From: Halobacteriovorax sp.
Lineage (GTDB): Bacteria > Bdellovibrionota > Bacteriovoracia > Bacteriovoracales > Bacteriovoracaceae
Reading direction: 5' to 3'
Assembly (NCBI GenBank): GCA_002720865.1
Contig: PBIO01000016.1
Span: 1-48,771, forward strand
DNA length: 48,771 nt
The notes under the pieces are model-generated. The model saw only the letters and a list, made by a program, of their open reading frames with translations, had not been told where the DNA came from and did no database searches. Each line of letters starts with the position of its first letter. Position 1 is the stretch's first letter. Shown piece by piece: positions 1 to 48,771 of this stretch. Both the position numbers and the translations under genes were made by a program.

Positions 1-2
1 CC

Positions 3-641
3 GAAGATGTGACGATCGAAGCCAACGACGATTTACTTACATGGATCGAAACCCTGACAACACTGGACGTGAACCAAGATGGTGTTATAGATACGGACGA
101 GTGCGTCATTGAGGGTACAATTATATTAACCCAACGTGGTAATGTCGCTGTCGAGGATCTTAAAGAAGATGACTTATTATATGCACCCAACTTTACAGAC
201 GGATCATATGGGTATTTTAAGCTCAAACATAAAAAAGCATCAACCACCCAAAGAATAGTTCAAATTGTAACAACAGGTGGTGCTGAATTATTTTGCAGTG
301 TTTCTCACAATATATATCATGACTCTGCCCCAGAAAATAAAATGCCCGTTTCTAAGCTTAGGCCAGGTGCACCGATCTATATCTTAAGCGATGAACATAT
401 ACTACATAAAGACACAGTTGCAAAAATACGACTTATTCATTCACCAGGTGTTACTGTATATGACCTAGATGTTGAAGAGCCTATCGATATATATTTTAGC
501 AATGCTATATTATCACATAATAAGACTATCGACCCTGGCCATGAAGGTGGACCTGAATTGCCTGGTGGTGAAGATGGACCGGCTGCAGGGGGTGCAGGGG
601 TGGATGTGGTAGTCGGCACAGGCTCTGAAGATGGCGACTAA
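3..641 (+). CDS. EF-hand + Hint (intein-like) domain protein, C-terminal part
   Basis: The reading frame is open to the left edge, so this is probably the 3' end of a longer gene; the in-frame GTG at 9 is not needed as a start. A canonical 12-residue EF-hand loop (DVNQDGVIDTDE) is followed directly by a Hint domain. This begins with Cys in CVIEGTIILTQRG, has a mid-domain SHNIYH motif, and ends in the intein-type block ILSHN. The residue after the His-Asn is Lys, not Cys/Ser/Thr, so protein splicing is unlikely; bacterial intein-like (BIL type B) domains of this sort cleave instead. A Gly/Pro/Asp/Glu-rich tail of about 35 residues follows. Such domains often sit in secreted or tail-associated adhesins; that role is inference here. 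Confidence 0.7.
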   Translation, partial: EDVTIEANDDLLTWIETLTTLDVNQDGVIDTDECVIEGTIILTQRGNVAVEDLKEDDLLYAPNFTDGSYGYFKLKHKKASTTQRIVQIVTTGGAELFCSVSHNIYHDSAPENKMPVSKLRPGAPIYILSDEHILHKDTVAKIRLIHSPGVTVYDLDVEEPIDIYFSNAILSHNKTIDPGHEGGPELPGGEDGPAAGGAGVDVVVGTGSEDGD

Positions 642-873
642 AATCGGAATTATTTAAAATATTTTCGAAAATTACCAGCTAAACTTACTATGTATTAATA
701 GGGTGCCATGGCGCGCCTCAACGATTAGGTTACGGTTATGTATCTGTTGATTAGGTTCATTGATATAGCGGGTCATCGCAAGGGGTTACGTTAGTTAAAT
801 TATCTTGGTTAATTAAGTGTACATAGTTGTAGCATATCTTTATTTTTTATTATGAATTATATGTGAGACAACA

Positions 874-1503
874 ATGTCAGACTGGGCGACAGTTTTAAAT
901 GTTTGGAGCAATATCACGATTATTATTGCCAGCCTATTGTGTATAGGTTACGTTGCCAAAAAAAATCCAATAGATAAATTATCAATGTTCTTTGCCGGGC
1001 TTACCGGACTCATTGGCATAGGAAGTACAATATATCATGTGTATGGTACTACCTGGGCCCAGCTTACAGATATCGTACCGGTCTGGACATTTATGGTAAC
1101 TTACACCGGAGCAGCCATGTATTATATGTTAGGCTGGTCAAAACGGATGACAACGTTATGTATGATTTTATTCATGACGTCATTAGCAGCCACCGGTGTA
1201 TTTCATATTGAAGCGCCGGCGGTGCCCTGGATCCCCGGGGCGGTGATGCTCTGGATATTCTATATCGTCCTATCTAGAAAAGGTGCTGCAGTAGCATACG
1301 GTATGAGGAATGCGGCGGCATGTTTCACCGTAGCGATACCGGTTAAGACTTTAGACCCATATGCATGCATGCATGCTGTCATCGGTACACATTGGGTATG
1401 GCATATAATCATTGCAGTTATGTTAACTTACCTGGTAACTAGTATGCATGATTATAGAACTAAAGACACCCCTTCCGATAAGCTCGATCATATAAGCGAG
1501 TAA
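874..1503 (+). CDS. CREST-superfamily (alkaline ceramidase-like) membrane protein
   Basis: A 209-residue polytopic membrane protein with about seven hydrophobic segments. It carries the pattern of the CREST hydrolase superfamily (alkaline ceramidases, PAQR receptors, Per1): S51-x3-H55 in GSTIYH, D66 in the following segment, and a final HWVWH (H173, H177) in the last helices. In that family these residues bind zinc and hydrolyse amides or lipids. The substrate cannot be told from sequence. Its 3' end overlaps the convergent lipoprotein gene by 44 nt. A single-gene plus-strand unit preceded by about 230 nt of AT-rich sequence. The alternative is an unrelated membrane protein with chance histidines, but motif order and spacing fit well. 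Confidence 0.6.
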   Translation: MSDWATVLNVWSNITIIIASLLCIGYVAKKNPIDKLSMFFAGLTGLIGIGSTIYHVYGTTWAQLTDIVPVWTFMVTYTGAAMYYMLGWSKRMTTLCMILFMTSLAATGVFHIEAPAVPWIPGAVMLWIFYIVLSRKGAAVAYGMRNAAACFTVAIPVKTLDPYACMHAVIGTHWVWHIIIAVMLTYLVTSMHDYRTKDTPSDKLDHISE

Positions 1504-1774
1504 CATGGTTTCTCAATTCATCTTCAGTGCTTAGCCATTGCAGGCGATAATTGTGAAATTGATCACGCGTAATTATACCTGATTCAAATTCCAAAATCTT
1601 GTCAGTGATATCTGCCCGGGCGGTATCACGATCTTTTTGAATGTCCATTATTCGTTCTAAAAGTGGAAGACATCTTTCTTCTAGGGATTTCTTTGTTGTC
1701 GTAGGATAATCCCATTTAATGGCACAACCGGTTATACCTAATGAGAATAATAATAGCGTAGTATATTTTTTCAT
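1460..1774 (-). CDS. Small lipoprotein, possible outer-spanin-like
   Basis: 104 residues. The N-terminus is a lipoprotein signal peptide (MKKYTTLLLFSLGITGC, lipobox L-G-I-T-G-C with Cys17). The mature part is highly charged and predicted helical, with many Glu/Arg/Asp, consistent with a short coiled coil. It starts inside the stop codon of the upstream 52-residue gene (ATGA overlap), so the two are translationally coupled. A two-gene lysis (spanin) unit would look similar, but the partner here lacks a clear membrane anchor, so that role is only a guess. It overlaps the end of the CREST-like gene on the opposite strand. Confidence 0.7.
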   Translation of the reverse strand: MKKYTTLLLFSLGITGCAIKWDYPTTTKKSLEERCLPLLERIMDIQKDRDTARADITDKILEFESGIITRDQFHNYRLQWLSTEDELRNHVTRLYDRAYRKGCL

Positions 1775-1929
1775 TTATTTTCGCGTTCCTTAAGGATGGC
1801 ACGACATAACCAGACAATTATTGCATTTCGATCGTCAAATATATTGAGCATATCGCTTGAGGCCTTGCGCAGCAGATCACGTATTTCCTCATTACTAAGG
1901 TTTTTTTCTGGAATAGGTCGACCGGACAT
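1771..1929 (-). CDS. Small hypothetical protein (52 aa)
   Basis: Short gene with a strong ribosome binding site (GGAGG five bases before the ATG). It encodes a charged, helical 52-residue protein beginning MSGRPIPEKNLSNEE. A mildly hydrophobic stretch (AIIVWLCRAIL) lies near the C-terminus. Its TGA overlaps the ATG of the downstream lipoprotein, so they form a coupled pair. The family is not recognised. Confidence 0.65.
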   Translation of the reverse strand: MSGRPIPEKNLSNEEIRDLLRKASSDMLNIFDDRNAIIVWLCRAILKERENK

Positions 1930-2006
1930 GGAAGCCTCCGTATTTAATTCTAATTAGTACGTACCGATAGTTAACCATCTATCATGAGAAGAATACACTA
2001 GTTATA

Positions 2007-2507
2007 ATGTTAGGAATGGCTCTTCTTATAACCAGCTTGCTTACTGAGCCTGGGTTTCATGATCGATACATCGTCGAAGGATGGAAAAACGGAAAGAAGT
2101 TCGACCTTATGGTCACCCGTGTTCCTCTACGTGATCGATCAAATAGACCAGTATTACTCCGGACCGATGCAGCAGAGGGCTTCATGAATATGATGACCGA
2201 AGCTGCAAAGGTTGGATTTTTTCTGGACATTAATTATGCATATAGGTCCCACAAGGCACAAAGGGCCCTCTGGAGGTCGTACCAAAATAGGGGTATAACC
2301 AACCGCGCTGCCCGGCCGGGGTGGTCTACACACCAATCTGGCCTTTCTGTGGATATATCTGGGTGCTATCGAGACATTAATAACAAGAGATACAAAACAA
2401 CCACATTTTGGTGGCTTAAAGCAAATGGACCTAAGTTCGGATTTTATAATGATGTACCATCCGAACCATGGCATTGGACATTTTTTCCAAATAAAATCAA
2501 AAAATAA
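2007..2507 (+). CDS. VanY/M15-type D-Ala-D-Ala carboxypeptidase, endolysin candidate
   Basis: 166 residues. It carries the M15B/VanY signature: YRSHKAQ near residue 80, S-T-H-Q-x-G-x-x-x-D (zinc ligands H109 and D116) and E-P-W-H-W (E153 catalytic, H156 ligand). Enzymes of this family cut the D-Ala-D-Ala or L-Ala-D-Glu bond of peptidoglycan peptides. The first 12 residues are hydrophobic but short, so export by a signal peptide is uncertain. The neighbouring C39-like gene follows after about 30 nt on the same strand. A second M15-type enzyme lies at 45586-45990. Confidence 0.85.
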   Translation: MLGMALLITSLLTEPGFHDRYIVEGWKNGKKFDLMVTRVPLRDRSNRPVLLRTDAAEGFMNMMTEAAKVGFFLDINYAYRSHKAQRALWRSYQNRGITNRAARPGWSTHQSGLSVDISGCYRDINNKRYKTTTFWWLKANGPKFGFYNDVPSEPWHWTFFPNKIKK

Positions 2508-2536
2508 ATTCGGCCGCCTATGAAAGAAGATAACAT

Positions 2537-3079
2537 GTGTGTTATGCCACAAAAATCCTTACCCTCCCCAATATTCGACAATGCACTGACTACACATGCG
2601 GTGCTGCCGCCTTGCTGTCAGTGTTACAATACTACCGGATATATGATGAGGGAGAATTAACACTTGCCCATGAGCTAAATACATCAACCGATCACGGAAC
2701 CGACCCTGAAGATATTGTAAGGGTCGCATCAAATTATGGAATTGATGCGGTCATAAAGCGACTAACATTAGAAAAAATATCAGAGTATATTCTGCAAGAT
2801 ATACCGGTTATTGTAACATATCAAGCTTGGTCAATTGATGAAAATGATTGGGCTGATGTATGGGAAGATGGGCATTATTCAATTATCATTGGCATTGATG
2901 ATTATAACGTGTATCTTGAAGATCCATCACTGTCACAAGAGATTGGGTATATACCCAGAGAGGAATTCCTAGAAAGATGGCATGATGTTGATAGACATGG
3001 AAACAAACTATTAAATACAGGGATTATATGTCATCATCCTGTAGCCCAGCAAGCATTGTACTTTCGAAAAGTTGATTAG
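2537..3079 (+). CDS. C39-like cysteine peptidase
   Basis: 180 residues. The N-terminal motif Q-C-T-D-Y-T-C-G-A-A-A-L with C21 as likely nucleophile, then D-G-H-Y-S-I-I-I-G and E-D-P-S, is the C39-like arrangement (Cys, His, Asp). This family includes the double-glycine leader peptidases of bacteriocin exporters. It is a free-standing domain with no transporter attached. The start is GTG at 2537, seven bases after GAAG; the overlapping ATG at 2535 is in another frame. Role unknown: it could process a phage or host peptide. Confidence 0.75.
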   Translation: MCYATKILTLPNIRQCTDYTCGAAALLSVLQYYRIYDEGELTLAHELNTSTDHGTDPEDIVRVASNYGIDAVIKRLTLEKISEYILQDIPVIVTYQAWSIDENDWADVWEDGHYSIIIGIDDYNVYLEDPSLSQEIGYIPREEFLERWHDVDRHGNKLLNTGIICHHPVAQQALYFRKVD

Positions 3080-3422
3080 CTAGTACCAGATTTCTCTTAA
3101 ATACCTGCCTAATAGCACCATCGATTAACACTTCGTATATATCATATGCTTCAAAATGATCTGAGTCTCTAATTTGATAGGGCCGACCAACATATGAAAG
3201 TATCGTTGCTAGCTGGTTGTGACGTACCTTGGTTGTTTTTCCCTTAAAGTCATTGCAACTTGGAAATGAATTAAGATCGACATATTCATATACTATGCCA
3301 GTATCATGATCATATTTTTGTGCATAAGAAGATAAAGTTGTAAATCCGTCATCGGTACATCTCTTTTCCCTAATCGCTATTTTTACCAGTGTCCCGGTTT
3401 TGAGCCTATTAGATTTTGGCAT
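3024..3422 (-). CDS. Small SH3-like barrel protein
   Basis: 132 residues. The pattern G-x-L-V-K-I near the start, T-G-I-V-Y-E-Y in the middle and Y-E-V-L-I-D-G-x-I-R-Q-V-F near the end resembles a small SH3/KOW-like beta barrel. It is shared with several other short proteins in this window (12138-12377, 16060-16257, 16247-16444, 18496-18693, 37777-38082). Function unknown. Its 3' end overlaps the convergent C39 gene by 56 nt. No good ribosome binding site is visible. Confidence 0.6.
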   Translation of the reverse strand: MPKSNRLKTGTLVKIAIREKRCTDDGFTTLSSYAQKYDHDTGIVYEYVDLNSFPSCNDFKGKTTKVRHNQLATILSYVGRPYQIRDSDHFEAYDIYEVLIDGAIRQVFKRNLVLANQLFESTMLAGLQDDDI

Positions 3423-3534
3423 AAATTTAAATATGCCATTAAATAATTGTTACAATGTTTAGTTATTATTAACCAATACGAAACACAATCATATACTATA
3501 TTAATTAACCTCTTAGAGAAAGGGCTACCGAAAC

Positions 3535-4053
3535 ATGTTACTTAACATTGTAGCATTTTGCGTGTTTTATGCACTGTCAGCATTAGCATACTATTTTAAC
3601 CATAGATACATTTATCATACCAAGCCCCGGGGCCCTAGGGCCATTCAGGCACTATGGAAAATATGGGCAAAATTCCATATGGATCACCATAGACATTGGA
3701 AGCAAGATGATCCTGAAACTAAAACGTACGTAAAGGTACCAATCGTCGGAAAGTTGGCAGGATTAATAATCATCTGTAGTCTGTGCCTGTTAATCAATCC
3801 AGGCGCCGGGTTAGGGGTTGGTGGATTTTTTATCGTTTATGGAATTAGACATGGCACAATTCATGGATTTAAAGTTGCTAATATATTTAAACCCGTTAAC
3901 AAAGATACCCATATTTATAAGCACCATATGTCACACCATATGCCTGGTGGGTTGAATGTTAACCACTCTGGTGTTCATCCTTTTATAGATCGCTTGTTTG
4001 GGACGTACCATGATCCGGATGACATTCTACGCCGATCATCGTCGGATCACTAA
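3535..4053 (+). CDS. Fatty-acid hydroxylase/sterol desaturase-like di-iron membrane protein
   Basis: 172 residues with hydrophobic segments interleaved with His clusters: H23-x4-H28, H48-x-x-H51-H52, H106-x3-H110, and H126/H130/H131/H134/H135. These eight or more histidines match the di-iron site of the fatty-acid hydroxylase superfamily (carotenoid, sterol and fatty-acid oxygenases), though the protein is shorter than most members. A second, divergent member lies at 33986-34660. Substrate unknown. AAAGGG sits about ten bases before the ATG. Its 3' end overlaps the convergent lipoprotein gene. Confidence 0.7.
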   Translation: MLLNIVAFCVFYALSALAYYFNHRYIYHTKPRGPRAIQALWKIWAKFHMDHHRHWKQDDPETKTYVKVPIVGKLAGLIIICSLCLLINPGAGLGVGGFFIVYGIRHGTIHGFKVANIFKPVNKDTHIYKHHMSHHMPGGLNVNHSGVHPFIDRLFGTYHDPDDILRRSSSDH

Positions 4054-4588
4054 TTTCAATAATCGGCCAAAAAGAAATATCAAAAACCCTAGCAGTTACA
4101 GTGTAATCATATGGTGTATTTGTGTATCTGCAGTAAGCATTCTGAATTGATATATACCCTTCCGATATTTCAAAATAACCGCTAGTACCCTCCGCCAATA
4201 TAACTTCCTCACAATAACTTGAATTGGTGATACAGTCATCCTCTGTATCATATATTTCAATCGAGTTATTATCAAACCCGACCCACTCACTCTTATCTGA
4301 TGTAAATTCAATTCGTAAGAAGGTCGGATCATATGCAAATAAATCAGGTAGCCGAAGGCCTATCTGAAAAAATGATTGCTGACTGTCAGCCGTTGTTGTA
4401 ATAGTCGGTTCAATTTCGATAAATTGACCGTTTGCACTTAAGTTACCTAAACTTAGATTGGGCTCAACTAGCTCATGCATTACATCGGGAGGCCCGCCAT
4501 CTTCTGAACATATTATATCAAATGTATGTGTATCCTGTGCTCCGCACCCAAAACAACATAATGTTATTAATGCTACTAAAGTTCTCAT
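3983..4588 (-). CDS. Lipoprotein of unknown function (201 aa)
   Basis: The chosen start gives a lipoprotein signal peptide (MRTLVALITLCCFGCGAQ, lipobox ending in Cys). A longer frame exists upstream, but this ATG overlaps the stop of the upstream gene (ATGA), which supports coupling. The mature protein is acidic and beta-rich with several cysteines (CSEDGG, DDCITNSSYC, QNAYC), suggesting disulphides in the periplasm or outer membrane. No family recognised. Confidence 0.7.
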   Translation of the reverse strand: MRTLVALITLCCFGCGAQDTHTFDIICSEDGGPPDVMHELVEPNLSLGNLSANGQFIEIEPTITTTADSQQSFFQIGLRLPDLFAYDPTFLRIEFTSDKSEWVGFDNNSIEIYDTEDDCITNSSYCEEVILAEGTSGYFEISEGYISIQNAYCRYTNTPYDYTVTARVFDISFWPIIEISDPTMIGVECHPDHGTSQTSDL

Positions 4589-4836
4589 ATTATACCCTTT
4601 ATTAATATCCCTGCGACGAATCCGACGAATAAACATGCACCTATGCCTAAACCGACCCAAAAATTTGATGGCCGAGTAGGGTTACGCAAATTAATATCTT
4701 CAGAACTTTGTCTTAATAGTAGTTCTAAAAAATCGCTAAATGCTATATCAAGCTCAACCCTAACTTCTTCACGTACACAATGCCTTAACCATTCTTCATT
4801 TTTTTGAATGTCATTATCAGGTACTTTATACGTCAT
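4585..4836 (-). CDS. Tail-anchored small membrane protein
   Basis: 83 residues: a charged helical N-terminal two thirds and one C-terminal transmembrane helix (VGLGIGACLFVGFVAGILI) ending at the C-terminus. It is translationally coupled to the downstream lipoprotein by an ATGA overlap. An inner-membrane protein plus a lipoprotein in one unit is an arrangement also seen in spanin pairs, but topology here (anchor at the C-terminus) differs, so no function is assigned. Confidence 0.7.
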   Translation of the reverse strand: MTYKVPDNDIQKNEEWLRHCVREEVRVELDIAFSDFLELLLRQSSEDINLRNPTRPSNFWVGLGIGACLFVGFVAGILIKGII

Positions 4837-4910
4837 TAAAATCTTACCTTACAACGTTTAGAATTGCCTAAAAAATTGTACAGTAAGATCTTAAGATTTA
4901 CAACATCTTA

Positions 4911-5225
4911 TTACGGTGGATTAGCTCTTGATGCGTCTGATCGATCGAAAAATTCTAATAATTCGATTAGGGTAAATCCTGCATCCTGGAAACATGATGG
5001 GACTAATTCGGTGAAGCTTTTTTGAGGCTTGATACGTACCATTAACCTTAAAAGTTTTTTTCCTCCAGAGGTTCGATCTATTGTCCATATAGGATAATAC
5101 TCTACATTCTTAATATCATCTGCGTTAAGGCCCTGGTCATTCAAACAGTCTCTTAAAACTAATGCAAGACACTGGTTAACTACCAATTTTAAAAGATCTT
5201 CGTCTAGACTAACAGGTTGATGCAT
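4911..5225 (-). CDS. Hypothetical protein (104 aa)
   Basis: The start is placed at the ATG preceded by GAGAG five bases upstream rather than at a TTG four codons earlier. Mixed alpha/beta, acidic, with MVRIKPQKSFTELVPSCF in the second half. No family recognised. It lies divergently from the plus-strand gene at 5351, so a promoter region for both is likely between 5226 and 5350. Confidence 0.55.
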   Translation of the reverse strand: MHQPVSLDEDLLKLVVNQCLALVLRDCLNDQGLNADDIKNVEYYPIWTIDRTSGGKKLLRLMVRIKPQKSFTELVPSCFQDAGFTLIELLEFFDRSDASRANPP

Positions 5226-5350
5226 GCTTACTCTCAAAAAGTACTTAATACTATTATAATTACGCTCTTTAAGAGTTTAGTTCCTACACCAAATACACAA
5301 CTACTAGTACAATATTTACAGACAGCTTATGGGGGGACAGGACACTAAAT

Positions 5351-5563
5351 ATGACAGAAAAAAAATTAAGTAATCATGATTATATTTTTACACTATTAAC
5401 AGCAGTAGTCAAAAAAAATGGAGGAGAATTACGAATTTCTGAAGATGAACTTTGTAAAGTCTCAAAATTAGACCTAGTTAAATTATTATGGGACCCGGAA
5501 AAGTCAGAAGTCGTCTTACGTGTTGACGCCATGATAGCTCCGGATACAAAGTATAAAAACTAG
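5351..5563 (+). CDS. Small hypothetical protein (70 aa)
   Basis: Starts MTEKKLSNHDYIFTLL and continues as a compact alpha/beta protein of 70 residues; no family recognised. It is followed after 14 nt by the basic 54-residue gene, whose ribosome binding site overlaps the stop codon here, so the two are probably one operon. Confidence 0.55.
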   Translation: MTEKKLSNHDYIFTLLTAVVKKNGGELRISEDELCKVSKLDLVKLLWDPEKSEVVLRVDAMIAPDTKYKN

Positions 5564-5577
5564 GAGGTATGCTACCA

Positions 5578-5742
5578 ATGGCTAAGCGAACAAAATTTTC
5601 ACAGCGAAAACATGAAAGACGGAAAAAGAAAACTAGGCAAGGAGCTGGAAAGTTTACTAAGTGGGGCCATAAGGGTGGTGGGCCATCCGGTAGTACTGCA
5701 TCAAAAAAATATCGAAAAAAATATAGGGGCCAAGGACGCTAA
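5578..5742 (+). CDS. Very basic 54-aa protein
   Basis: The start ATG follows a strong AGGAGGT (ten bases upstream) that overlaps the previous stop. The product (MAKRTKFSQRKHERRKKKTR onward) has about 40% Lys/Arg, plus Gly-rich stretches, no acidic patch and no membrane segment, resembling ribosomal-type or nucleic-acid-binding tails. A different overlapping frame at 5612-5815 is open but has no ribosome binding site. Its last four bases overlap the convergent patatin gene. Function unknown; DNA or RNA binding is inference from composition. Confidence 0.65.
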   Translation: MAKRTKFSQRKHERRKKKTRQGAGKFTKWGHKGGGPSGSTASKKYRKKYRGQGR

Positions 5743-7295
5743 ATCCGGCCGGAAGCGTTCCACCCGGGAGGATATTCTTCAGCATCCCATGCCGCAGACC
5801 ACCATCCTAATATGACGTCGGCTTCTATCATGCTAACTCCGTCTACTGTATGATCCCACCCTTCACTCATTGTTCTTGAGTTAGGTAAATCTTTTAACAC
5901 AGTAAGACCGACGTCTTCAATCAGGTATTGTTTCGCAACCTGGTGTTCCGTAGCAGTAAGCCTACCCTTTGCGCCGCGCGCGATGTCGGCATATTGATCA
6001 TAGATTGTGTCGATATTTCCACAATCATACAACGTCTGAAATATGCTTGCTAATCGATTGACAATATTTCTTTTTATCCATGAAGGCTTATCTTCCCACG
6101 GGCCAGTAAAGTGCGCATTCTTCCACTTATAGTTTCCTTTATGAGAATAAACTGTCTGAGTTAAATAAGGTGAAATAATAAAGTGAGGTGTAATGCCGCT
6201 AGGTCCCGTTATAAACTGTTGAGGTTCCGTTAGCCCATATGGTACTGTTAGATAGAGGCCACCATCATAGAGTTCTGTTTCGTATTGTTTTTGCGTAGGC
6301 CTATCCCAGTACTTAGCTGATGCCTCTGGGTTCCAATGAACAGCAAAATTCTCTGGCTTTAGTGTCACCTTCTCTGGCTTCATAAGCCCCGGGATGCTAC
6401 AACTTGCAGCAACACCTTTTAGCACAGTAAATTCAGGATCATGATAAGATATTGCTGCAATCGGGGGATGTACACCTTCGTGAATGTCCCCATTAGGTGT
6501 TATATGAGGACCGAGCTGATCTACTAGCACCCCTTCTCTTGTATTCCAAATATTTAACGGCATTTTATTCCATACATCAGTTGTAAGCAATGAAACTGGA
6601 CATAGAAATGATTCCGATGAATTCATATCAAGATACTTTGGAAAAACACTAGCCGTTTTTTCGAAACACACAGAATTATTATTTACACCCGTACAGAATA
6701 TCGTTTTGAGGACCATCATTATTGTTCCAGGATCAGACCAGGGTGGTGAAAACGGGCTCGTTTTCTTACTTGAAGGTGCCAACAAGAGACATACCCATGC
6801 AACTATGTCCCTTATCCTACCCTTATCAGACCATGGTACCTGACATAATTCCCAATATCGCGGAAGCCAGACATCAAAAAGCCATGCTCGTTGACGGCGT
6901 TGTTTCGACCGAACCCAAGGCCAGCGGCTTAAAGGAGATGACAGTTCTAAACTTAATGCAGATAAGAACTCTTTTCCTGGTCGGCCTATAAATAGGCCAC
7001 ATGCGTATGCAATTGCATTAATACTACCTGCAGAACAACCGGCTATACTTATCACCCGGGGAGGGTACTCATCACCCTCTGCTGGGCATGACATTATTCT
7101 TGCTATACTGCCCGCAATCTCTGGCCAGCGAGACCCGCCGCCAGAAGCACAAACCATCACTGGACGGCGTTTTAATACTACGACGCACTTCTCACATTTA
7201 CAGACCGGATCGTACTCGCACATATATGACGCGCCACCAGGCAGGAACTCCATTACTTCGCTGGGTATCTCTACCTTACCTTTTATATTATCCAT
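5739..7295 (-). CDS. Patatin-like phospholipase
   Basis: 518 residues. Patatin hallmarks are present: the oxyanion loop SGGGSRW (51-57), the nucleophile elbow G-C-S-A-G-S with Ser88, the conserved A-A-S-C-S-I-P-G segment near 296-303, and D-G-G with Asp344 as the second member of the Ser-Asp dyad. Patatins hydrolyse acyl esters of phospholipids. A cysteine cluster (C26, C32, C34, C37) before the domain may bind a metal. There is no signal peptide. Roughly the last 160 residues have no recognised domain. GGAG precedes the ATG. Membrane damage, host lipid breakdown or lysis are possible roles. Confidence 0.85.
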   Translation of the reverse strand: MDNIKGKVEIPSEVMEFLPGGASYMCEYDPVCKCEKCVVVLKRRPVMVCASGGGSRWPEIAGSIARIMSCPAEGDEYPPRVISIAGCSAGSINAIAYACGLFIGRPGKEFLSALSLELSSPLSRWPWVRSKQRRQRAWLFDVWLPRYWELCQVPWSDKGRIRDIVAWVCLLLAPSSKKTSPFSPPWSDPGTIMMVLKTIFCTGVNNNSVCFEKTASVFPKYLDMNSSESFLCPVSLLTTDVWNKMPLNIWNTREGVLVDQLGPHITPNGDIHEGVHPPIAAISYHDPEFTVLKGVAASCSIPGLMKPEKVTLKPENFAVHWNPEASAKYWDRPTQKQYETELYDGGLYLTVPYGLTEPQQFITGPSGITPHFIISPYLTQTVYSHKGNYKWKNAHFTGPWEDKPSWIKRNIVNRLASIFQTLYDCGNIDTIYDQYADIARGAKGRLTATEHQVAKQYLIEDVGLTVLKDLPNSRTMSEGWDHTVDGVSMIEADVILGWWSAAWDAEEYPPGWNASGRI

Positions 7296-7363
7296 ATCAT
7301 TTCTCCAATATTTTAAATATGGTTACCGACGAAATTGATGCATAATATAAATGAAGTTATTGT

Positions 7364-7885
7364 CTATCTATCGTTAGTACCTCTAGTATGTGCACGTTCA
7401 ATCGTAGTCATTTCGGCCCGAAGGCTATCTGCTAATCTTAAAATCCTTCTAGCATATCTTACCCCGGAAGGAATAGGATTACGGCCTTTGCACCTAAACC
7501 CAGCATAATAACCACATAGGCCTATGCGTTCCGAACCCCTACCATATACCTGCCACCAATATCTAAATGTCTTTGCACCGGCATTGATATTGACGGTAGG
7601 ATCATATAGTTGTTCACATGTCAGTCTCGGAACGCCAGTTTGCCTAGAGCCTGTATATTTCGGCATAATTTGCATCAATCCGCATGCAGGAGCATTACTT
7701 CTTGCGCGGGGATTAAAACGACTTTCATAATGAATAATGGCAACTATAAGTTCTGGCCGGATACCATTCTCTTGAGCTGCGGATACAATCGTATCAGTTT
7801 GTTGGCATGCATATTGACCTCGTTGTGGAGTATCGCCAACATTTAATGATAATAAGGCTAAGCATAATAATTCTGCAAGTGTCAC
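7364..7885 (-). CDS. Secreted lytic transglycosylase (SLT fold)
   Basis: 173 residues with a short hydrophobic N-terminal signal. The lysozyme-like SLT core is clear: I-I-H-Y-E-S-R-F-N-P with catalytic Glu54, then A-C-G-L-M-Q-I-M-P, then the L-Y-D-P-x-V-N-I-N-A-G motif. It cleaves the glycan backbone of peptidoglycan. The start is GTG with GGGAGAG nine bases upstream. Paired cysteines suggest a periplasmic, oxidised enzyme. It may act in lysis or in opening the wall during entry. Confidence 0.85.
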   Translation of the reverse strand: MTLAELLCLALLSLNVGDTPQRGQYACQQTDTIVSAAQENGIRPELIVAIIHYESRFNPRARSNAPACGLMQIMPKYTGSRQTGVPRLTCEQLYDPTVNINAGAKTFRYWWQVYGRGSERIGLCGYYAGFRCKGRNPIPSGVRYARRILRLADSLRAEMTTIERAHTRGTNDR

Positions 7886-7945
7886 TAAAACTCACTCTCC
7901 CTTCTTAGTCACGTGGAGCTCAGTTGATACCTTAAATATATTAAC

Positions 7946-8245
7946 CTAACTTTTATCGAAATTATTTTTTGAAGAAGCAGACTTTTTCTTTTGGGGCTTC
8001 TTCTTTTTACCTTTTTTCTCTTTTTGTTTTTCAATAACGTCCGGATGAATTCGCGTCTTGATGACAAATCCGGCAGGATCATTCATGCGCTTAATCTTAA
8101 ATTGAGAATCCTTTGAGTCAGGAGAAGATGCTAGCTCTTCTTTTGCCTTACTAGCAGCAGAATATTCCTGATATCGGCCTATAATTTTCCAGGGTGTACC
8201 CTGCTTTTGGCCATCTTGCTTTTTCGAATCATGGGTATTTTTCAT
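7946..8245 (-). CDS. Lys-rich small hypothetical protein
   Basis: 99 residues. A middle part (WKIIGRYQEYSAASKAKEEL, later FKIKRMNDPAGFVIKTR) reads like a small alpha/beta fold, and the last third is a low-complexity Lys-rich tail (KEKKGKKKKPQKKK). It overlaps the stop of the upstream kinase gene by four bases, so it is coupled to it. Nucleic-acid binding by the tail is inference. Confidence 0.6.
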   Translation of the reverse strand: MKNTHDSKKQDGQKQGTPWKIIGRYQEYSAASKAKEELASSPDSKDSQFKIKRMNDPAGFVIKTRIHPDVIEKQKEKKGKKKKPQKKKSASSKNNFDKS

Positions 8246-8946
8246 ACTGTTCTCCTGTGTAGATCTAAAAACATATCAGCAGGCTGATACGTCGTAATAT
8301 TATTCGCAACTTCGCCTACAATGCCTGCCCGGGCGAGTGGTGTACTTCGATCTTCATCCCAAGGTATGCTAATAATTTGTACACCCTGTTGGCGTAATGT
8401 ATCAACCATATGATTTTCTTCTCTTTGAAGTGAATATAGATAGCTTAAATCAATAGCTGACTCACATTTACGGCCAAGGCGCTCTTCCATTCTACGCTGA
8501 ATCCTATCAGAAGAGACTTCCGGAGACACTAGTAGGTGTACACAAACATTCGGCAATAAGACGCTGGCGGTCATCGCATGATAAATGCTTTGGTATGTTT
8601 GGAACTCACGCATAGTCATTGCGCCGGTTTTAACTTGTAAGCGGGCAAAAGCAGTATCACCGAAATATGATCGATCAAGTACTGCATTATGTTTAAGAGT
8701 CATAGCATGCCATTGAGCGTGTAAATGCATTTTAAATCTTTCTTGAAGTAAATGCGTTTGCATAGTAAATGCCCAGCGCTCTTGATTATCATAAAAATCA
8801 GATAAGTAGGGGTTCCCATTATCCTTCTCATCAGGTTCCCTAAGATACAAGGTATTATCACCCAGTGCCTCGGCTAGCTCTTTAGAAAATGAACTTTTAC
8901 CTGCACCGATAATTCCTTCAACTACTACTACTTTCCCTCGCTTCAT
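8242..8946 (-). CDS. Deoxynucleoside/deoxynucleotide kinase
   Basis: 234 residues. Walker A G-I-I-G-A-G-K-S-S (11-19) begins the chain, D-R-S-Y-F-G-D is the dNK-family DRS motif, and an R-R-M-E-E-R-L-G-R lid region follows. The family phosphorylates deoxynucleosides or dNMPs for phage DNA synthesis. Substrate specificity is not evident. GAGGTAG precedes the ATG; the stop overlaps the next gene. It fits with the deaminase at 40342-40698 as part of nucleotide supply. Confidence 0.85.
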   Translation of the reverse strand: MKRGKVVVVEGIIGAGKSSFSKELAEALGDNTLYLREPDEKDNGNPYLSDFYDNQERWAFTMQTHLLQERFKMHLHAQWHAMTLKHNAVLDRSYFGDTAFARLQVKTGAMTMREFQTYQSIYHAMTASVLLPNVCVHLLVSPEVSSDRIQRRMEERLGRKCESAIDLSYLYSLQREENHMVDTLRQQGVQIISIPWDEDRSTPLARAGIVGEVANNITTYQPADMFLDLHRRTV

Positions 8947-9024
8947 TTTATTACTACCTCTTTATTGATTATATGAATTATATGTAACCCATATGAAATG
9001 TTCATGACCCATATATGATCCATA

Positions 9025-9948
9025 TTAAGGGGGAAATGGCGATCCAGGATATAACAGGCAATTGTCCCCAATCCGCTTATGAGTCCAGGTTCTATTATCT
9101 AAAACCATATATCTTAGTGTTTCGGGTATTTGGCCTCGCCTATCACGATAAAACCTACGCATTGACTCATGTGTAGTTGTGCCGCGGCGGACCAGGACTG
9201 CTACGCGTGTTGATGGGTATCTACTATGATAATTGTCATGAAAAGATCTGTACCAGCTTCCATATGTAGAATCTGAAAATATAATGTTGCCCGGGCGGAG
9301 CTGTTCTAATGCATCTGAACGGGACATTGATAAAATGCCAGAACCCCCCGCAGAATGGCCAAAAAGATAAACATTTTCCCCAGAAATATCAAATATTGTC
9401 ACACCTAAAAACTGTAACATGGAAATCATTGAATTTTCCCACCTTTGAAATTCTCCAGGTTGTCTAAAGGGCCCTGTACCGTTTCTAGAAGTCCTTGTTG
9501 ACGTCCAGTGAGACCATGGTTGTTCAACGAGGATAAAAACAGGATTTAAGCCACGCCTGTATAGTTCCGGAACATGTCTTAAAATTCGATTCTCAAACTT
9601 ATTAAATCCATTGTGGCCGTGGAGCCATATAAAAATATCTGCTTGTTTAGTCCGGTCAAATTGTGCTGGTACAAAAATGATAGTGTCACGATTACCATTC
9701 ATATGTCTTGAATCTGTTGTATATGGCCCTATCCATGTCCTTCCATATACGGCCGTAGAGTTTTGATGGCGTGTCCAAAGATCTACCGTCGATTGATTTG
9801 CTCCAGGAGCAATAGTAATAACGTTTTTTGATATACACTCTTCGTCAGTATTACCACACACAGACTGAGCATAAGTAATGTTTGGCGCTATTAAAGCCAG
9901 GATAAAAATTGTGACACACCTTGACAGGTGTATGGTACATGTATACAC
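9025..9948 (-). CDS. Secreted alpha/beta-hydrolase (esterase-like)
   Basis: 307 residues with an N-terminal signal peptide ending near Ala-Gln (ITYAQS). Alpha/beta-hydrolase features are the oxyanion-side L-H-G-H-N-G-F, the nucleophile elbow G-H-S-A-G-G, a following F-S-D-S-T-Y segment with a plausible acid, and W-T-H-K near the C-terminus for the catalytic His. The start is GTG with GGAG eight bases upstream; cysteines in the mature region fit a periplasmic protein. Substrate unknown; a cell-surface ester or polysaccharide ester is possible. Confidence 0.75.
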   Translation of the reverse strand: MYTCTIHLSRCVTIFILALIAPNITYAQSVCGNTDEECISKNVITIAPGANQSTVDLWTRHQNSTAVYGRTWIGPYTTDSRHMNGNRDTIIFVPAQFDRTKQADIFIWLHGHNGFNKFENRILRHVPELYRRGLNPVFILVEQPWSHWTSTRTSRNGTGPFRQPGEFQRWENSMISMLQFLGVTIFDISGENVYLFGHSAGGSGILSMSRSDALEQLRPGNIIFSDSTYGSWYRSFHDNYHSRYPSTRVAVLVRRGTTTHESMRRFYRDRRGQIPETLRYMVLDNRTWTHKRIGDNCLLYPGSPFPP

Positions 9949-9986
9949 TTTTAATCTCCAATATTGTTGTTAGGTTAATTCTCTAA

Positions 9987-10175
9987 TCAGTCTTCTTCGA
10001 ATTTATTATTAATATCAAATTTCCGGCCGGACATGGCGGCTAGGCGCTTTTGTCTTTCATACTCTTCTTTTGCTAATTTAAACTCAATCTGCTTAGCAAC
10101 AGCATTCATGCTGTTTATGTATATGAGGATAGCAATAACAAACCCAATTAAAAAAAATAAAACCTGATTATCCAC
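9987..10175 (-). CDS. Small single-span membrane protein
   Basis: 62 residues. One N-terminal transmembrane helix (VLFFLIGFVIAILIYI) is followed by a charged cytoplasmic helix (KEEYERQKRL). No family recognised. It lies four bases downstream of the cupin gene and is probably co-transcribed with it. Confidence 0.6.
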   Translation of the reverse strand: MDNQVLFFLIGFVIAILIYINSMNAVAKQIEFKLAKEEYERQKRLAAMSGRKFDINNKFEED

Positions 10176-10179
10176 TTAA

Positions 10180-10542
10180 CTAGTCACCCCTTATAAGCCT
10201 ATGAGAATCGCTATCAAAGTGTTGAGTTGAAAATTCGAATACCTCTGAATCTTCAAAGGCAATAATTTGATGTCTAAGGCCTGTATATACATGGAAGCTG
10301 TCACCTGGTTTAAGAATTACCTGATCCGCCTTAGATATATCATCCCCCTCAGAGTAATAAACGATTACAGAACCTGATTGTAGATAAAATACTTCATCCT
10401 TTATTTTGTGATAATGCCAGGAACAACGTTTCCCCTTTTCTAAAAATAAAAGTTTACCACAATATTCTGGCTTATTAACGATCCATTTTTCATGACCCCA
10501 CCCCTTACTAACATATGTAATATCATTTAGTTTACTAGTCAT
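10180..10542 (-). CDS. Cupin-domain protein
   Basis: 120 residues forming a single cupin barrel. Motif 1 is W-H-Y-H-K-x-K-D-E-V-F-Y-L-x-S-G (metal ligands H, H, E) and motif 2 is P-G-D-S-F-H-V-Y-T-G-L-R-H. The opening G-W-G-H-E-x-W-I-V-N resembles sugar-phosphate isomerase-type cupins, often found in nucleotide-sugar or LPS pathways. The exact reaction cannot be told. Confidence 0.8.
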   Translation of the reverse strand: MTSKLNDITYVSKGWGHEKWIVNKPEYCGKLLFLEKGKRCSWHYHKIKDEVFYLQSGSVIVYYSEGDDISKADQVILKPGDSFHVYTGLRHQIIAFEDSEVFEFSTQHFDSDSHRLIRGD

Positions 10543-10602
10543 TAATGCACCCTATATATTTAAATTGTAATAAGGTATTTAGCCTGGGTAAATTTAGAAG
10601 TT

Positions 10603-10884
10603 ATGATATTCGGAAAAATTAGGGAAATTCTTACACATTATGAAACCAGGCGGTTTATTGTAGTCGCTACAAAGCTTAGCTTATTTGTTGCATGTATCGG
10701 TTATTTTCTCCCATATATCTGGCATCAAATGTTGCCTCCGCAAATTAAGCTAGGGGGATCTTATCTAGAGTTTGTTTGTGCAACAATTCTTAGTTATTTT
10801 TTAATTGCATCCTGGATAAAAAGAAAGTCTGTTTATATGCAAATAGACGATGATTGGTATGTAGAGGAAGACTATAAAAAGTGA
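10603..10884 (+). CDS. Small membrane protein (93 aa)
   Basis: Two hydrophobic segments (VVATKLSLFVACIGYFLPYI and LEFVCATILSYFLIASWI) with charged ends. No family recognised. Followed closely by the 74-residue gene on the same strand. Confidence 0.55.
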   Translation: MIFGKIREILTHYETRRFIVVATKLSLFVACIGYFLPYIWHQMLPPQIKLGGSYLEFVCATILSYFLIASWIKRKSVYMQIDDDWYVEEDYKK

Positions 10885-10919
10885 ACTGGTTCTTATACAT
10901 AGCTAAGGAAGGATTTTTT

Positions 10920-11144
10920 ATGCCCGGTGAAAATACACAAAGGTTTATTAAGCCAGGATTTGGTGTTGGCAAGTGTGAATTAAGACCGGGAATTCTTGAT
11001 GCGCCACATGGAACAATGCTTGTAGTTCCAGGAGACTATATATTCTCGAAGATTAAATGGAGAGGCAGAAATAGCGACGTCACAACCTGGCCGAACTGTG
11101 TTGCTGACTCTGTTCGAAAGTTAATACTGGCATACTACTATTAG
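10920..11144 (+). CDS. Hypothetical protein (74 aa)
   Basis: Start chosen at the ATG with AAGGAAGGA six bases upstream; a GTG 13 codons earlier overlaps the previous stop but lacks this support. The sequence (MPGENTQRFIKPGFGVGKCE, later MLVVPGDYIF) looks beta-rich. No family recognised. It overlaps the convergent gene by four bases. Confidence 0.55.
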   Translation: MPGENTQRFIKPGFGVGKCELRPGILDAPHGTMLVVPGDYIFSKIKWRGRNSDVTTWPNCVADSVRKLILAYYY

Positions 11145-11668
11145 TCTTTCTTTTTCTTTGCTAACATATTAAACTTGTCCGGGTAGATTATTTCAGCCTC
11201 AACAATCTTGGTTGGTGGTTTCTCCTTCGACTCTATAACTGTAACACCAGGCAACCGTTGCTTCGGGCTCCATGCCGGTGGTGGTTTATAGGTCTCAAAC
11301 CCAAGTTCCTCTCTCTTCTTTCTCATTATTTCTAATAATTTATCTGTCTCAACTTTTTTGTCAATATGCTTAAGAATAGTTGTTATAGCATCTTTATCAT
11401 ATGCTAATAACTTTCCCCCATTTCGAATATCTGGCCTGGTACAAAATCCAACATCACCAGGCTCTGTGTAATATACAATACTCATCCCCTTTCCTGGCCC
11501 AGCTGGAAATGAAATGCCGGAAGGGAGTGTCTTTATAATTGTAACAGGCCCAACACCGGTCAAATACCATCTCTGGCCAGGCAAAATAGGGGTAGAGTCA
11601 GCTAGCAATATTATGGACATGATCCACATAAATAAGAAAAATAACACTATCGAGCTAAATATCAACAT
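11141..11668 (-). CDS. Membrane-anchored protein with small beta-barrel region
   Basis: 175 residues: one N-terminal transmembrane helix (IVLFFLFMWIMSIILLA), then P-G-Q-R-W-Y-L-T-G-V-G-P-V-T-I-I-K, which resembles the opening of a small SH3-like barrel, then a Lys/Pro-rich helical tail. Function unknown. Confidence 0.55.
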   Translation of the reverse strand: MLIFSSIVLFFLFMWIMSIILLADSTPILPGQRWYLTGVGPVTIIKTLPSGISFPAGPGKGMSIVYYTEPGDVGFCTRPDIRNGGKLLAYDKDAITTILKHIDKKVETDKLLEIMRKKREELGFETYKPPPAWSPKQRLPGVTVIESKEKPPTKIVEAEIIYPDKFNMLAKKKKD

Positions 11669-11705
11669 TACTTTAAACTATTTATAAATTGAGCAAACTA
11701 CACTT

Positions 11706-11744
11706 ATTGTAAATTACTATAATTTAAAGGTAAATATTTACAAT
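11706..11744. repeat. Inverted repeat in divergent intergenic region
   Basis: Perfect 9-bp arms ATTGTAAAT (11706-11714) and ATTTACAAT (11736-11744) lie between the divergent genes starting at 11668 and 11785. The centre contains TATAAT-like sequence (ACTATAAT). A possible operator or promoter region; AT richness makes chance occurrence quite possible. Confidence 0.35.
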
Positions 11745-11784
11745 TATTAGTAAAAGGAAGACACTTAAATTAGATAGACTGTTT

Positions 11785-12141
11785 ATGAAGAATACTTTCA
11801 AAGATTTAACGATACGGTTCATTGATGATCGATCATTAAAACTAGCTATTTGTATTATCTTTCTATTTAATATATTCGATGCATTCCTAACATTAGCGTG
11901 GGTTGAAACTGGATTAGCTCATGAAACTAATCCCATCATGGCCTATGTTCTAGAAATTGGCCCGAATGTTTTTCTGACAATAAAAATATCAATAGTTACA
12001 TTAGGGCTTATAATCCTCTGGTTTACAAAACAATATGCTTGGGTCAGACCAATTACCCTTGGGCTGCTTGCATTATATTCATATATTGTAGGAATTCATT
12101 TACACTTTATACAGTATCTCAAATTATTGCATATAGTTTAG
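11785..12141 (+). CDS. DUF5658-like membrane protein
   Basis: 118 residues, three to four transmembrane segments. The pattern F-N-x-x-D-A-F-L-T-L-x-W-V-x-x-G-x-A-x-E-x-N-P-x-M is typical of the DUF5658 family of small membrane proteins of unknown function. Overlaps the convergent gene by four bases. Confidence 0.6.
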   Translation: MKNTFKDLTIRFIDDRSLKLAICIIFLFNIFDAFLTLAWVETGLAHETNPIMAYVLEIGPNVFLTIKISIVTLGLIILWFTKQYAWVRPITLGLLALYSYIVGIHLHFIQYLKLLHIV

Positions 12142-12377
12142 GGATTCCCTTTCTTCTCTAAAAGTATTAATGCATCCCGAGGGTACCAGAATGATTTTTT
12201 ATCTAGGAATGTATTGTTATCCGTTGACCAGAAAACGTTGACGTATGGAATTCCGTCATCATCTTCATACGATTCCAGGACCACACCGACACCTTCATGA
12301 CATAATGGTAGGCCCCACTTTGATTGGGCAGCGGCTGATGTTTTTACAAGATCGCCGTCTTCAATACAGTTGTCCAT
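12138..12377 (-). CDS. Small SH3-like barrel protein
   Basis: 79 residues from the chosen ATG (MDNCIEDGDLVK). Start preferred over a frame extension that would overlap DnaJ, because AGAGAG lies close upstream. E-D-G-D-L-V-K, G-V-G-V-V-L-E and V-N-V-F-W-S-T-D match the G-D-L-V ... G-x-V-L ... V-x-W-x-D-G layout of the small barrel family dispersed in this window. Probably co-transcribed with DnaJ. Function unknown. Confidence 0.6.
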   Translation of the reverse strand: MDNCIEDGDLVKTSAAAQSKWGLPLCHEGVGVVLESYEDDDGIPYVNVFWSTDNNTFLDKKSFWYPRDALILLEKKGNP

Positions 12378-12390
12378 AATATCTCTCTTT

Positions 12391-13452
12391 CTAATTTGAG
12401 CCTTGCTCAAACTTTCTTAATAGTTCTCTTTGCTCTGATGTTATCTTTTTTGGAATTTGAATTTCAATGTGTACATAATGATCTCCGTACATAGAGCCCC
12501 TAAGGTTCTTAATCCCCTTGCCATGAATTCGCAAAGTTGTATTAGGTTGAGTTCCGAACGGTACCTTTATTTTTTCATTTCCCTGAACTGTTTCAACATC
12601 CAAAACTCCACCCAAGCATGCAGTAACAAAAGATATTCTAGATGTTGTATGAATATCGGTACCCCTTCTTTCAAATTTCCTAGATGGGTTAATTTGAATA
12701 GACGCCATTAAATCGCCAGGGGGGCCGCCCAATGAACCAGCATTTCCTTTTCCTGCAACTCGTAAACGATTTCCTACGTTGATGCCAGGGGGAATGTTGA
12801 TAGCAATGCTATCAGTAACATCGATGCTACCAACGCCGCGGCACATACTACAGGGGGTTGTCGGTATAGAGCCCGACCCCCTGCATTTTGGACATGCAGA
12901 CTGTACTACCATAGGGCCTTGTTGAAAACTAGAATATCCTGTACCACGACACATATCACATACGGTACGTGATGTATTAGGCTCCTGACCTAAACCAGTG
13001 CATCCAGTACATGTGTCTTTTCTGGTAAGATTTATTGACTTTTGGCAACCCTTAACTGCCTCTAAAAAATCGATTGTTAAACTAATATTGATATCCGGGC
13101 CACGTTGGGGCCCCTGGGGACGTGTCTGGTGGTGGCCGCGGCGACCAAAAAATTCACCAAATATATCCTCAAATCCCCGGAATGGATCTGAGTGTTGTGA
13201 TGATCTTCTATATTGATTATCAAATGGATTAGGCCCGGAATGACCAAAAGCATCATAGTCTTTGCGCTTCTGCTCGTCAGATAATGTTTGATATGCCTCG
13301 GAAACTTCCTTAAATTTGTCTTCGGCCGTTTTATCACCAGGATTCTTATCAGGATGATACTCTAAAGCTGCCTTCCGATAGGCTTTTTTAATCTCTTTGC
13401 TATTAGCAGTACGAGCTATACCAAGCACCTCATAATAATCGCGCTTGGCCAC
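12391..13452 (-). CDS. dnaJ: DnaJ co-chaperone
   Basis: 353 residues, full type-A DnaJ layout: J-domain with HPD (33-35), a Gly/Phe-Arg-rich linker, a zinc-binding domain with four C-x-x-C-x-G repeats (CTGCTG, CDMCRG, CPKCRG, CSMCRG), and the C-terminal substrate-binding domain. The HPD motif stimulates Hsp70 (DnaK) ATPase; this phage copy would act with the host DnaK, since no dnaK is visible here. Start is GTG with GGAG eight bases upstream. Confidence 0.93.
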
Positions 13453-13491
13453 GGGTTCGCTCCAGTTTATCCCTACAACTATAAAACATAA

Positions 13492-13680
13492 TTATTCTTT
13501 CGCCCATTCTTTTATGTGGGCGGGCTTCTCTATAGATTCCAGTCTGAAATTTGAATATTCTGGATGCACACCAGAAATAATATCTATAATCTTAGATTTT
13601 TTATACGGCGGGGCCTGTAATATAAAACTTACATCAACATCTTTATCAGCATTAAAAACTGTCATGTTCCAAAATTTCAT
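13492..13680 (-). CDS. Small hypothetical protein (62 aa)
   Basis: Short alpha/beta protein starting MKFWNMTVFNADKDVDVSF. No ribosome binding site stands out and no family is recognised. It lies between dnaJ and the SLOG-like gene. Confidence 0.4.
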   Translation of the reverse strand: MKFWNMTVFNADKDVDVSFILQAPPYKKSKIIDIISGVHPEYSNFRLESIEKPAHIKEWAKE

Positions 13681-13696
13681 ATCATTTTGCCATAAA

Positions 13697-14056
13697 CTAT
13701 TTTATCTCTATATTAGCATTTAAATTAAGTGCTAGTGTAATTATATCCTCAACGTCACCTGTTCTATCTTCAGATGGATAGGCATATATTATATCAGAAT
13801 TTTGTACGATTTTTCTATTTCGGGCTTGTTGAGACCTTAAGTACTCTCTAGGGCTAGCATCCTCAGGGGGTTTATATGGAAGAAAAGCCATTGTCGGGCG
13901 TGAGAATTCCTCAGCTGCTTCTGCAATCCAAGAATCAAACCCTTTTTTCTCCCCACCTGTAACTATAATAGTACCCTCAGGAAGTGAGCTAATGAGCTTT
14001 TTTATATTCTCTTTTTCTTTTTTTCTTTCTAAACTTCCAATTATCCCAACGTTCAT
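13697..14056 (-). CDS. SLOG/Rossmann-like nucleotide-binding protein
   Basis: 119 residues. M-N-V-G-I-I-G-S at the start, I-I-V-T-G-G-E-K-K-G-F-D in the middle and A-R-N-R-K-I-V-Q-N-S-D-I-I-Y-A are characteristic of the SLOG superfamily (DprA, lysine-decarboxylase-like, YspA), which binds nucleotide-type ligands. No catalytic assignment is made. Starts within the stop of the upstream gene (ATGA). Confidence 0.65.
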   Translation of the reverse strand: MNVGIIGSLERKKEKENIKKLISSLPEGTIIVTGGEKKGFDSWIAEAAEEFSRPTMAFLPYKPPEDASPREYLRSQQARNRKIVQNSDIIYAYPSEDRTGDVEDIITLALNLNANIEIK

Positions 14057-14400
14057 GCATCGCCCTTTTGATTCATCATCATCTGTAAATTTGCTAACTG
14101 TAAATTAATACTATCGTTGATTGCAGAAGTTAACTCTTTATTCTTGCTAGTATCTGATGCCTTCATTTCATCTAGCATAAACCATAGCGATGAAACCTCG
14201 TCTTGCAAATCTTCAATCAAGGGGTTCAAATCATCAAAAATCTTTTTAGATATATGCCTCGATAATGTTGAACGCGCGGACGCTGATTGTAAGTTTAATT
14301 GTGCATTGGCATACTCTAATAGTGATGACTCAATTGATGACTCAATTATATCTAACCTTGCCTGCCTCTCAGCTTCAAGTTTTTTTTCATTTTCCGACAT
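14053..14400 (-). CDS. Coiled-coil hypothetical protein
   Basis: 115 residues, almost entirely helical and rich in Glu, Leu, Ser and Asn with heptad-like spacing (LEAERQARLDIIESSIESSL). Probably an oligomeric coiled coil. Overlaps both neighbours (ATGA to the SLOG-like gene), so it belongs to the same unit. Confidence 0.55.
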   Translation of the reverse strand: MSENEKKLEAERQARLDIIESSIESSLLEYANAQLNLQSASARSTLSRHISKKIFDDLNPLIEDLQDEVSSLWFMLDEMKASDTSKNKELTSAINDSINLQLANLQMMMNQKGDA

Positions 14401-14890
14401 TTTCTTCCCTTAGGGCTGTTTCAATGCCACCAGCCCATTCAATATAACCCATTAAACACTCTGTCATAACTTTATCATACTTCTGATCTCGTACAAATAA
14501 ATCTAAACGATTGGCTAAACGGCGCCCTCTTTTCCAAGCATCAATTTCTTCTGCTATTAATGAAACACGATACGCGCGCGATCTGGTACATCTTCCATCA
14601 CCAGATGCTGCATACATTGGGTGCTCTTTTGCAAATTGCTTCCAACCGTTCCGAATTAAAATATGGCCACATTCATGTAGCATTGTATAAAATCTTGTCT
14701 CTGCATGACTTCTAGAGCAGATCTGTACTTCTAATAGTTCAAAATCAACCTGATCCTCAACATCAGGATCATATCTAACTGTGTATCCTTTCTCAAGAAG
14801 CCAATTAGTAATCTTCTTAATTTGAAAAGCCCAGAAGGACTTAGATAATTCTTGTCCTTCTGGGCTCAAAATAATTTTGGGATCTGGCAT
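14387..14890 (-). CDS. HExxH metallopeptidase-like protein
   Basis: 167 residues. L-H-E-C-G-H-I-L (H72, E73, H76) gives a zincin active site preceded by helix-forming sequence; the layout resembles ImmA/IrrE-type peptidases. The start is the ATG preceded by AGGTGG, rather than the GTG contained in that sequence. A promoter lies directly upstream (14911-14938). Target unknown. Confidence 0.65.
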   Translation of the reverse strand: MPDPKIILSPEGQELSKSFWAFQIKKITNWLLEKGYTVRYDPDVEDQVDFELLEVQICSRSHAETRFYTMLHECGHILIRNGWKQFAKEHPMYAASGDGRCTRSRAYRVSLIAEEIDAWKRGRRLANRLDLFVRDQKYDKVMTECLMGYIEWAGGIETALREENVGK

Positions 14891-14910
14891 AATTTCCACC
14901 TATTAATACT

Positions 14911-14938
14911 ATTATACCAGCATAAACCAGTATTTATA
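14911..14938 (-). promoter_or_regulatory. Minus-strand promoter, divergent member of the TGTAAA/TATAAT set
   Basis: On the minus strand TATAAA (14933-14938), a 16-base spacer, then TATAAT (14911-14916). It points at the metallopeptidase gene starting at 14890. It lacks the CGTG extension of the better members, so it is a weaker match. Confidence 0.5.
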
Positions 14939-14965
14939 TTCAACAGATCTAAATAGGTCAAGAAA

Positions 14966-15169
14966 CTAAGATTTAGTCAATTGATTATCATTTACTTTAT
15001 TTTTCCACCACTTTTCGAAAAAATAGTGTAATACCGTCATGACGATAGAGAATATTACGGTTAGTTCAATCGACTGCCTTATCTCACCTAGATATGCATA
15101 CGTGATGATGGTACCAACAATCAGCGATATTACACGCCAGGTAATGACCTTTGATACATCACCCTTCAT
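14966..15169 (-). CDS. DUF2061 membrane protein
   Basis: 67 residues. K-x-I-T-W-R-V near the N-terminus and V-L-H-Y-F-F-E-K-W-W at the end of the second transmembrane segment fit the DUF2061 family of small two-span membrane proteins. Its start overlaps the stop of the upstream helix-turn-helix gene. Confidence 0.65.
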   Translation of the reverse strand: MKGDVSKVITWRVISLIVGTIITYAYLGEIRQSIELTVIFSIVMTVLHYFFEKWWKNKVNDNQLTKS

Positions 15170-15387
15170 CTACAATCTGCTGCATTATAATATTTGTACG
15201 ATTTTCCCCTGCGGACGACTGTATAAGGCACCTGGGCAAAGTCTTCGATAATTAACTTTATCATACTCTCATCTATACCTGTCTCATATGATAACTTGTC
15301 TAAAGACTTAAACTTCATATAACTTAATGCAGAATTAATCGTATGCCATTGATCTTCAGTCCATGGCACTTTCTTTTTCTTAGGCAT
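15166..15387 (-). CDS. Small winged-helix-like protein, paralogue of 38091-38303
   Basis: 73 residues from the ATG preceded by AAGGAG. It shares an end-to-end pattern with the protein at 38091-38303: W-T-[ED]-x-x-W near the start, L-x-Y in helix 1, a central I-x-x-x-I-x-[ED] helix, and V-V-R-[RK]-G-K-x-Y-[KR]-Y near the C-terminus. The layout suggests a winged helix-turn-helix DNA-binding fold. A regulatory role is inferred. Confidence 0.6.
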   Translation of the reverse strand: MPKKKKVPWTEDQWHTINSALSYMKFKSLDKLSYETGIDESMIKLIIEDFAQVPYTVVRRGKSYKYYNAADCR

Positions 15388-16063
15388 CCTCACTCCTTAC
15401 GAACTGACCATCGAACCCACAACAATGATACCTTGTCCCTAAAATATCCCATGTCTTCTTAACATGATGATGACCAAAATACCAAACAGGGGGCTTATGA
15501 CTACACACCCTCAATGCATTATCTAGATTACGTGGGGTAGGGCTGTCAGCCCTAGCATACTTCTCCATTGGGACCCGAAGAGGGGCATCATGAGTAACTA
15601 CGACATCGGGCTTCTCTAACTCCAGTCTCTCGGCAAACAGCGAAAACTCCTGATAGCTTGGTGTTTCATTTCTCCACCAACTCTTCCCCTCGGTACGATG
15701 ATACCGATCGATCGATTCCGCACCACCAAGAAACAAATGCTTCTTTCCCTCCAGGGTAAGTACAACCCCCCGCTGGGCCCAGAAACACCCAGGTGCCAGC
15801 TCTACCAAGTCCGGATTTCCCTGCTTCTTTGCAAGCTCGGTCCACTTATCCCAATTATCATGATTGCCACCACATGTAATCCACATAGGTGCATCCTTTG
15901 GGCGTTTTGAAAAGTATTTATGGATCTTACATGGATCACCACCCCAACGGGCACCAAAATCACCAACCTGAACCACGTGTGATGCGTCATCCTTAATTGC
16001 AATTGCGTCTACAGTTGCGACATCTTGTGCAACACCGTGGATATCTCCAACATAATAAATCAT
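15380..16063 (-). CDS. Calcineurin-like metallophosphoesterase
   Basis: 227 residues with all family motifs in order: G-D-I-H-G (6-10), G-D-F-G, G-G-N-H-D-N, V-T-H-D-A-P, and F-G-H-H-H. These coordinate two metal ions for phosphoester hydrolysis. Substrate not identifiable; phage members include nucleic-acid phosphatases and nucleotide hydrolases. Overlaps genes on both sides. Confidence 0.85.
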   Translation of the reverse strand: MIYYVGDIHGVAQDVATVDAIAIKDDASHVVQVGDFGARWGGDPCKIHKYFSKRPKDAPMWITCGGNHDNWDKWTELAKKQGNPDLVELAPGCFWAQRGVVLTLEGKKHLFLGGAESIDRYHRTEGKSWWRNETPSYQEFSLFAERLELEKPDVVVTHDAPLRVPMEKYARADSPTPRNLDNALRVCSHKPPVWYFGHHHVKKTWDILGTRYHCCGFDGQFVRSEDA

Positions 16064-16257
16064 TCTTTCTTTCCGTCGTTAACTATTCTTAAGTCCCTCA
16101 CCTTTTCAGATGCGTTTCCGTCGCCAGACCAAAGAACATGAGCCCACTTAGCCTGTGAGCCTAATGTAAAAATATCTAATATAATCCCTGTAGAGTTTTC
16201 ATCCAACCCAGGATATTTTAGCTTAACTAGATCTCCTATTTTAGCATTATCCTGCAT
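16060..16257 (-). CDS. Small SH3-like barrel protein (65 aa)
   Basis: Starts MQDNAKIGDLVKLKYPG. I-G-D-L-V, S-T-G-I-I-L-D and A-H-V-L-W-S-G-D-G give the small-barrel pattern. It sits directly after a second 65-residue copy of the same design (16247-16444), which suggests tandem duplication followed by divergence. GGGAG lies upstream of the chosen ATG. Confidence 0.65.
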   Translation of the reverse strand: MQDNAKIGDLVKLKYPGLDENSTGIILDIFTLGSQAKWAHVLWSGDGNASEKVRDLRIVNDGKKE

Positions 16258-16444
16258 CGCGTAAATAGCACTCCCACTCTTTTGTTGTCGTACCATCAGC
16301 CCAAAGAACCTCATATGAAGCCTGCATCTTGTTCGTATGAGGGCGATGATTCTCATTTCGAATAAGAATTAATCCAGGCTCGGAGCGAGTCGTTGAATCA
16401 AATACTTTAGGAGTGCTAAATAAAACTAAATCACCCACTTTCAT
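16247..16444 (-). CDS. Small SH3-like barrel protein (65 aa)
   Basis: Starts MKVGDLVLFSTPKVF; contains P-G-L-I-L-I and Y-E-V-L-W-A-D-G-T-T. Adjacent paralogue-like partner of 16060-16257, overlapping it by 11 bases and overlapped upstream by four. A nucleic-acid or ribosome-binding role would suit the fold, but there is no direct evidence. Confidence 0.65.
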   Translation of the reverse strand: MKVGDLVLFSTPKVFDSTTRSEPGLILIRNENHRPHTNKMQASYEVLWADGTTTKEWECYLRDAG

Positions 16445-16803
16445 CGCGTATGTACCTGTATATTTCCGGTTTCATAATCAATTAGATACCGATAGTGCGT
16501 AGTACCATAATGATCATCAAACCAATTAGACTCATCAATTACATAGGGTTCATTATCATCTAGGAACTCTGTAGAGGGTGGAGTAGGTTCTGACGGGATC
16601 TTGTCATTCCACCTCGGACAGTGAAAGCTTCTAATTCCGCCCGTTGCTTGGGCCCTCAAAATCAAAAGAGACAAACATGTCGTCGTATACTTGTCTAAAT
16701 AGTCTTCAATTCTACCTGATATCGTTGAGCCATCATAATGCACATAGCATCCATTAACCCTGCCATCTGGAAACTTAATCCCTATTACTGCATGAGTACT
16801 CAT
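16441..16803 (-). CDS. Phage hypothetical protein (120 aa)
   Basis: Opens M-S-T-H-A-V-I-G-I-K-F-P-D-G-R, then G-C-Y-V-H-Y-D-G, a pattern seen in conserved phage proteins of unknown function. Acidic middle region. Overlaps its neighbours by one to four bases. Confidence 0.6.
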   Translation of the reverse strand: MSTHAVIGIKFPDGRVNGCYVHYDGSTISGRIEDYLDKYTTTCLSLLILRAQATGGIRSFHCPRWNDKIPSEPTPPSTEFLDDNEPYVIDESNWFDDHYGTTHYRYLIDYETGNIQVHTR

Positions 16804-17132
16804 TAAATCACCCCAAGCCGTTCCAGTTCAGCCTTGACAGCTTCACCAGCTTCGAATGTCATAGCCAGGTTTGGGTTGTCAGAGCATATTGCACGCGTTA
16901 CCCAAAGTTCCAGAAGTGTACACCATGCAGAAGGTACCTGCTCCATGGGCATAAACTGATCTAGATATGCATGGCCCAGGCCTTGGGGCATATTTGTATG
17001 TGGGTTATTCAAGTAGCAGATGTCGACATGTCGATCATTATCATACACTTTAGTAATAAGCACTGGGCCGGAAAACATTACTGCAGTACCTGAATAGCGA
17101 CACTTATCAAAAACAATATCACCGACTTTCAC
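16803..17132 (-). CDS. SH3-like barrel protein with helical C-terminus
   Basis: 109 residues starting M-K-V-G-D-I-V-F, with S-G-P-V-L-I-T-K-V-Y and D-I-C-Y as later strands, then a helical second half (MTFEAGEAVKAELERLGVI). GTG start with AGAGGTG five bases upstream. First gene after the promoter at 17169-17199. Confidence 0.6.
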   Translation of the reverse strand: MKVGDIVFDKCRYSGTAVMFSGPVLITKVYDNDRHVDICYLNNPHTNMPQGLGHAYLDQFMPMEQVPSAWCTLLELWVTRAICSDNPNLAMTFEAGEAVKAELERLGVI

Positions 17133-17168
17133 TGATCACCTCTTGCTATTTTCCTCATCAACATGTAT

Positions 17169-17199
17169 ATTATACCCTGTGTAGAGAAAATTTGCACGA
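17169..17199 (-). promoter_or_regulatory. Minus-strand promoter CGTGCAAA-N16-TATAAT
   Basis: TATAAT at 17169-17174, 16-base spacer, TGCAAA at 17191-17196, with CGTG extending the upstream box. Drives the genes from 17132 leftwards. One of at least five near-identical sites. Confidence 0.75.
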
Positions 17200-17212
17200 A
17201 AATGTTTAATAA

Positions 17213-17611
17213 TTAGTCAGAAATGCCAAGCCAACCAGTTGGAACATGGATACACTCACAATCCTCATGAAGCCGAATAAGCTCTTCTTCATCATCATCA
17301 TGATGCCTTAAAGACCCAAGCCGCTTAATTGTATCTGCTTTCCATTCACCGTTTGTAAAATGGATACCCGAAATCTGGCCAAAGATACCTTCACTTCTTA
17401 GAAAATCAGAAACGCGAGGGGCATCATGGTGCCCTACTTTTTCGAACTTTTCATGACGTGAAGTAACAATATGTACTTCATTCCCCATATCTAGGTGAGC
17501 CTTAAGACATTGAACCATCACAAGATTTGGGCCCATATGAACAAAATCTTCATTCTCTTCATCCCATCTTGAGACAGTAAGTGTTTGATCAAAGTCAAAT
17601 GTAACTAGCAT
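17213..17611 (-). CDS. HAD-superfamily phosphatase-like protein
   Basis: 132 residues. The N-terminal D-F-D-Q-T-L-T carries the nucleophile and general-acid aspartates; V-T-S-R-H is a motif II-like segment, and H-H-D-D-D-E-E-E is a motif IV-like acidic stretch. The start is placed at the second ATG because AAAGG is about ten bases upstream; an ATG three codons earlier is too close to it. Small capless HAD enzymes of this sort act on small phosphomonoesters or nucleic-acid ends. Confidence 0.7.
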   Translation of the reverse strand: MLVTFDFDQTLTVSRWDEENEDFVHMGPNLVMVQCLKAHLDMGNEVHIVTSRHEKFEKVGHHDAPRVSDFLRSEGIFGQISGIHFTNGEWKADTIKRLGSLRHHDDDEEELIRLHEDCECIHVPTGWLGISD

Positions 17612-17637
17612 AATATCCATACCTTTCTTATAAATCT

Positions 17638-17668
17638 ATTATACCAGGTAATATTCGAATTTACACGA
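17638..17668 (-). promoter_or_regulatory. Minus-strand promoter CGTGTAAA-N16-TATAAT
   Basis: TATAAT at 17638-17643, 16-base spacer, TGTAAA at 17660-17665, CGTG extension. Located about 20 bases ahead of the HAD gene. Confidence 0.75.
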
Positions 17669-17724
17669 AAGGTAATTTATGATTAATTTGATAATTAACC
17701 TTATTTTTTAATTGGTTGTATGCA

Positions 17725-17880
17725 TTGAGCGATCAAACACCTAAAATATCATGGAAAAGAATTGGTAGATTTAGCAAATGGGCACTAATATTATTCATAT
17801 TATTTGAAATATCTCAAATGATTATTGGTGCATATATTGGTATTAAAATTGCCTTAAGCGCTAGCGGAATCACATTTTAA
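17725..17880 (+). CDS. Small membrane protein (51 aa), TTG start
   Basis: An open frame beginning with TTG gives a basic N-terminus (KISWKRIGRFSKW) and one long hydrophobic helix (LILFILFEISQMIIGAYIGI). No ribosome binding site is evident. The stop overlaps the convergent SET gene by four bases, as real gene ends do elsewhere here. Tentative. Confidence 0.4.
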   Translation: MSDQTPKISWKRIGRFSKWALILFILFEISQMIIGAYIGIKIALSASGITF

Positions 17881-18491
17881 GATTTCTTAAAATCCCCCAT
17901 TAGACGATCATCTTTCTTAAGTTCTTTACCTAAATTCCCAAGATCATTTTGAACTTTTGAATACGCAAATGAAGGACGTGCAAGAGAATCACTGTATGGA
18001 TCGAAGTGCAGTTCTGGGGCATCGTCATCGACAAACCAAAGTTTTCCTGCATCTGGACTATACCTTGTCGTTATTTCTTCGCCTGCCTCTATTTCTCGCT
18101 TTGTTCGAAAAATTAACGCATTATACCCAGATCTTTTATCTGCCTCCTTAGATCTACCAGGAAGTTCATTTTCTGAAATGATGTCCCAAAAAGCATTTGG
18201 TTCATGTCGGTGATTGTATATGCCAGACCACCCTAGAGGAAATGCAATCAGGCCGGGCCCGAAACCAAACACATAATCCATAAAAATATGGCGTGTGCCG
18301 GCTGCGCAACAAAATTCATTCAATGTATGAAGTGTATCAACATGGGCAATTACAACCGGTGCAGATTCAATAACCTCATGTTTCGGAATTTTTTCAGTAG
18401 CGAATACACCAATTCCATGAATATCTGAGTCACGAATTTCAAGTTTATGACTAATAAACCATTTTTTGACTTCTTCTTTTTCGCGAAACAT
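17877..18491 (-). CDS. SET-domain protein (lysine methyltransferase-like)
   Basis: 204 residues. SET motifs in order: G-I-G-V-F-A (26-31), Y-N-H-x-x-x-P-N (the N-H substrate/AdoMet motif, 92-99), A-L-I-F-R-T-K-R-E-I-x-A-G-E-E-I-T-T-R-Y (the G-E-E-[IL]-T-x-x-Y motif). These bind S-adenosyl-methionine and methylate lysines. Phage copies are uncommon. The last 50 residues are a charged helical extension. GGAG eight bases before the ATG. Target unknown. Confidence 0.8.
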   Translation of the reverse strand: MFREKEEVKKWFISHKLEIRDSDIHGIGVFATEKIPKHEVIESAPVVIAHVDTLHTLNEFCCAAGTRHIFMDYVFGFGPGLIAFPLGWSGIYNHRHEPNAFWDIISENELPGRSKEADKRSGYNALIFRTKREIEAGEEITTRYSPDAGKLWFVDDDAPELHFDPYSDSLARPSFAYSKVQNDLGNLGKELKKDDRLMGDFKKS

Positions 18492-18495
18492 TAGG

Positions 18496-18693
18496 TTACT
18501 CCAACCGCATCAGATCTTCAGCTCGGTATACCTCGCTAAGACCGGTCTCATCTAACTTTATAGTTGCCAAAAACCTACGATCCGTAGTACCTCCCGCGAA
18601 CCACGTATTAACAGGCTCCTGCTTTAAGTCAATAACAACACCAGTCTTAGTCATGCTTCTAAAGGGTGCAACCTTATCACCAATTTTAATCAT
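18496..18693 (-). CDS. Small SH3-like barrel protein (65 aa)
   Basis: M-I-K-I-G-D-K-V, K-T-G-V-V-I-D and F-L-A-T-I-K-L-D-E follow the small-barrel layout seen repeatedly in this window. GGAG precedes the ATG; it lies four bases upstream of the SET gene. Confidence 0.6.
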   Translation of the reverse strand: MIKIGDKVAPFRSMTKTGVVIDLKQEPVNTWFAGGTTDRRFLATIKLDETGLSEVYRAEDLMRLE

Positions 18694-18742
18694 ATTTAGC
18701 TCCAGCTTTTATTAATATTAATAAGCCTTGCCGATATTGTAT

Positions 18743-19570
18743 TCAGCCCTTAGTATTAATATCATCAATATTTCCTAAAAATACCAATAATGCTGCATGT
18801 GATATAGATAATGATATTACCGGAAGACGACTATGTACAGCCTGAACTACGCCGACAACTTGGCCCCTAGAATTAACAATCGGTGAACCTGAAGATCCTG
18901 GAGCTGCGAATAAAGTATACATACCTAATGCGCTTTGATTTCTTGGTGTGCCACTAAAGTACCCAGAAAATAATGGTAATGTCCCTGGGAATCCGCGTTC
19001 AGAACTTACACTCAATGGATTCCCAGCATACCATACCATATCACCCCATGTGGGGGCACTGGAAGAAATACTCAAAACAGGAGTACCCCTTGGTACATTA
19101 ACGGGTAAGAAACAAACATCATTGCCAATATTGCATTTAGGTGATCCAGCTAATTCAAGCGGAGGATGATTTAATCTTATAAGGTCAAAGGATGTTGCTG
19201 TAGCAACTACACCCTCTAGTTGATCCGGGTCATGAAAATCGCGAGGATCCAATATTATTCCATGAGCTGCTGTTAAGACGCCAGTATTTCCTTGAGGGGT
19301 TCGTATAAGAGTACCAGATAATGATACTGAGCCTACCATTTGAGGCATACATGTTCGAAGGTTTTGTGGATCCGTACAATTTGATAATTTTATCATCATC
19401 ATTGTTGTGCGGATTCTTACGAACGAATTTTGAATATTTTCAGTTGATGTAGATGAAAGCCAAGTAGGGCCAGAGTGCCGAGGTTGAGATGAACGGTGGC
19501 CAAGGGTTGCACAAGAACTAATTAATGTTATTGCAACTAGGGCTAAAACTATCTTTATAAACTGTTTCAC
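18743..19570 (-). CDS. Trypsin-like serine protease lipoprotein
   Basis: 275 residues. Lipoprotein signal with lipobox L-I-S-S-C (Cys20). The protease core has T-A-A-H-G (catalytic His), a later N-D-V-C-F-L-P-V segment with the probable Asp, and P-G-S-S-G-S-P-I (catalytic Ser). The predicted position is the periplasmic face of the outer membrane. GTG start. A phage-encoded, membrane-tethered protease could modify the envelope or block superinfection; that is inference. Confidence 0.8.
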   Translation of the reverse strand: MKQFIKIVLALVAITLISSCATLGHRSSQPRHSGPTWLSSTSTENIQNSFVRIRTTMMMIKLSNCTDPQNLRTCMPQMVGSVSLSGTLIRTPQGNTGVLTAAHGIILDPRDFHDPDQLEGVVATATSFDLIRLNHPPLELAGSPKCNIGNDVCFLPVNVPRGTPVLSISSSAPTWGDMVWYAGNPLSVSSERGFPGTLPLFSGYFSGTPRNQSALGMYTLFAAPGSSGSPIVNSRGQVVGVVQAVHSRLPVISLSISHAALLVFLGNIDDINTKG

Positions 19571-19648
19571 ATACGGATTCCGCGTAAAGAAATAGAATCG
19601 ATCAAATGACTCCTAAATTTAATTATTAGTTTAGATAATTTTTACAGT

Positions 19649-19671
19649 AAAAAAAAGGCCTATATGCCCTT
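19649..19671 (-). terminator. Possible intrinsic terminator after the CCA/HAD gene
   Basis: On the minus strand AAGG and CCTT arms enclose a short loop and are followed by eight Ts. The hairpin overlaps the end of the coding region including its stop codon. The stem is short, so confidence is moderate. Confidence 0.45.
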
Positions 19672-21540
19672 AAGAGCTAATTCTTTAATCGTATTAACGG
19701 ATTTTCCGGTTTCATGAAGAATACCCAGGCCTCCTGCAGCATTCCATGTGCTAATCGTACTAGCTTTATCATCAATTAAAATATTTGAAATACCAGCCGT
19801 AACAGCATACTCGGATTTCATTTTTGCAGAACGAACTATTACCTCTGAAGGAACTGGGCTTAGCCACTTGGTAGTCCACTGCTTTTTCCCATCTGCAGCC
19901 GTTGGAGCATCAATTCCATTACGCATATTGATAGGTGCAGTAAGTAACTTAACATCAAATCCAGAATTATTAATATATGACCATAATGCTCCGATACCGT
20001 CGTCTAAGGGTAGAAGACTAGCAAAAAAAGCTCCAGGTGCAAAACTAATTGCCGCATACATCAATGTACGTACAAAGGGTAAGTTAAGATCTTTCTTTGT
20101 TCGAGGGCGCCAACGGGGTCCTGAAGTATCATTTATATTTCTTATCGCCCTTCGCATAGACTTAGAATTCTGAACCCAGTCGGCACCTACAGTACCATCT
20201 AAAATCTTGCTGCAAAGCTCAATAGCACCGGTTTCAAAATCAACCAACACACCATCCATATCACAATATATTGTTGACTTGGGTGTTATATCAGGTTCCC
20301 TATTATTATTTTGCTGTTGTTCATGCTCAAGTTCTTCGTTTAAAATAGACCTGATTAGGGCACGAACTTCTCCTACTAATGTGCTATATGCTTCAGCCTC
20401 TGCATCATTCATTGCCTTACCTATGGCCGGCCCCTTTATCCCCTGGGCCATAAGATCCTTAGGATTAACTGCTGGTGGTGCATCGGCAAACTTTAGAAAA
20501 GCCTGGATGATGGATTCCGAAGGTGCACCCATAACCCTTGAGTACTCCTTAACCGTCGTCAACTGAATATCGAATCGGTTGTAATCTTTCTTAAGGGACG
20601 GTGCTGACTCCTTTGATATAGTTCCAAACCCGAGTAAGAACCGAATTGCTTTTTGTTCATCATTCGAGTATGTCATATTCTTAAGAACTGTGGAAACGGC
20701 GTCCTTAGAATTGTAGCTAAGGATTGCTGCAATTTGTGCTATAGGGTCGCTCGTTGAAGCCGGCATAATTTTTATATCTAATCCAGGAAAAATCTGTCTA
20801 AATAAGCCTAACTCTTTTGTTAAATGCAGAAAGTGATTTACATCCTTGGCGGATGATATCCCCTTTATAAACTCATCCCTAATTCTTTCAGGTGAAACTT
20901 CACTCAATGTATTGTCATTAAGAATGGCCTGCTTAGTCTCTGGATCTAAATCGGATCCCATTCTGCCGGCGAATCTTACGGCACGCAGAATTCTTAGGGG
21001 ATCCTCATCGAATCTCTCGGCCGGATCGCCAACTGCCTTAATGACCCCATTTTCAATATCGCTTATGCCACCGACATAGTCAACCACCTCACGTGTATCC
21101 ATATCATAGAAGAGTGCATTGATCGTAAGGTCTCTTCGATTGACATCATCCTCGATTGTCGTAAACTTCACAGAGTCCGGACGTCGGCCCTTGCCAATAT
21201 CTTCTCTAAATGTTGCTATCTCATATTCGCCACCCGCGCGCGTCTTCACCCTTACAACACCAAATGATTCACCAGTTAAATCAAGTCGCAACTGGCCTTG
21301 GCTCTGTAGTATCTGGATAACCTTATCAGGGACGGCATCGGTTGCCAGGTCATAGTCCTTCGGTGTCTTACCAAGCAGCACATCACGTACGGCACCACCA
21401 ACAACATATAATTGTTTTCCGGCACCCTTCATTCGTTTATGAATATCCTGCAAGTCAGCAGGTATTGGCAGATCCATGGATTGTCTCACCGGTTCCTCCA
21501 GCGTCATTGCTTCTCTTATGTAAGCATATAATATATTCAT
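19660..21540 (-). CDS. Leader-bearing CCA-tRNA nucleotidyltransferase fused to a HAD-like domain
   Basis: 626 residues. Residues 1-16 are a capsid-leader-like helix (MNILYAYIREAMTLEE). The poly(A) polymerase/CCA-adding core follows: V-V-G-G-A-V-R-D (46-53), D-Y-D-L-A-T-D (62-68, catalytic Asp pair) and the R-R-D-L-T-I-N-A segment, with the R-I-L-R-A-V-R-F-A region after it. After about residue 385 comes a second leader-like helix (ALIRSILNEELE, 394-405), a Q/N-rich linker and then a HAD-like domain starting C-D-M-D-G-V (426-431). In T4-like phages packaged proteins carry such leaders. The fusion suggests two cargo proteins joined. Confidence 0.8.
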   Translation of the reverse strand: MNILYAYIREAMTLEEPVRQSMDLPIPADLQDIHKRMKGAGKQLYVVGGAVRDVLLGKTPKDYDLATDAVPDKVIQILQSQGQLRLDLTGESFGVVRVKTRAGGEYEIATFREDIGKGRRPDSVKFTTIEDDVNRRDLTINALFYDMDTREVVDYVGGISDIENGVIKAVGDPAERFDEDPLRILRAVRFAGRMGSDLDPETKQAILNDNTLSEVSPERIRDEFIKGISSAKDVNHFLHLTKELGLFRQIFPGLDIKIMPASTSDPIAQIAAILSYNSKDAVSTVLKNMTYSNDEQKAIRFLLGFGTISKESAPSLKKDYNRFDIQLTTVKEYSRVMGAPSESIIQAFLKFADAPPAVNPKDLMAQGIKGPAIGKAMNDAEAEAYSTLVGEVRALIRSILNEELEHEQQQNNNREPDITPKSTIYCDMDGVLVDFETGAIELCSKILDGTVGADWVQNSKSMRRAIRNINDTSGPRWRPRTKKDLNLPFVRTLMYAAISFAPGAFFASLLPLDDGIGALWSYINNSGFDVKLLTAPINMRNGIDAPTAADGKKQWTTKWLSPVPSEVIVRSAKMKSEYAVTAGISNILIDDKASTISTWNAAGGLGILHETGKSVNTIKELALKGI

Positions 21541-21543
21541 TGT

Positions 21544-21575
21544 ATTATACTCCTGAGAACTGAAGATTTACACGA
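21544..21575 (-). promoter_or_regulatory. Minus-strand promoter CGTGTAAA-N17-TATAAT overlapping a start region
   Basis: TATAAT at 21544-21549, 17-base spacer, TGTAAA at 21567-21572 with CGTG extension. The −10 box is only three bases before the ATG at 21540, so transcription would begin at or past that start codon. Confidence 0.6.
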
Positions 21576-21821
21576 TTAAATCCAGATTTTAATACAGCCA
21601 TAATTTAAAAGGCTTTCAGATCTATTTACATCATATTGATCTAGTATCGATAAAACAATTTTCTTCATTTTATCTGAATTACCGGTGATGATATAAGCTT
21701 CCTCTAATTTACTCCAATGATCTGATAGAAAGTTGTGGCACTTTGCCTCTACATCCTCATGATTTGTACCATGAAGATCAAGGGAAGGGGCGGGACGCTT
21801 CTTTTTATTTTTTCTTGCCAT
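21576..21821 (-). CDS. Smr-domain protein
   Basis: 81 residues, a stand-alone Smr (small MutS-related) domain. The L-D-L-H-G signature is followed by H-E-D-V-E, then Y-I-I-T-G-N-S and M-K-K-I-V. Smr domains nick or cleave DNA or RNA. The usual H-G-x-G-x-G motif appears as I-T-G-N-S, so activity may differ. Overlaps the nuclease gene upstream by 17 bases. Confidence 0.7.
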   Translation of the reverse strand: MARKNKKKRPAPSLDLHGTNHEDVEAKCHNFLSDHWSKLEEAYIITGNSDKMKKIVLSILDQYDVNRSESLLNYGCIKIWI

Positions 21822-22152
21822 AAACTTTAGCTAAGCCCTCTTCTAGAAGCCAGTTGTTAATCGAAAGCTCTTCTTCATTTTCATTAATGAATATCTCACC
21901 AAGCCAGCGGCCATACTTCCCACGCTTGTCTTTTGTAGTTTTTACCTTAACCCATTTATTTCCTATTTTTGCGCGAAGGGCATCCCTAGACTTAAGACCC
22001 TCTGGCCGCTCGGGACCTCGGACCTCTGGAGTATTAATGCCCAAAAGCCGAATCTTCTGTCCTCCTAAAGTTATTCCAAACCCTAGATCAAAATCGACAG
22101 TAATGGTATCACCATCATAAACTTTGCGAACAAATGCTCTATATTCATACAT
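21805..22152 (-). CDS. Staphylococcal-nuclease-like (thermonuclease) protein
   Basis: 115 residues. V-Y-D-G-D-T-I-T-V-D, R-L-L-G-I-N-T-P-E and K-R-G-K-Y-G-R-W-L-G match the SNase fold with its calcium-binding Asp, catalytic Glu and Arg residues. It degrades DNA or RNA, possibly host nucleic acid. No signal peptide. Coupled to the Smr gene. Confidence 0.85.
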   Translation of the reverse strand: MYEYRAFVRKVYDGDTITVDFDLGFGITLGGQKIRLLGINTPEVRGPERPEGLKSRDALRAKIGNKWVKVKTTKDKRGKYGRWLGEIFINENEEELSINNWLLEEGLAKVYGKKK

Positions 22153-22230
22153 GATAATATTTTCCTATAGTAAAAACTGTTTGTGATAATCTTTCATGAA
22201 GACTGGAGGCGGGCCAACTCCTGACCCGTA

Positions 22231-23385
22231 TCATTGTGCCATTCCTAATATAAGCAGCAATAATAAGGGCATGCCTATTACAACAGCTAATAATACCCAA
22301 ACCCACAATTTAACTTTCTGTTCAGGTGTCTGTTCAATCTTTTTAGGAGGCTTAGGATCTGGGTTATCTATCAGTCCCCACACTTCTATCATGTGACCAT
22401 TCCTTGGGCCTGTAGGCGGACATGAATTTGAGCGCATGCGCCAAAAATCATTATAGCTCATTAATAAATACCCGGGAGGTAAATCCGGATCATTGGATGG
22501 AAGAAGCCCCCAGCTGTTTTGTATTATGAATCCTTTCTTATTCCATCCGATGATTGTCATAGCATGGCCGCCTTGCCATACACCTTCGCCTTGTTGGGCC
22601 CAAAAGTTTGAAGATGGATTGATTGCCCATACACCCCTATCCACTTCAACATTTGCATAAACAGAGACACCGAGGAGAAGCGGGCCAATTTTCATAAGTG
22701 CATGTTTAATACGCTGACATGCATCCCACCCCTTAGAGTCTAAAATTCGTTTAGGCAAATCAAATTGTACATACACTTGATTGTTGGTTTCATTATAGAA
22801 CTTTGTACGAAAATCTTTTGTTAGCTCTTGCCAGCCATCAGGCCATGCTTCTAGGGGGACAAATGGATCTTGCCAACCATCGCTCATATCCTTGTCCGTC
22901 CAGTCTTTGTTGTATTCAAATATTCCAGGCGTTTCTGATCTACTTTTAATGACTTCCCATACATCCTCTGGACAAGGCATACCATACTTTATTGCAATCG
23001 ATGCCGCCGTACGACCAGACATACCGGCGCTACACAACCACCTCTTAACACCTGCAATCGATTCGGTCATATATTTCTCTTGACCAGCTGGCCCACGTAG
23101 CAAATAATGTGAGACGGGAGAATACTTTACATATTTTCCTGTATCTCGCTCTTGTTGGATTTCCCTAACCTTCGTTACAGCATGAGATGCACAGGAACCC
23201 CATTTTAGCTGATCTAAGACATCGTCATCAATCGATGAAGCAAAATACTCAATTGGAAACTCTTGATCGTCAATTATTGCATAATCGGTATAAGAATAAT
23301 CCCTAGTATCTTCAGAACTTGGCACAGTTCCTAAAAATACCTGTTGCCCTGTAGTAAGAATTGATGTTTTTGCCTTTTGGGTCAT
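22231..23385 (-). CDS. Papain-like C1 cysteine protease with C-terminal membrane anchor
   Basis: 384 residues. The papain triad is visible: C65 in W-G-S-C-A-S-H-A, His in G-G-H-A-M-T-I-I-G-W, and Asn in Q-N-S-W-G. The C-terminal tail contains one hydrophobic helix (VWVLLAVVIGMPLLLLLILG), suggesting inner-membrane anchoring. No signal peptide, no leader of the packaged type and no clear propeptide. Its ATG overlaps the stop of the exonuclease gene. Confidence 0.82.
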   Translation of the reverse strand: MTQKAKTSILTTGQQVFLGTVPSSEDTRDYSYTDYAIIDDQEFPIEYFASSIDDDVLDQLKWGSCASHAVTKVREIQQERDTGKYVKYSPVSHYLLRGPAGQEKYMTESIAGVKRWLCSAGMSGRTAASIAIKYGMPCPEDVWEVIKSRSETPGIFEYNKDWTDKDMSDGWQDPFVPLEAWPDGWQELTKDFRTKFYNETNNQVYVQFDLPKRILDSKGWDACQRIKHALMKIGPLLLGVSVYANVEVDRGVWAINPSSNFWAQQGEGVWQGGHAMTIIGWNKKGFIIQNSWGLLPSNDPDLPPGYLLMSYNDFWRMRSNSCPPTGPRNGHMIEVWGLIDNPDPKPPKKIEQTPEQKVKLWVWVLLAVVIGMPLLLLLILGMAQ

Positions 23386-24248
23386 CTCTTTTTTCTCCGT
23401 TTTTGACGAGCAAGTACTTTACCTTGCTCCTTACTTATATCAACACCCATTCCCTTTCGGATTGTTTGCACAACTTCTTTATACATTTCCATCATCATCT
23501 TAACATCAGCTAACGCATTATGCCAATCATCAATATTGATGCCGTAAGCCTTTGATACTACACCCATTGATACAGAGTGATATCCCCAATTACCTTTCTT
23601 TATATACAGCTTATCAAGCAACTCCTGGGCCTCTGAGTCCCCTTCTCCTGCTCTCGTTTGGGTCTTTAATAGGGGAACAAGGTAGTATTGCATGAGTTGC
23701 ATGGTGTCTAGGACAGGATACTTCGGTAAGCTACCCTTTGATCTTACGTTTAGAAACTTTAAATCAAATGAAGCATTCTGGGCGATGAATAATGGGTTTG
23801 GAAACCCGGCAGCCCATTCGAAAAAGTTGCCTAAGACTTCTTGCTCATCGCCGTATGTTCGGCCTTTTTCTCCATATCGGGTCATAGCCAAGACTGCCTG
23901 AGGGTCTTTTAGCGGGCGCCGTGATTGTGAATTTTTCTTTTCCCACTCTTTTCGCTCTTCTGATTCTGGGTCATTCATCAAGCGATCAGTTTCATCAGTG
24001 AACTTTATCTTCTCATTAAATTGGTCAAGCATTGTAGCATCCGACTGCCATGCATTTGGATCTACTGCAATTGCCCCTATCTCTGTTAACTGTGCAGAAT
24101 TAGGGTGCATTCCTGTCGTCTCAGTATCAAAGAAGATCCATGTATTGTCAGCATATCCGTCGAGCAAATCTAGCACACCCTTAACTGTGCGGCCGGATAA
24201 CTTATTCTCCACCAGCAATTCTCTTATGTACTCACGAAGTAGATTCAT
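23382..24248 (-). CDS. Leader-bearing DEDD (DnaQ-like) exonuclease
   Basis: 288 residues from the ATG that overlaps the upstream stop (ATGA). Residues 1-15 (MNLLREYIRELLVEN) are the conserved leader ending L-V-E. The exonuclease core has F-F-D-T-E-T-T-G (D41, E43), Q-N-A-S-F-D-L-K-F-L and W-H-N-A-L-A-D-V, the DEDDh motifs. 3'-5' exonuclease on DNA or RNA. Packaging in the capsid is inferred from the leader. Confidence 0.85.
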   Translation of the reverse strand: MNLLREYIRELLVENKLSGRTVKGVLDLLDGYADNTWIFFDTETTGMHPNSAQLTEIGAIAVDPNAWQSDATMLDQFNEKIKFTDETDRLMNDPESEERKEWEKKNSQSRRPLKDPQAVLAMTRYGEKGRTYGDEQEVLGNFFEWAAGFPNPLFIAQNASFDLKFLNVRSKGSLPKYPVLDTMQLMQYYLVPLLKTQTRAGEGDSEAQELLDKLYIKKGNWGYHSVSMGVVSKAYGINIDDWHNALADVKMMMEMYKEVVQTIRKGMGVDISKEQGKVLARQKRRKKR

Positions 24249-24919
24249 TCTGACAGGTCCTTTATCATCCAATCGATTGCCGTATTTAGTGTGTACGTAG
24301 TCGCCTGGAGCTGTTCATTTCCATAAGCATTTTTATGACGTTTGATTGTCTTTGTATCATCCCAATCCTCAACGCTCTCCAATAATGCCTCTGCAAGATA
24401 AATTATGGAAAGATATGCTAGCTTTCCTACTTCAAAAACAGAGTCTGGAAATTCCTGCTCGCTGGCCTTGACGCTTTCAAGCCTTGATAACTTTTCAGTT
24501 GCATTAGCAATTAACTTAGGAGAAACATCACGGATATCCTGTACAGCTCTCTCAGCTGTTTCTCTCATTCTATCTTGATACTCTTCCTTATATTGAGTTA
24601 CATCATTGAGCTGCATAACATACACGTCTTTTGAGTACTCAGAAACAACATCCATCATGATGCCTATTTCTTCGTTAAGGTGTTCTTCTTCAACTCGGGC
24701 CATTGCATGCCACTCTGTCTTACCGTCATACCCAACCCTCTTTCCTAAAGATCCTAAAATACAATGTGCAGCCTCCGCATACCTTGCAGCTCCTACGTTA
24801 TACTCCATTATACTATTATATCCACCAGACGATGGAATTCCCCCATAGTTATGCCCCCTAATTGGGCACATATTTTCATTAATAAGCAAGGTGCGTATAT
24901 ATGTACGTAATAAACTCAT
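24245..24919 (-). CDS. Leader-bearing protein of unknown function (224 aa)
   Basis: Leader MSLLRTYIRTLLINE, ending I-N-E. The body is helical with conserved-looking A-R-V-E-E-E-H-L-N-E-E and A-Y-L-S-I-I-Y-L-A-E-A-L. No family recognised. Overlaps neighbours on both sides by one to four bases, so it is translated as part of a coupled series. Confidence 0.7.
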   Translation of the reverse strand: MSLLRTYIRTLLINENMCPIRGHNYGGIPSSGGYNSIMEYNVGAARYAEAAHCILGSLGKRVGYDGKTEWHAMARVEEEHLNEEIGIMMDVVSEYSKDVYVMQLNDVTQYKEEYQDRMRETAERAVQDIRDVSPKLIANATEKLSRLESVKASEQEFPDSVFEVGKLAYLSIIYLAEALLESVEDWDDTKTIKRHKNAYGNEQLQATTYTLNTAIDWMIKDLSE

Positions 24920-25443
24920 TAGAAATTCACCGCCCCTATAACATCAACATCTGGATACTGTTTTTCCATTTTGTCTTTGAGGTGACCTATCTCCTGTCGC
25001 ATCATCTTACCAAAATGAATTAACATACCTGGCTTTGCATACCTTTTAAAGAACTCATCCATTAGTTGGCTAGCCACCTTCTGGCCACCTTTGTCACCGC
25101 GGGTCTTCATATAATCGATATACCAGCCGTTGTCACCGTATTTATGAAAATCCAGAAATCCTATGACGCAAACGTCTGAAACACCGGGGACCATTTGGCC
25201 CTTGCGAGGCTTCTTTAACCTTCTGCCTGATCGGCCATAATGATCCCACTCTTGATATTCATTAAAATATGCATCACGCATTGGCTTACCGGTCGGTGAC
25301 ATATTGGGTTCCTTTACTGAAGTATCGCAAAGTGCTAATCTTTTTACATTCCTTGCTCTGGCATATGTAAGAGGAGAGTCAAGCTCTCTAAACTCAATAC
25401 CCTCTGCCAAAACTTCTCTTATGTATTTCTTTAATAAAATCAC
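24919..25443 (-). CDS. Leader-bearing GNAT-like protein
   Basis: 174 residues, leader MILLKKYIREVLAE (L-A-E). The segment W-Y-I-D-Y-M-K-T-R-G-D-K-G-G-Q-K-V-A resembles the acetyl-CoA pyrophosphate-binding loop of GNAT N-acetyltransferases, followed by a helix. The flanking strands are less clear, so assignment is moderate. The last base is shared with the next start. Confidence 0.6.
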   Translation of the reverse strand: MILLKKYIREVLAEGIEFRELDSPLTYARARNVKRLALCDTSVKEPNMSPTGKPMRDAYFNEYQEWDHYGRSGRRLKKPRKGQMVPGVSDVCVIGFLDFHKYGDNGWYIDYMKTRGDKGGQKVASQLMDEFFKRYAKPGMLIHFGKMMRQEIGHLKDKMEKQYPDVDVIGAVNF

Positions 25444-25455
25444 TTTATAGATCCC

Positions 25456-26319
25456 TTAATATGCCATGTAGGTTTCCCAAAAGCCCTCACCATGTTTATC
25501 TTCCCACTCAGCATACTCACCTCTAGAATTATTACCATCTGGGAAAATAAATCTAGAGCCATCCTTCATAATAATTTCCCAATTAATCCCATTAAATGGT
25601 TCATCATGATCTGAATAAGTAGATATTGATTTTAAATGAGATTTCCCAATATCTCTATCGTACATAATCCCCAAAATTGTATAAATATCTTGCATAGTCT
25701 TACGAGAAGGAGACGATCCAGCAGCATTAGGCATCGGGCCTGTTGTCGTAACAGTTACTGCAGTTACCCACTTTCCGCGGTCACGGTTCATATTTTTAAA
25801 CCTTTTTAATTCTACCTTTGTACCAGCAGGAAGATTGTCAATTTTCTTTGCGAATCTGTCACCGGACTTTTTCCACTTATCAAAAATTAACTCATCTGCA
25901 TAAGAATGAAGACCAGAACGATTTCCGAGGCCTGGCCAGATATTTTTTCCAGCGACTGTTACCCGGTTTCCTTCTTCTGCCCAGTTTAGTATTTCTTGTG
26001 TTGGATCACCTGATCCTATTTGATCACCATACGATTCTCGGATGCGGGCTGCGCCACTTAAATAGTACCAGTCAACGGCCGCGTTGACATCCTCATCTGT
26101 AAACTCACCTGGATATGCAGCCTTAGCATCATCAACCGCTATAGCATTAGAGTCACTCCATGTAGAATACCCAAGATCAAACCCCATTTCTTGAATCATA
26201 TCTAAAACTTCTTGAAAGCGGCGCGCGCGGTGTTGATCTATATTCAGTGATGGATCAGGGCCTTCTGTAATAGATTTCCGAATTAACTTTCGTAATCGTG
26301 ATTTGGTTATTTTTATCAT
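25456..26319 (-). CDS. Protein with second-type leader (287 aa), unknown
   Basis: Opens M-I-K-I-T-K-S-R-L-R-K-L-I-R-K-S-I-T-E, a second leader form also found at 33355-34011, ending I-T-E. The rest is an alpha/beta protein with no recognised family. It lies within the packaged-protein block. Confidence 0.65.
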   Translation of the reverse strand: MIKITKSRLRKLIRKSITEGPDPSLNIDQHRARRFQEVLDMIQEMGFDLGYSTWSDSNAIAVDDAKAAYPGEFTDEDVNAAVDWYYLSGAARIRESYGDQIGSGDPTQEILNWAEEGNRVTVAGKNIWPGLGNRSGLHSYADELIFDKWKKSGDRFAKKIDNLPAGTKVELKRFKNMNRDRGKWVTAVTVTTTGPMPNAAGSSPSRKTMQDIYTILGIMYDRDIGKSHLKSISTYSDHDEPFNGINWEIIMKDGSRFIFPDGNNSRGEYAEWEDKHGEGFWETYMAY

Positions 26320-26337
26320 ACTAAAACTCTCCTAACA

Positions 26338-26796
26338 TCATCTAGGTACCTCTTCTATTCTACCACATATAACTATGGGGGGTATAGGCTCAAAATCCCC
26401 TAAGCCAAAATCATTCGACATCTCTGGTCGACCGGCAGTCTGGGGATTCGTTGCAATGGTTATATGAGGATAAGATATACCAAGTGTATATAAAGGCAGA
26501 TCACCAAGCTCAACTAGCCCAGTAATAACCTGATCATTCTTTGCGATTCCAACTATAGTTACACACTCTTCTGAGCCAATCCACCTAGATGGTAATCTAT
26601 GCTTTGATTGTTGTCCGGATGCAGGTGATATTATAGTCATATGATGTGAGTGCAATTTCCATTTCTCAGGAGATAGTTTGGATAGTTCTTGATGAGATGT
26701 GCCATCTAAAACGAGTGCTGTATACTCTATGCTTTTATCAGGTGTTAAGTACATCTCAGATAACAGTTCCTTTATGTATACGCGTAGTAAATTCAT
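26338..26796 (-). CDS. Leader-bearing 2H phosphoesterase
   Basis: 152 residues, leader MNLLRVYIKELLSE (L-S-E). The body has two H-x-T motifs (H52-M-T54 and H111-I-T113) in the right order and context (Y-P-H-I-T-I-A), the hallmark of 2H phosphoesterases, which open cyclic phosphodiesters in RNA or nucleotides. Family members include LigT/CPDase and phage anti-CBASS Acb1. A defence-countering or RNA-repair role is inference. Confidence 0.75.
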   Translation of the reverse strand: MNLLRVYIKELLSEMYLTPDKSIEYTALVLDGTSHQELSKLSPEKWKLHSHHMTIISPASGQQSKHRLPSRWIGSEECVTIVGIAKNDQVITGLVELGDLPLYTLGISYPHITIATNPQTAGRPEMSNDFGLGDFEPIPPIVICGRIEEVPR

Positions 26797-27002
26797 TATT
26801 CTTTTCTCCTATGTGAATAATCATTCCAGCCTTGGATCTTTTTACACATAGAATCTAGATTGAAGCTCTCCGGGGGGCTCCAGAATGGAAGTATTCCATG
26901 AAGGATAAGAAATATGCTACTCAACCCTAAATGAATTGCAACCTTACCGGCAAAGATTAGGTGGCTTATATACGTCTCGTTATTTTCCCTAAGGTGCTTC
27001 AT
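26796..27002 (-). CDS. DUF6356-like small membrane protein
   Basis: 68 residues, one transmembrane segment. H-L-R-E-N-N-E-T-Y-I-S-H-L-x-F-A followed by H-G-I-L-P-F matches the DUF6356 pattern. No packaged-type leader. It shares bases with both adjacent genes. Confidence 0.6.
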   Translation of the reverse strand: MKHLRENNETYISHLIFAGKVAIHLGLSSIFLILHGILPFWSPPESFNLDSMCKKIQGWNDYSHRRKE

Positions 27003-29065
27003 TTTCCGTCCACCATATTGACTATCTCTTTGATTGTGGCAGTATATACATCAATTCCCTCATCAGACATCTCTTGAATAAACTGCCTAAACTCTTCTTC
27101 ACTAGGGTGATTCGGCATACCCCTACGTTGGTAATACTTTTTCCAGATATATACATTCTTGACCTGAATCTTATCCATGACTATTTCGTCATACATTTTT
27201 AGTCGATGATAACTATCACTTGGCAGCTTGACTGAATCAACCACTGCCTCCCTAAGTGTGCCAGCATACTTCATCATAACTTTCTCTGCTGAGTCTAAAT
27301 AGTGCTTAATCATCGAGTTGAGCTGAACTTTATCACGCCGGCGGGCAACTTCACGCCATGTATCTAGCCCAGTACCTGCTTCAGGTTCATTTTTTTCTAG
27401 CCACCCGTTTATCGATGACAACAAGTCTTTTTTCATGGGATCAGTAATACTGGGATCCTTAACTAATCTCACAATATATTCCATTGTAATATTTCTTCTG
27501 CCACCCTTCTCTGGAAGGGTGAACATGTCTTCCATACCTGATGCTATTTGTTGTCCCTCTACCTCTATGACAACTCCGCCCCTGGCAGTAATGCCCCCTT
27601 TTATAAAGTCAGCATTAGCTCCCCTAGTAAACACAGATGCTTGTTTGGAGGTACCCCTAATATCCAATAAACCGTATGCCCCATTTAAGTTAGTAATGTG
27701 ATAACCTTTCACCTCTTGTTTAAGACTCCCAAATATTCTGGTCATCATTTGTGAGCCGAGAGGAAGGAACATATCATCTTCATCTCGAAATTGAATCATT
27801 GTTGAGTAACTTTCCTGATTTATAATCTTTTGCTTTTTTCCATACTTCTCAGTCAAAATCCTTTCGGTGTAAAGGCCATCTCCCTCATAAATAAATTCAT
27901 TACGCTGATTAAATGCCAGCCCCTGAGCATCTCCTAAAATTTCGACCTCGGCCATACATTCGTTACGTGCTCCACCCATGATATCTGAGCCGGACCATGA
28001 AGGGAGAATATCTGATAGTTCTGGTACCCAAAACCCATAGTCCTCTAGATCATCAAATAGTAATTCACTAACCCCTATCTTTTCAACATCTTCTTCATCT
28101 AAGTCCCGAATATCTTGAACATTATTATCAATCATATATTCAACAATCTTTACAACTGACGTTCTATCAAAACAAACGTTCGAATCCATTACATCACGAA
28201 AAAAACCATACCCCTTATCAAAGAAAGTTGCACCTGACATGAGATCATCAAACAGCTCTTCGTCATAATCTAACTTTTCAAAATAGTAATGACGTAAGTC
28301 ATCTTCAGAGACCATTCCTAAAGTATCGGCACCATTATATAAAAATAAAACCTTATTATACTCGTTGGCCGCATGAAGAAGGTCACCTATGTCGAATGAG
28401 AATCCGCTCTCGTATTCAGGTTGAACATCAACCACCACCACACTTCCGCTTGATGCTTGCTCCAACAAGGTGTGTGTGTACAATTCCATAAGGCCTAAAG
28501 ATTTAAGAAAATTCTCTTGATTGTCTTTGTCAGATTGCTCCATACCCTCTTTATCAAGCAGCATATTTCTTCTGTTGGCAGTCTCCCAGCTATACTCATT
28601 AGACTCTTTCATCCATGCATCGCGATCCTGCATCATCGCATAGAGATCATCGTCCCATGGGCCTTCTCCACCTTTCATGGCACAATTGAGTATAGCTTCT
28701 TCAGCAGTAAATTCTTTGTATACCTCAGGTTGGTACATGTCGTAATAGGCCTCTTTGTCAACTCCATTCGGTTTAGTTACCTTGGTCTGATCATCAAAAA
28801 CCAGATCGCCCATCTCGACCCAACCGTGGACAACTGGCTTTGGAGGACTCTTCCATTTGTTTGTTACTGTACCATGAACAACCTTAAACTTGCTCTTGTC
28901 ATTTAAGTCCGGATGCTTCTTTGCCGATCGGCCTGGCCTTCCCTTGGTATAGTATTTCTCAAACCATTCCTCGGCTTTCTGGTATGCAAAGGGAAAGCAC
29001 ATGCCTGTGGCAAGGACGTTTTGCTCTTTAAGGAGTTCCCTTATGTACTCACGGAGAAGTTTCAT
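26999..29065 (-). CDS. Leader-bearing 688-aa multidomain protein
   Basis: Leader MKLLREYIRELLKE. Domain 1 (about 20-125): C23, H80-G-W-V-E and D91/D92, the Cys-His-Asp layout also in the protein at 35335-35703. Then L-M-E-L-Y-T-H-T-L-L-E (192-202), which resembles another leader, followed at 208 by V-V-V-V-D-V-Q-P-E-Y and, near 243, Y-N-G-A-D-T-L-G-M, suggestive of an isochorismatase-type Rossmann fold. Domain 3 (about 450-620): G-Y-H-I-T-N-L-N-G-A-Y-G-L, an acidic loop, and G-G-x-x-x-E-V-E-G, loosely like an ADP-ribosyltransferase toxin fold, but not firmly so. Largest cargo candidate here. Confidence 0.6.
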   Translation of the reverse strand: MKLLREYIRELLKEQNVLATGMCFPFAYQKAEEWFEKYYTKGRPGRSAKKHPDLNDKSKFKVVHGTVTNKWKSPPKPVVHGWVEMGDLVFDDQTKVTKPNGVDKEAYYDMYQPEVYKEFTAEEAILNCAMKGGEGPWDDDLYAMMQDRDAWMKESNEYSWETANRRNMLLDKEGMEQSDKDNQENFLKSLGLMELYTHTLLEQASSGSVVVVDVQPEYESGFSFDIGDLLHAANEYNKVLFLYNGADTLGMVSEDDLRHYYFEKLDYDEELFDDLMSGATFFDKGYGFFRDVMDSNVCFDRTSVVKIVEYMIDNNVQDIRDLDEEDVEKIGVSELLFDDLEDYGFWVPELSDILPSWSGSDIMGGARNECMAEVEILGDAQGLAFNQRNEFIYEGDGLYTERILTEKYGKKQKIINQESYSTMIQFRDEDDMFLPLGSQMMTRIFGSLKQEVKGYHITNLNGAYGLLDIRGTSKQASVFTRGANADFIKGGITARGGVVIEVEGQQIASGMEDMFTLPEKGGRRNITMEYIVRLVKDPSITDPMKKDLLSSINGWLEKNEPEAGTGLDTWREVARRRDKVQLNSMIKHYLDSAEKVMMKYAGTLREAVVDSVKLPSDSYHRLKMYDEIVMDKIQVKNVYIWKKYYQRRGMPNHPSEEEFRQFIQEMSDEGIDVYTATIKEIVNMVDGK

Positions 29066-29828
29066 CTTTTAACTCCTGGAATAAGCTGTAGAACCGCTTA
29101 ACGTATCTTTTCTTTGTTTTCTCCGAAACTTTGCTCAAACGAAGTGGCTCGTAATTGAGATCAAATAGGTATTTTTGAAAATCCCTAAAGTCATCATTCT
29201 CTATAGCCGACCGCAATTTATCTCCTGTGTGACCTTTATCATCTCTGATAGCTTTTCGTGTAGAAGATATGATGGGAATAAGGCGAGCTTGTACTTCTTC
29301 TGTAGAGTCCTCATAAGCCTGTTTAGAAATATCAAACTGATCATCTCCACCAGCAGCCCTATATTTTTTGTCACCCGAGCGTGTCTTATTGATCTGATGA
29401 GTGAGTTCATGTTCTAAAATTGAAATGACTTGGGGGTCATTCGCAAAATAGCTTAACGCATTACCGGATTTTTGTACCTTCTCAAAGACCGGTGGCGTAG
29501 GAAATATCTGCAACTCATTATCCGGAGTTATTTCTGCTCTCTTTTTGAGATAGCGAGAATTCGGATCCTTATTGGGATTGATGATTGTGACAAAGAGTTC
29601 TTCGAACCCGTCAATCAAATCGGTACCTTCCTCAGGTAGCGGCATCTCTTTCATCTCATAGACTTTATAAACCATACCGGAACCATCAACACCAAATTCT
29701 GGTCCTACATCAGCAAAATTTGAGCCAGATCTCATGCTAGAAATAATGGTGTCAATAAGATCAACATATTGCGAATCCGATTTTCTTTCGGTCAACAGCT
29801 CTCTTATATACTCGCGTAGTAGTTTCAT
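29049..29828 (-). CDS. Leader-bearing HExxH zinc protease-like protein
   Basis: 259 residues, leader MKLLREYIRELLTE (L-T-E). I-L-E-H-E-L-T-H-Q-I-N carries the zinc motif (H140, E141, H144), and S-T-E-E-V-Q-A-R about 35 residues later supplies a likely third ligand. Probably a metallopeptidase; the target is unknown. Overlaps the 688-residue gene by 17 bases. Confidence 0.75.
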   Translation of the reverse strand: MKLLREYIRELLTERKSDSQYVDLIDTIISSMRSGSNFADVGPEFGVDGSGMVYKVYEMKEMPLPEEGTDLIDGFEELFVTIINPNKDPNSRYLKKRAEITPDNELQIFPTPPVFEKVQKSGNALSYFANDPQVISILEHELTHQINKTRSGDKKYRAAGGDDQFDISKQAYEDSTEEVQARLIPIISSTRKAIRDDKGHTGDKLRSAIENDDFRDFQKYLFDLNYEPLRLSKVSEKTKKRYVKRFYSLFQELKDETSP

Positions 29829-30499
29829 AGTTTCACCAACCTGCCTGCAGAACTAAGCGCATCTAAAGTTGGTGATCCAGTCGACTTATACAACTTTGAT
29901 AGAGGGCTCTGTAATAAAATATCTTTACCATAAGGATCCCAAGGAGTCTCTTCATTCTCTTCATCCCAAAAATAACCATCTTGATGCTCGTACGATAACC
30001 ACTGCGGGCAATCGTCCCCCTTTGTCTCTGGTGTGAGACGACCAGATAAATCGTCTAACTGAATAGTGATTACATCTGGACGACGAGTGGCATAATAGTT
30101 CCAAATAGAATATGCATCGCTAGAAATGTTTCTTCTATCTGGTAGTAAACCGCTTCCTTCAGCAGTTGCAGTTTCCATTGCAATATCATAAAGCATAGGA
30201 CCAAATCCTTTAGCTTCATCATCAACATGAGCCCAACTAATCTCATATCCCCCTAGACAATCAGCTTCATCTGATTTAACTGCAGAAAGGATACCGATAG
30301 ATGCCCTATTCATAATAGATGTCATGCCTAGATTTTTAGAAGAATTATTTTTCCAGTAGTCTACCTCTTTAGGATCCGCAATCCAGATCTCTATATCTCC
30401 ATCATCTCTACTTAAATACACCTTCATATTACCGAGAGACCCGGGGCCCTTTGCAGCTTCCCTAATTAACTCTTTTATGTACTCGCGGAGAAGTTTCAT
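29825..30499 (-). CDS. Leader-bearing GNAT-like acetyltransferase
   Basis: 224 residues, leader MKLLREYIKELIRE (I-R-E). W-A-H-V-D-D-E-A-K-G-F-G-P-M-L-Y-D-I-A-M-E is the acetyl-CoA loop and helix of a GNAT, followed by D-R-R-N-I-S-S-D-A-Y-S-I-W-N-Y-Y, also typical. The C-terminal 90 residues are not assigned. Confidence 0.7.
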   Translation of the reverse strand: MKLLREYIKELIREAAKGPGSLGNMKVYLSRDDGDIEIWIADPKEVDYWKNNSSKNLGMTSIMNRASIGILSAVKSDEADCLGGYEISWAHVDDEAKGFGPMLYDIAMETATAEGSGLLPDRRNISSDAYSIWNYYATRRPDVITIQLDDLSGRLTPETKGDDCPQWLSYEHQDGYFWDEENEETPWDPYGKDILLQSPLSKLYKSTGSPTLDALSSAGRLVKL

Positions 30500-30819
30500 T
30501 ATTTATCCCCGAAAAAATAATGTATATCATCATCAGAATCATAAAGCATATATTGATTATTGTCCCTATCCAACAGATAGAAAATCTCATGACCAGATAT
30601 TAGCTCTTCAAGATCTGGGGGTATTATGACTTGGGAACGAAATTCATTTTCTGGTATTCGATCAGCATTTTCATCACCCCATGCAAAATTAGTTACTGTA
30701 CTATATGATAAATTTGGAACCATACAATATCCATCTTCATCAAAAGAGTTGACACATGTGCCTATAAAACCACGTTGTTCGCTTAATAAGCTTCTTATGT
30801 ACTCACGTAATAAACTCAT
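30499..30819 (-). CDS. Leader-bearing small protein (106 aa)
   Basis: Leader MSLLREYIRSLLSE, then an acidic alpha/beta body containing D-L-E-E-L-I-S-G-H-E-I and D-S-D-D-D-I-H-Y-F-F. No family recognised. Shares one base with the GNAT gene. Confidence 0.7.
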   Translation of the reverse strand: MSLLREYIRSLLSEQRGFIGTCVNSFDEDGYCMVPNLSYSTVTNFAWGDENADRIPENEFRSQVIIPPDLEELISGHEIFYLLDRDNNQYMLYDSDDDIHYFFGDK

Positions 30820-30820
30820 T

Positions 30821-31360
30821 TTACAACCCTATAAAGATCACATCACCTGAAGATGTGTATTCTTTGGATAGAGATTTCCAGACTCGCCTAGCAGCCTTTG
30901 AGGTACCTGAGCCTAGTGTACAGTGATGTGCACCAATAAATACTCCACCGTAATTTTTTGCGTACTTTGCAGCCTGTTCAATAAAGGCTCTATAGATTTC
31001 CTTGCCGTGGCCCTTACCCCTGTTAGTCTCGTCAGTGATCCAGGCATTATTTACTTCATAAAACCTTGGCCGAAACTTTGCTGGGGCATCATAAACTTCG
31101 TTGGTATCCCAGTTAATTTCTTTTGTAGTATTATTTGCCTCATATTTTTCTTTTGCCTCAATGAACTCTGGGGTCTTCATTAAAGCATCAACATCAGATT
31201 GGCATTCTTTGAATCTTAATTGCTCCCCGCCCTGGGCATAGCCTATGTTATGAAGATCGACACGGAAATAGTTCGGACCGCCCGAGTGAACAAAAGACTC
31301 TGTCAAGACTTCCCTTACATAGCTACGTAATAGCGAAGATCCATGTGGTTTTCTACTCAT
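30821..31360 (-). CDS. Leader-bearing GNAT-like acetyltransferase
   Basis: 179 residues. After eight extra residues the leader reads S-L-L-R-S-Y-V-R-E-V-L-T-E (L-T-E). A-W-I-T-D-E-T-N-R-G-K-G-H-G-K-E-I-Y-R-A-F is a good GNAT motif A. The stop of the ferritin-like gene overlaps the start here by one base. Confidence 0.72.
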   Translation of the reverse strand: MSRKPHGSSLLRSYVREVLTESFVHSGGPNYFRVDLHNIGYAQGGEQLRFKECQSDVDALMKTPEFIEAKEKYEANNTTKEINWDTNEVYDAPAKFRPRFYEVNNAWITDETNRGKGHGKEIYRAFIEQAAKYAKNYGGVFIGAHHCTLGSGTSKAARRVWKSLSKEYTSSGDVIFIGL

Positions 31361-32235
31361 TATGCTATTACCTTCTCAGTGGCGCGAATTAACCTTTTTA
31401 AATATGATCTTTTTTCACTCGATGTACCTAGTTCATAACGAGCATCAGAGAACTTCATTACTGTTTCTGCCAGGGGATACTTAATTCCCATTTCTTCGGC
31501 CATCATATTTAAAGCATGCAACTGTTTCTTTCTTGCAGACTCATATACAGAGCGAGGTTCAATCCCCAATTGCTCGAAACTATCTTCAAGAGAATATAAA
31601 ATCTTAAACTGCTTCATATAACCTAAAAATTGCCATATCCACAAATCCGTCCGCTGTGCTATACTCATATCTTTGAGGACAGCAGGAAGATGTAACGTCC
31701 CGAATGCAACATGACGAGCTTCATCTCGCTCAAACATTAGTAATAGATCTGTTAATACAGGATCAATATTTTTTTCTCTTACTATCTTAAATAATGTAAG
31801 TGCCAATGGCTCGACCATCAACTGCATCCCTAATAGTTTTTTAGAGATATGATTAGCATCTAAAATATAAGAAAGAAACCTATCAGCATGCCTATTAAGG
31901 TCTTCTTGGGGAGATTCTTTCCCAAGTAGATCTAGATAATCTTTCATAACATAAAAATGTCTTGCTTCATCATGAGCTTGAGATGTAGCTGCCATACGTG
32001 CGCTATTGTCATCGAGTTCTGTAGCTAATGCTGACGATATCTTCCATGCGGCTAATTCGCCCCATAAAATTATCATGAATATATTATGAAGGGCATCAGC
32101 GTTTTCTTCACTGATGTTAATGCCCCCATGCCTGTCTATACATTCCTTGAGATATTTTTTTCCATCCCAAATCTTATCCTGGCCTTTATGATACAAGCCG
32201 GCTAACTTGTCACCTGAATTCTTTGTTGCCATCAT
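31360..32235 (-). CDS. Ferritin-like di-iron carboxylate protein
   Basis: 291 residues. Two E-x-x-H motifs in helices (E90-A-R-H93 and E172-A-R-H175) plus E60 and E142 give the six ligands of a ferritin-like di-iron site (R2/AurF/acyl-ACP-desaturase-type). No leader. Which oxidation it performs is unknown. Together with the two membrane hydroxylase-like proteins it raises the possibility of lipid or small-molecule oxidation. Confidence 0.7.
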   Translation of the reverse strand: MMATKNSGDKLAGLYHKGQDKIWDGKKYLKECIDRHGGINISEENADALHNIFMIILWGELAAWKISSALATELDDNSARMAATSQAHDEARHFYVMKDYLDLLGKESPQEDLNRHADRFLSYILDANHISKKLLGMQLMVEPLALTLFKIVREKNIDPVLTDLLLMFERDEARHVAFGTLHLPAVLKDMSIAQRTDLWIWQFLGYMKQFKILYSLEDSFEQLGIEPRSVYESARKKQLHALNMMAEEMGIKYPLAETVMKFSDARYELGTSSEKRSYLKRLIRATEKVIA

Positions 32236-33101
32236 TCATCTCCTGACATATCTTGAAGGTATTGATATAGTTTTATTCTAAAACTTTGTAAGGCCTTATT
32301 GTCAGGACTTAGCTTCTCGAAATAATGGCGTACAGCATTTGGAAGCTTTGGGTCACTTAAATCAGGATTTTTTCTAATAATTTCTAGAGCCCTTTCCTTG
32401 CCATAAACGGCTAAAAGCTCTTCCGCGCCATCATGGGCATGGGCATCGACTTCAATATGTGCTTCAAGGTATTTCCGTTCCCAATCAGGTCCAGATGGGG
32501 GAACTTGCTTCGGGTCATCGAGCATCTTTTGAAACGTCTCTGTATCATTTAGGCCACGGGACTTAGCCTGTTTTTTCATTTGAAAATAATGAACTAGCTC
32601 ATGACGTATTGTTTGTGTTATGTGCCTAACTAATGCAGCAGTATCAACATCATTAATATCAACGCTGTCATCAGCAGCCATTAATACCAGGTCTATAGTA
32701 CTTCTACCAGGCTTTTGCTTTGAAATATACCATGTTGCATTTCTTAACCAGCGGTTAGGATATGCAGGGTGTTCATCATGGAGAAGTGCAAATTCACTGC
32801 CATCATCGTCATGTGAGCTTACAAATATGTCAGCATCTAGATCAACTTTTTGAAATGCATTTCGAAGTGCAGTTTGTAAAGCATTTGCAGCCGGAGTCTG
32901 TAGGCTCCCAGATTCATCTGGCGTGATTTCGGCATCGATGTCATCAACATGGTTGCTCTGCTTCCAAAAATTTGAAGCCTTGACTTCATTGTCAATTATG
33001 GAAAAGTATTTTTTAGGAAGTTTTGTAATTTCAGAAACTAGGCTTGAAGTGCCTAATGAACTGGCCAGAATTTCCCGTATATATCTGCGCAGTAATATCA
33101 T
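32232..33101 (-). CDS. Leader-bearing HExxH zinc protease-like protein
   Basis: 289 residues, leader MILLRRYIREILASS. Unlike the other leaders it lacks L-x-E at the expected place. I-R-H-E-L-V-H-Y-F-Q (H167, E168, H171) is the zinc motif; an E-A-H-I-E-V-D-A-H segment about 45 residues later could supply the third ligand. Overlaps the ferritin-like start (ATGA). Confidence 0.72.
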   Translation of the reverse strand: MILLRRYIREILASSLGTSSLVSEITKLPKKYFSIIDNEVKASNFWKQSNHVDDIDAEITPDESGSLQTPAANALQTALRNAFQKVDLDADIFVSSHDDDGSEFALLHDEHPAYPNRWLRNATWYISKQKPGRSTIDLVLMAADDSVDINDVDTAALVRHITQTIRHELVHYFQMKKQAKSRGLNDTETFQKMLDDPKQVPPSGPDWERKYLEAHIEVDAHAHDGAEELLAVYGKERALEIIRKNPDLSDPKLPNAVRHYFEKLSPDNKALQSFRIKLYQYLQDMSGDE

Positions 33102-33147
33102 TGGTTATCTGGAACTCCCTATTTCTTAACCACATCTTAAATGAGCC

Positions 33148-33342
33148 TTATTGAATACTATTTTGATAATCTTGGCTATCATCAATTTCCGGGATTAGTC
33201 TCTCTACCCCAGATGCGTCCCCATATGCCATACGAATCTCTTCAGATACTATTTTTCGAAGCCTTGAAACGCGAATATTTGATCTAGCAGCTAATTCAAC
33301 AACTTGATCTTCAATAATTTGCCCTAATTCAGAACTAGACAT
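33148..33342 (-). CDS. Small protein with internal second-type leader motif (64 aa)
   Basis: Helical, charged. Residues near 25-38 (S-R-L-R-K-I-V-S-E-E-I) resemble the second leader form of neighbouring genes but lie inside the chain. AAGGA precedes the ATG. Function unknown. Confidence 0.55.
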   Translation of the reverse strand: MSSSELGQIIEDQVVELAARSNIRVSRLRKIVSEEIRMAYGDASGVERLIPEIDDSQDYQNSIQ

Positions 33343-33354
33343 TTTCTTTTTCCT

Positions 33355-34011
33355 TTATCGTTTTCTTCGGCCGTAGCTTTTAACCCTGTCACGGGTCATC
33401 CTAAGTTCATGACTATCAAGGTGCCGGGCATCTTTAGCAGTTTTCGGATCGAGCGCTTTCCATGCATCCGCCATGGCTGTCTCTAAATAATCGGCAAACT
33501 CTTTGGCCTTGGCTTTCTGAGCTTTTCTAATCGCAGCATACTCTGGGCCTCGGAGGCCCTTAATTCCACCGCGTTTGGGCCCTCCTGCTTTTGCAGCTCG
33601 TTTCGGCTTGGTTTGAATCTGGTATGTAAGATCCTGATACTCTTTTGCTAACCTGTCTAGCTCTGCGTCACTTTCTAGCATCGTCATCATCTGGGTTTGA
33701 ATATCGTGCCGTAGCTCGGCTTTTAATTGGCCCAACTTATTCTCGGCAGCACGCTGGGCTACATGGAGCGTCTTACCTAAAATACTTTTTGCTATACCTG
33801 CTAATTTTACCCCGCCATAAAGGCCTGCAATGCCTAAGGCAACGCCGGCACCAATGGTTGCAATTGTTCCAAATACCTCATTCATCTCTACCTCGTCTGA
33901 CTCTAGCTCATCAAATGTAACAGCAGGTTCATTACCATCACCTGGATAACCTTGAACTTGATCAAGTTCTTCCCTAATAATCTTCCTAAGAAACTTCTTT
34001 GTAATGCGCAT
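33355..34011 (-). CDS. Protein with second-type leader and Gly-rich membrane helix (218 aa)
   Basis: Leader M-R-I-T-K-K-F-L-R-K-I-I-R-E-E-L, containing I-R-E. After an acidic stretch comes a glycine-rich hydrophobic segment (TIATIGAGVALGIAGLYGGV), then a long basic helical domain. A packaged, membrane-active ejection protein would fit this layout, but that is inference. GAGGAG precedes the ATG. Confidence 0.6.
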   Translation of the reverse strand: MRITKKFLRKIIREELDQVQGYPGDGNEPAVTFDELESDEVEMNEVFGTIATIGAGVALGIAGLYGGVKLAGIAKSILGKTLHVAQRAAENKLGQLKAELRHDIQTQMMTMLESDAELDRLAKEYQDLTYQIQTKPKRAAKAGGPKRGGIKGLRGPEYAAIRKAQKAKAKEFADYLETAMADAWKALDPKTAKDARHLDSHELRMTRDRVKSYGRRKR

Positions 34012-34660
34012 CTATTTCATCTCCTCGTAATGACACAATATTATATCGTGTAAGTGCTGTTTTGTGTCCAGTAAGAATACTTTTTCTTTGTGTGCCTTTC
34101 ATATTAGGTAAATATGTTCTAAAAACCATATCGAACAGCGGAGTTGAGATTCCCATGTTATATTTCATAAGCCCTTCCTCTGATACATGGTGGTGGTGTA
34201 TATCATGGAGCTTTCTAATATGTTTAAAATACCTTCTAACCAAAGGAACCCTCATAAACCAGTGTTGTTTAATATGCATTGAATCATGTAACCACCCAAA
34301 CATAAACTTTGCATATAATACCATAATGCTTAAAGAAGTTATAATAGAAATTGTAGAAAGTCCCATTACATATTCTATACCGATAGTAAAGATTATCAAG
34401 CAAAAAATTGGCACCAGCCACTCTAGGCCGATACCGAAAAATGTAGGATGATCCGATACCTGTGTGGGGTCGATATACGTCTTATGGGGCCGTTGTTTTT
34501 TGCCTGGAGGATATGCTAATAAATGATGTTGCATATGTCTGATAGATAGCCACCTTATCCTATCAGAATGTAAAAGAATATGTAGCCAATAGCCGTAAAA
34601 CTCAGTTAATAAAAGAGACCCAACTATCAGGCATGCCCAATACGTAACAACATAAAACAT
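33986..34660 (-). CDS. Fatty-acid hydroxylase-like di-iron membrane protein
   Basis: 224 residues with several membrane helices and the His clusters of the fatty-acid hydroxylase superfamily: H27-x3-H31, H42-x-x-H45-H46, H125-x3-H129, and H152/H155-H158. Second such gene in the window (also 3535-4053); the two share layout rather than close sequence. Overlaps the next gene by 26 bases. Substrate unknown. Confidence 0.75.
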   Translation of the reverse strand: MFYVVTYWACLIVGSLLLTEFYGYWLHILLHSDRIRWLSIRHMQHHLLAYPPGKKQRPHKTYIDPTQVSDHPTFFGIGLEWLVPIFCLIIFTIGIEYVMGLSTISIITSLSIMVLYAKFMFGWLHDSMHIKQHWFMRVPLVRRYFKHIRKLHDIHHHHVSEEGLMKYNMGISTPLFDMVFRTYLPNMKGTQRKSILTGHKTALTRYNIVSLRGDEIDAHYKEVS

Positions 34661-34687
34661 TATACCCCACTAAAAAACAAAACAAAA

Positions 34688-34954
34688 CTATGCACAATCC
34701 TTTTTTTTCCAATTTGGATTGATAAACTTTAAATAGTATATGCGAGAGCCTGGAGATGATAACTCAACAAGCCTATCAACTTTCCACCCTACATCACGAA
34801 AAGAATGCATGGCATCGGACATCATCTTTCCGCCAAGGGTGTCTAAAGGGAAAATAATATTTTTTCCCTTGATAATCTCATCCTTGCCCCAAGGACCTTC
34901 TAGAATATCATTAATAGCATTAACAACTTGATCTAATGTAACTTCTGGAACCAT
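34688..34954 (-). CDS. Hypothetical protein (88 aa)
   Basis: Starts M-V-P-E-V-T-L-D-Q-V-V-N-A-I-N-D-I. Small alpha/beta protein. AGGAGG lies before both a TTG and the chosen ATG. No family recognised. Confidence 0.55.
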   Translation of the reverse strand: MVPEVTLDQVVNAINDILEGPWGKDEIIKGKNIIFPLDTLGGKMMSDAMHSFRDVGWKVDRLVELSSPGSRIYYLKFINPNWKKKDCA

Positions 34955-34978
34955 CAATAATAGCCTCCTATTATTTAA

Positions 34979-35332
34979 TTATGTGCTAGAAATTACGTCT
35001 CTAATAATTTCAAATTCTTCAGATATTTCTGGCAATAACTCATTAAGACTCTTAATATATTCTTTGATTAGTTTTATATTCATCGAGTCAGGAGATTTTT
35101 TAGCTTCATCTTGCAAAGCCTCAACAGTTCTAATAGCATCATTTAACGGATCAGGAAATTTATCCTGATTATTGTGACCGAGTTCTTCACGTATAATCGT
35201 GCGGATTCTTGACTCAGCAGTAATATCAGGATATTGATCATCGGAAACTAGCTCTAGTTGGTTTAATATAGACTTGGAAACATATTTGTCCTGTCTTTGT
35301 AACGTATTAAAAATTTGCTTATTTCGTTTCAT
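34979..35332 (-). CDS. Protein with internal leader-like motif (117 aa)
   Basis: Helical, charged. Residues 40-51 (E-S-R-I-R-T-I-I-R-E-E-L) match the second leader form, including I-R-E, but are preceded by about 40 residues. If cleaved there, the C-terminal 60-70 residues would be the mature product. Function unknown. Confidence 0.55.
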   Translation of the reverse strand: MKRNKQIFNTLQRQDKYVSKSILNQLELVSDDQYPDITAESRIRTIIREELGHNNQDKFPDPLNDAIRTVEALQDEAKKSPDSMNIKLIKEYIKSLNELLPEISEEFEIIRDVISST

Positions 35333-35334
35333 AT

Positions 35335-35703
35335 CTAATAACCCGATTCTGTTTCAAGTTCCCATGGGCCGTATGTCTCTGTCTTTAGGACCCATCTTCG
35401 TACTTCTTCCGGAGTGTACTTGTATATATTAGTTCCTACTTTTCCCATTCTATAGTAAACAGATATTGGCAGCCTAATGTTATTCCCATTTGAATTGTCG
35501 ATAACCTGACCGTCTTTTTCAACCCAGGCGTGGCCATATTTTATTCCTTCAATTGGGCCTTGTCCGGTGACTTCTGCATGGACTAATATAAGGCCATCGG
35601 AGTTTCTTGAGTTTGGATTAAACATGATTATAGAGTCAAGGATCAAGCTAGCTGCAACTTCATAGCAGTCTCCAGTTGGATAATATTTTTGATTCGATGA
35701 CAT
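35335..35703 (-). CDS. Cys-His-Asp domain protein, paralogue of the 688-aa N-domain
   Basis: 122 residues. G-D-C-Y-E-V-A (C13), Y-G-H-A-W-V-E (H58) and V-I-D-N (D69) form a Cys-His-Asp triad like NlpC/P60- or transglutaminase-type folds. The same order and context (H-G-W-V-E, V-F-D-D, then Y-Y and a T-x-E-E ending) occurs in the N-domain of the 688-residue protein at 26999-29065. Enzymatic role unknown. Confidence 0.6.
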   Translation of the reverse strand: MSSNQKYYPTGDCYEVAASLILDSIIMFNPNSRNSDGLILVHAEVTGQGPIEGIKYGHAWVEKDGQVIDNSNGNNIRLPISVYYRMGKVGTNIYKYTPEEVRRWVLKTETYGPWELETESGY

Positions 35704-35784
35704 AATTCATAAACCTCCCTTATAAATATTACCTTATAAAATAGATACCTAAATTTAAGTTCGGATTTTTCTTTCTATAAAAAC

Positions 35785-35808
35785 TAAAAAAGCCCCCTAG
35801 AGGGCTTT
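35785..35808 (-). terminator. Rho-independent terminator
   Basis: On the minus strand a 7-bp stem AAAGCCC/GGGCTTT with a 6-nt loop is followed by a run of Ts. It closes the IMPDH-like gene ending at 35837. Confidence 0.85.
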
Positions 35809-35836
35809 CCTAATAAGAAACTATATGCTAGCCCAA

Positions 35837-36982
35837 CTATTCTTTAGTTAAGATATGTGTATTGCTCTCAGCGGCCCCTGAAGAAGATTGTTTAATAAAT
35901 TTTGCCTTTGATTGAAGCGTCGAAATATTTTTGGCACCGCTATAAGATAGCCCAGATCTTATACCGGTAAGCAAGGTTTGCAGGATATCACCAACAGGAC
36001 CTTTACACTCAACCCTGGTTGCAACACCTTCTACTGATGAAGGGTATCCCCTCCATTCAATTTGAGCCTCAGGCGATGCCATACCCCTATAGGCCTTATA
36101 TTTCTTTGTATCATCAGTCAAGGATTCATTTACCGACAGGCCTGGTGCACAGACAGCTGATGCTGTCAGTGTTGTTGACACGTAGTACTCATACTCGTCG
36201 ATTCCATCAACTTCAACCTCACCAGGAGTTTCATCTGTACCTGACAGTAAAGAGCCCACCATCACAAAGTCGGCGCCGGCTGCCAAAGCCTTGACAATAT
36301 CTCCGCTATTCCTGATTCCGCCGTCTGCAATTAATTTAACATCACCAGCATATTGAGACTGTGCACAATCGATTACCGACTGTAGCGTTGGGACACCATG
36401 CCCTGTTTGTGTTCTTGTTGAACAGATAGACCCTCCACCGATACCTACTCGAATACTATTTGCACCCCAAGTTGCAAGATCATCAAAGGCTTTTACAGTT
36501 GCAACATTACCAGCCATTAAGTGGACAGTATTTCCAAAAATCTTTCTTAGTTCAAAAAGAGCATTCTTCATTAAAATATGATGACCATGTGCAATATCGA
36601 CACAAAGAATTCTTGCACCTGCATCATAAAGTGCTGTAGCTCTATCAATATAATCACCAGAAACCCCCACTGCCGCGGCAACGGCAGATGAGCCCTTATG
36701 ATTTTCTTCAATTAATCGGTTTGATAAATTTGCAACAATCTCTGCTTGTTCTTTAATTGAGTTGTATCTATGTACGATCCCCATGCCACCGGACGACAAC
36801 ATAGAATATGCCATTTCATCTTCTGTAATGGTGTCCATAGGGCTAGAAATTATTGGCAATCTAAAGTGGTAATTTATATTTTCTAATTTTGAGCTTAAAT
36901 CAATCTCTTTTCTGCTAGACACATTTGAGTACTGGGGTACCATAAGCACATCATCAAAACAAACGCCAAACTTTAATCTCAT
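35837..36982 (-). CDS. IMP dehydrogenase/GMP reductase family, CBS-less
   Basis: 381 residues. F-D-D-V-L-M-V-P near the start, S-S-P-M-D-T and the active-site G-G-S-I-C-S-T-R with Cys187 identify the family; [11 protein letters not shown] and [12 protein letters not shown] are phosphate-binding parts. The tandem CBS regulatory domains of typical IMPDH are absent (residues 71-100 join directly). IMPDH versus GMP reductase cannot be separated. Would alter guanine nucleotide pools. Confidence 0.88.
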
Positions 36983-37011
36983 CTTTAAATTTACTCCTAT
37001 TAAATCTCTAT

Positions 37012-37683
37012 CTAGAAATATCGGCTTAAAAATCCAATTGTCTTATTATTAATTCTTAGTGACTCAGACCTAATCGTTACTAGTAAAAGTATACCGATAA
37101 CTGGAAGCATAAACAGTTTATTTAAAATTCCAATTACTATAAATGCCCATGCAAACCAGAAAGATACACGTAACACTATCTTTGTTGCTTTTTGAACTCC
37201 CTTACGTGGTGTAATCCAGGACCTTAAGACCCGGCCACCATCCATTGGAAAAGCAGGAACTAAATTAAAAATACCCATTGCAAGATTAACGATTAATAAT
37301 TCTGCACATAGCGGTACCTTTAAAAATACTAGGGGCAATACAAACATTGCAATTACCATATTCATGGCTGGGCCGGCGATGGCAATACGAAATTCGTCAC
37401 CAGGATGGTCGGCCATATTTTTTTGAGACATCTCTAAAGCAGCGATACCACCAAATGGATAAAGTGTAATATGTCTTGTTTTGTATCCTAACTTTCTAGC
37501 TACCAACGCGTGGCCTAATTCATGCAATAATACAGAACCAAAAATCAATATACACATTATGCTTATAAGTGCCATATGAAACATCCCTGACTTTAAGCCT
37601 GTATAACCGATATACAATAATACTAGTGCTAAAAAGCTTATATGAAGTCTAATTGGAATGTTTTTATAAACAAAAATTTGCAT
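37012..37683 (-). CDS. M50 (site-2 protease-like) intramembrane metalloprotease
   Basis: 223 residues, several membrane helices. H54-E-L-G-H58 and the distal N-L-V-P-A-F-P-M-D-G-G-R-V motif give the zinc site of M50 proteases. No PDZ domain. These cleave transmembrane segments, often of anti-sigma factors. Starts ten bases after the CCA of a tRNA, so it is probably co-transcribed with it. Confidence 0.85.
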   Translation of the reverse strand: MQIFVYKNIPIRLHISFLALVLLYIGYTGLKSGMFHMALISIMCILIFGSVLLHELGHALVARKLGYKTRHITLYPFGGIAALEMSQKNMADHPGDEFRIAIAGPAMNMVIAMFVLPLVFLKVPLCAELLIVNLAMGIFNLVPAFPMDGGRVLRSWITPRKGVQKATKIVLRVSFWFAWAFIVIGILNKLFMLPVIGILLLVTIRSESLRINNKTIGFLSRYF

Positions 37684-37692
37684 AATAAAAAA

Positions 37693-37770
37693 TGGTCGGC
37701 TGGCCGGGATTCGAACCCGGAACCCCTTGTTTATGAGACAAACGCTCTGACCTGATTGAGCTACCAGCCG
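37693..37770 (-). tRNA. tRNA with CAU anticodon (Ile2 or Met), CCA encoded
   Basis: Cloverleaf complete on the minus strand with 7-bp acceptor stem (C1-G72, C4-G69), T-loop TTCGAAT, anticodon loop CTCATAA, discriminator A and encoded CCA. It lacks the C1/A72 mismatch and GC-rich anticodon stem of an initiator. tRNA-Ile(CAU) is favoured because TilS is encoded nearby (38296-38919), but elongator Met is not excluded. Confidence 0.9.
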
Positions 37771-37776
37771 AAAACA

Positions 37777-38082
37777 TTAAGAATCCTTTTTCTTTTCACT
37801 ATTAATAATATCATTGCTAATGGGAGTGTTCATTGTTACCCTATCAAAGAAACTAATTGGAATGCACGTTATAATCTCACCGTCTAATATGACATCAACA
37901 ACGGGAGCAATCGATGTTAAAGTGGGCTTTCCAAAATGATTATATTGTGTAACTGAACCCTCATAGGGACCTTTAATAACCATCACAGGGCTAGCCCATT
38001 TTTTTTGAAGCTGTATTGCATAATCTGAATTGGGCTCTACACCTTCAAATATTGTTCGTTGAATAAGATCACCAGGTTTCAT
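37777..38082 (-). CDS. SH3-like barrel protein (101 aa)
   Basis: M-K-P-G-D-L-I-Q at the start and V-V-D-V-I-L-D-G-E-I-I-T near the end fit the small-barrel family; the C-terminus is charged. It lies next to the tRNA. Function unknown. Confidence 0.55.
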   Translation of the reverse strand: MKPGDLIQRTIFEGVEPNSDYAIQLQKKWASPVMVIKGPYEGSVTQYNHFGKPTLTSIAPVVDVILDGEIITCIPISFFDRVTMNTPISNDIINSEKKKDS

Positions 38083-38090
38083 ATCATTCC

Positions 38091-38303
38091 TTAATCGCGA
38101 TATCGATATCTCTTTCCTTTTCGAACAACACTATCACCGTGCCGCACCATCTCTTTTAAAATTGCTCGAACAACATTTGGCTTAACATCCGACTCTGCTG
38201 CAATTCTATCAATTGAAGCCCAACCTTCAATGTATTCTAGTGTACTATCCACGGCAATCCATTCGCCGTCTGTCCAGATCTCACTATCTCTTTGCCTAGC
38301 CAT
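38091..38303 (-). CDS. Small winged-helix-like protein, paralogue of 15166-15387
   Basis: 70 residues. Shares W-T-x-x-x-W, L-x-Y, I-x-x-x-x-D-V helices and V-V-R-K-G-K-R-Y-R-Y with the protein at 15166-15387. Overlaps the end of tilS by eight bases, so it is co-translated with it. Confidence 0.6.
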   Translation of the reverse strand: MARQRDSEIWTDGEWIAVDSTLEYIEGWASIDRIAAESDVKPNVVRAILKEMVRHGDSVVRKGKRYRYRD

Positions 38304-38919
38304 TTTTATTTTCTTCTTCCTCCGTGTATTTGTTAACTAGCTTCTTTTTTAACATCGTTCGAATTCCTGGATTGACTTCAACAATGTCTGGCATCATTTG
38401 ATGCCTAATAAAGTTTCTCATATACCTCGTCTCCTTGTTCGATGGATCCGTAATATATCTTACATTCTTATTTCTAGCCCATGATAATAGCTCATCCTTT
38501 GTCACCAACAAAAAGGGCCGAATTACATTTTTATTCTGATATGGGATCAATCTAGATTGGCCATGCAATGAAGAAAAAACCCACCACTCTACAACATCAT
38601 CTAAATGATGTGCAGTTACGATAGGGCCAGGAATACTTGAGAAAAAATTATATCTTTGTTCTCTCCAAAAATCTTCCTTACTTCTTCCTGTGGGAATATC
38701 TAAAGAAAGTTCACCCAAGATGATAGGAATATCGTTTCTTCTACAATAATCATGTACAAATTTAGTAGCTTCTCTACCATGGTATGTTCCATGATCAAAA
38801 TGTGCAACCTTGATATTTCGGCGACCATTATTCAGAAAATCTAATACCACCATTGAATCAGGGCCACCTGAACATGCGATTGTGATATCGTTTGGTACCT
38901 TTTTAAGTAGATGAATCAT
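38296..38919 (-). CDS. tilS: tRNA(Ile)-lysidine synthetase
   Basis: 207 residues, the catalytic core only. Motifs: S-G-G-P-D-S (17-22, PP-loop), V-A-H-F-D-H-G, T-A-H-H-L-D-D, R-P-F-L, and Y-I-x-D-P-S-N-x-E-x-x-Y-x-R-N-x-I-R. TilS lysidylates the wobble C of tRNA-Ile(CAU) so that it reads AUA and takes isoleucine. A CAU tRNA is encoded about 500 bases downstream. The C-terminal domains of longer bacterial TilS are missing. Confidence 0.88.
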   Translation of the reverse strand: MIHLLKKVPNDITIACSGGPDSMVVLDFLNNGRRNIKVAHFDHGTYHGREATKFVHDYCRRNDIPIILGELSLDIPTGRSKEDFWREQRYNFFSSIPGPIVTAHHLDDVVEWWVFSSLHGQSRLIPYQNKNVIRPFLLVTKDELLSWARNKNVRYITDPSNKETRYMRNFIRHQMMPDIVEVNPGIRTMLKKKLVNKYTEEEENKNG

Positions 38920-38951
38920 ACTAACATATTTTAAATTTTAACTTTAATAAA

Positions 38952-39027
38952 TGGTGAGCCGGGAGGGAATCGAACCCTCAACCGCCAGATTAAAAGTCTG
39001 ATGCTCTGCCTGTTGAGCTACCGGCCC
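38952..39027 (-). tRNA. tRNA-Lys (UUU), CCA encoded
   Basis: Minus strand. Acceptor stem GGGCCGG/CCGGCTC (one G-U pair), T-loop TTCGATT, anticodon loop CTTTTAA giving UUU, discriminator A, CCA encoded. Just upstream of tilS. Confidence 0.92.
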
Positions 39028-39135
39028 ATAAATCATTACGCTTGCCCCATAATAGGTTTCAAACGTTTTAGCCGGTAATATTGAAAAAACATCATATTAA
39101 AACTTATTTAAAATGCACATAATGTACATAAAAAA

Positions 39136-39621
39136 TCAACTGTCGAAACAAATAACCATCCTGATATTTGAATCGACATCTCCATCAGGGTGCATTAAAT
39201 CATGAACAGTACCTGTCCAACTAATCTCCGACAAATCATCATGATTGTAGCTAGTTATCAACCTGGTAACCGGTGTATCATATGATGGGATAGTTTCATA
39301 ATTAGTTCCAGGTGTATGCATATAATCATCATGATATTCTAGGGCCCGGGTTTCATATTCCTGGCAGGCCTCCTGAACCTCTTTAGGTGTTAACCATGTA
39401 TGACTATGGAGGTCTTCTCCCCATGCATCTAGAAGGCCCTTGTATGCAATGGAAGGGTCATTAGGTATGCCGCGCGCAGCGGTACCAATATGGGGACCAC
39501 CTCGTACAGCAGCAATAATGCCAAACCACACATAGTCTCTCTGGGAATAAACTGATGAAATGGCCATCCAGTTCCCTGTGTGGTCCTTAATCTCCCAAAA
39601 CCCGTGAATGTCACAGCCCAT
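39136..39621 (-). CDS. Phage hypothetical protein (161 aa), MGCDIH family
   Basis: Opens M-G-C-D-I-H-G-F-W-E-I-K-D, a pattern of conserved phage proteins of unknown function. A longer frame starts upstream but would translate a terminator hairpin, so this ATG is chosen. Metal binding by the Cys-Asp-His cluster is possible. Confidence 0.7.
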   Translation of the reverse strand: MGCDIHGFWEIKDHTGNWMAISSVYSQRDYVWFGIIAAVRGGPHIGTAARGIPNDPSIAYKGLLDAWGEDLHSHTWLTPKEVQEACQEYETRALEYHDDYMHTPGTNYETIPSYDTPVTRLITSYNHDDLSEISWTGTVHDLMHPDGDVDSNIRMVICFDS

Positions 39622-39637
39622 ATTATAAAACTTTAAA

Positions 39638-39665
39638 ATAAAAAGCAGGGCAGATTTCTCTGCCC
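39638..39665 (-). terminator. Rho-independent terminator
   Basis: On the minus strand a perfect 7-bp stem GGGCAGA/TCTGCCC with a 4-nt loop, followed closely by a T-rich run. It follows the 68-residue gene at 39681-39887. Confidence 0.8.
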
Positions 39666-39680
39666 CGCCCAAAAATTAAC

Positions 39681-39887
39681 TTAGTGCTTTTTTTGTACAA
39701 AATTATATAGCTTCTCAGCTACAACCAGAACATCCTCTGTTGCATAAGGATTAACTGGATTCCGTTGGCCTTCTGGACGAAGACATTCATTATCGAACTG
39801 CCGAGAATTTCGACTCTCTAAAATACCAATTGCCATACCTAACAGGTCGGCGCGGATGGCATATCCACTCTTGTTTGTTTCACTCAT
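39681..39887 (-). CDS. Conserved phage protein (68 aa)
   Basis: Opens M-S-E-T-N-K-S-G-Y-A-I-R-A-D-L-L-G-M-A, a pattern I associate with small conserved proteins of T4-like and marine myoviruses (recalled, not searched). Helical, with GGAG before the ATG. Function unknown. Confidence 0.65.
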   Translation of the reverse strand: MSETNKSGYAIRADLLGMAIGILESRNSRQFDNECLRPEGQRNPVNPYATEDVLVVAEKLYNFVQKKH

Positions 39888-39923
39888 TTTTTTTCTCCTG
39901 TGTGTTTATAAGTGTAAGGCATC

Positions 39924-39951
39924 TGTAACCCATGCCTTCCTGCGGTATAAT
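39924..39951 (+). promoter_or_regulatory. Possible plus-strand promoter
   Basis: TGTAAC (39924-39929), 16-base spacer, TATAAT (39946-39951). No plus-strand gene follows convincingly; it would read antisense to the gene at 40008-40223 after passing a hairpin at 39971-39988. May be chance. Confidence 0.35.
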
Positions 39952-39970
39952 TTAGCTTAAGCTCTAGGTT

Positions 39971-39988
39971 GCCGTTGATCTCAACGGC
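39971..39988. other. Hairpin downstream of 40008-40223
   Basis: GCCGTTG (39971-39977), ATCT loop, CAACGGC (39982-39988): perfect 7-bp stem. No T-run on the minus strand, so it may be an mRNA-stabilising or processing hairpin rather than a terminator. Confidence 0.5.
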
Positions 39989-40007
39989 ATGCCGAAACTT
40001 TACTAAA

Positions 40008-40223
40008 TTACTCTACGAGATCAAGCGACTCATTGAGGAAGGATGCAACAGCAACTGCTTCCTTATGGGTCATAGTAATCTTCTGGGGGTTATATCGATA
40101 ATCGTCGCCGGGGGAGGGACGAGTTTCGATTACAAAAGAGTTACAGCCAGCCTGCTTTGCAACTGGGTCAGAATTAAGGCTCAAGGCCAGGCGGGTTGTC
40201 TTGTGATTGCTTACGCTCTTCAT
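40008..40223 (-). CDS. Small phage protein (71 aa)
   Basis: Starts M-K-S-V-S-N-H-K-T-T-R-L-A-L. Contains T-H-K-E-A-V-A-V-A-S-F-L. AGGAG precedes the ATG, and a consensus-like promoter lies upstream (40284-40312). No family recognised. Confidence 0.6.
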   Translation of the reverse strand: MKSVSNHKTTRLALSLNSDPVAKQAGCNSFVIETRPSPGDDYRYNPQKITMTHKEAVAVASFLNESLDLVE

Positions 40224-40283
40224 TTTATAATTCTCCTATATATTTGTTTTTATAAAATCTCATGATAACCATGAGGTAAGAAT

Positions 40284-40312
40284 ATAATACCCTTTTGCCA
40301 TAAAATGGTCAA
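40284..40312 (-). promoter_or_regulatory. Sigma-70-like promoter
   Basis: On the minus strand TTGACC (40307-40312), a 17-base spacer, then TATTAT (40284-40289), directed at the 71-residue gene. Closer to the host housekeeping consensus than the CGTGyAAA set. Confidence 0.65.
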
Positions 40313-40341
40313 GCATGCTGGTCATATTTTTATTATAAAAA

Positions 40342-40698
40342 TTACGGTTGAAGTGCTTCCCATTCGCCGTTGTAATTTGTATATCGAACATGTGAAATCC
40401 CAAACTCTCTAATGAATCTCATACAATGTTCACAGGGCTTTGCCATGGCGTATGTATGATCACATTTCTTAAATCTCATAACTTCCAATGTATCACCAGG
40501 TTGTGCAAACCTTAAGACACTCATCTCGGCATGCATATGAGATGCAATCGAACCATCTGGATATGTGCGTGTAAAGCGTGGATGGGTTTTATGGGTATTA
40601 ATACCAACCCTAATAACACGACCCTTCCTCCGAAGTATCGCTGCTAGGTGGTAAACCCTTCCATTATTTAAAGCTTTCTCACGCGCCTTGTAGTACAC
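40342..40698 (-). CDS. Cytidine/deoxycytidylate deaminase family protein
   Basis: 118 residues. H56-A-E58 and P-C89-x-x-C92 form the zinc-dependent deaminase site. It could convert dCMP to dUMP or deaminate another base. GTG start. Fits with the deoxynucleoside kinase. Confidence 0.8.
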   Translation of the reverse strand: MYYKAREKALNNGRVYHLAAILRRKGRVIRVGINTHKTHPRFTRTYPDGSIASHMHAEMSVLRFAQPGDTLEVMRFKKCDHTYAMAKPCEHCMRFIREFGISHVRYTNYNGEWEALQP

Positions 40699-40720
40699 TT
40701 GGCATGATATCTCTCCGTTC

Positions 40721-40846
40721 TTATTGATCGACTATATCATCGATCGTACAGTTAACAGCCGGTTCTGTAAGTTGATCATTAACACTCATATAGCCGACTG
40801 CAATGCTAATCATTATTAGCAAAAAAATAATAATGGTTCTAGTCAT
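40721..40846 (-). CDS. Small membrane or exported protein (41 aa)
   Basis: M-T-R-T-I-I-I-F-L-L-I-M-I-S-I-A-V-G begins a hydrophobic segment, followed by a short polar tail with one Cys. GGAAAAG upstream. Too small for a family call. Confidence 0.5.
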   Translation of the reverse strand: MTRTIIIFLLIMISIAVGYMSVNDQLTEPAVNCTIDDIVDQ

Positions 40847-40857
40847 TTTCTTTTCCA

Positions 40858-41415
40858 CTATGAACCACACATCACCTTATTCTTCCAAAACATGACTGAT
40901 TCTCTAAGAGCACTCTCAAATTTGTCAGATGACATCCTCGTTTTTGTACCACCTGATAATTCAAAATGATTAGCGATAAGTGCCTGGGGTGTTTGGGGCG
41001 TCGGGGTGCTGATTGGGGATGCATTAATACTAATAATTTCCCAATCTGCTGCGGCCTTATATCCAGCTTCTTCTTCCAAAACAGTTCTATGGTACAGAAT
41101 TATTTCTGCAGACATAGCAGGAAGTTTATCCCTAGAGCCAGACATGATAACCTTTCTAGGTTCCTCGCCTTGTTTGCGAGATTCAAAACTGCCGTATAGG
41201 GGATCCCCTTCTTGGAGTTCAACTATACCACTTTTAAATTTGGTAGCAGGAACAGGGACATGATATACCCCAGACCTGTATCCCAAAAATGCATTATCTA
41301 GATTTTCGATTATTAGCGAAATTAATTCGCTCTCAGTTCCCTCGAAATGTGAAAATCTAGATAAGGGTGTCTGTCGTTTTGCAAATGTTAGTGCGATTTG
41401 CTTATTGGGCTTCAT
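40858..41415 (-). CDS. Hypothetical protein (185 aa), possibly DUF3228-like
   Basis: M-K-P-N-K-Q-I-A-L-T-F-A-K-R opens; later E-I-I-L-Y-H-R-T-V-L-E-E-E-A and A-D-W-E-I-I-S-I-N-A-S-P, then L-S-G-G-T-K-T. The pattern recalls DUF3228, but I am unsure. Strong AGGAG upstream. Overlaps the next gene upstream by 14 bases. Confidence 0.5.
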   Translation of the reverse strand: MKPNKQIALTFAKRQTPLSRFSHFEGTESELISLIIENLDNAFLGYRSGVYHVPVPATKFKSGIVELQEGDPLYGSFESRKQGEEPRKVIMSGSRDKLPAMSAEIILYHRTVLEEEAGYKAAADWEIISINASPISTPTPQTPQALIANHFELSGGTKTRMSSDKFESALRESVMFWKNKVMCGS

Positions 41416-41761
41416 TTAAAATCTCCTCCATAGGACTAATATCTTTAAACATCATACCTTCGATGGTAAAAACACCACCGACACTATGAAATATTTCGTG
41501 AACTTTTCTTGTTAGTACCTGCAGTTTCTCTGTATGTACTATTTGTGTTGATGCAGAATTTGGAAATTTTAATACTCTCTTTGTTCCCAAGTATATCCAT
41601 GTTCCACCTGCCAGACTAGTCCAACTAGGAAATCCAGGACCAATAATGTCTGGAACAATTTTGACATGTCTATCCGGAAATTTCCCGGAAGTGCAAATAA
41701 CTAAACAAGATCCTTTTTTGGGCCTAAGAAGCATTCCTCTTCTTAGGTCTTGAACCTTCAT
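41402..41761 (-). CDS. Small beta-barrel-like protein (119 aa)
   Basis: Starts M-K-V-Q-D-L-R-R-G-M-L-L. Chosen because this ATG overlaps the stop of the upstream gene (ATGA). Beta-rich. A distant relative of the SH3-like set is possible but unproven. Confidence 0.55.
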   Translation of the reverse strand: MKVQDLRRGMLLRPKKGSCLVICTSGKFPDRHVKIVPDIIGPGFPSWTSLAGGTWIYLGTKRVLKFPNSASTQIVHTEKLQVLTRKVHEIFHSVGGVFTIEGMMFKDISPMEEILNEAQ

Positions 41762-41982
41762 CGAAAATAACCTGGTGCGGGTAAAAGTGGATGGGCATTC
41801 CAGTCCCATCTATCATACATGTCATCTTCAATTTCATCGTTGGATCGATCATCCCAGCCCCACCGATCATCATATGAATCTCTAAGCGGGATATCCCAAT
41901 TTACGCCCGGGTCAATCTCATTATTCTCAAATCCCTCATCAATCCATGGGGGATCTTCATTATTCTTTGGCCGATAGCTCAT
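41758..41982 (-). CDS. Acidic Asp/Trp-rich protein (74 aa)
   Basis: Mostly low-complexity: many Asp, Glu, Asn, Arg and Trp (DDRWGWDDRSNDEIEDD). Probably disordered. Coupled to the next gene by an ATGA overlap. Function unknown. Confidence 0.5.
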   Translation of the reverse strand: MSYRPKNNEDPPWIDEGFENNEIDPGVNWDIPLRDSYDDRWGWDDRSNDEIEDDMYDRWDWNAHPLLPAPGYFR

Positions 41983-41984
41983 TA

Positions 41985-42191
41985 CTAATATTCTCCTCTA
42001 TTTAAAGCCATGTATGGTACACCAATAAAAAAATCAAAAACCAAACCGACCCCCAATAAGCCGCCTGTAAAGGCATAGACTATTCCAGTTAGGGGTCGGC
42101 CAAGTAAAAATCTATGCACACCGAAAACGCCCAGCACGATAAGTGATAGGTATCCCCAAATTAGGCGAGATGCATCTGATTCATTATTCAT
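41985..42191 (-). CDS. TM2-domain membrane protein
   Basis: 68 residues. G-V-F-G-V-H-R-F-L-L-G followed by a second helix and a V-F-D-F-F ending is the TM2 pattern (two transmembrane segments). Role in phage unknown. Confidence 0.75.
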   Translation of the reverse strand: MNNESDASRLIWGYLSLIVLGVFGVHRFLLGRPLTGIVYAFTGGLLGVGLVFDFFIGVPYMALNRGEY

Positions 42192-42232
42192 AATTGTTAT
42201 CCTATTCTTTTCTTTCGAAGTGTATAAAAATA

Positions 42233-42937
42233 TTATAGTTCAGCTTCAAGTTGTTGAGACTCAACCATAGCTAGAGCGCTCGAACGAATATTAAGAGTTT
42301 CAATCTCCTTTTTAAGATCTTCAATCCTTGATTTTGCCCGTGTAATATCACCGGCTATTGATGCCTTTGTCTCGGCATTTAAATCTAGAACGTCTGATAC
42401 GGTCCCAAATCTCACAAATTCGGTGCGAGGCCAGGTGGAATATTTATCTCCCTTTATAAGATATCCAAAGTACAGCTTTGCAGCAATCTTCGCTTCCTCC
42501 TTAGAGGTTGCATAAAGATAACCAATTGTCCAGTGGTAACTACCCCTAACCTTGTAAATCCCAACACCGCCCTCAGAAATTGTATTTGAGACAGCAGGTG
42601 AGATTCTTTGCCATAACCTGTTTGTTCTGCGGGTGGCAGTAGCCTTCTTTTTACCAAGACTCCATTTTTCCTTACCATCGAAGAACCTCTCTAGAACGTA
42701 GGCCATTGTTTCTTCTTCGGACCGGAATCCGAGATCAAATAGTTGCCTATCTGTATATCCCCACTGTGTAACAGAGGGGATAAGTTCAACCTGCTCGATA
42801 TGGTCTCGCTTTCTATTACACCATCTAGAACCTGTAACATTCTTCTCATATGTAACTTTTTGATATGGGTGTTTAGGACCAAGGGGACGCCTTCTTAAAA
42901 GATCATCAACTATCTTGTCACGATTAATCAAACTCAT
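42233..42937 (-). CDS. Hypothetical protein with coiled-coil C-terminus
   Basis: 234 residues from the chosen ATG (M-S-L-I-N-R-D-K-I-V), which has AAGGA nine bases upstream; an earlier in-frame ATG lies inside the upstream gene. The C-terminal part is helical (SRIEDLKKEIETLNIRSSAL), the middle basic (SLGKKKATATRRTNRLWQRI). No family recognised. Confidence 0.55.
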   Translation of the reverse strand: MSLINRDKIVDDLLRRRPLGPKHPYQKVTYEKNVTGSRWCNRKRDHIEQVELIPSVTQWGYTDRQLFDLGFRSEEETMAYVLERFFDGKEKWSLGKKKATATRRTNRLWQRISPAVSNTISEGGVGIYKVRGSYHWTIGYLYATSKEEAKIAAKLYFGYLIKGDKYSTWPRTEFVRFGTVSDVLDLNAETKASIAGDITRAKSRIEDLKKEIETLNIRSSALAMVESQQLEAEL

Positions 42938-42953
42938 TTTTGTTTGTTCCTTT

Positions 42954-43214
42954 TTATGCTTCTGGATATGAACCAGAGGAGGGTTTATCAATTAACAACT
43001 CTGAAATGTTGTTTTCGAAAAAATGTCGGGTTGCCTGATACTGTTCGGCTGCAGCTGTTGCACCGGTGATATATGCATCATCTTCTAACTTTCTAAGTTC
43101 TTCGATTGTTATAAGGACCTTTCGAAAACTTAGATCTATAATCAGGCCTGTTATAAAGTTTTTAGCCTCTATAATTGAATCGTCTAACGGTGTTATGATA
43201 CCAAACTCAGACAC
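42954..43214 (-). CDS. Hypothetical protein (86 aa)
   Basis: M-S-E-F-G-I-I-T-P-L-D-D opens; mostly helical with a hydrophobic middle (ITGLIIDLSF). Lies ten bases downstream of the repeat-containing gene. No family recognised. Confidence 0.55.
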   Translation of the reverse strand: MSEFGIITPLDDSIIEAKNFITGLIIDLSFRKVLITIEELRKLEDDAYITGATAAAEQYQATRHFFENNISELLIDKPSSGSYPEA

Positions 43215-43223
43215 TATTTTCTC

Positions 43224-44015
43224 CTATACCTTCTGCCGGCGCTTACCAATCATATTGATACCTAGCTCCAACATCGTGCCATTGACAAGGGTAGGATAAA
43301 CCAGCTGGCCGCGGTCAGTAACATAAGGAGCGTCAGCAATCAGTGCCACCTGGCCCTTATAATACCTCATATCCCCGATTACGTGCGACGGATTATCAAG
43401 CTCTTCAAAAATTTTCTTAAAAGCCTTAAGCAGCTTATTACATGCCCACTCATCTAGATGGGGCTCTTCAAGAGACTGGTGGGATGGGGCGCGATCCTTC
43501 CAATTAATCCAGCTATTAACCTTTTCGTAAGCCTTTGCGGTGCCAACACGGTGCTGAAAATAATATTCATTCTTCGAAGCAGCAATACGGATAGCAAGAC
43601 GAAGCTTTTCAATAAGCTCATCAGATGGAATCCACTTACCTTCCAGTTGGATTTTCTTAGCTTCAGCCATCATATTATCAAGCCAGGATTGCTGCTTTTC
43701 GCTAAGATCCCACCCCATCCGGATTTTACTGGCAAAGTCCAACATAACCTTTCGGCGGTGTTGCATGCCGTCAAGATTTGCAGACTCAGTAATCTTCGCA
43801 ACTAGCTCCGGAGACTTTGCTTCAGGGACACCTTGCTCAATAATAGAATCAAGCCACGCGCGTCGTTTTGGGCTCAGTCCGCGACCGTTCCGAAGACGAT
43901 ACTCCATATCAATCGCAAACCTACAATTCCTTGAATTTTCAAGGCCGACCTCAGTATAACCAGCAATTAGTGCCTGGGTTTCAGAAAGTCTAAGTTCGCG
44001 GGATTTTCTAGTCAT
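43224..44015 (-). CDS. Phage hypothetical protein with internal repeat (263 aa)
   Basis: Residues 47-62 (LSPKRRAWLDSIIEQG) and 104-119 (LSEKQQSWLDNMMAEA) are a duplicated unit of two helices. The C-terminal 100 residues include G-D-M-R-Y-Y-K-G-Q-V-A. Driven by the promoter at 44064-44094, with a 5' hairpin in the leader. Role unknown. Confidence 0.65.
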   Translation of the reverse strand: MTRKSRELRLSETQALIAGYTEVGLENSRNCRFAIDMEYRLRNGRGLSPKRRAWLDSIIEQGVPEAKSPELVAKITESANLDGMQHRRKVMLDFASKIRMGWDLSEKQQSWLDNMMAEAKKIQLEGKWIPSDELIEKLRLAIRIAASKNEYYFQHRVGTAKAYEKVNSWINWKDRAPSHQSLEEPHLDEWACNKLLKAFKKIFEELDNPSHVIGDMRYYKGQVALIADAPYVTDRGQLVYPTLVNGTMLELGINMIGKRRQKV

Positions 44016-44034
44016 TTGGTATCTCTCAATTTAA

Positions 44035-44057
44035 GATGGGGGCCAATCCCCACCATC
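44035..44057 (-). promoter_or_regulatory. 5' leader hairpin
   Basis: 8-bp stem with one bulge (GATGG+GGG arms), 6-nt loop, at the predicted start of the transcript from the promoter at 44064-44094. Could stabilise the mRNA. Confidence 0.5.
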
Positions 44058-44063
44058 AAGTAT

Positions 44064-44094
44064 ATAATACCATAGTTTGGCAGATTTTGCACGA
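44064..44094 (-). promoter_or_regulatory. Minus-strand promoter CGTGCAAA-N16-TATTAT
   Basis: TATTAT at 44064-44069, 16-base spacer, TGCAAA at 44086-44091 with CGTG extension. Reads into the 263-residue gene. Confidence 0.75.
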
Positions 44095-44103
44095 AAATGC
44101 AAC

Positions 44104-44270
44104 AAAAAATGAGGAGAAGCTGATAGACTCTGTATTATTTGAGAGATCTTTCAACCACCGGGTGTAATTGAATCGGTGCACCGACTCCTATGAACACCTC
44201 CCCCGGGGGTCAGGGGTCGACGGTGGGATACTCAATCAAATAAATACATAGAAATATCAACTTCTCCTCA
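44104..44270 (-). ncRNA. Structured RNA candidate with terminal U-run
   Basis: Lies in a 275-nt gap between the ligase end (44291) and the promoter above. Outer 16-bp helix: 44110-44125 pairs with 44255-44270. The only imperfect pair is C-A read on plus but G-U on minus, so the minus strand is favoured. The helix continues inward (UGUAU/AUACA, UAUUUGA/UCAAAUA, GAG-AUC/GAU-CUC, CCACCG/CGGUGG) to a branched apex with GGUGU/ACACC, UCGG-UGCA-CCGA and a CCCC/GGGG pairing. Six Us follow on the minus strand, as in a terminated small RNA. Confidence 0.65.
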
Positions 44271-44290
44271 TAACTAAATATACGGTAAGA

Positions 44291-45523
44291 CTATCGATCA
44301 TTTCGAAAGTGAATAAATGTAGGAAATCTTAAAGAACCATCCGGGGTTACTTCTTGATATCGAACCTCAACTATTTTACCGATATAATCATCAGGACTAT
44401 CCCATATTAGCTTTCGAAGTTCATCATTTAGTCCCGAACCCACCCCGACCTCAACGCCGTTATAGTCAACAACTAAATTTCCACACATTCCCTTAAATTT
44501 CCCGTTTCCCTCCTCAATGCGTAGTACCATAACATCAGCGTCCTGGAACGATTTTACCTTCATAACCTCGTACCCGCGGCCGCGGCGATATAGGGCATCA
44601 AGATCCTTAATCATAACACCTTCATATCCCTCTGCAACGAACTGATGGTGGTATAGATTGACTTGATCAACACATGCCAAAATTATGTGTCGTGGAATTA
44701 ATGAAAGATATTTTGCTGTAGTCCCATAAGCGTTGAACCTTTCTTCAAGAGCTAAACGCCGGTGGTGACATGTCAATCCGGGCTCATTATTCACCCAGTC
44801 ATCAAGAGGAAGAAAATCAAATAATGATAAATATGAATCCTTAGTATCAACATTTTCTTTTCGATATGCCTGACGCATTAGAGCAACAAAGTCTTTGCCC
44901 ATGATCTCGCCATCATAAAAGCCATCACCAAGAATTGACAACTCAAGACCGATTGTATCATCAAAATTCGTTATTTGTTTTCCAGACCTAGCATAAAGAG
45001 TTGCGACGCCAGAACGAACGATTGCGCAACATCTAATTCCATCAAGCTTTGGCTCTAGTGCGACTACCTCTTTTCCCTTAAGGCGCTTTGGCTCAAACTT
45101 CTGAGCTAACTGAACATCAAAGGTAGGAATTAGTCCAGGAAATACTGAATTGATCGTTTTTGTAGAAATACCAATAGCTAGATGCTTTTTTAAAACTTTA
45201 CGCATCCATTTCTCCTCTTCTAAAGTAGAAGAAGTTATAGCTATTTTCATCATTTCCAACGCGGCATTGCCGGTATGATATCGTTCAGAACAGAGCTTTG
45301 CACAATCGAGGAATAGGTTCCACCGATCAATCTCTGCATGGCCATGTTGTCTAGACTTTGAAACTTTTGGAACCTTGACAACGTTAAATACGATGTATGG
45401 ATCATTTGCATATTGCAAAACACGTTTCAACAAAGCATTATTAGAGTTGTCTAATAATATCTGCTTCTTCGAATTTGTCCCTCGTGTATTTTTAATCGTA
45501 GTTAAAATTTCAGAAACTAACAT
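44291..45523 (-). CDS. ATP-dependent DNA ligase
   Basis: 410 residues. E-P-K-L-D-G-I-R (motif I, adenylated Lys159), Y-D-G-E-I-M, E-G-V-M-I-K and E-V-M-K-V-K-S (motifs IIIa to V) and an OB-fold C-terminus typical of phage ATP ligases. Seals nicks in phage DNA. Start at the ATG after GAGGTG rather than an upstream GTG; a promoter lies just upstream (45545-45575). Confidence 0.9.
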   Translation of the reverse strand: MLVSEILTTIKNTRGTNSKKQILLDNSNNALLKRVLQYANDPYIVFNVVKVPKVSKSRQHGHAEIDRWNLFLDCAKLCSERYHTGNAALEMMKIAITSSTLEEEKWMRKVLKKHLAIGISTKTINSVFPGLIPTFDVQLAQKFEPKRLKGKEVVALEPKLDGIRCCAIVRSGVATLYARSGKQITNFDDTIGLELSILGDGFYDGEIMGKDFVALMRQAYRKENVDTKDSYLSLFDFLPLDDWVNNEPGLTCHHRRLALEERFNAYGTTAKYLSLIPRHIILACVDQVNLYHHQFVAEGYEGVMIKDLDALYRRGRGYEVMKVKSFQDADVMVLRIEEGNGKFKGMCGNLVVDYNGVEVGVGSGLNDELRKLIWDSPDDYIGKIVEVRYQEVTPDGSLRFPTFIHFRNDR

Positions 45524-45544
45524 AAGCACCTCGTGTCTAATTAA

Positions 45545-45575
45545 ATAATAACACGTTCTACTTATTTTTACACGG
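45545..45575 (-). promoter_or_regulatory. Minus-strand promoter CGTGTAAA-N16-TATTAT
   Basis: TATTAT at 45545-45550, 16-base spacer, TGTAAA at 45567-45572 with CGTG extension, directed at the ligase gene. Confidence 0.7.
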
Positions 45576-45585
45576 AGATATTATA

Positions 45586-45990
45586 CTAAGGACGATCATC
45601 CTTAATACCTTTACCGCTCCACCTAGCTTTTCGAAGGCGAACATCATAATGAGTAAAAGTAACATACCTTCCCACACCACCTTGTAACATCTTACCTTCT
45701 TTAATAAGCTGCAAAACTGTATTCCACACCTGGTCAGGTGTTAGGCCGGTGACCTTAATATCTGCAGCCTTAGCAACCATATGCTGGCTCTTTCGGGCGC
45801 CGCCAATTTTTCTATTATAGGAAGGAGATCGATAGCCACTAATTACCCTAATAGGCAGGCCTATATGATCTCTTAATACTTGAAGATTTTCAGCAAGTAA
45901 TCGAACATTATCGATGTACTCAAATGGTACGTCAGAACCGTCCCTACAACTAAATTCTGAGAAAGAAAAGTTTTTTGTTAAGTCTCCCAC
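45586..45990 (-). CDS. M15 (M15_3-type) peptidase, endolysin candidate
   Basis: 134 residues. F-S-F-S-E-F-S-C-R, S-G-Y-R-S-P-S-Y-N, S-Q-H-M-V-A-K-A-A-D-I and T-H-Y-D-V-R carry the metal ligands of M15_3 carboxypeptidases. Hydrolyses peptidoglycan cross-link peptides. No signal peptide, as in holin-dependent endolysins. Overlaps the upstream gene by 13 bases. Confidence 0.83.
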   Translation of the reverse strand: MGDLTKNFSFSEFSCRDGSDVPFEYIDNVRLLAENLQVLRDHIGLPIRVISGYRSPSYNRKIGGARKSQHMVAKAADIKVTGLTPDQVWNTVLQLIKEGKMLQGGVGRYVTFTHYDVRLRKARWSGKGIKDDRP

Positions 45991-46430
45991 TTATCACCTT
46001 TTTGTAATGTTTCTTTAATTAAGTTTCTTAATTGATCGATTGTTGATTCATTTTGAGCTTCTGGGTTTTCTGACCACGTTCCGAGATTATGTTTTTTTCT
46101 CCATTGATCCCCAATCTTGGATCTTGCTATGTCAAAATCTTTTTTCCCTAATTCTATATCCCAAGGGGTGCCATCAACAGAGACAATCCTTGTCATATCG
46201 ACAGTGGGTAATCTTTCAATTTGAAGCCCTAATGTCTTAACATCAACACCAGGAGTATTTTCAAATTTTATTACTAAATTTGCCCACTGTTTGCCAGATG
46301 GCCCGGGTTGTAAGGGACCTTCTTGATTTACTGTAATTACTGATGGAAGCCCGCGAAGCGTCGTTAAAATATCTTCGTGCGTTGGGTCAGAAGAGCTACC
46401 AATGTCGATCCTTACACGAATGGCAACCAC
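45978..46430 (-). CDS. Hypothetical protein with C-terminal leader-like motif (150 aa)
   Basis: GTG start. The body looks like a ferredoxin-type alpha/beta fold; the C-terminus (T-I-D-Q-L-R-N-L-I-K-E-T-L) resembles the leader motif, including I-K-E, but at the opposite end. Coupled to the M15 gene. Confidence 0.55.
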   Translation of the reverse strand: MVAIRVRIDIGSSSDPTHEDILTTLRGLPSVITVNQEGPLQPGPSGKQWANLVIKFENTPGVDVKTLGLQIERLPTVDMTRIVSVDGTPWDIELGKKDFDIARSKIGDQWRKKHNLGTWSENPEAQNESTIDQLRNLIKETLQKGDKWET

Positions 46431-46453
46431 TTGTATATCATCAGCAGCTTCTT

Positions 46454-46714
46454 TTAAAAGTTCTTTTTTTTTACTAGCCTGCGAACGGATTCTTCTATCG
46501 TAGAGCCCGCAGACCAGGAGACCGCTTGAGCCTGATATCGTAAAGCCTCTTGTTTACGCCAGGCCATCACTTGATTAGCCTGTACAAGGTCTAAATCATA
46601 CTCAACCATTAAAGAACCCATATCAACATCAAGTAGTTCAATCATTTCATCAAGATTCAATGGGGATCTTGACTGTGATTTAAGAACCGCTAATTCTCTA
46701 TCTTCTTTCGACAT
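46454..46714 (-). CDS. Small helical protein (86 aa)
   Basis: Charged helical protein; region V-Q-A-N-Q-V-M-A-W-R-K-Q-E-A-L-R. Good spacing to the ribosome binding site AAAGGAG. The upstream region has a 14-bp palindrome. No family recognised. Confidence 0.55.
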   Translation of the reverse strand: MSKEDRELAVLKSQSRSPLNLDEMIELLDVDMGSLMVEYDLDLVQANQVMAWRKQEALRYQAQAVSWSAGSTIEESVRRLVKKKNF

Positions 46715-46748
46715 AGTCTATAAACTCCTTTATAGCCATAATACTACA

Positions 46749-46762
46749 ACAATAATTATTGT
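46749..46762. promoter_or_regulatory. 14-bp palindrome, possible operator
   Basis: Perfect palindrome ACAATAATTATTGT about 35 bases upstream of the 86-residue gene, near a TATTAT. A regulator site is possible; low complexity makes it uncertain. Confidence 0.35.
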
Positions 46763-46832
46763 CTTTATATAATAAGTGCCATATTACATAAAATAAATCA
46801 TATCAACTATATAAGAAAAAAAGAATATGTTA

Positions 46833-47186
46833 CTACTCTTTTTTATTATTATGCCCTAAGTAATATGAATCCTGAAGCATTCGCTTAACAGATGCTCGGC
46901 GGCGGGCTTTAAGGCTAGGGCTAGTAAAATCCTTTGAGCTTGAACTAAGGTCAGTCCTATATTTCTTAGCTGCTTTTTTCCATAGCTTTCGAAATTTCCT
47001 CTTGACCTTCTTTTTATCATTCTCTGATAGCGATTCTAGCATAACATCTAAATTATCGGGTTTCTTAACTGACCAAAATTCCCACGGGGATGATGGATCA
47101 CCGCAATAAGGTTCAGAAAGCTTAATGTCTGGTACAATTCCAGCATCAAGCATTAAGAGCTGTAATAATAGGCGACCGTCTGACAA
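46833..47186 (-). CDS. Basic hypothetical protein (117 aa)
   Basis: Rich in Lys/Arg in the second half (KKKVKRKFRKLWKKAAKKYR). The start is a TTG; a later ATG at 47153 is an alternative. No family recognised. Possibly nucleic-acid binding by composition. Confidence 0.5.
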   Translation of the reverse strand: MSDGRLLLQLLMLDAGIVPDIKLSEPYCGDPSSPWEFWSVKKPDNLDVMLESLSENDKKKVKRKFRKLWKKAAKKYRTDLSSSSKDFTSPSLKARRRASVKRMLQDSYYLGHNNKKE

Positions 47187-47241
47187 GTTAAATCTCGTAG
47201 TTTAAGGTTTAAAATTTTAAGGCGAGCTGCCTATAATCTTT

Positions 47242-47598
47242 CTATTCGTTAACTGGATCTGTCATTTCTATATTTTCGCTATCTGTCGCTTCATTTTCAA
47301 TATTGGCATAAAAATACCTTACTTCTGGAGGTTGTTCATGAACGATCACCCAGGTTTCTAATGTAAATTTTGCCTCTTCATCATTATCAATATCATCATA
47401 TGATGCCTGAGTGTGGAACTTCCAGCCAATTTTCTTATTGGTATTTTCCGGGTCTACAACATCACCCACAACATCACCAAACTCAGCAACTGCGGCGGCC
47501 AAGAGTTCTGTTACGGAGATATCTCCAACATCATTAATCCCACCTTCATTTAAACAAACATCAGAGTTATTGTCAAACTCAATTTCTTGAACCCACAT
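47242..47598 (-). CDS. Acidic hypothetical protein (118 aa)
   Basis: Very acidic (many Asp, Glu, Asn). M-W-V-Q-E-I-E-F-D opens; central T-E-L-L-A-A-A-V-A-E-F-G helix. Lies just downstream of the 43-residue membrane gene. No family recognised. Confidence 0.55.
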   Translation of the reverse strand: MWVQEIEFDNNSDVCLNEGGINDVGDISVTELLAAAVAEFGDVVGDVVDPENTNKKIGWKFHTQASYDDIDNDEEAKFTLETWVIVHEQPPEVRYFYANIENEATDSENIEMTDPVNE

Positions 47599-47601
47599 AT
47601 A

Positions 47602-47733
47602 TTATTTTCTCCCATATCGGCGGTTATTAAATTCATTACGTGACATCAGAATCCGCTTGCGCCTAGTTACCTTACGTTTCGATAAAAAAACAATTAATCC
47701 TGCTATCATCATGACCATTATTAATGTAACCAT
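47602..47733 (-). CDS. Small membrane protein with basic tail (43 aa)
   Basis: AGGAG five bases before the ATG. Hydrophobic start (VTLIMVMMIAGLIVFL) followed by a strongly basic cytoplasmic tail. No family recognised. Confidence 0.65.
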   Translation of the reverse strand: MVTLIMVMMIAGLIVFLSKRKVTRRKRILMSRNEFNNRRYGRK

Positions 47734-47769
47734 ATTTCTCCTGTTGTTTAAACTATAAACCTTAAACTA

Positions 47770-47846
<77 letters not shown>

Positions 47847-47885
47847 ATAATACTTTCAATATAAAAATAAACTCCGGCATACGTA

Positions 47886-48491
47886 ATGTATATGCATAGA
47901 GCTTTACTTATAGTATTATTGGGTATTTTAAATGTATCCTGCGGGCCTAAGTGGATAGCGTATCCTCAAAATGTCAAGAGTTATGAGCAATGTAAACCAT
48001 TCAATTCTGACCCGCAATTAACAAAAGTTCCAGGATTTAATGCATATATTATGACAAAGGGTGGTAATTGCCACATTATGGATAGGCAGAGAGTGTCTAT
48101 AGCAATGATTTTTTTCCTTGAGGAGTGGAGTAATATATTTCCATATTCCCTTGATAAAGACTTAGTTGAAAAAGCTATTAGCGAATTACTAATTGAATTT
48201 TCGTGGGAAGAAAAAAGAAGGAATGCCTACTCTGCAGATGGGCGTCGATTGAACCAAGTACAGGTATCTGGGCTTGCAACAAGCCCAGGGACAATATGGG
48301 TCAAAGCCAGGCCTGGAGATCTAATATGCCAGACCAGCTTTATTCATGAACTTGCCCATATCGGAATATGGGCAATTAAAAAAACAGACGGAGACCCTGA
48401 TCATCTTGGCCCTAAATACTTTGGTTGGACCCCGAGACATAACGTTCTTATTCAAAGAGTAAATAAGATACTTTGTGAAATAGGGATCTAA
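47886..48491 (+). CDS. Lipoprotein HExxH zinc protease-like protein
   Basis: 201 residues. Lipobox L-N-V-S-C (Cys19). H154-E-L-A-H158 is the zinc motif; D-P-D-H shortly after could supply a third ligand. It is the only plus-strand gene in the tRNA cluster and ends two bases before the CCA of tRNA-Asn. Probably periplasmic or outer-membrane. Function unknown. Confidence 0.7.
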   Translation: MYMHRALLIVLLGILNVSCGPKWIAYPQNVKSYEQCKPFNSDPQLTKVPGFNAYIMTKGGNCHIMDRQRVSIAMIFFLEEWSNIFPYSLDKDLVEKAISELLIEFSWEEKRRNAYSADGRRLNQVQVSGLATSPGTIWVKARPGDLICQTSFIHELAHIGIWAIKKTDGDPDHLGPKYFGWTPRHNVLIQRVNKILCEIGI

Positions 48492-48492
48492 A

Positions 48493-48568
48493 TGGCTCCC
48501 CTGCCTGGACTCGAACCAGGAACCCTTTGGTTAACAGCCAAATGCTCTGCCAATTGAGCTACAGGGGA
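48493..48568 (-). tRNA. tRNA-Asn (GUU), CCA encoded
   Basis: Minus strand. Acceptor TCCCCTG/CAGGGGA, anticodon loop CTGTTAA giving GUU, T-loop TTCGAGT, discriminator G, CCA encoded. Confidence 0.92.
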
Positions 48569-48573
48569 ATAAA

Positions 48574-48650
48574 TGGTCGGGATGGCAGGATTCGAACCTG
48601 CGACCCTCTGCTCCCAAAGCAGATGCGCTGCCAGACTGCGCTATACCCCG
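48574..48650 (-). tRNA. tRNA-Pro (UGG), CCA encoded
   Basis: Minus strand. Anticodon loop TTTGGGA giving UGG, T-loop TTCGAAT, discriminator A, CCA encoded. The last acceptor pair (7-66) is an A-C mismatch. Confidence 0.9.
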
Positions 48651-48651
48651 T

Positions 48652-48727
48652 TGGAGCGGGAGAAGGGACTCGAACCCTCAACAATCAGCTTGGAAGGCTG
48701 AAGCTCTACCAATTGAGCTACTCCCGC
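48652..48727 (-). tRNA. tRNA-Gly (UCC), CCA encoded
   Basis: Minus strand. Acceptor GCGGGAG/CTCCCGC, anticodon loop CTTCCAA giving UCC, T-loop TTCGAGT, discriminator T, CCA encoded. Overlap-free and one base from tRNA-Pro. Confidence 0.92.
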
Positions 48728-48771
48728 TTTTTTAGGCTGATTACGATTTTTTCACCTTTATGCTCTCTATA

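Follow-up and report, generated by a model that had tools for sequence, protein, structure and literature searches.

The window, by which we mean the whole stretch of DNA analyzed, is an entire contig of its assembly and comprises 48,771 bases. Bases 1-30500 of the window are 99.9% identical to bases 70229-100728 of a 101-kb viral fragment, IMGVR_UViG_2788500220_000014, which puts the length of the phage at about 119 kb or more. Since no 16S gene was detected in a search of the assembly, the window probably represents a phage contig that was sorted into a bacterial bin. On the minus strand, an ATP-dependent DNA ligase gene occupies 44291..45529 (PHROG 114, E 4e-106; Pfam ligase domains) and ends with a TAG stop codon at 44291-44293. 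The next gene, at 43224..44015 on the minus strand, encodes a 263-aa protein with no known family, which by protein comparison is 60% identical to its counterpart in the nearest relative. In both phages, the interval between the ligase gene and the 263-aa gene contains a structured element followed by a promoter.

Folding of both strands delimited this element as a single closed structure of 163 nt at 44109-44271 on the minus strand. The minimum free energy of a 196-nt stretch on this strand was -73.9 kcal/mol, compared with a mean of -44.5 kcal/mol for dinucleotide shuffles (z = -7.18), and none of the 200 shuffles was equally stable; the plus strand of the same stretch reached -67.2 kcal/mol with a z of -6.3. 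In a local-fold scan of the window with spans of up to 200 nt, no other fold found was as significant as that of the element. It is present once in the window and once in its own assembly. The first-pass annotation had proposed a previously unassigned structured RNA of about 160 nt, spanning 44104-44270, in a gap with no gene. The structured RNA is borne out by the shuffles, with its extent corrected to 44109-44271, and it lies between the ligase stop and the next promoter, with no open reading frame of at least 60 aa over the element. A coding RNA was rejected on the same count.

On the minus strand, the element is closed by a helix of 17 bp, continues in a second, segmented helix, and branches at a three-way junction into two hairpins. 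The 5' arm of the closing helix P1, AUGAGGAGAAGUUGAUA, lies at 44255..44271 (positions 2-8 are the same in the relative), and its 3' arm, UAUCAGCUUCUCCUCAU, lies at 44109..44125, as determined by folding and by pair comparison with the relative. The helix had been described as 16 bp long; its length is 17 bp on the minus strand, including one U-G wobble where the plus strand has an A-C mismatch, in agreement with the earlier claim that the sole imperfect outer pair becomes a wobble on the minus strand. The segmented helix P2 pairs CU with AG, UGUAUU with AAUACA, AUUUGA with UCAAAU, GAG with CUC, and AUC with GAU; its 5' side (44227..44251) contains the conserved UUGAUUGAGUA, and its 3' side occupies 44128..44148. 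Next to the latter is a one-sided internal loop of 6 nt, UUGAAA (44149..44154), for which the relative has AGGG. P3 is formed by CCACCG (44221..44226) and its partner CGGUGG (44155-44160), with 3 of its 6 pairs showing a two-sided change in the relative. Hairpin A (44200..44216), CCCCUG-ACCCC-CGGGGG, carries a C-rich loop and is directly preceded by a conserved GA, while hairpin B (44161..44198) is composed of a GGUGU/ACACC stem, an internal loop, and a 7-bp GAGUCGG/CCGAUUC stem capped by a UGCA loop; both were identified in the folds of the window and the relative. Six consecutive Us occupy 44104..44109, where the closing helix ends; the first of these is still paired, as the last base of the helix.

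A ligase search of viral contigs identified the nearest relative as IMGVR_UViG_3300008954_000048, a 65.7-kb contig with a 75% identical ligase. It shares many genes in the same order with window positions 33-48 kb, and several tRNA genes align by sequence. A 54.6-kb near-copy of this contig ends inside the element. A structural homologue of the element was found in the relative at the syntenic site, after the DNA ligase and before the next promoter. A covariance model based solely on the window sequence matched the relative's element over its full length (E 3.7e-8, a rough value owing to short calibration), and the same model stripped of base pairs matched the window only and missed the relative. 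The relative's best fold had an energy of -64.6 kcal/mol, and constraining it to the window architecture gave -64.5 kcal/mol, a gap of 0.1 kcal/mol. Among 42 alignable pairs, 23 were unchanged, 12 had two-sided changes, 7 had one-sided changes, and none was broken, a count biased toward structure because the alignment of the interior helices was structure-guided. P1, by comparison, was aligned gap-free from the element ends and showed four two-sided and three one-sided changes with no broken pair; all 17 of its pairs survived random 3' substitutions in only 0.015% of trials. The letters common to both phages cluster in P1 positions 2-8 (UGAGGAG/CUCCUCA), in UUGAGUA, and in GACCCC..CCCC..GGGGA. 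Compensatory changes between homologues, the mark of a conserved structured RNA, were thus present, and the search for covarying copies in related phages, on which the first-pass annotation had staked its proposal, turned out in its favor. We are highly confident that this RNA is both structured and conserved; the homologues amount to two independent ones and a truncated near-copy.

The comparison also bears on the strand. In the relative, the ligase-sense strand folded to -64.6 kcal/mol and the other strand to -46.4 kcal/mol, so that a good fold exists only in the ligase sense, and 12 of the 59 pairs in the relative's fold are G-U. Given the poor folding of the opposite strand and the many G-U pairs, the conserved form is, as judged from these folds, RNA of the ligase strand (window minus) rather than a DNA palindrome, and the earlier preference for the minus-strand RNA is upheld. 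A DNA structure, such as a cruciform or an origin-linked hairpin, or an old miniature inverted-repeat element would account for the terminal inverted repeats and for the folding of both strands in the window. However, the energy difference in the relative and the G-U pairs, which a DNA palindrome would not favor, speak against it, as do the retention of pairs through compensation, the single copy, and the identical place in both phages, and we regard this explanation as highly improbable. The origin-linked structure was one of the options initially listed for this site and is the one disfavored here; the others, a 3' UTR element or a processed RNA, were retained following promoter mapping.

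The recurring promoter form of these phages is TTCGTGYAAA-N15/16-TATAATAT. Exact copies occur at sites 44097 and 17202 of the window and at sites in the relative and in the 101-kb fragment. Allowing up to two mismatches, the form was found directly upstream of the ligase start at 45576 in the window and 12978 in the relative, and directly downstream of the element at 44095 and 11452, respectively; the loose pattern also matches shuffled sequence, and weak internal matches therefore mean little. The ligase promoter, CTCCGTGTAAAA...TATTATT, lies at 45541..45576 (minus strand; homologous site in the relative, 12978 on the minus strand), and that of the next gene, TTTTCGTGCAAAA...GGTATTATATA, was located by the pattern scan at about 44068..44098 on the minus strand and is conserved in the relative. 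Both promoter places are thus conserved between the phages. The scan, with up to two mismatches, found no promoter form between the ligase stop and the element in either phage, and the element begins 19 nt after the ligase stop in the window and 7 nt after it in the relative. Because the promoters flank the ligase and the element together, a transcript with the ligase as its one gene would carry the element at its 3' end; most simply, the ligase appears to be a one-gene unit with the element as its 3' untranslated part. Just downstream of phage-type promoters, we also observed a hairpin-capable G-rich leader, GGTGGGGAATGGNNCC..ACC, at the apparent start of several phage transcripts. Its sites, all on the minus strand, are 44040-44070 in the window, 11452 and 22691 in the relative, and 30646, 32789, 34305, and 38332 in the 101-kb fragment, and it is a possible shared 5' leader element.

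This promoter map also weighs against a stand-alone gene for a trans-acting small RNA, which would be transcribed from a separate promoter where the ligase gene ends, with the first helix base as its start. In both phages, a -10-like hexamer does lie 6 nt ahead of the helix (window, TATATT; relative, TATAGT), and it would make the first purine of the helix the transcription start. Yet the hexamer is weak, sigma-70-like promoter matches occur at chance level, and the phage-type promoter form, which recurs at other places in these phages, is absent from this one; moreover, antisense matches to phage leader regions were not above chance. Such a gene is therefore unlikely in our estimation. Somewhat less unlikely, though still doubtful, is an oversized intrinsic terminator or mRNA 3' cap and nothing else, in which the branched interior would have no function of its own. 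The 17-bp helix with the U run immediately after it and the location, with one unit ending before it and the promoter of another following, both fit such a terminator, and in the window six Us directly follow a G+C-containing closing-helix stem that encloses a branched interior of about 130 nt; no terminator other than the closing helix and U-run was seen in the window. In the relative, however, UUUC comes after the element, and 11 nt behind it, ahead of the next promoter, lies a distinct and strong intrinsic terminator, a 13-bp hairpin with its own U-run. Since the relative retains the full branched fold alongside this terminator, something other than termination probably accounts for the conservation of the fold. 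The covarying interior helices and the conserved specific letters of the apex likewise count against termination as the sole role, and the fold is probably more than a terminator. A T-tract adjoins the promoter in both phages, and the U-run of the window may be a promoter-side T-tract rather than part of the element. The terminal U-run originally noted here is accordingly present, with six Us reading from 44109 to 44104 on the minus strand, while it may lie outside the element, in view of the relative's T-tract, which adjoins the promoter at the homologous place, and of its separate terminator.

The fold, its compensatory conservation, its strand, and its fixed place between the ligase stop and the next promoter are all shown by the sequence. 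We consider it somewhat better than an even bet that the element is a conserved structured RNA forming the 3' end of the one-gene DNA-ligase transcript of a large phage, with capping, processing, and core roles as proposed in this paragraph. The best reading would make it a conserved RNA module of the 3' UTR that may also be set free as a stable RNA of about 165 nt. The long closing helix would cap the ligase mRNA against 3'-5' exonucleases and, together with the U-run in the window, would probably also end transcription. As a long helix, it is a plausible RNase III-type substrate, and cleavage by a double-strand RNase could yield the stable RNA of about 165 nt. The conserved three-way-junction core (GAGUA, GACCCC..CCCC..GGGGA) may be the working part and could bind a protein or RNA partner. 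In terms of sequence alone, position and promoter map are compatible with a 3'-UTR-derived or processed phage sRNA. A bolder and more tentative proposal, which we hold to be possible without favoring it, is that the element represents a new phage RNA family, a ligase-linked RNA of about 165 nt derived from an mRNA 3' end, whose C-rich-loop junction core would bind a host or phage factor and act in trans during infection.

Phage T7 early mRNA has intergenic hairpins that are processed by RNase III. Like the element, these are long helices that mark the borders of transcripts in a lytic phage, and both would leave a folded mRNA 3' end. The element differs from the T7 hairpins in its length of about 163 nt, in the conserved three-way junction at its core, and in its place at the 3' end of a unit made up of one gene behind a promoter of its own, and cleavage is here only inferred. 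The element also resembles 6S RNA, a long rod with a closing stem, in length, rod shape, and closing stem; it has a three-way junction instead of an open central bubble, and 6S RNA was rejected on this ground and for want of an Rfam match. Rfam 15 at gathering thresholds returned no family for the element in the window or the relative, which supports the earlier description of it as previously unassigned, and at E <= 10 the window element matched only a chance microRNA. A C4-type or leader-antisense phage RNA was likewise rejected, since in each phage the longest exact complement to a leader was 9 nt, no more than the mean for shuffled sequence.

Among phage RNAs, GOLLD and ROOL are structured noncoding RNAs without known function that are often found near tRNA genes (PMC12286853; PMC7567579), and they form large RNA-only complexes (PMC12286853). 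They are hundreds of nucleotides long and oligomeric, whereas the element is about 163 nt, has one junction, and matches nothing in Rfam. Phages often produce abundant noncoding RNAs without a known role, as in ICP1 and satellite (PLE) transcripts (PMC7567579) and in phage K (PMC9241854), and one of these intergenic RNAs lies between inverted repeats (PMC7567579, PMC9241854). Those RNAs are known from expression by RNA-seq, and the element from sequence conservation alone. It matches no Rfam-listed phage RNA, is much smaller than GOLLD and ROOL, and would act most like a structured mRNA 3' end. Most phage structured RNAs without known function came from comparisons of many genomes; here, the support comes from two large phages, both uncultured, between which compensatory change is strong. 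The element is a previously uncatalogued orphan phage RNA that can be searched for in future phage sequences, and since it belongs with a defined transcript of just one gene, that of a replication enzyme, its role, be it 3' cap, terminator, or trans-acting RNA, is directly testable.

We extended the search for copies to several collections. A nucleotide search of 50,697 phage records found no similar DNA. In pattern scans of viral contigs (C-rich hairpin; TTGAGTA..GACCCC), among the matches listed, only the known relative and its truncated near-copy were genuine, and the others were put down to chance after a look at their sequence, overlap with ORFs, or fold. Model searches and fold scans of other ligase and endolysin relatives revealed no homologous element, and scans of genome contigs found no copies. 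Across 129 genomes, in the order and class sets alike, the element model matched only its own assembly, and a protein search for the downstream 263-aa gene in 369 genomes of the phylum did the same, both being weak negatives because a first look by the genome search also missed the known copy in the relative. The near-identical 101-kb fragment covers window positions 1-30500 only. In a distant 223-kb relative, IMGVR_UViG_3300007513_000004, no copy was detectable by model search or fold scan, a point against the preferred reading. This phage encodes a tmRNA and has very strong folds at 43961-44149, 50066-50284, and 51366-51601, none of which matches the element model; two of these regions carry repeated hairpins of the TTGCCCAA..TTGGGCAA type.

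Elsewhere in the window, TTATGTACTCACGGAGAAGTTTCAT is repeated five times on the minus strand between 24224 and 30830, at gene starts, indicating that these genes share a similar N-terminus. The N-terminal half of one long ORF at 19660-21540 (minus strand) matches a tRNA nucleotidyltransferase and the C-terminal part a deoxyribonucleotidase, so that the ORF is a possible fusion of the two. At 35837-36982, also on the minus strand, lies a phage-borne IMP dehydrogenase-like gene, whose copy in the nearest relative is 63% identical.
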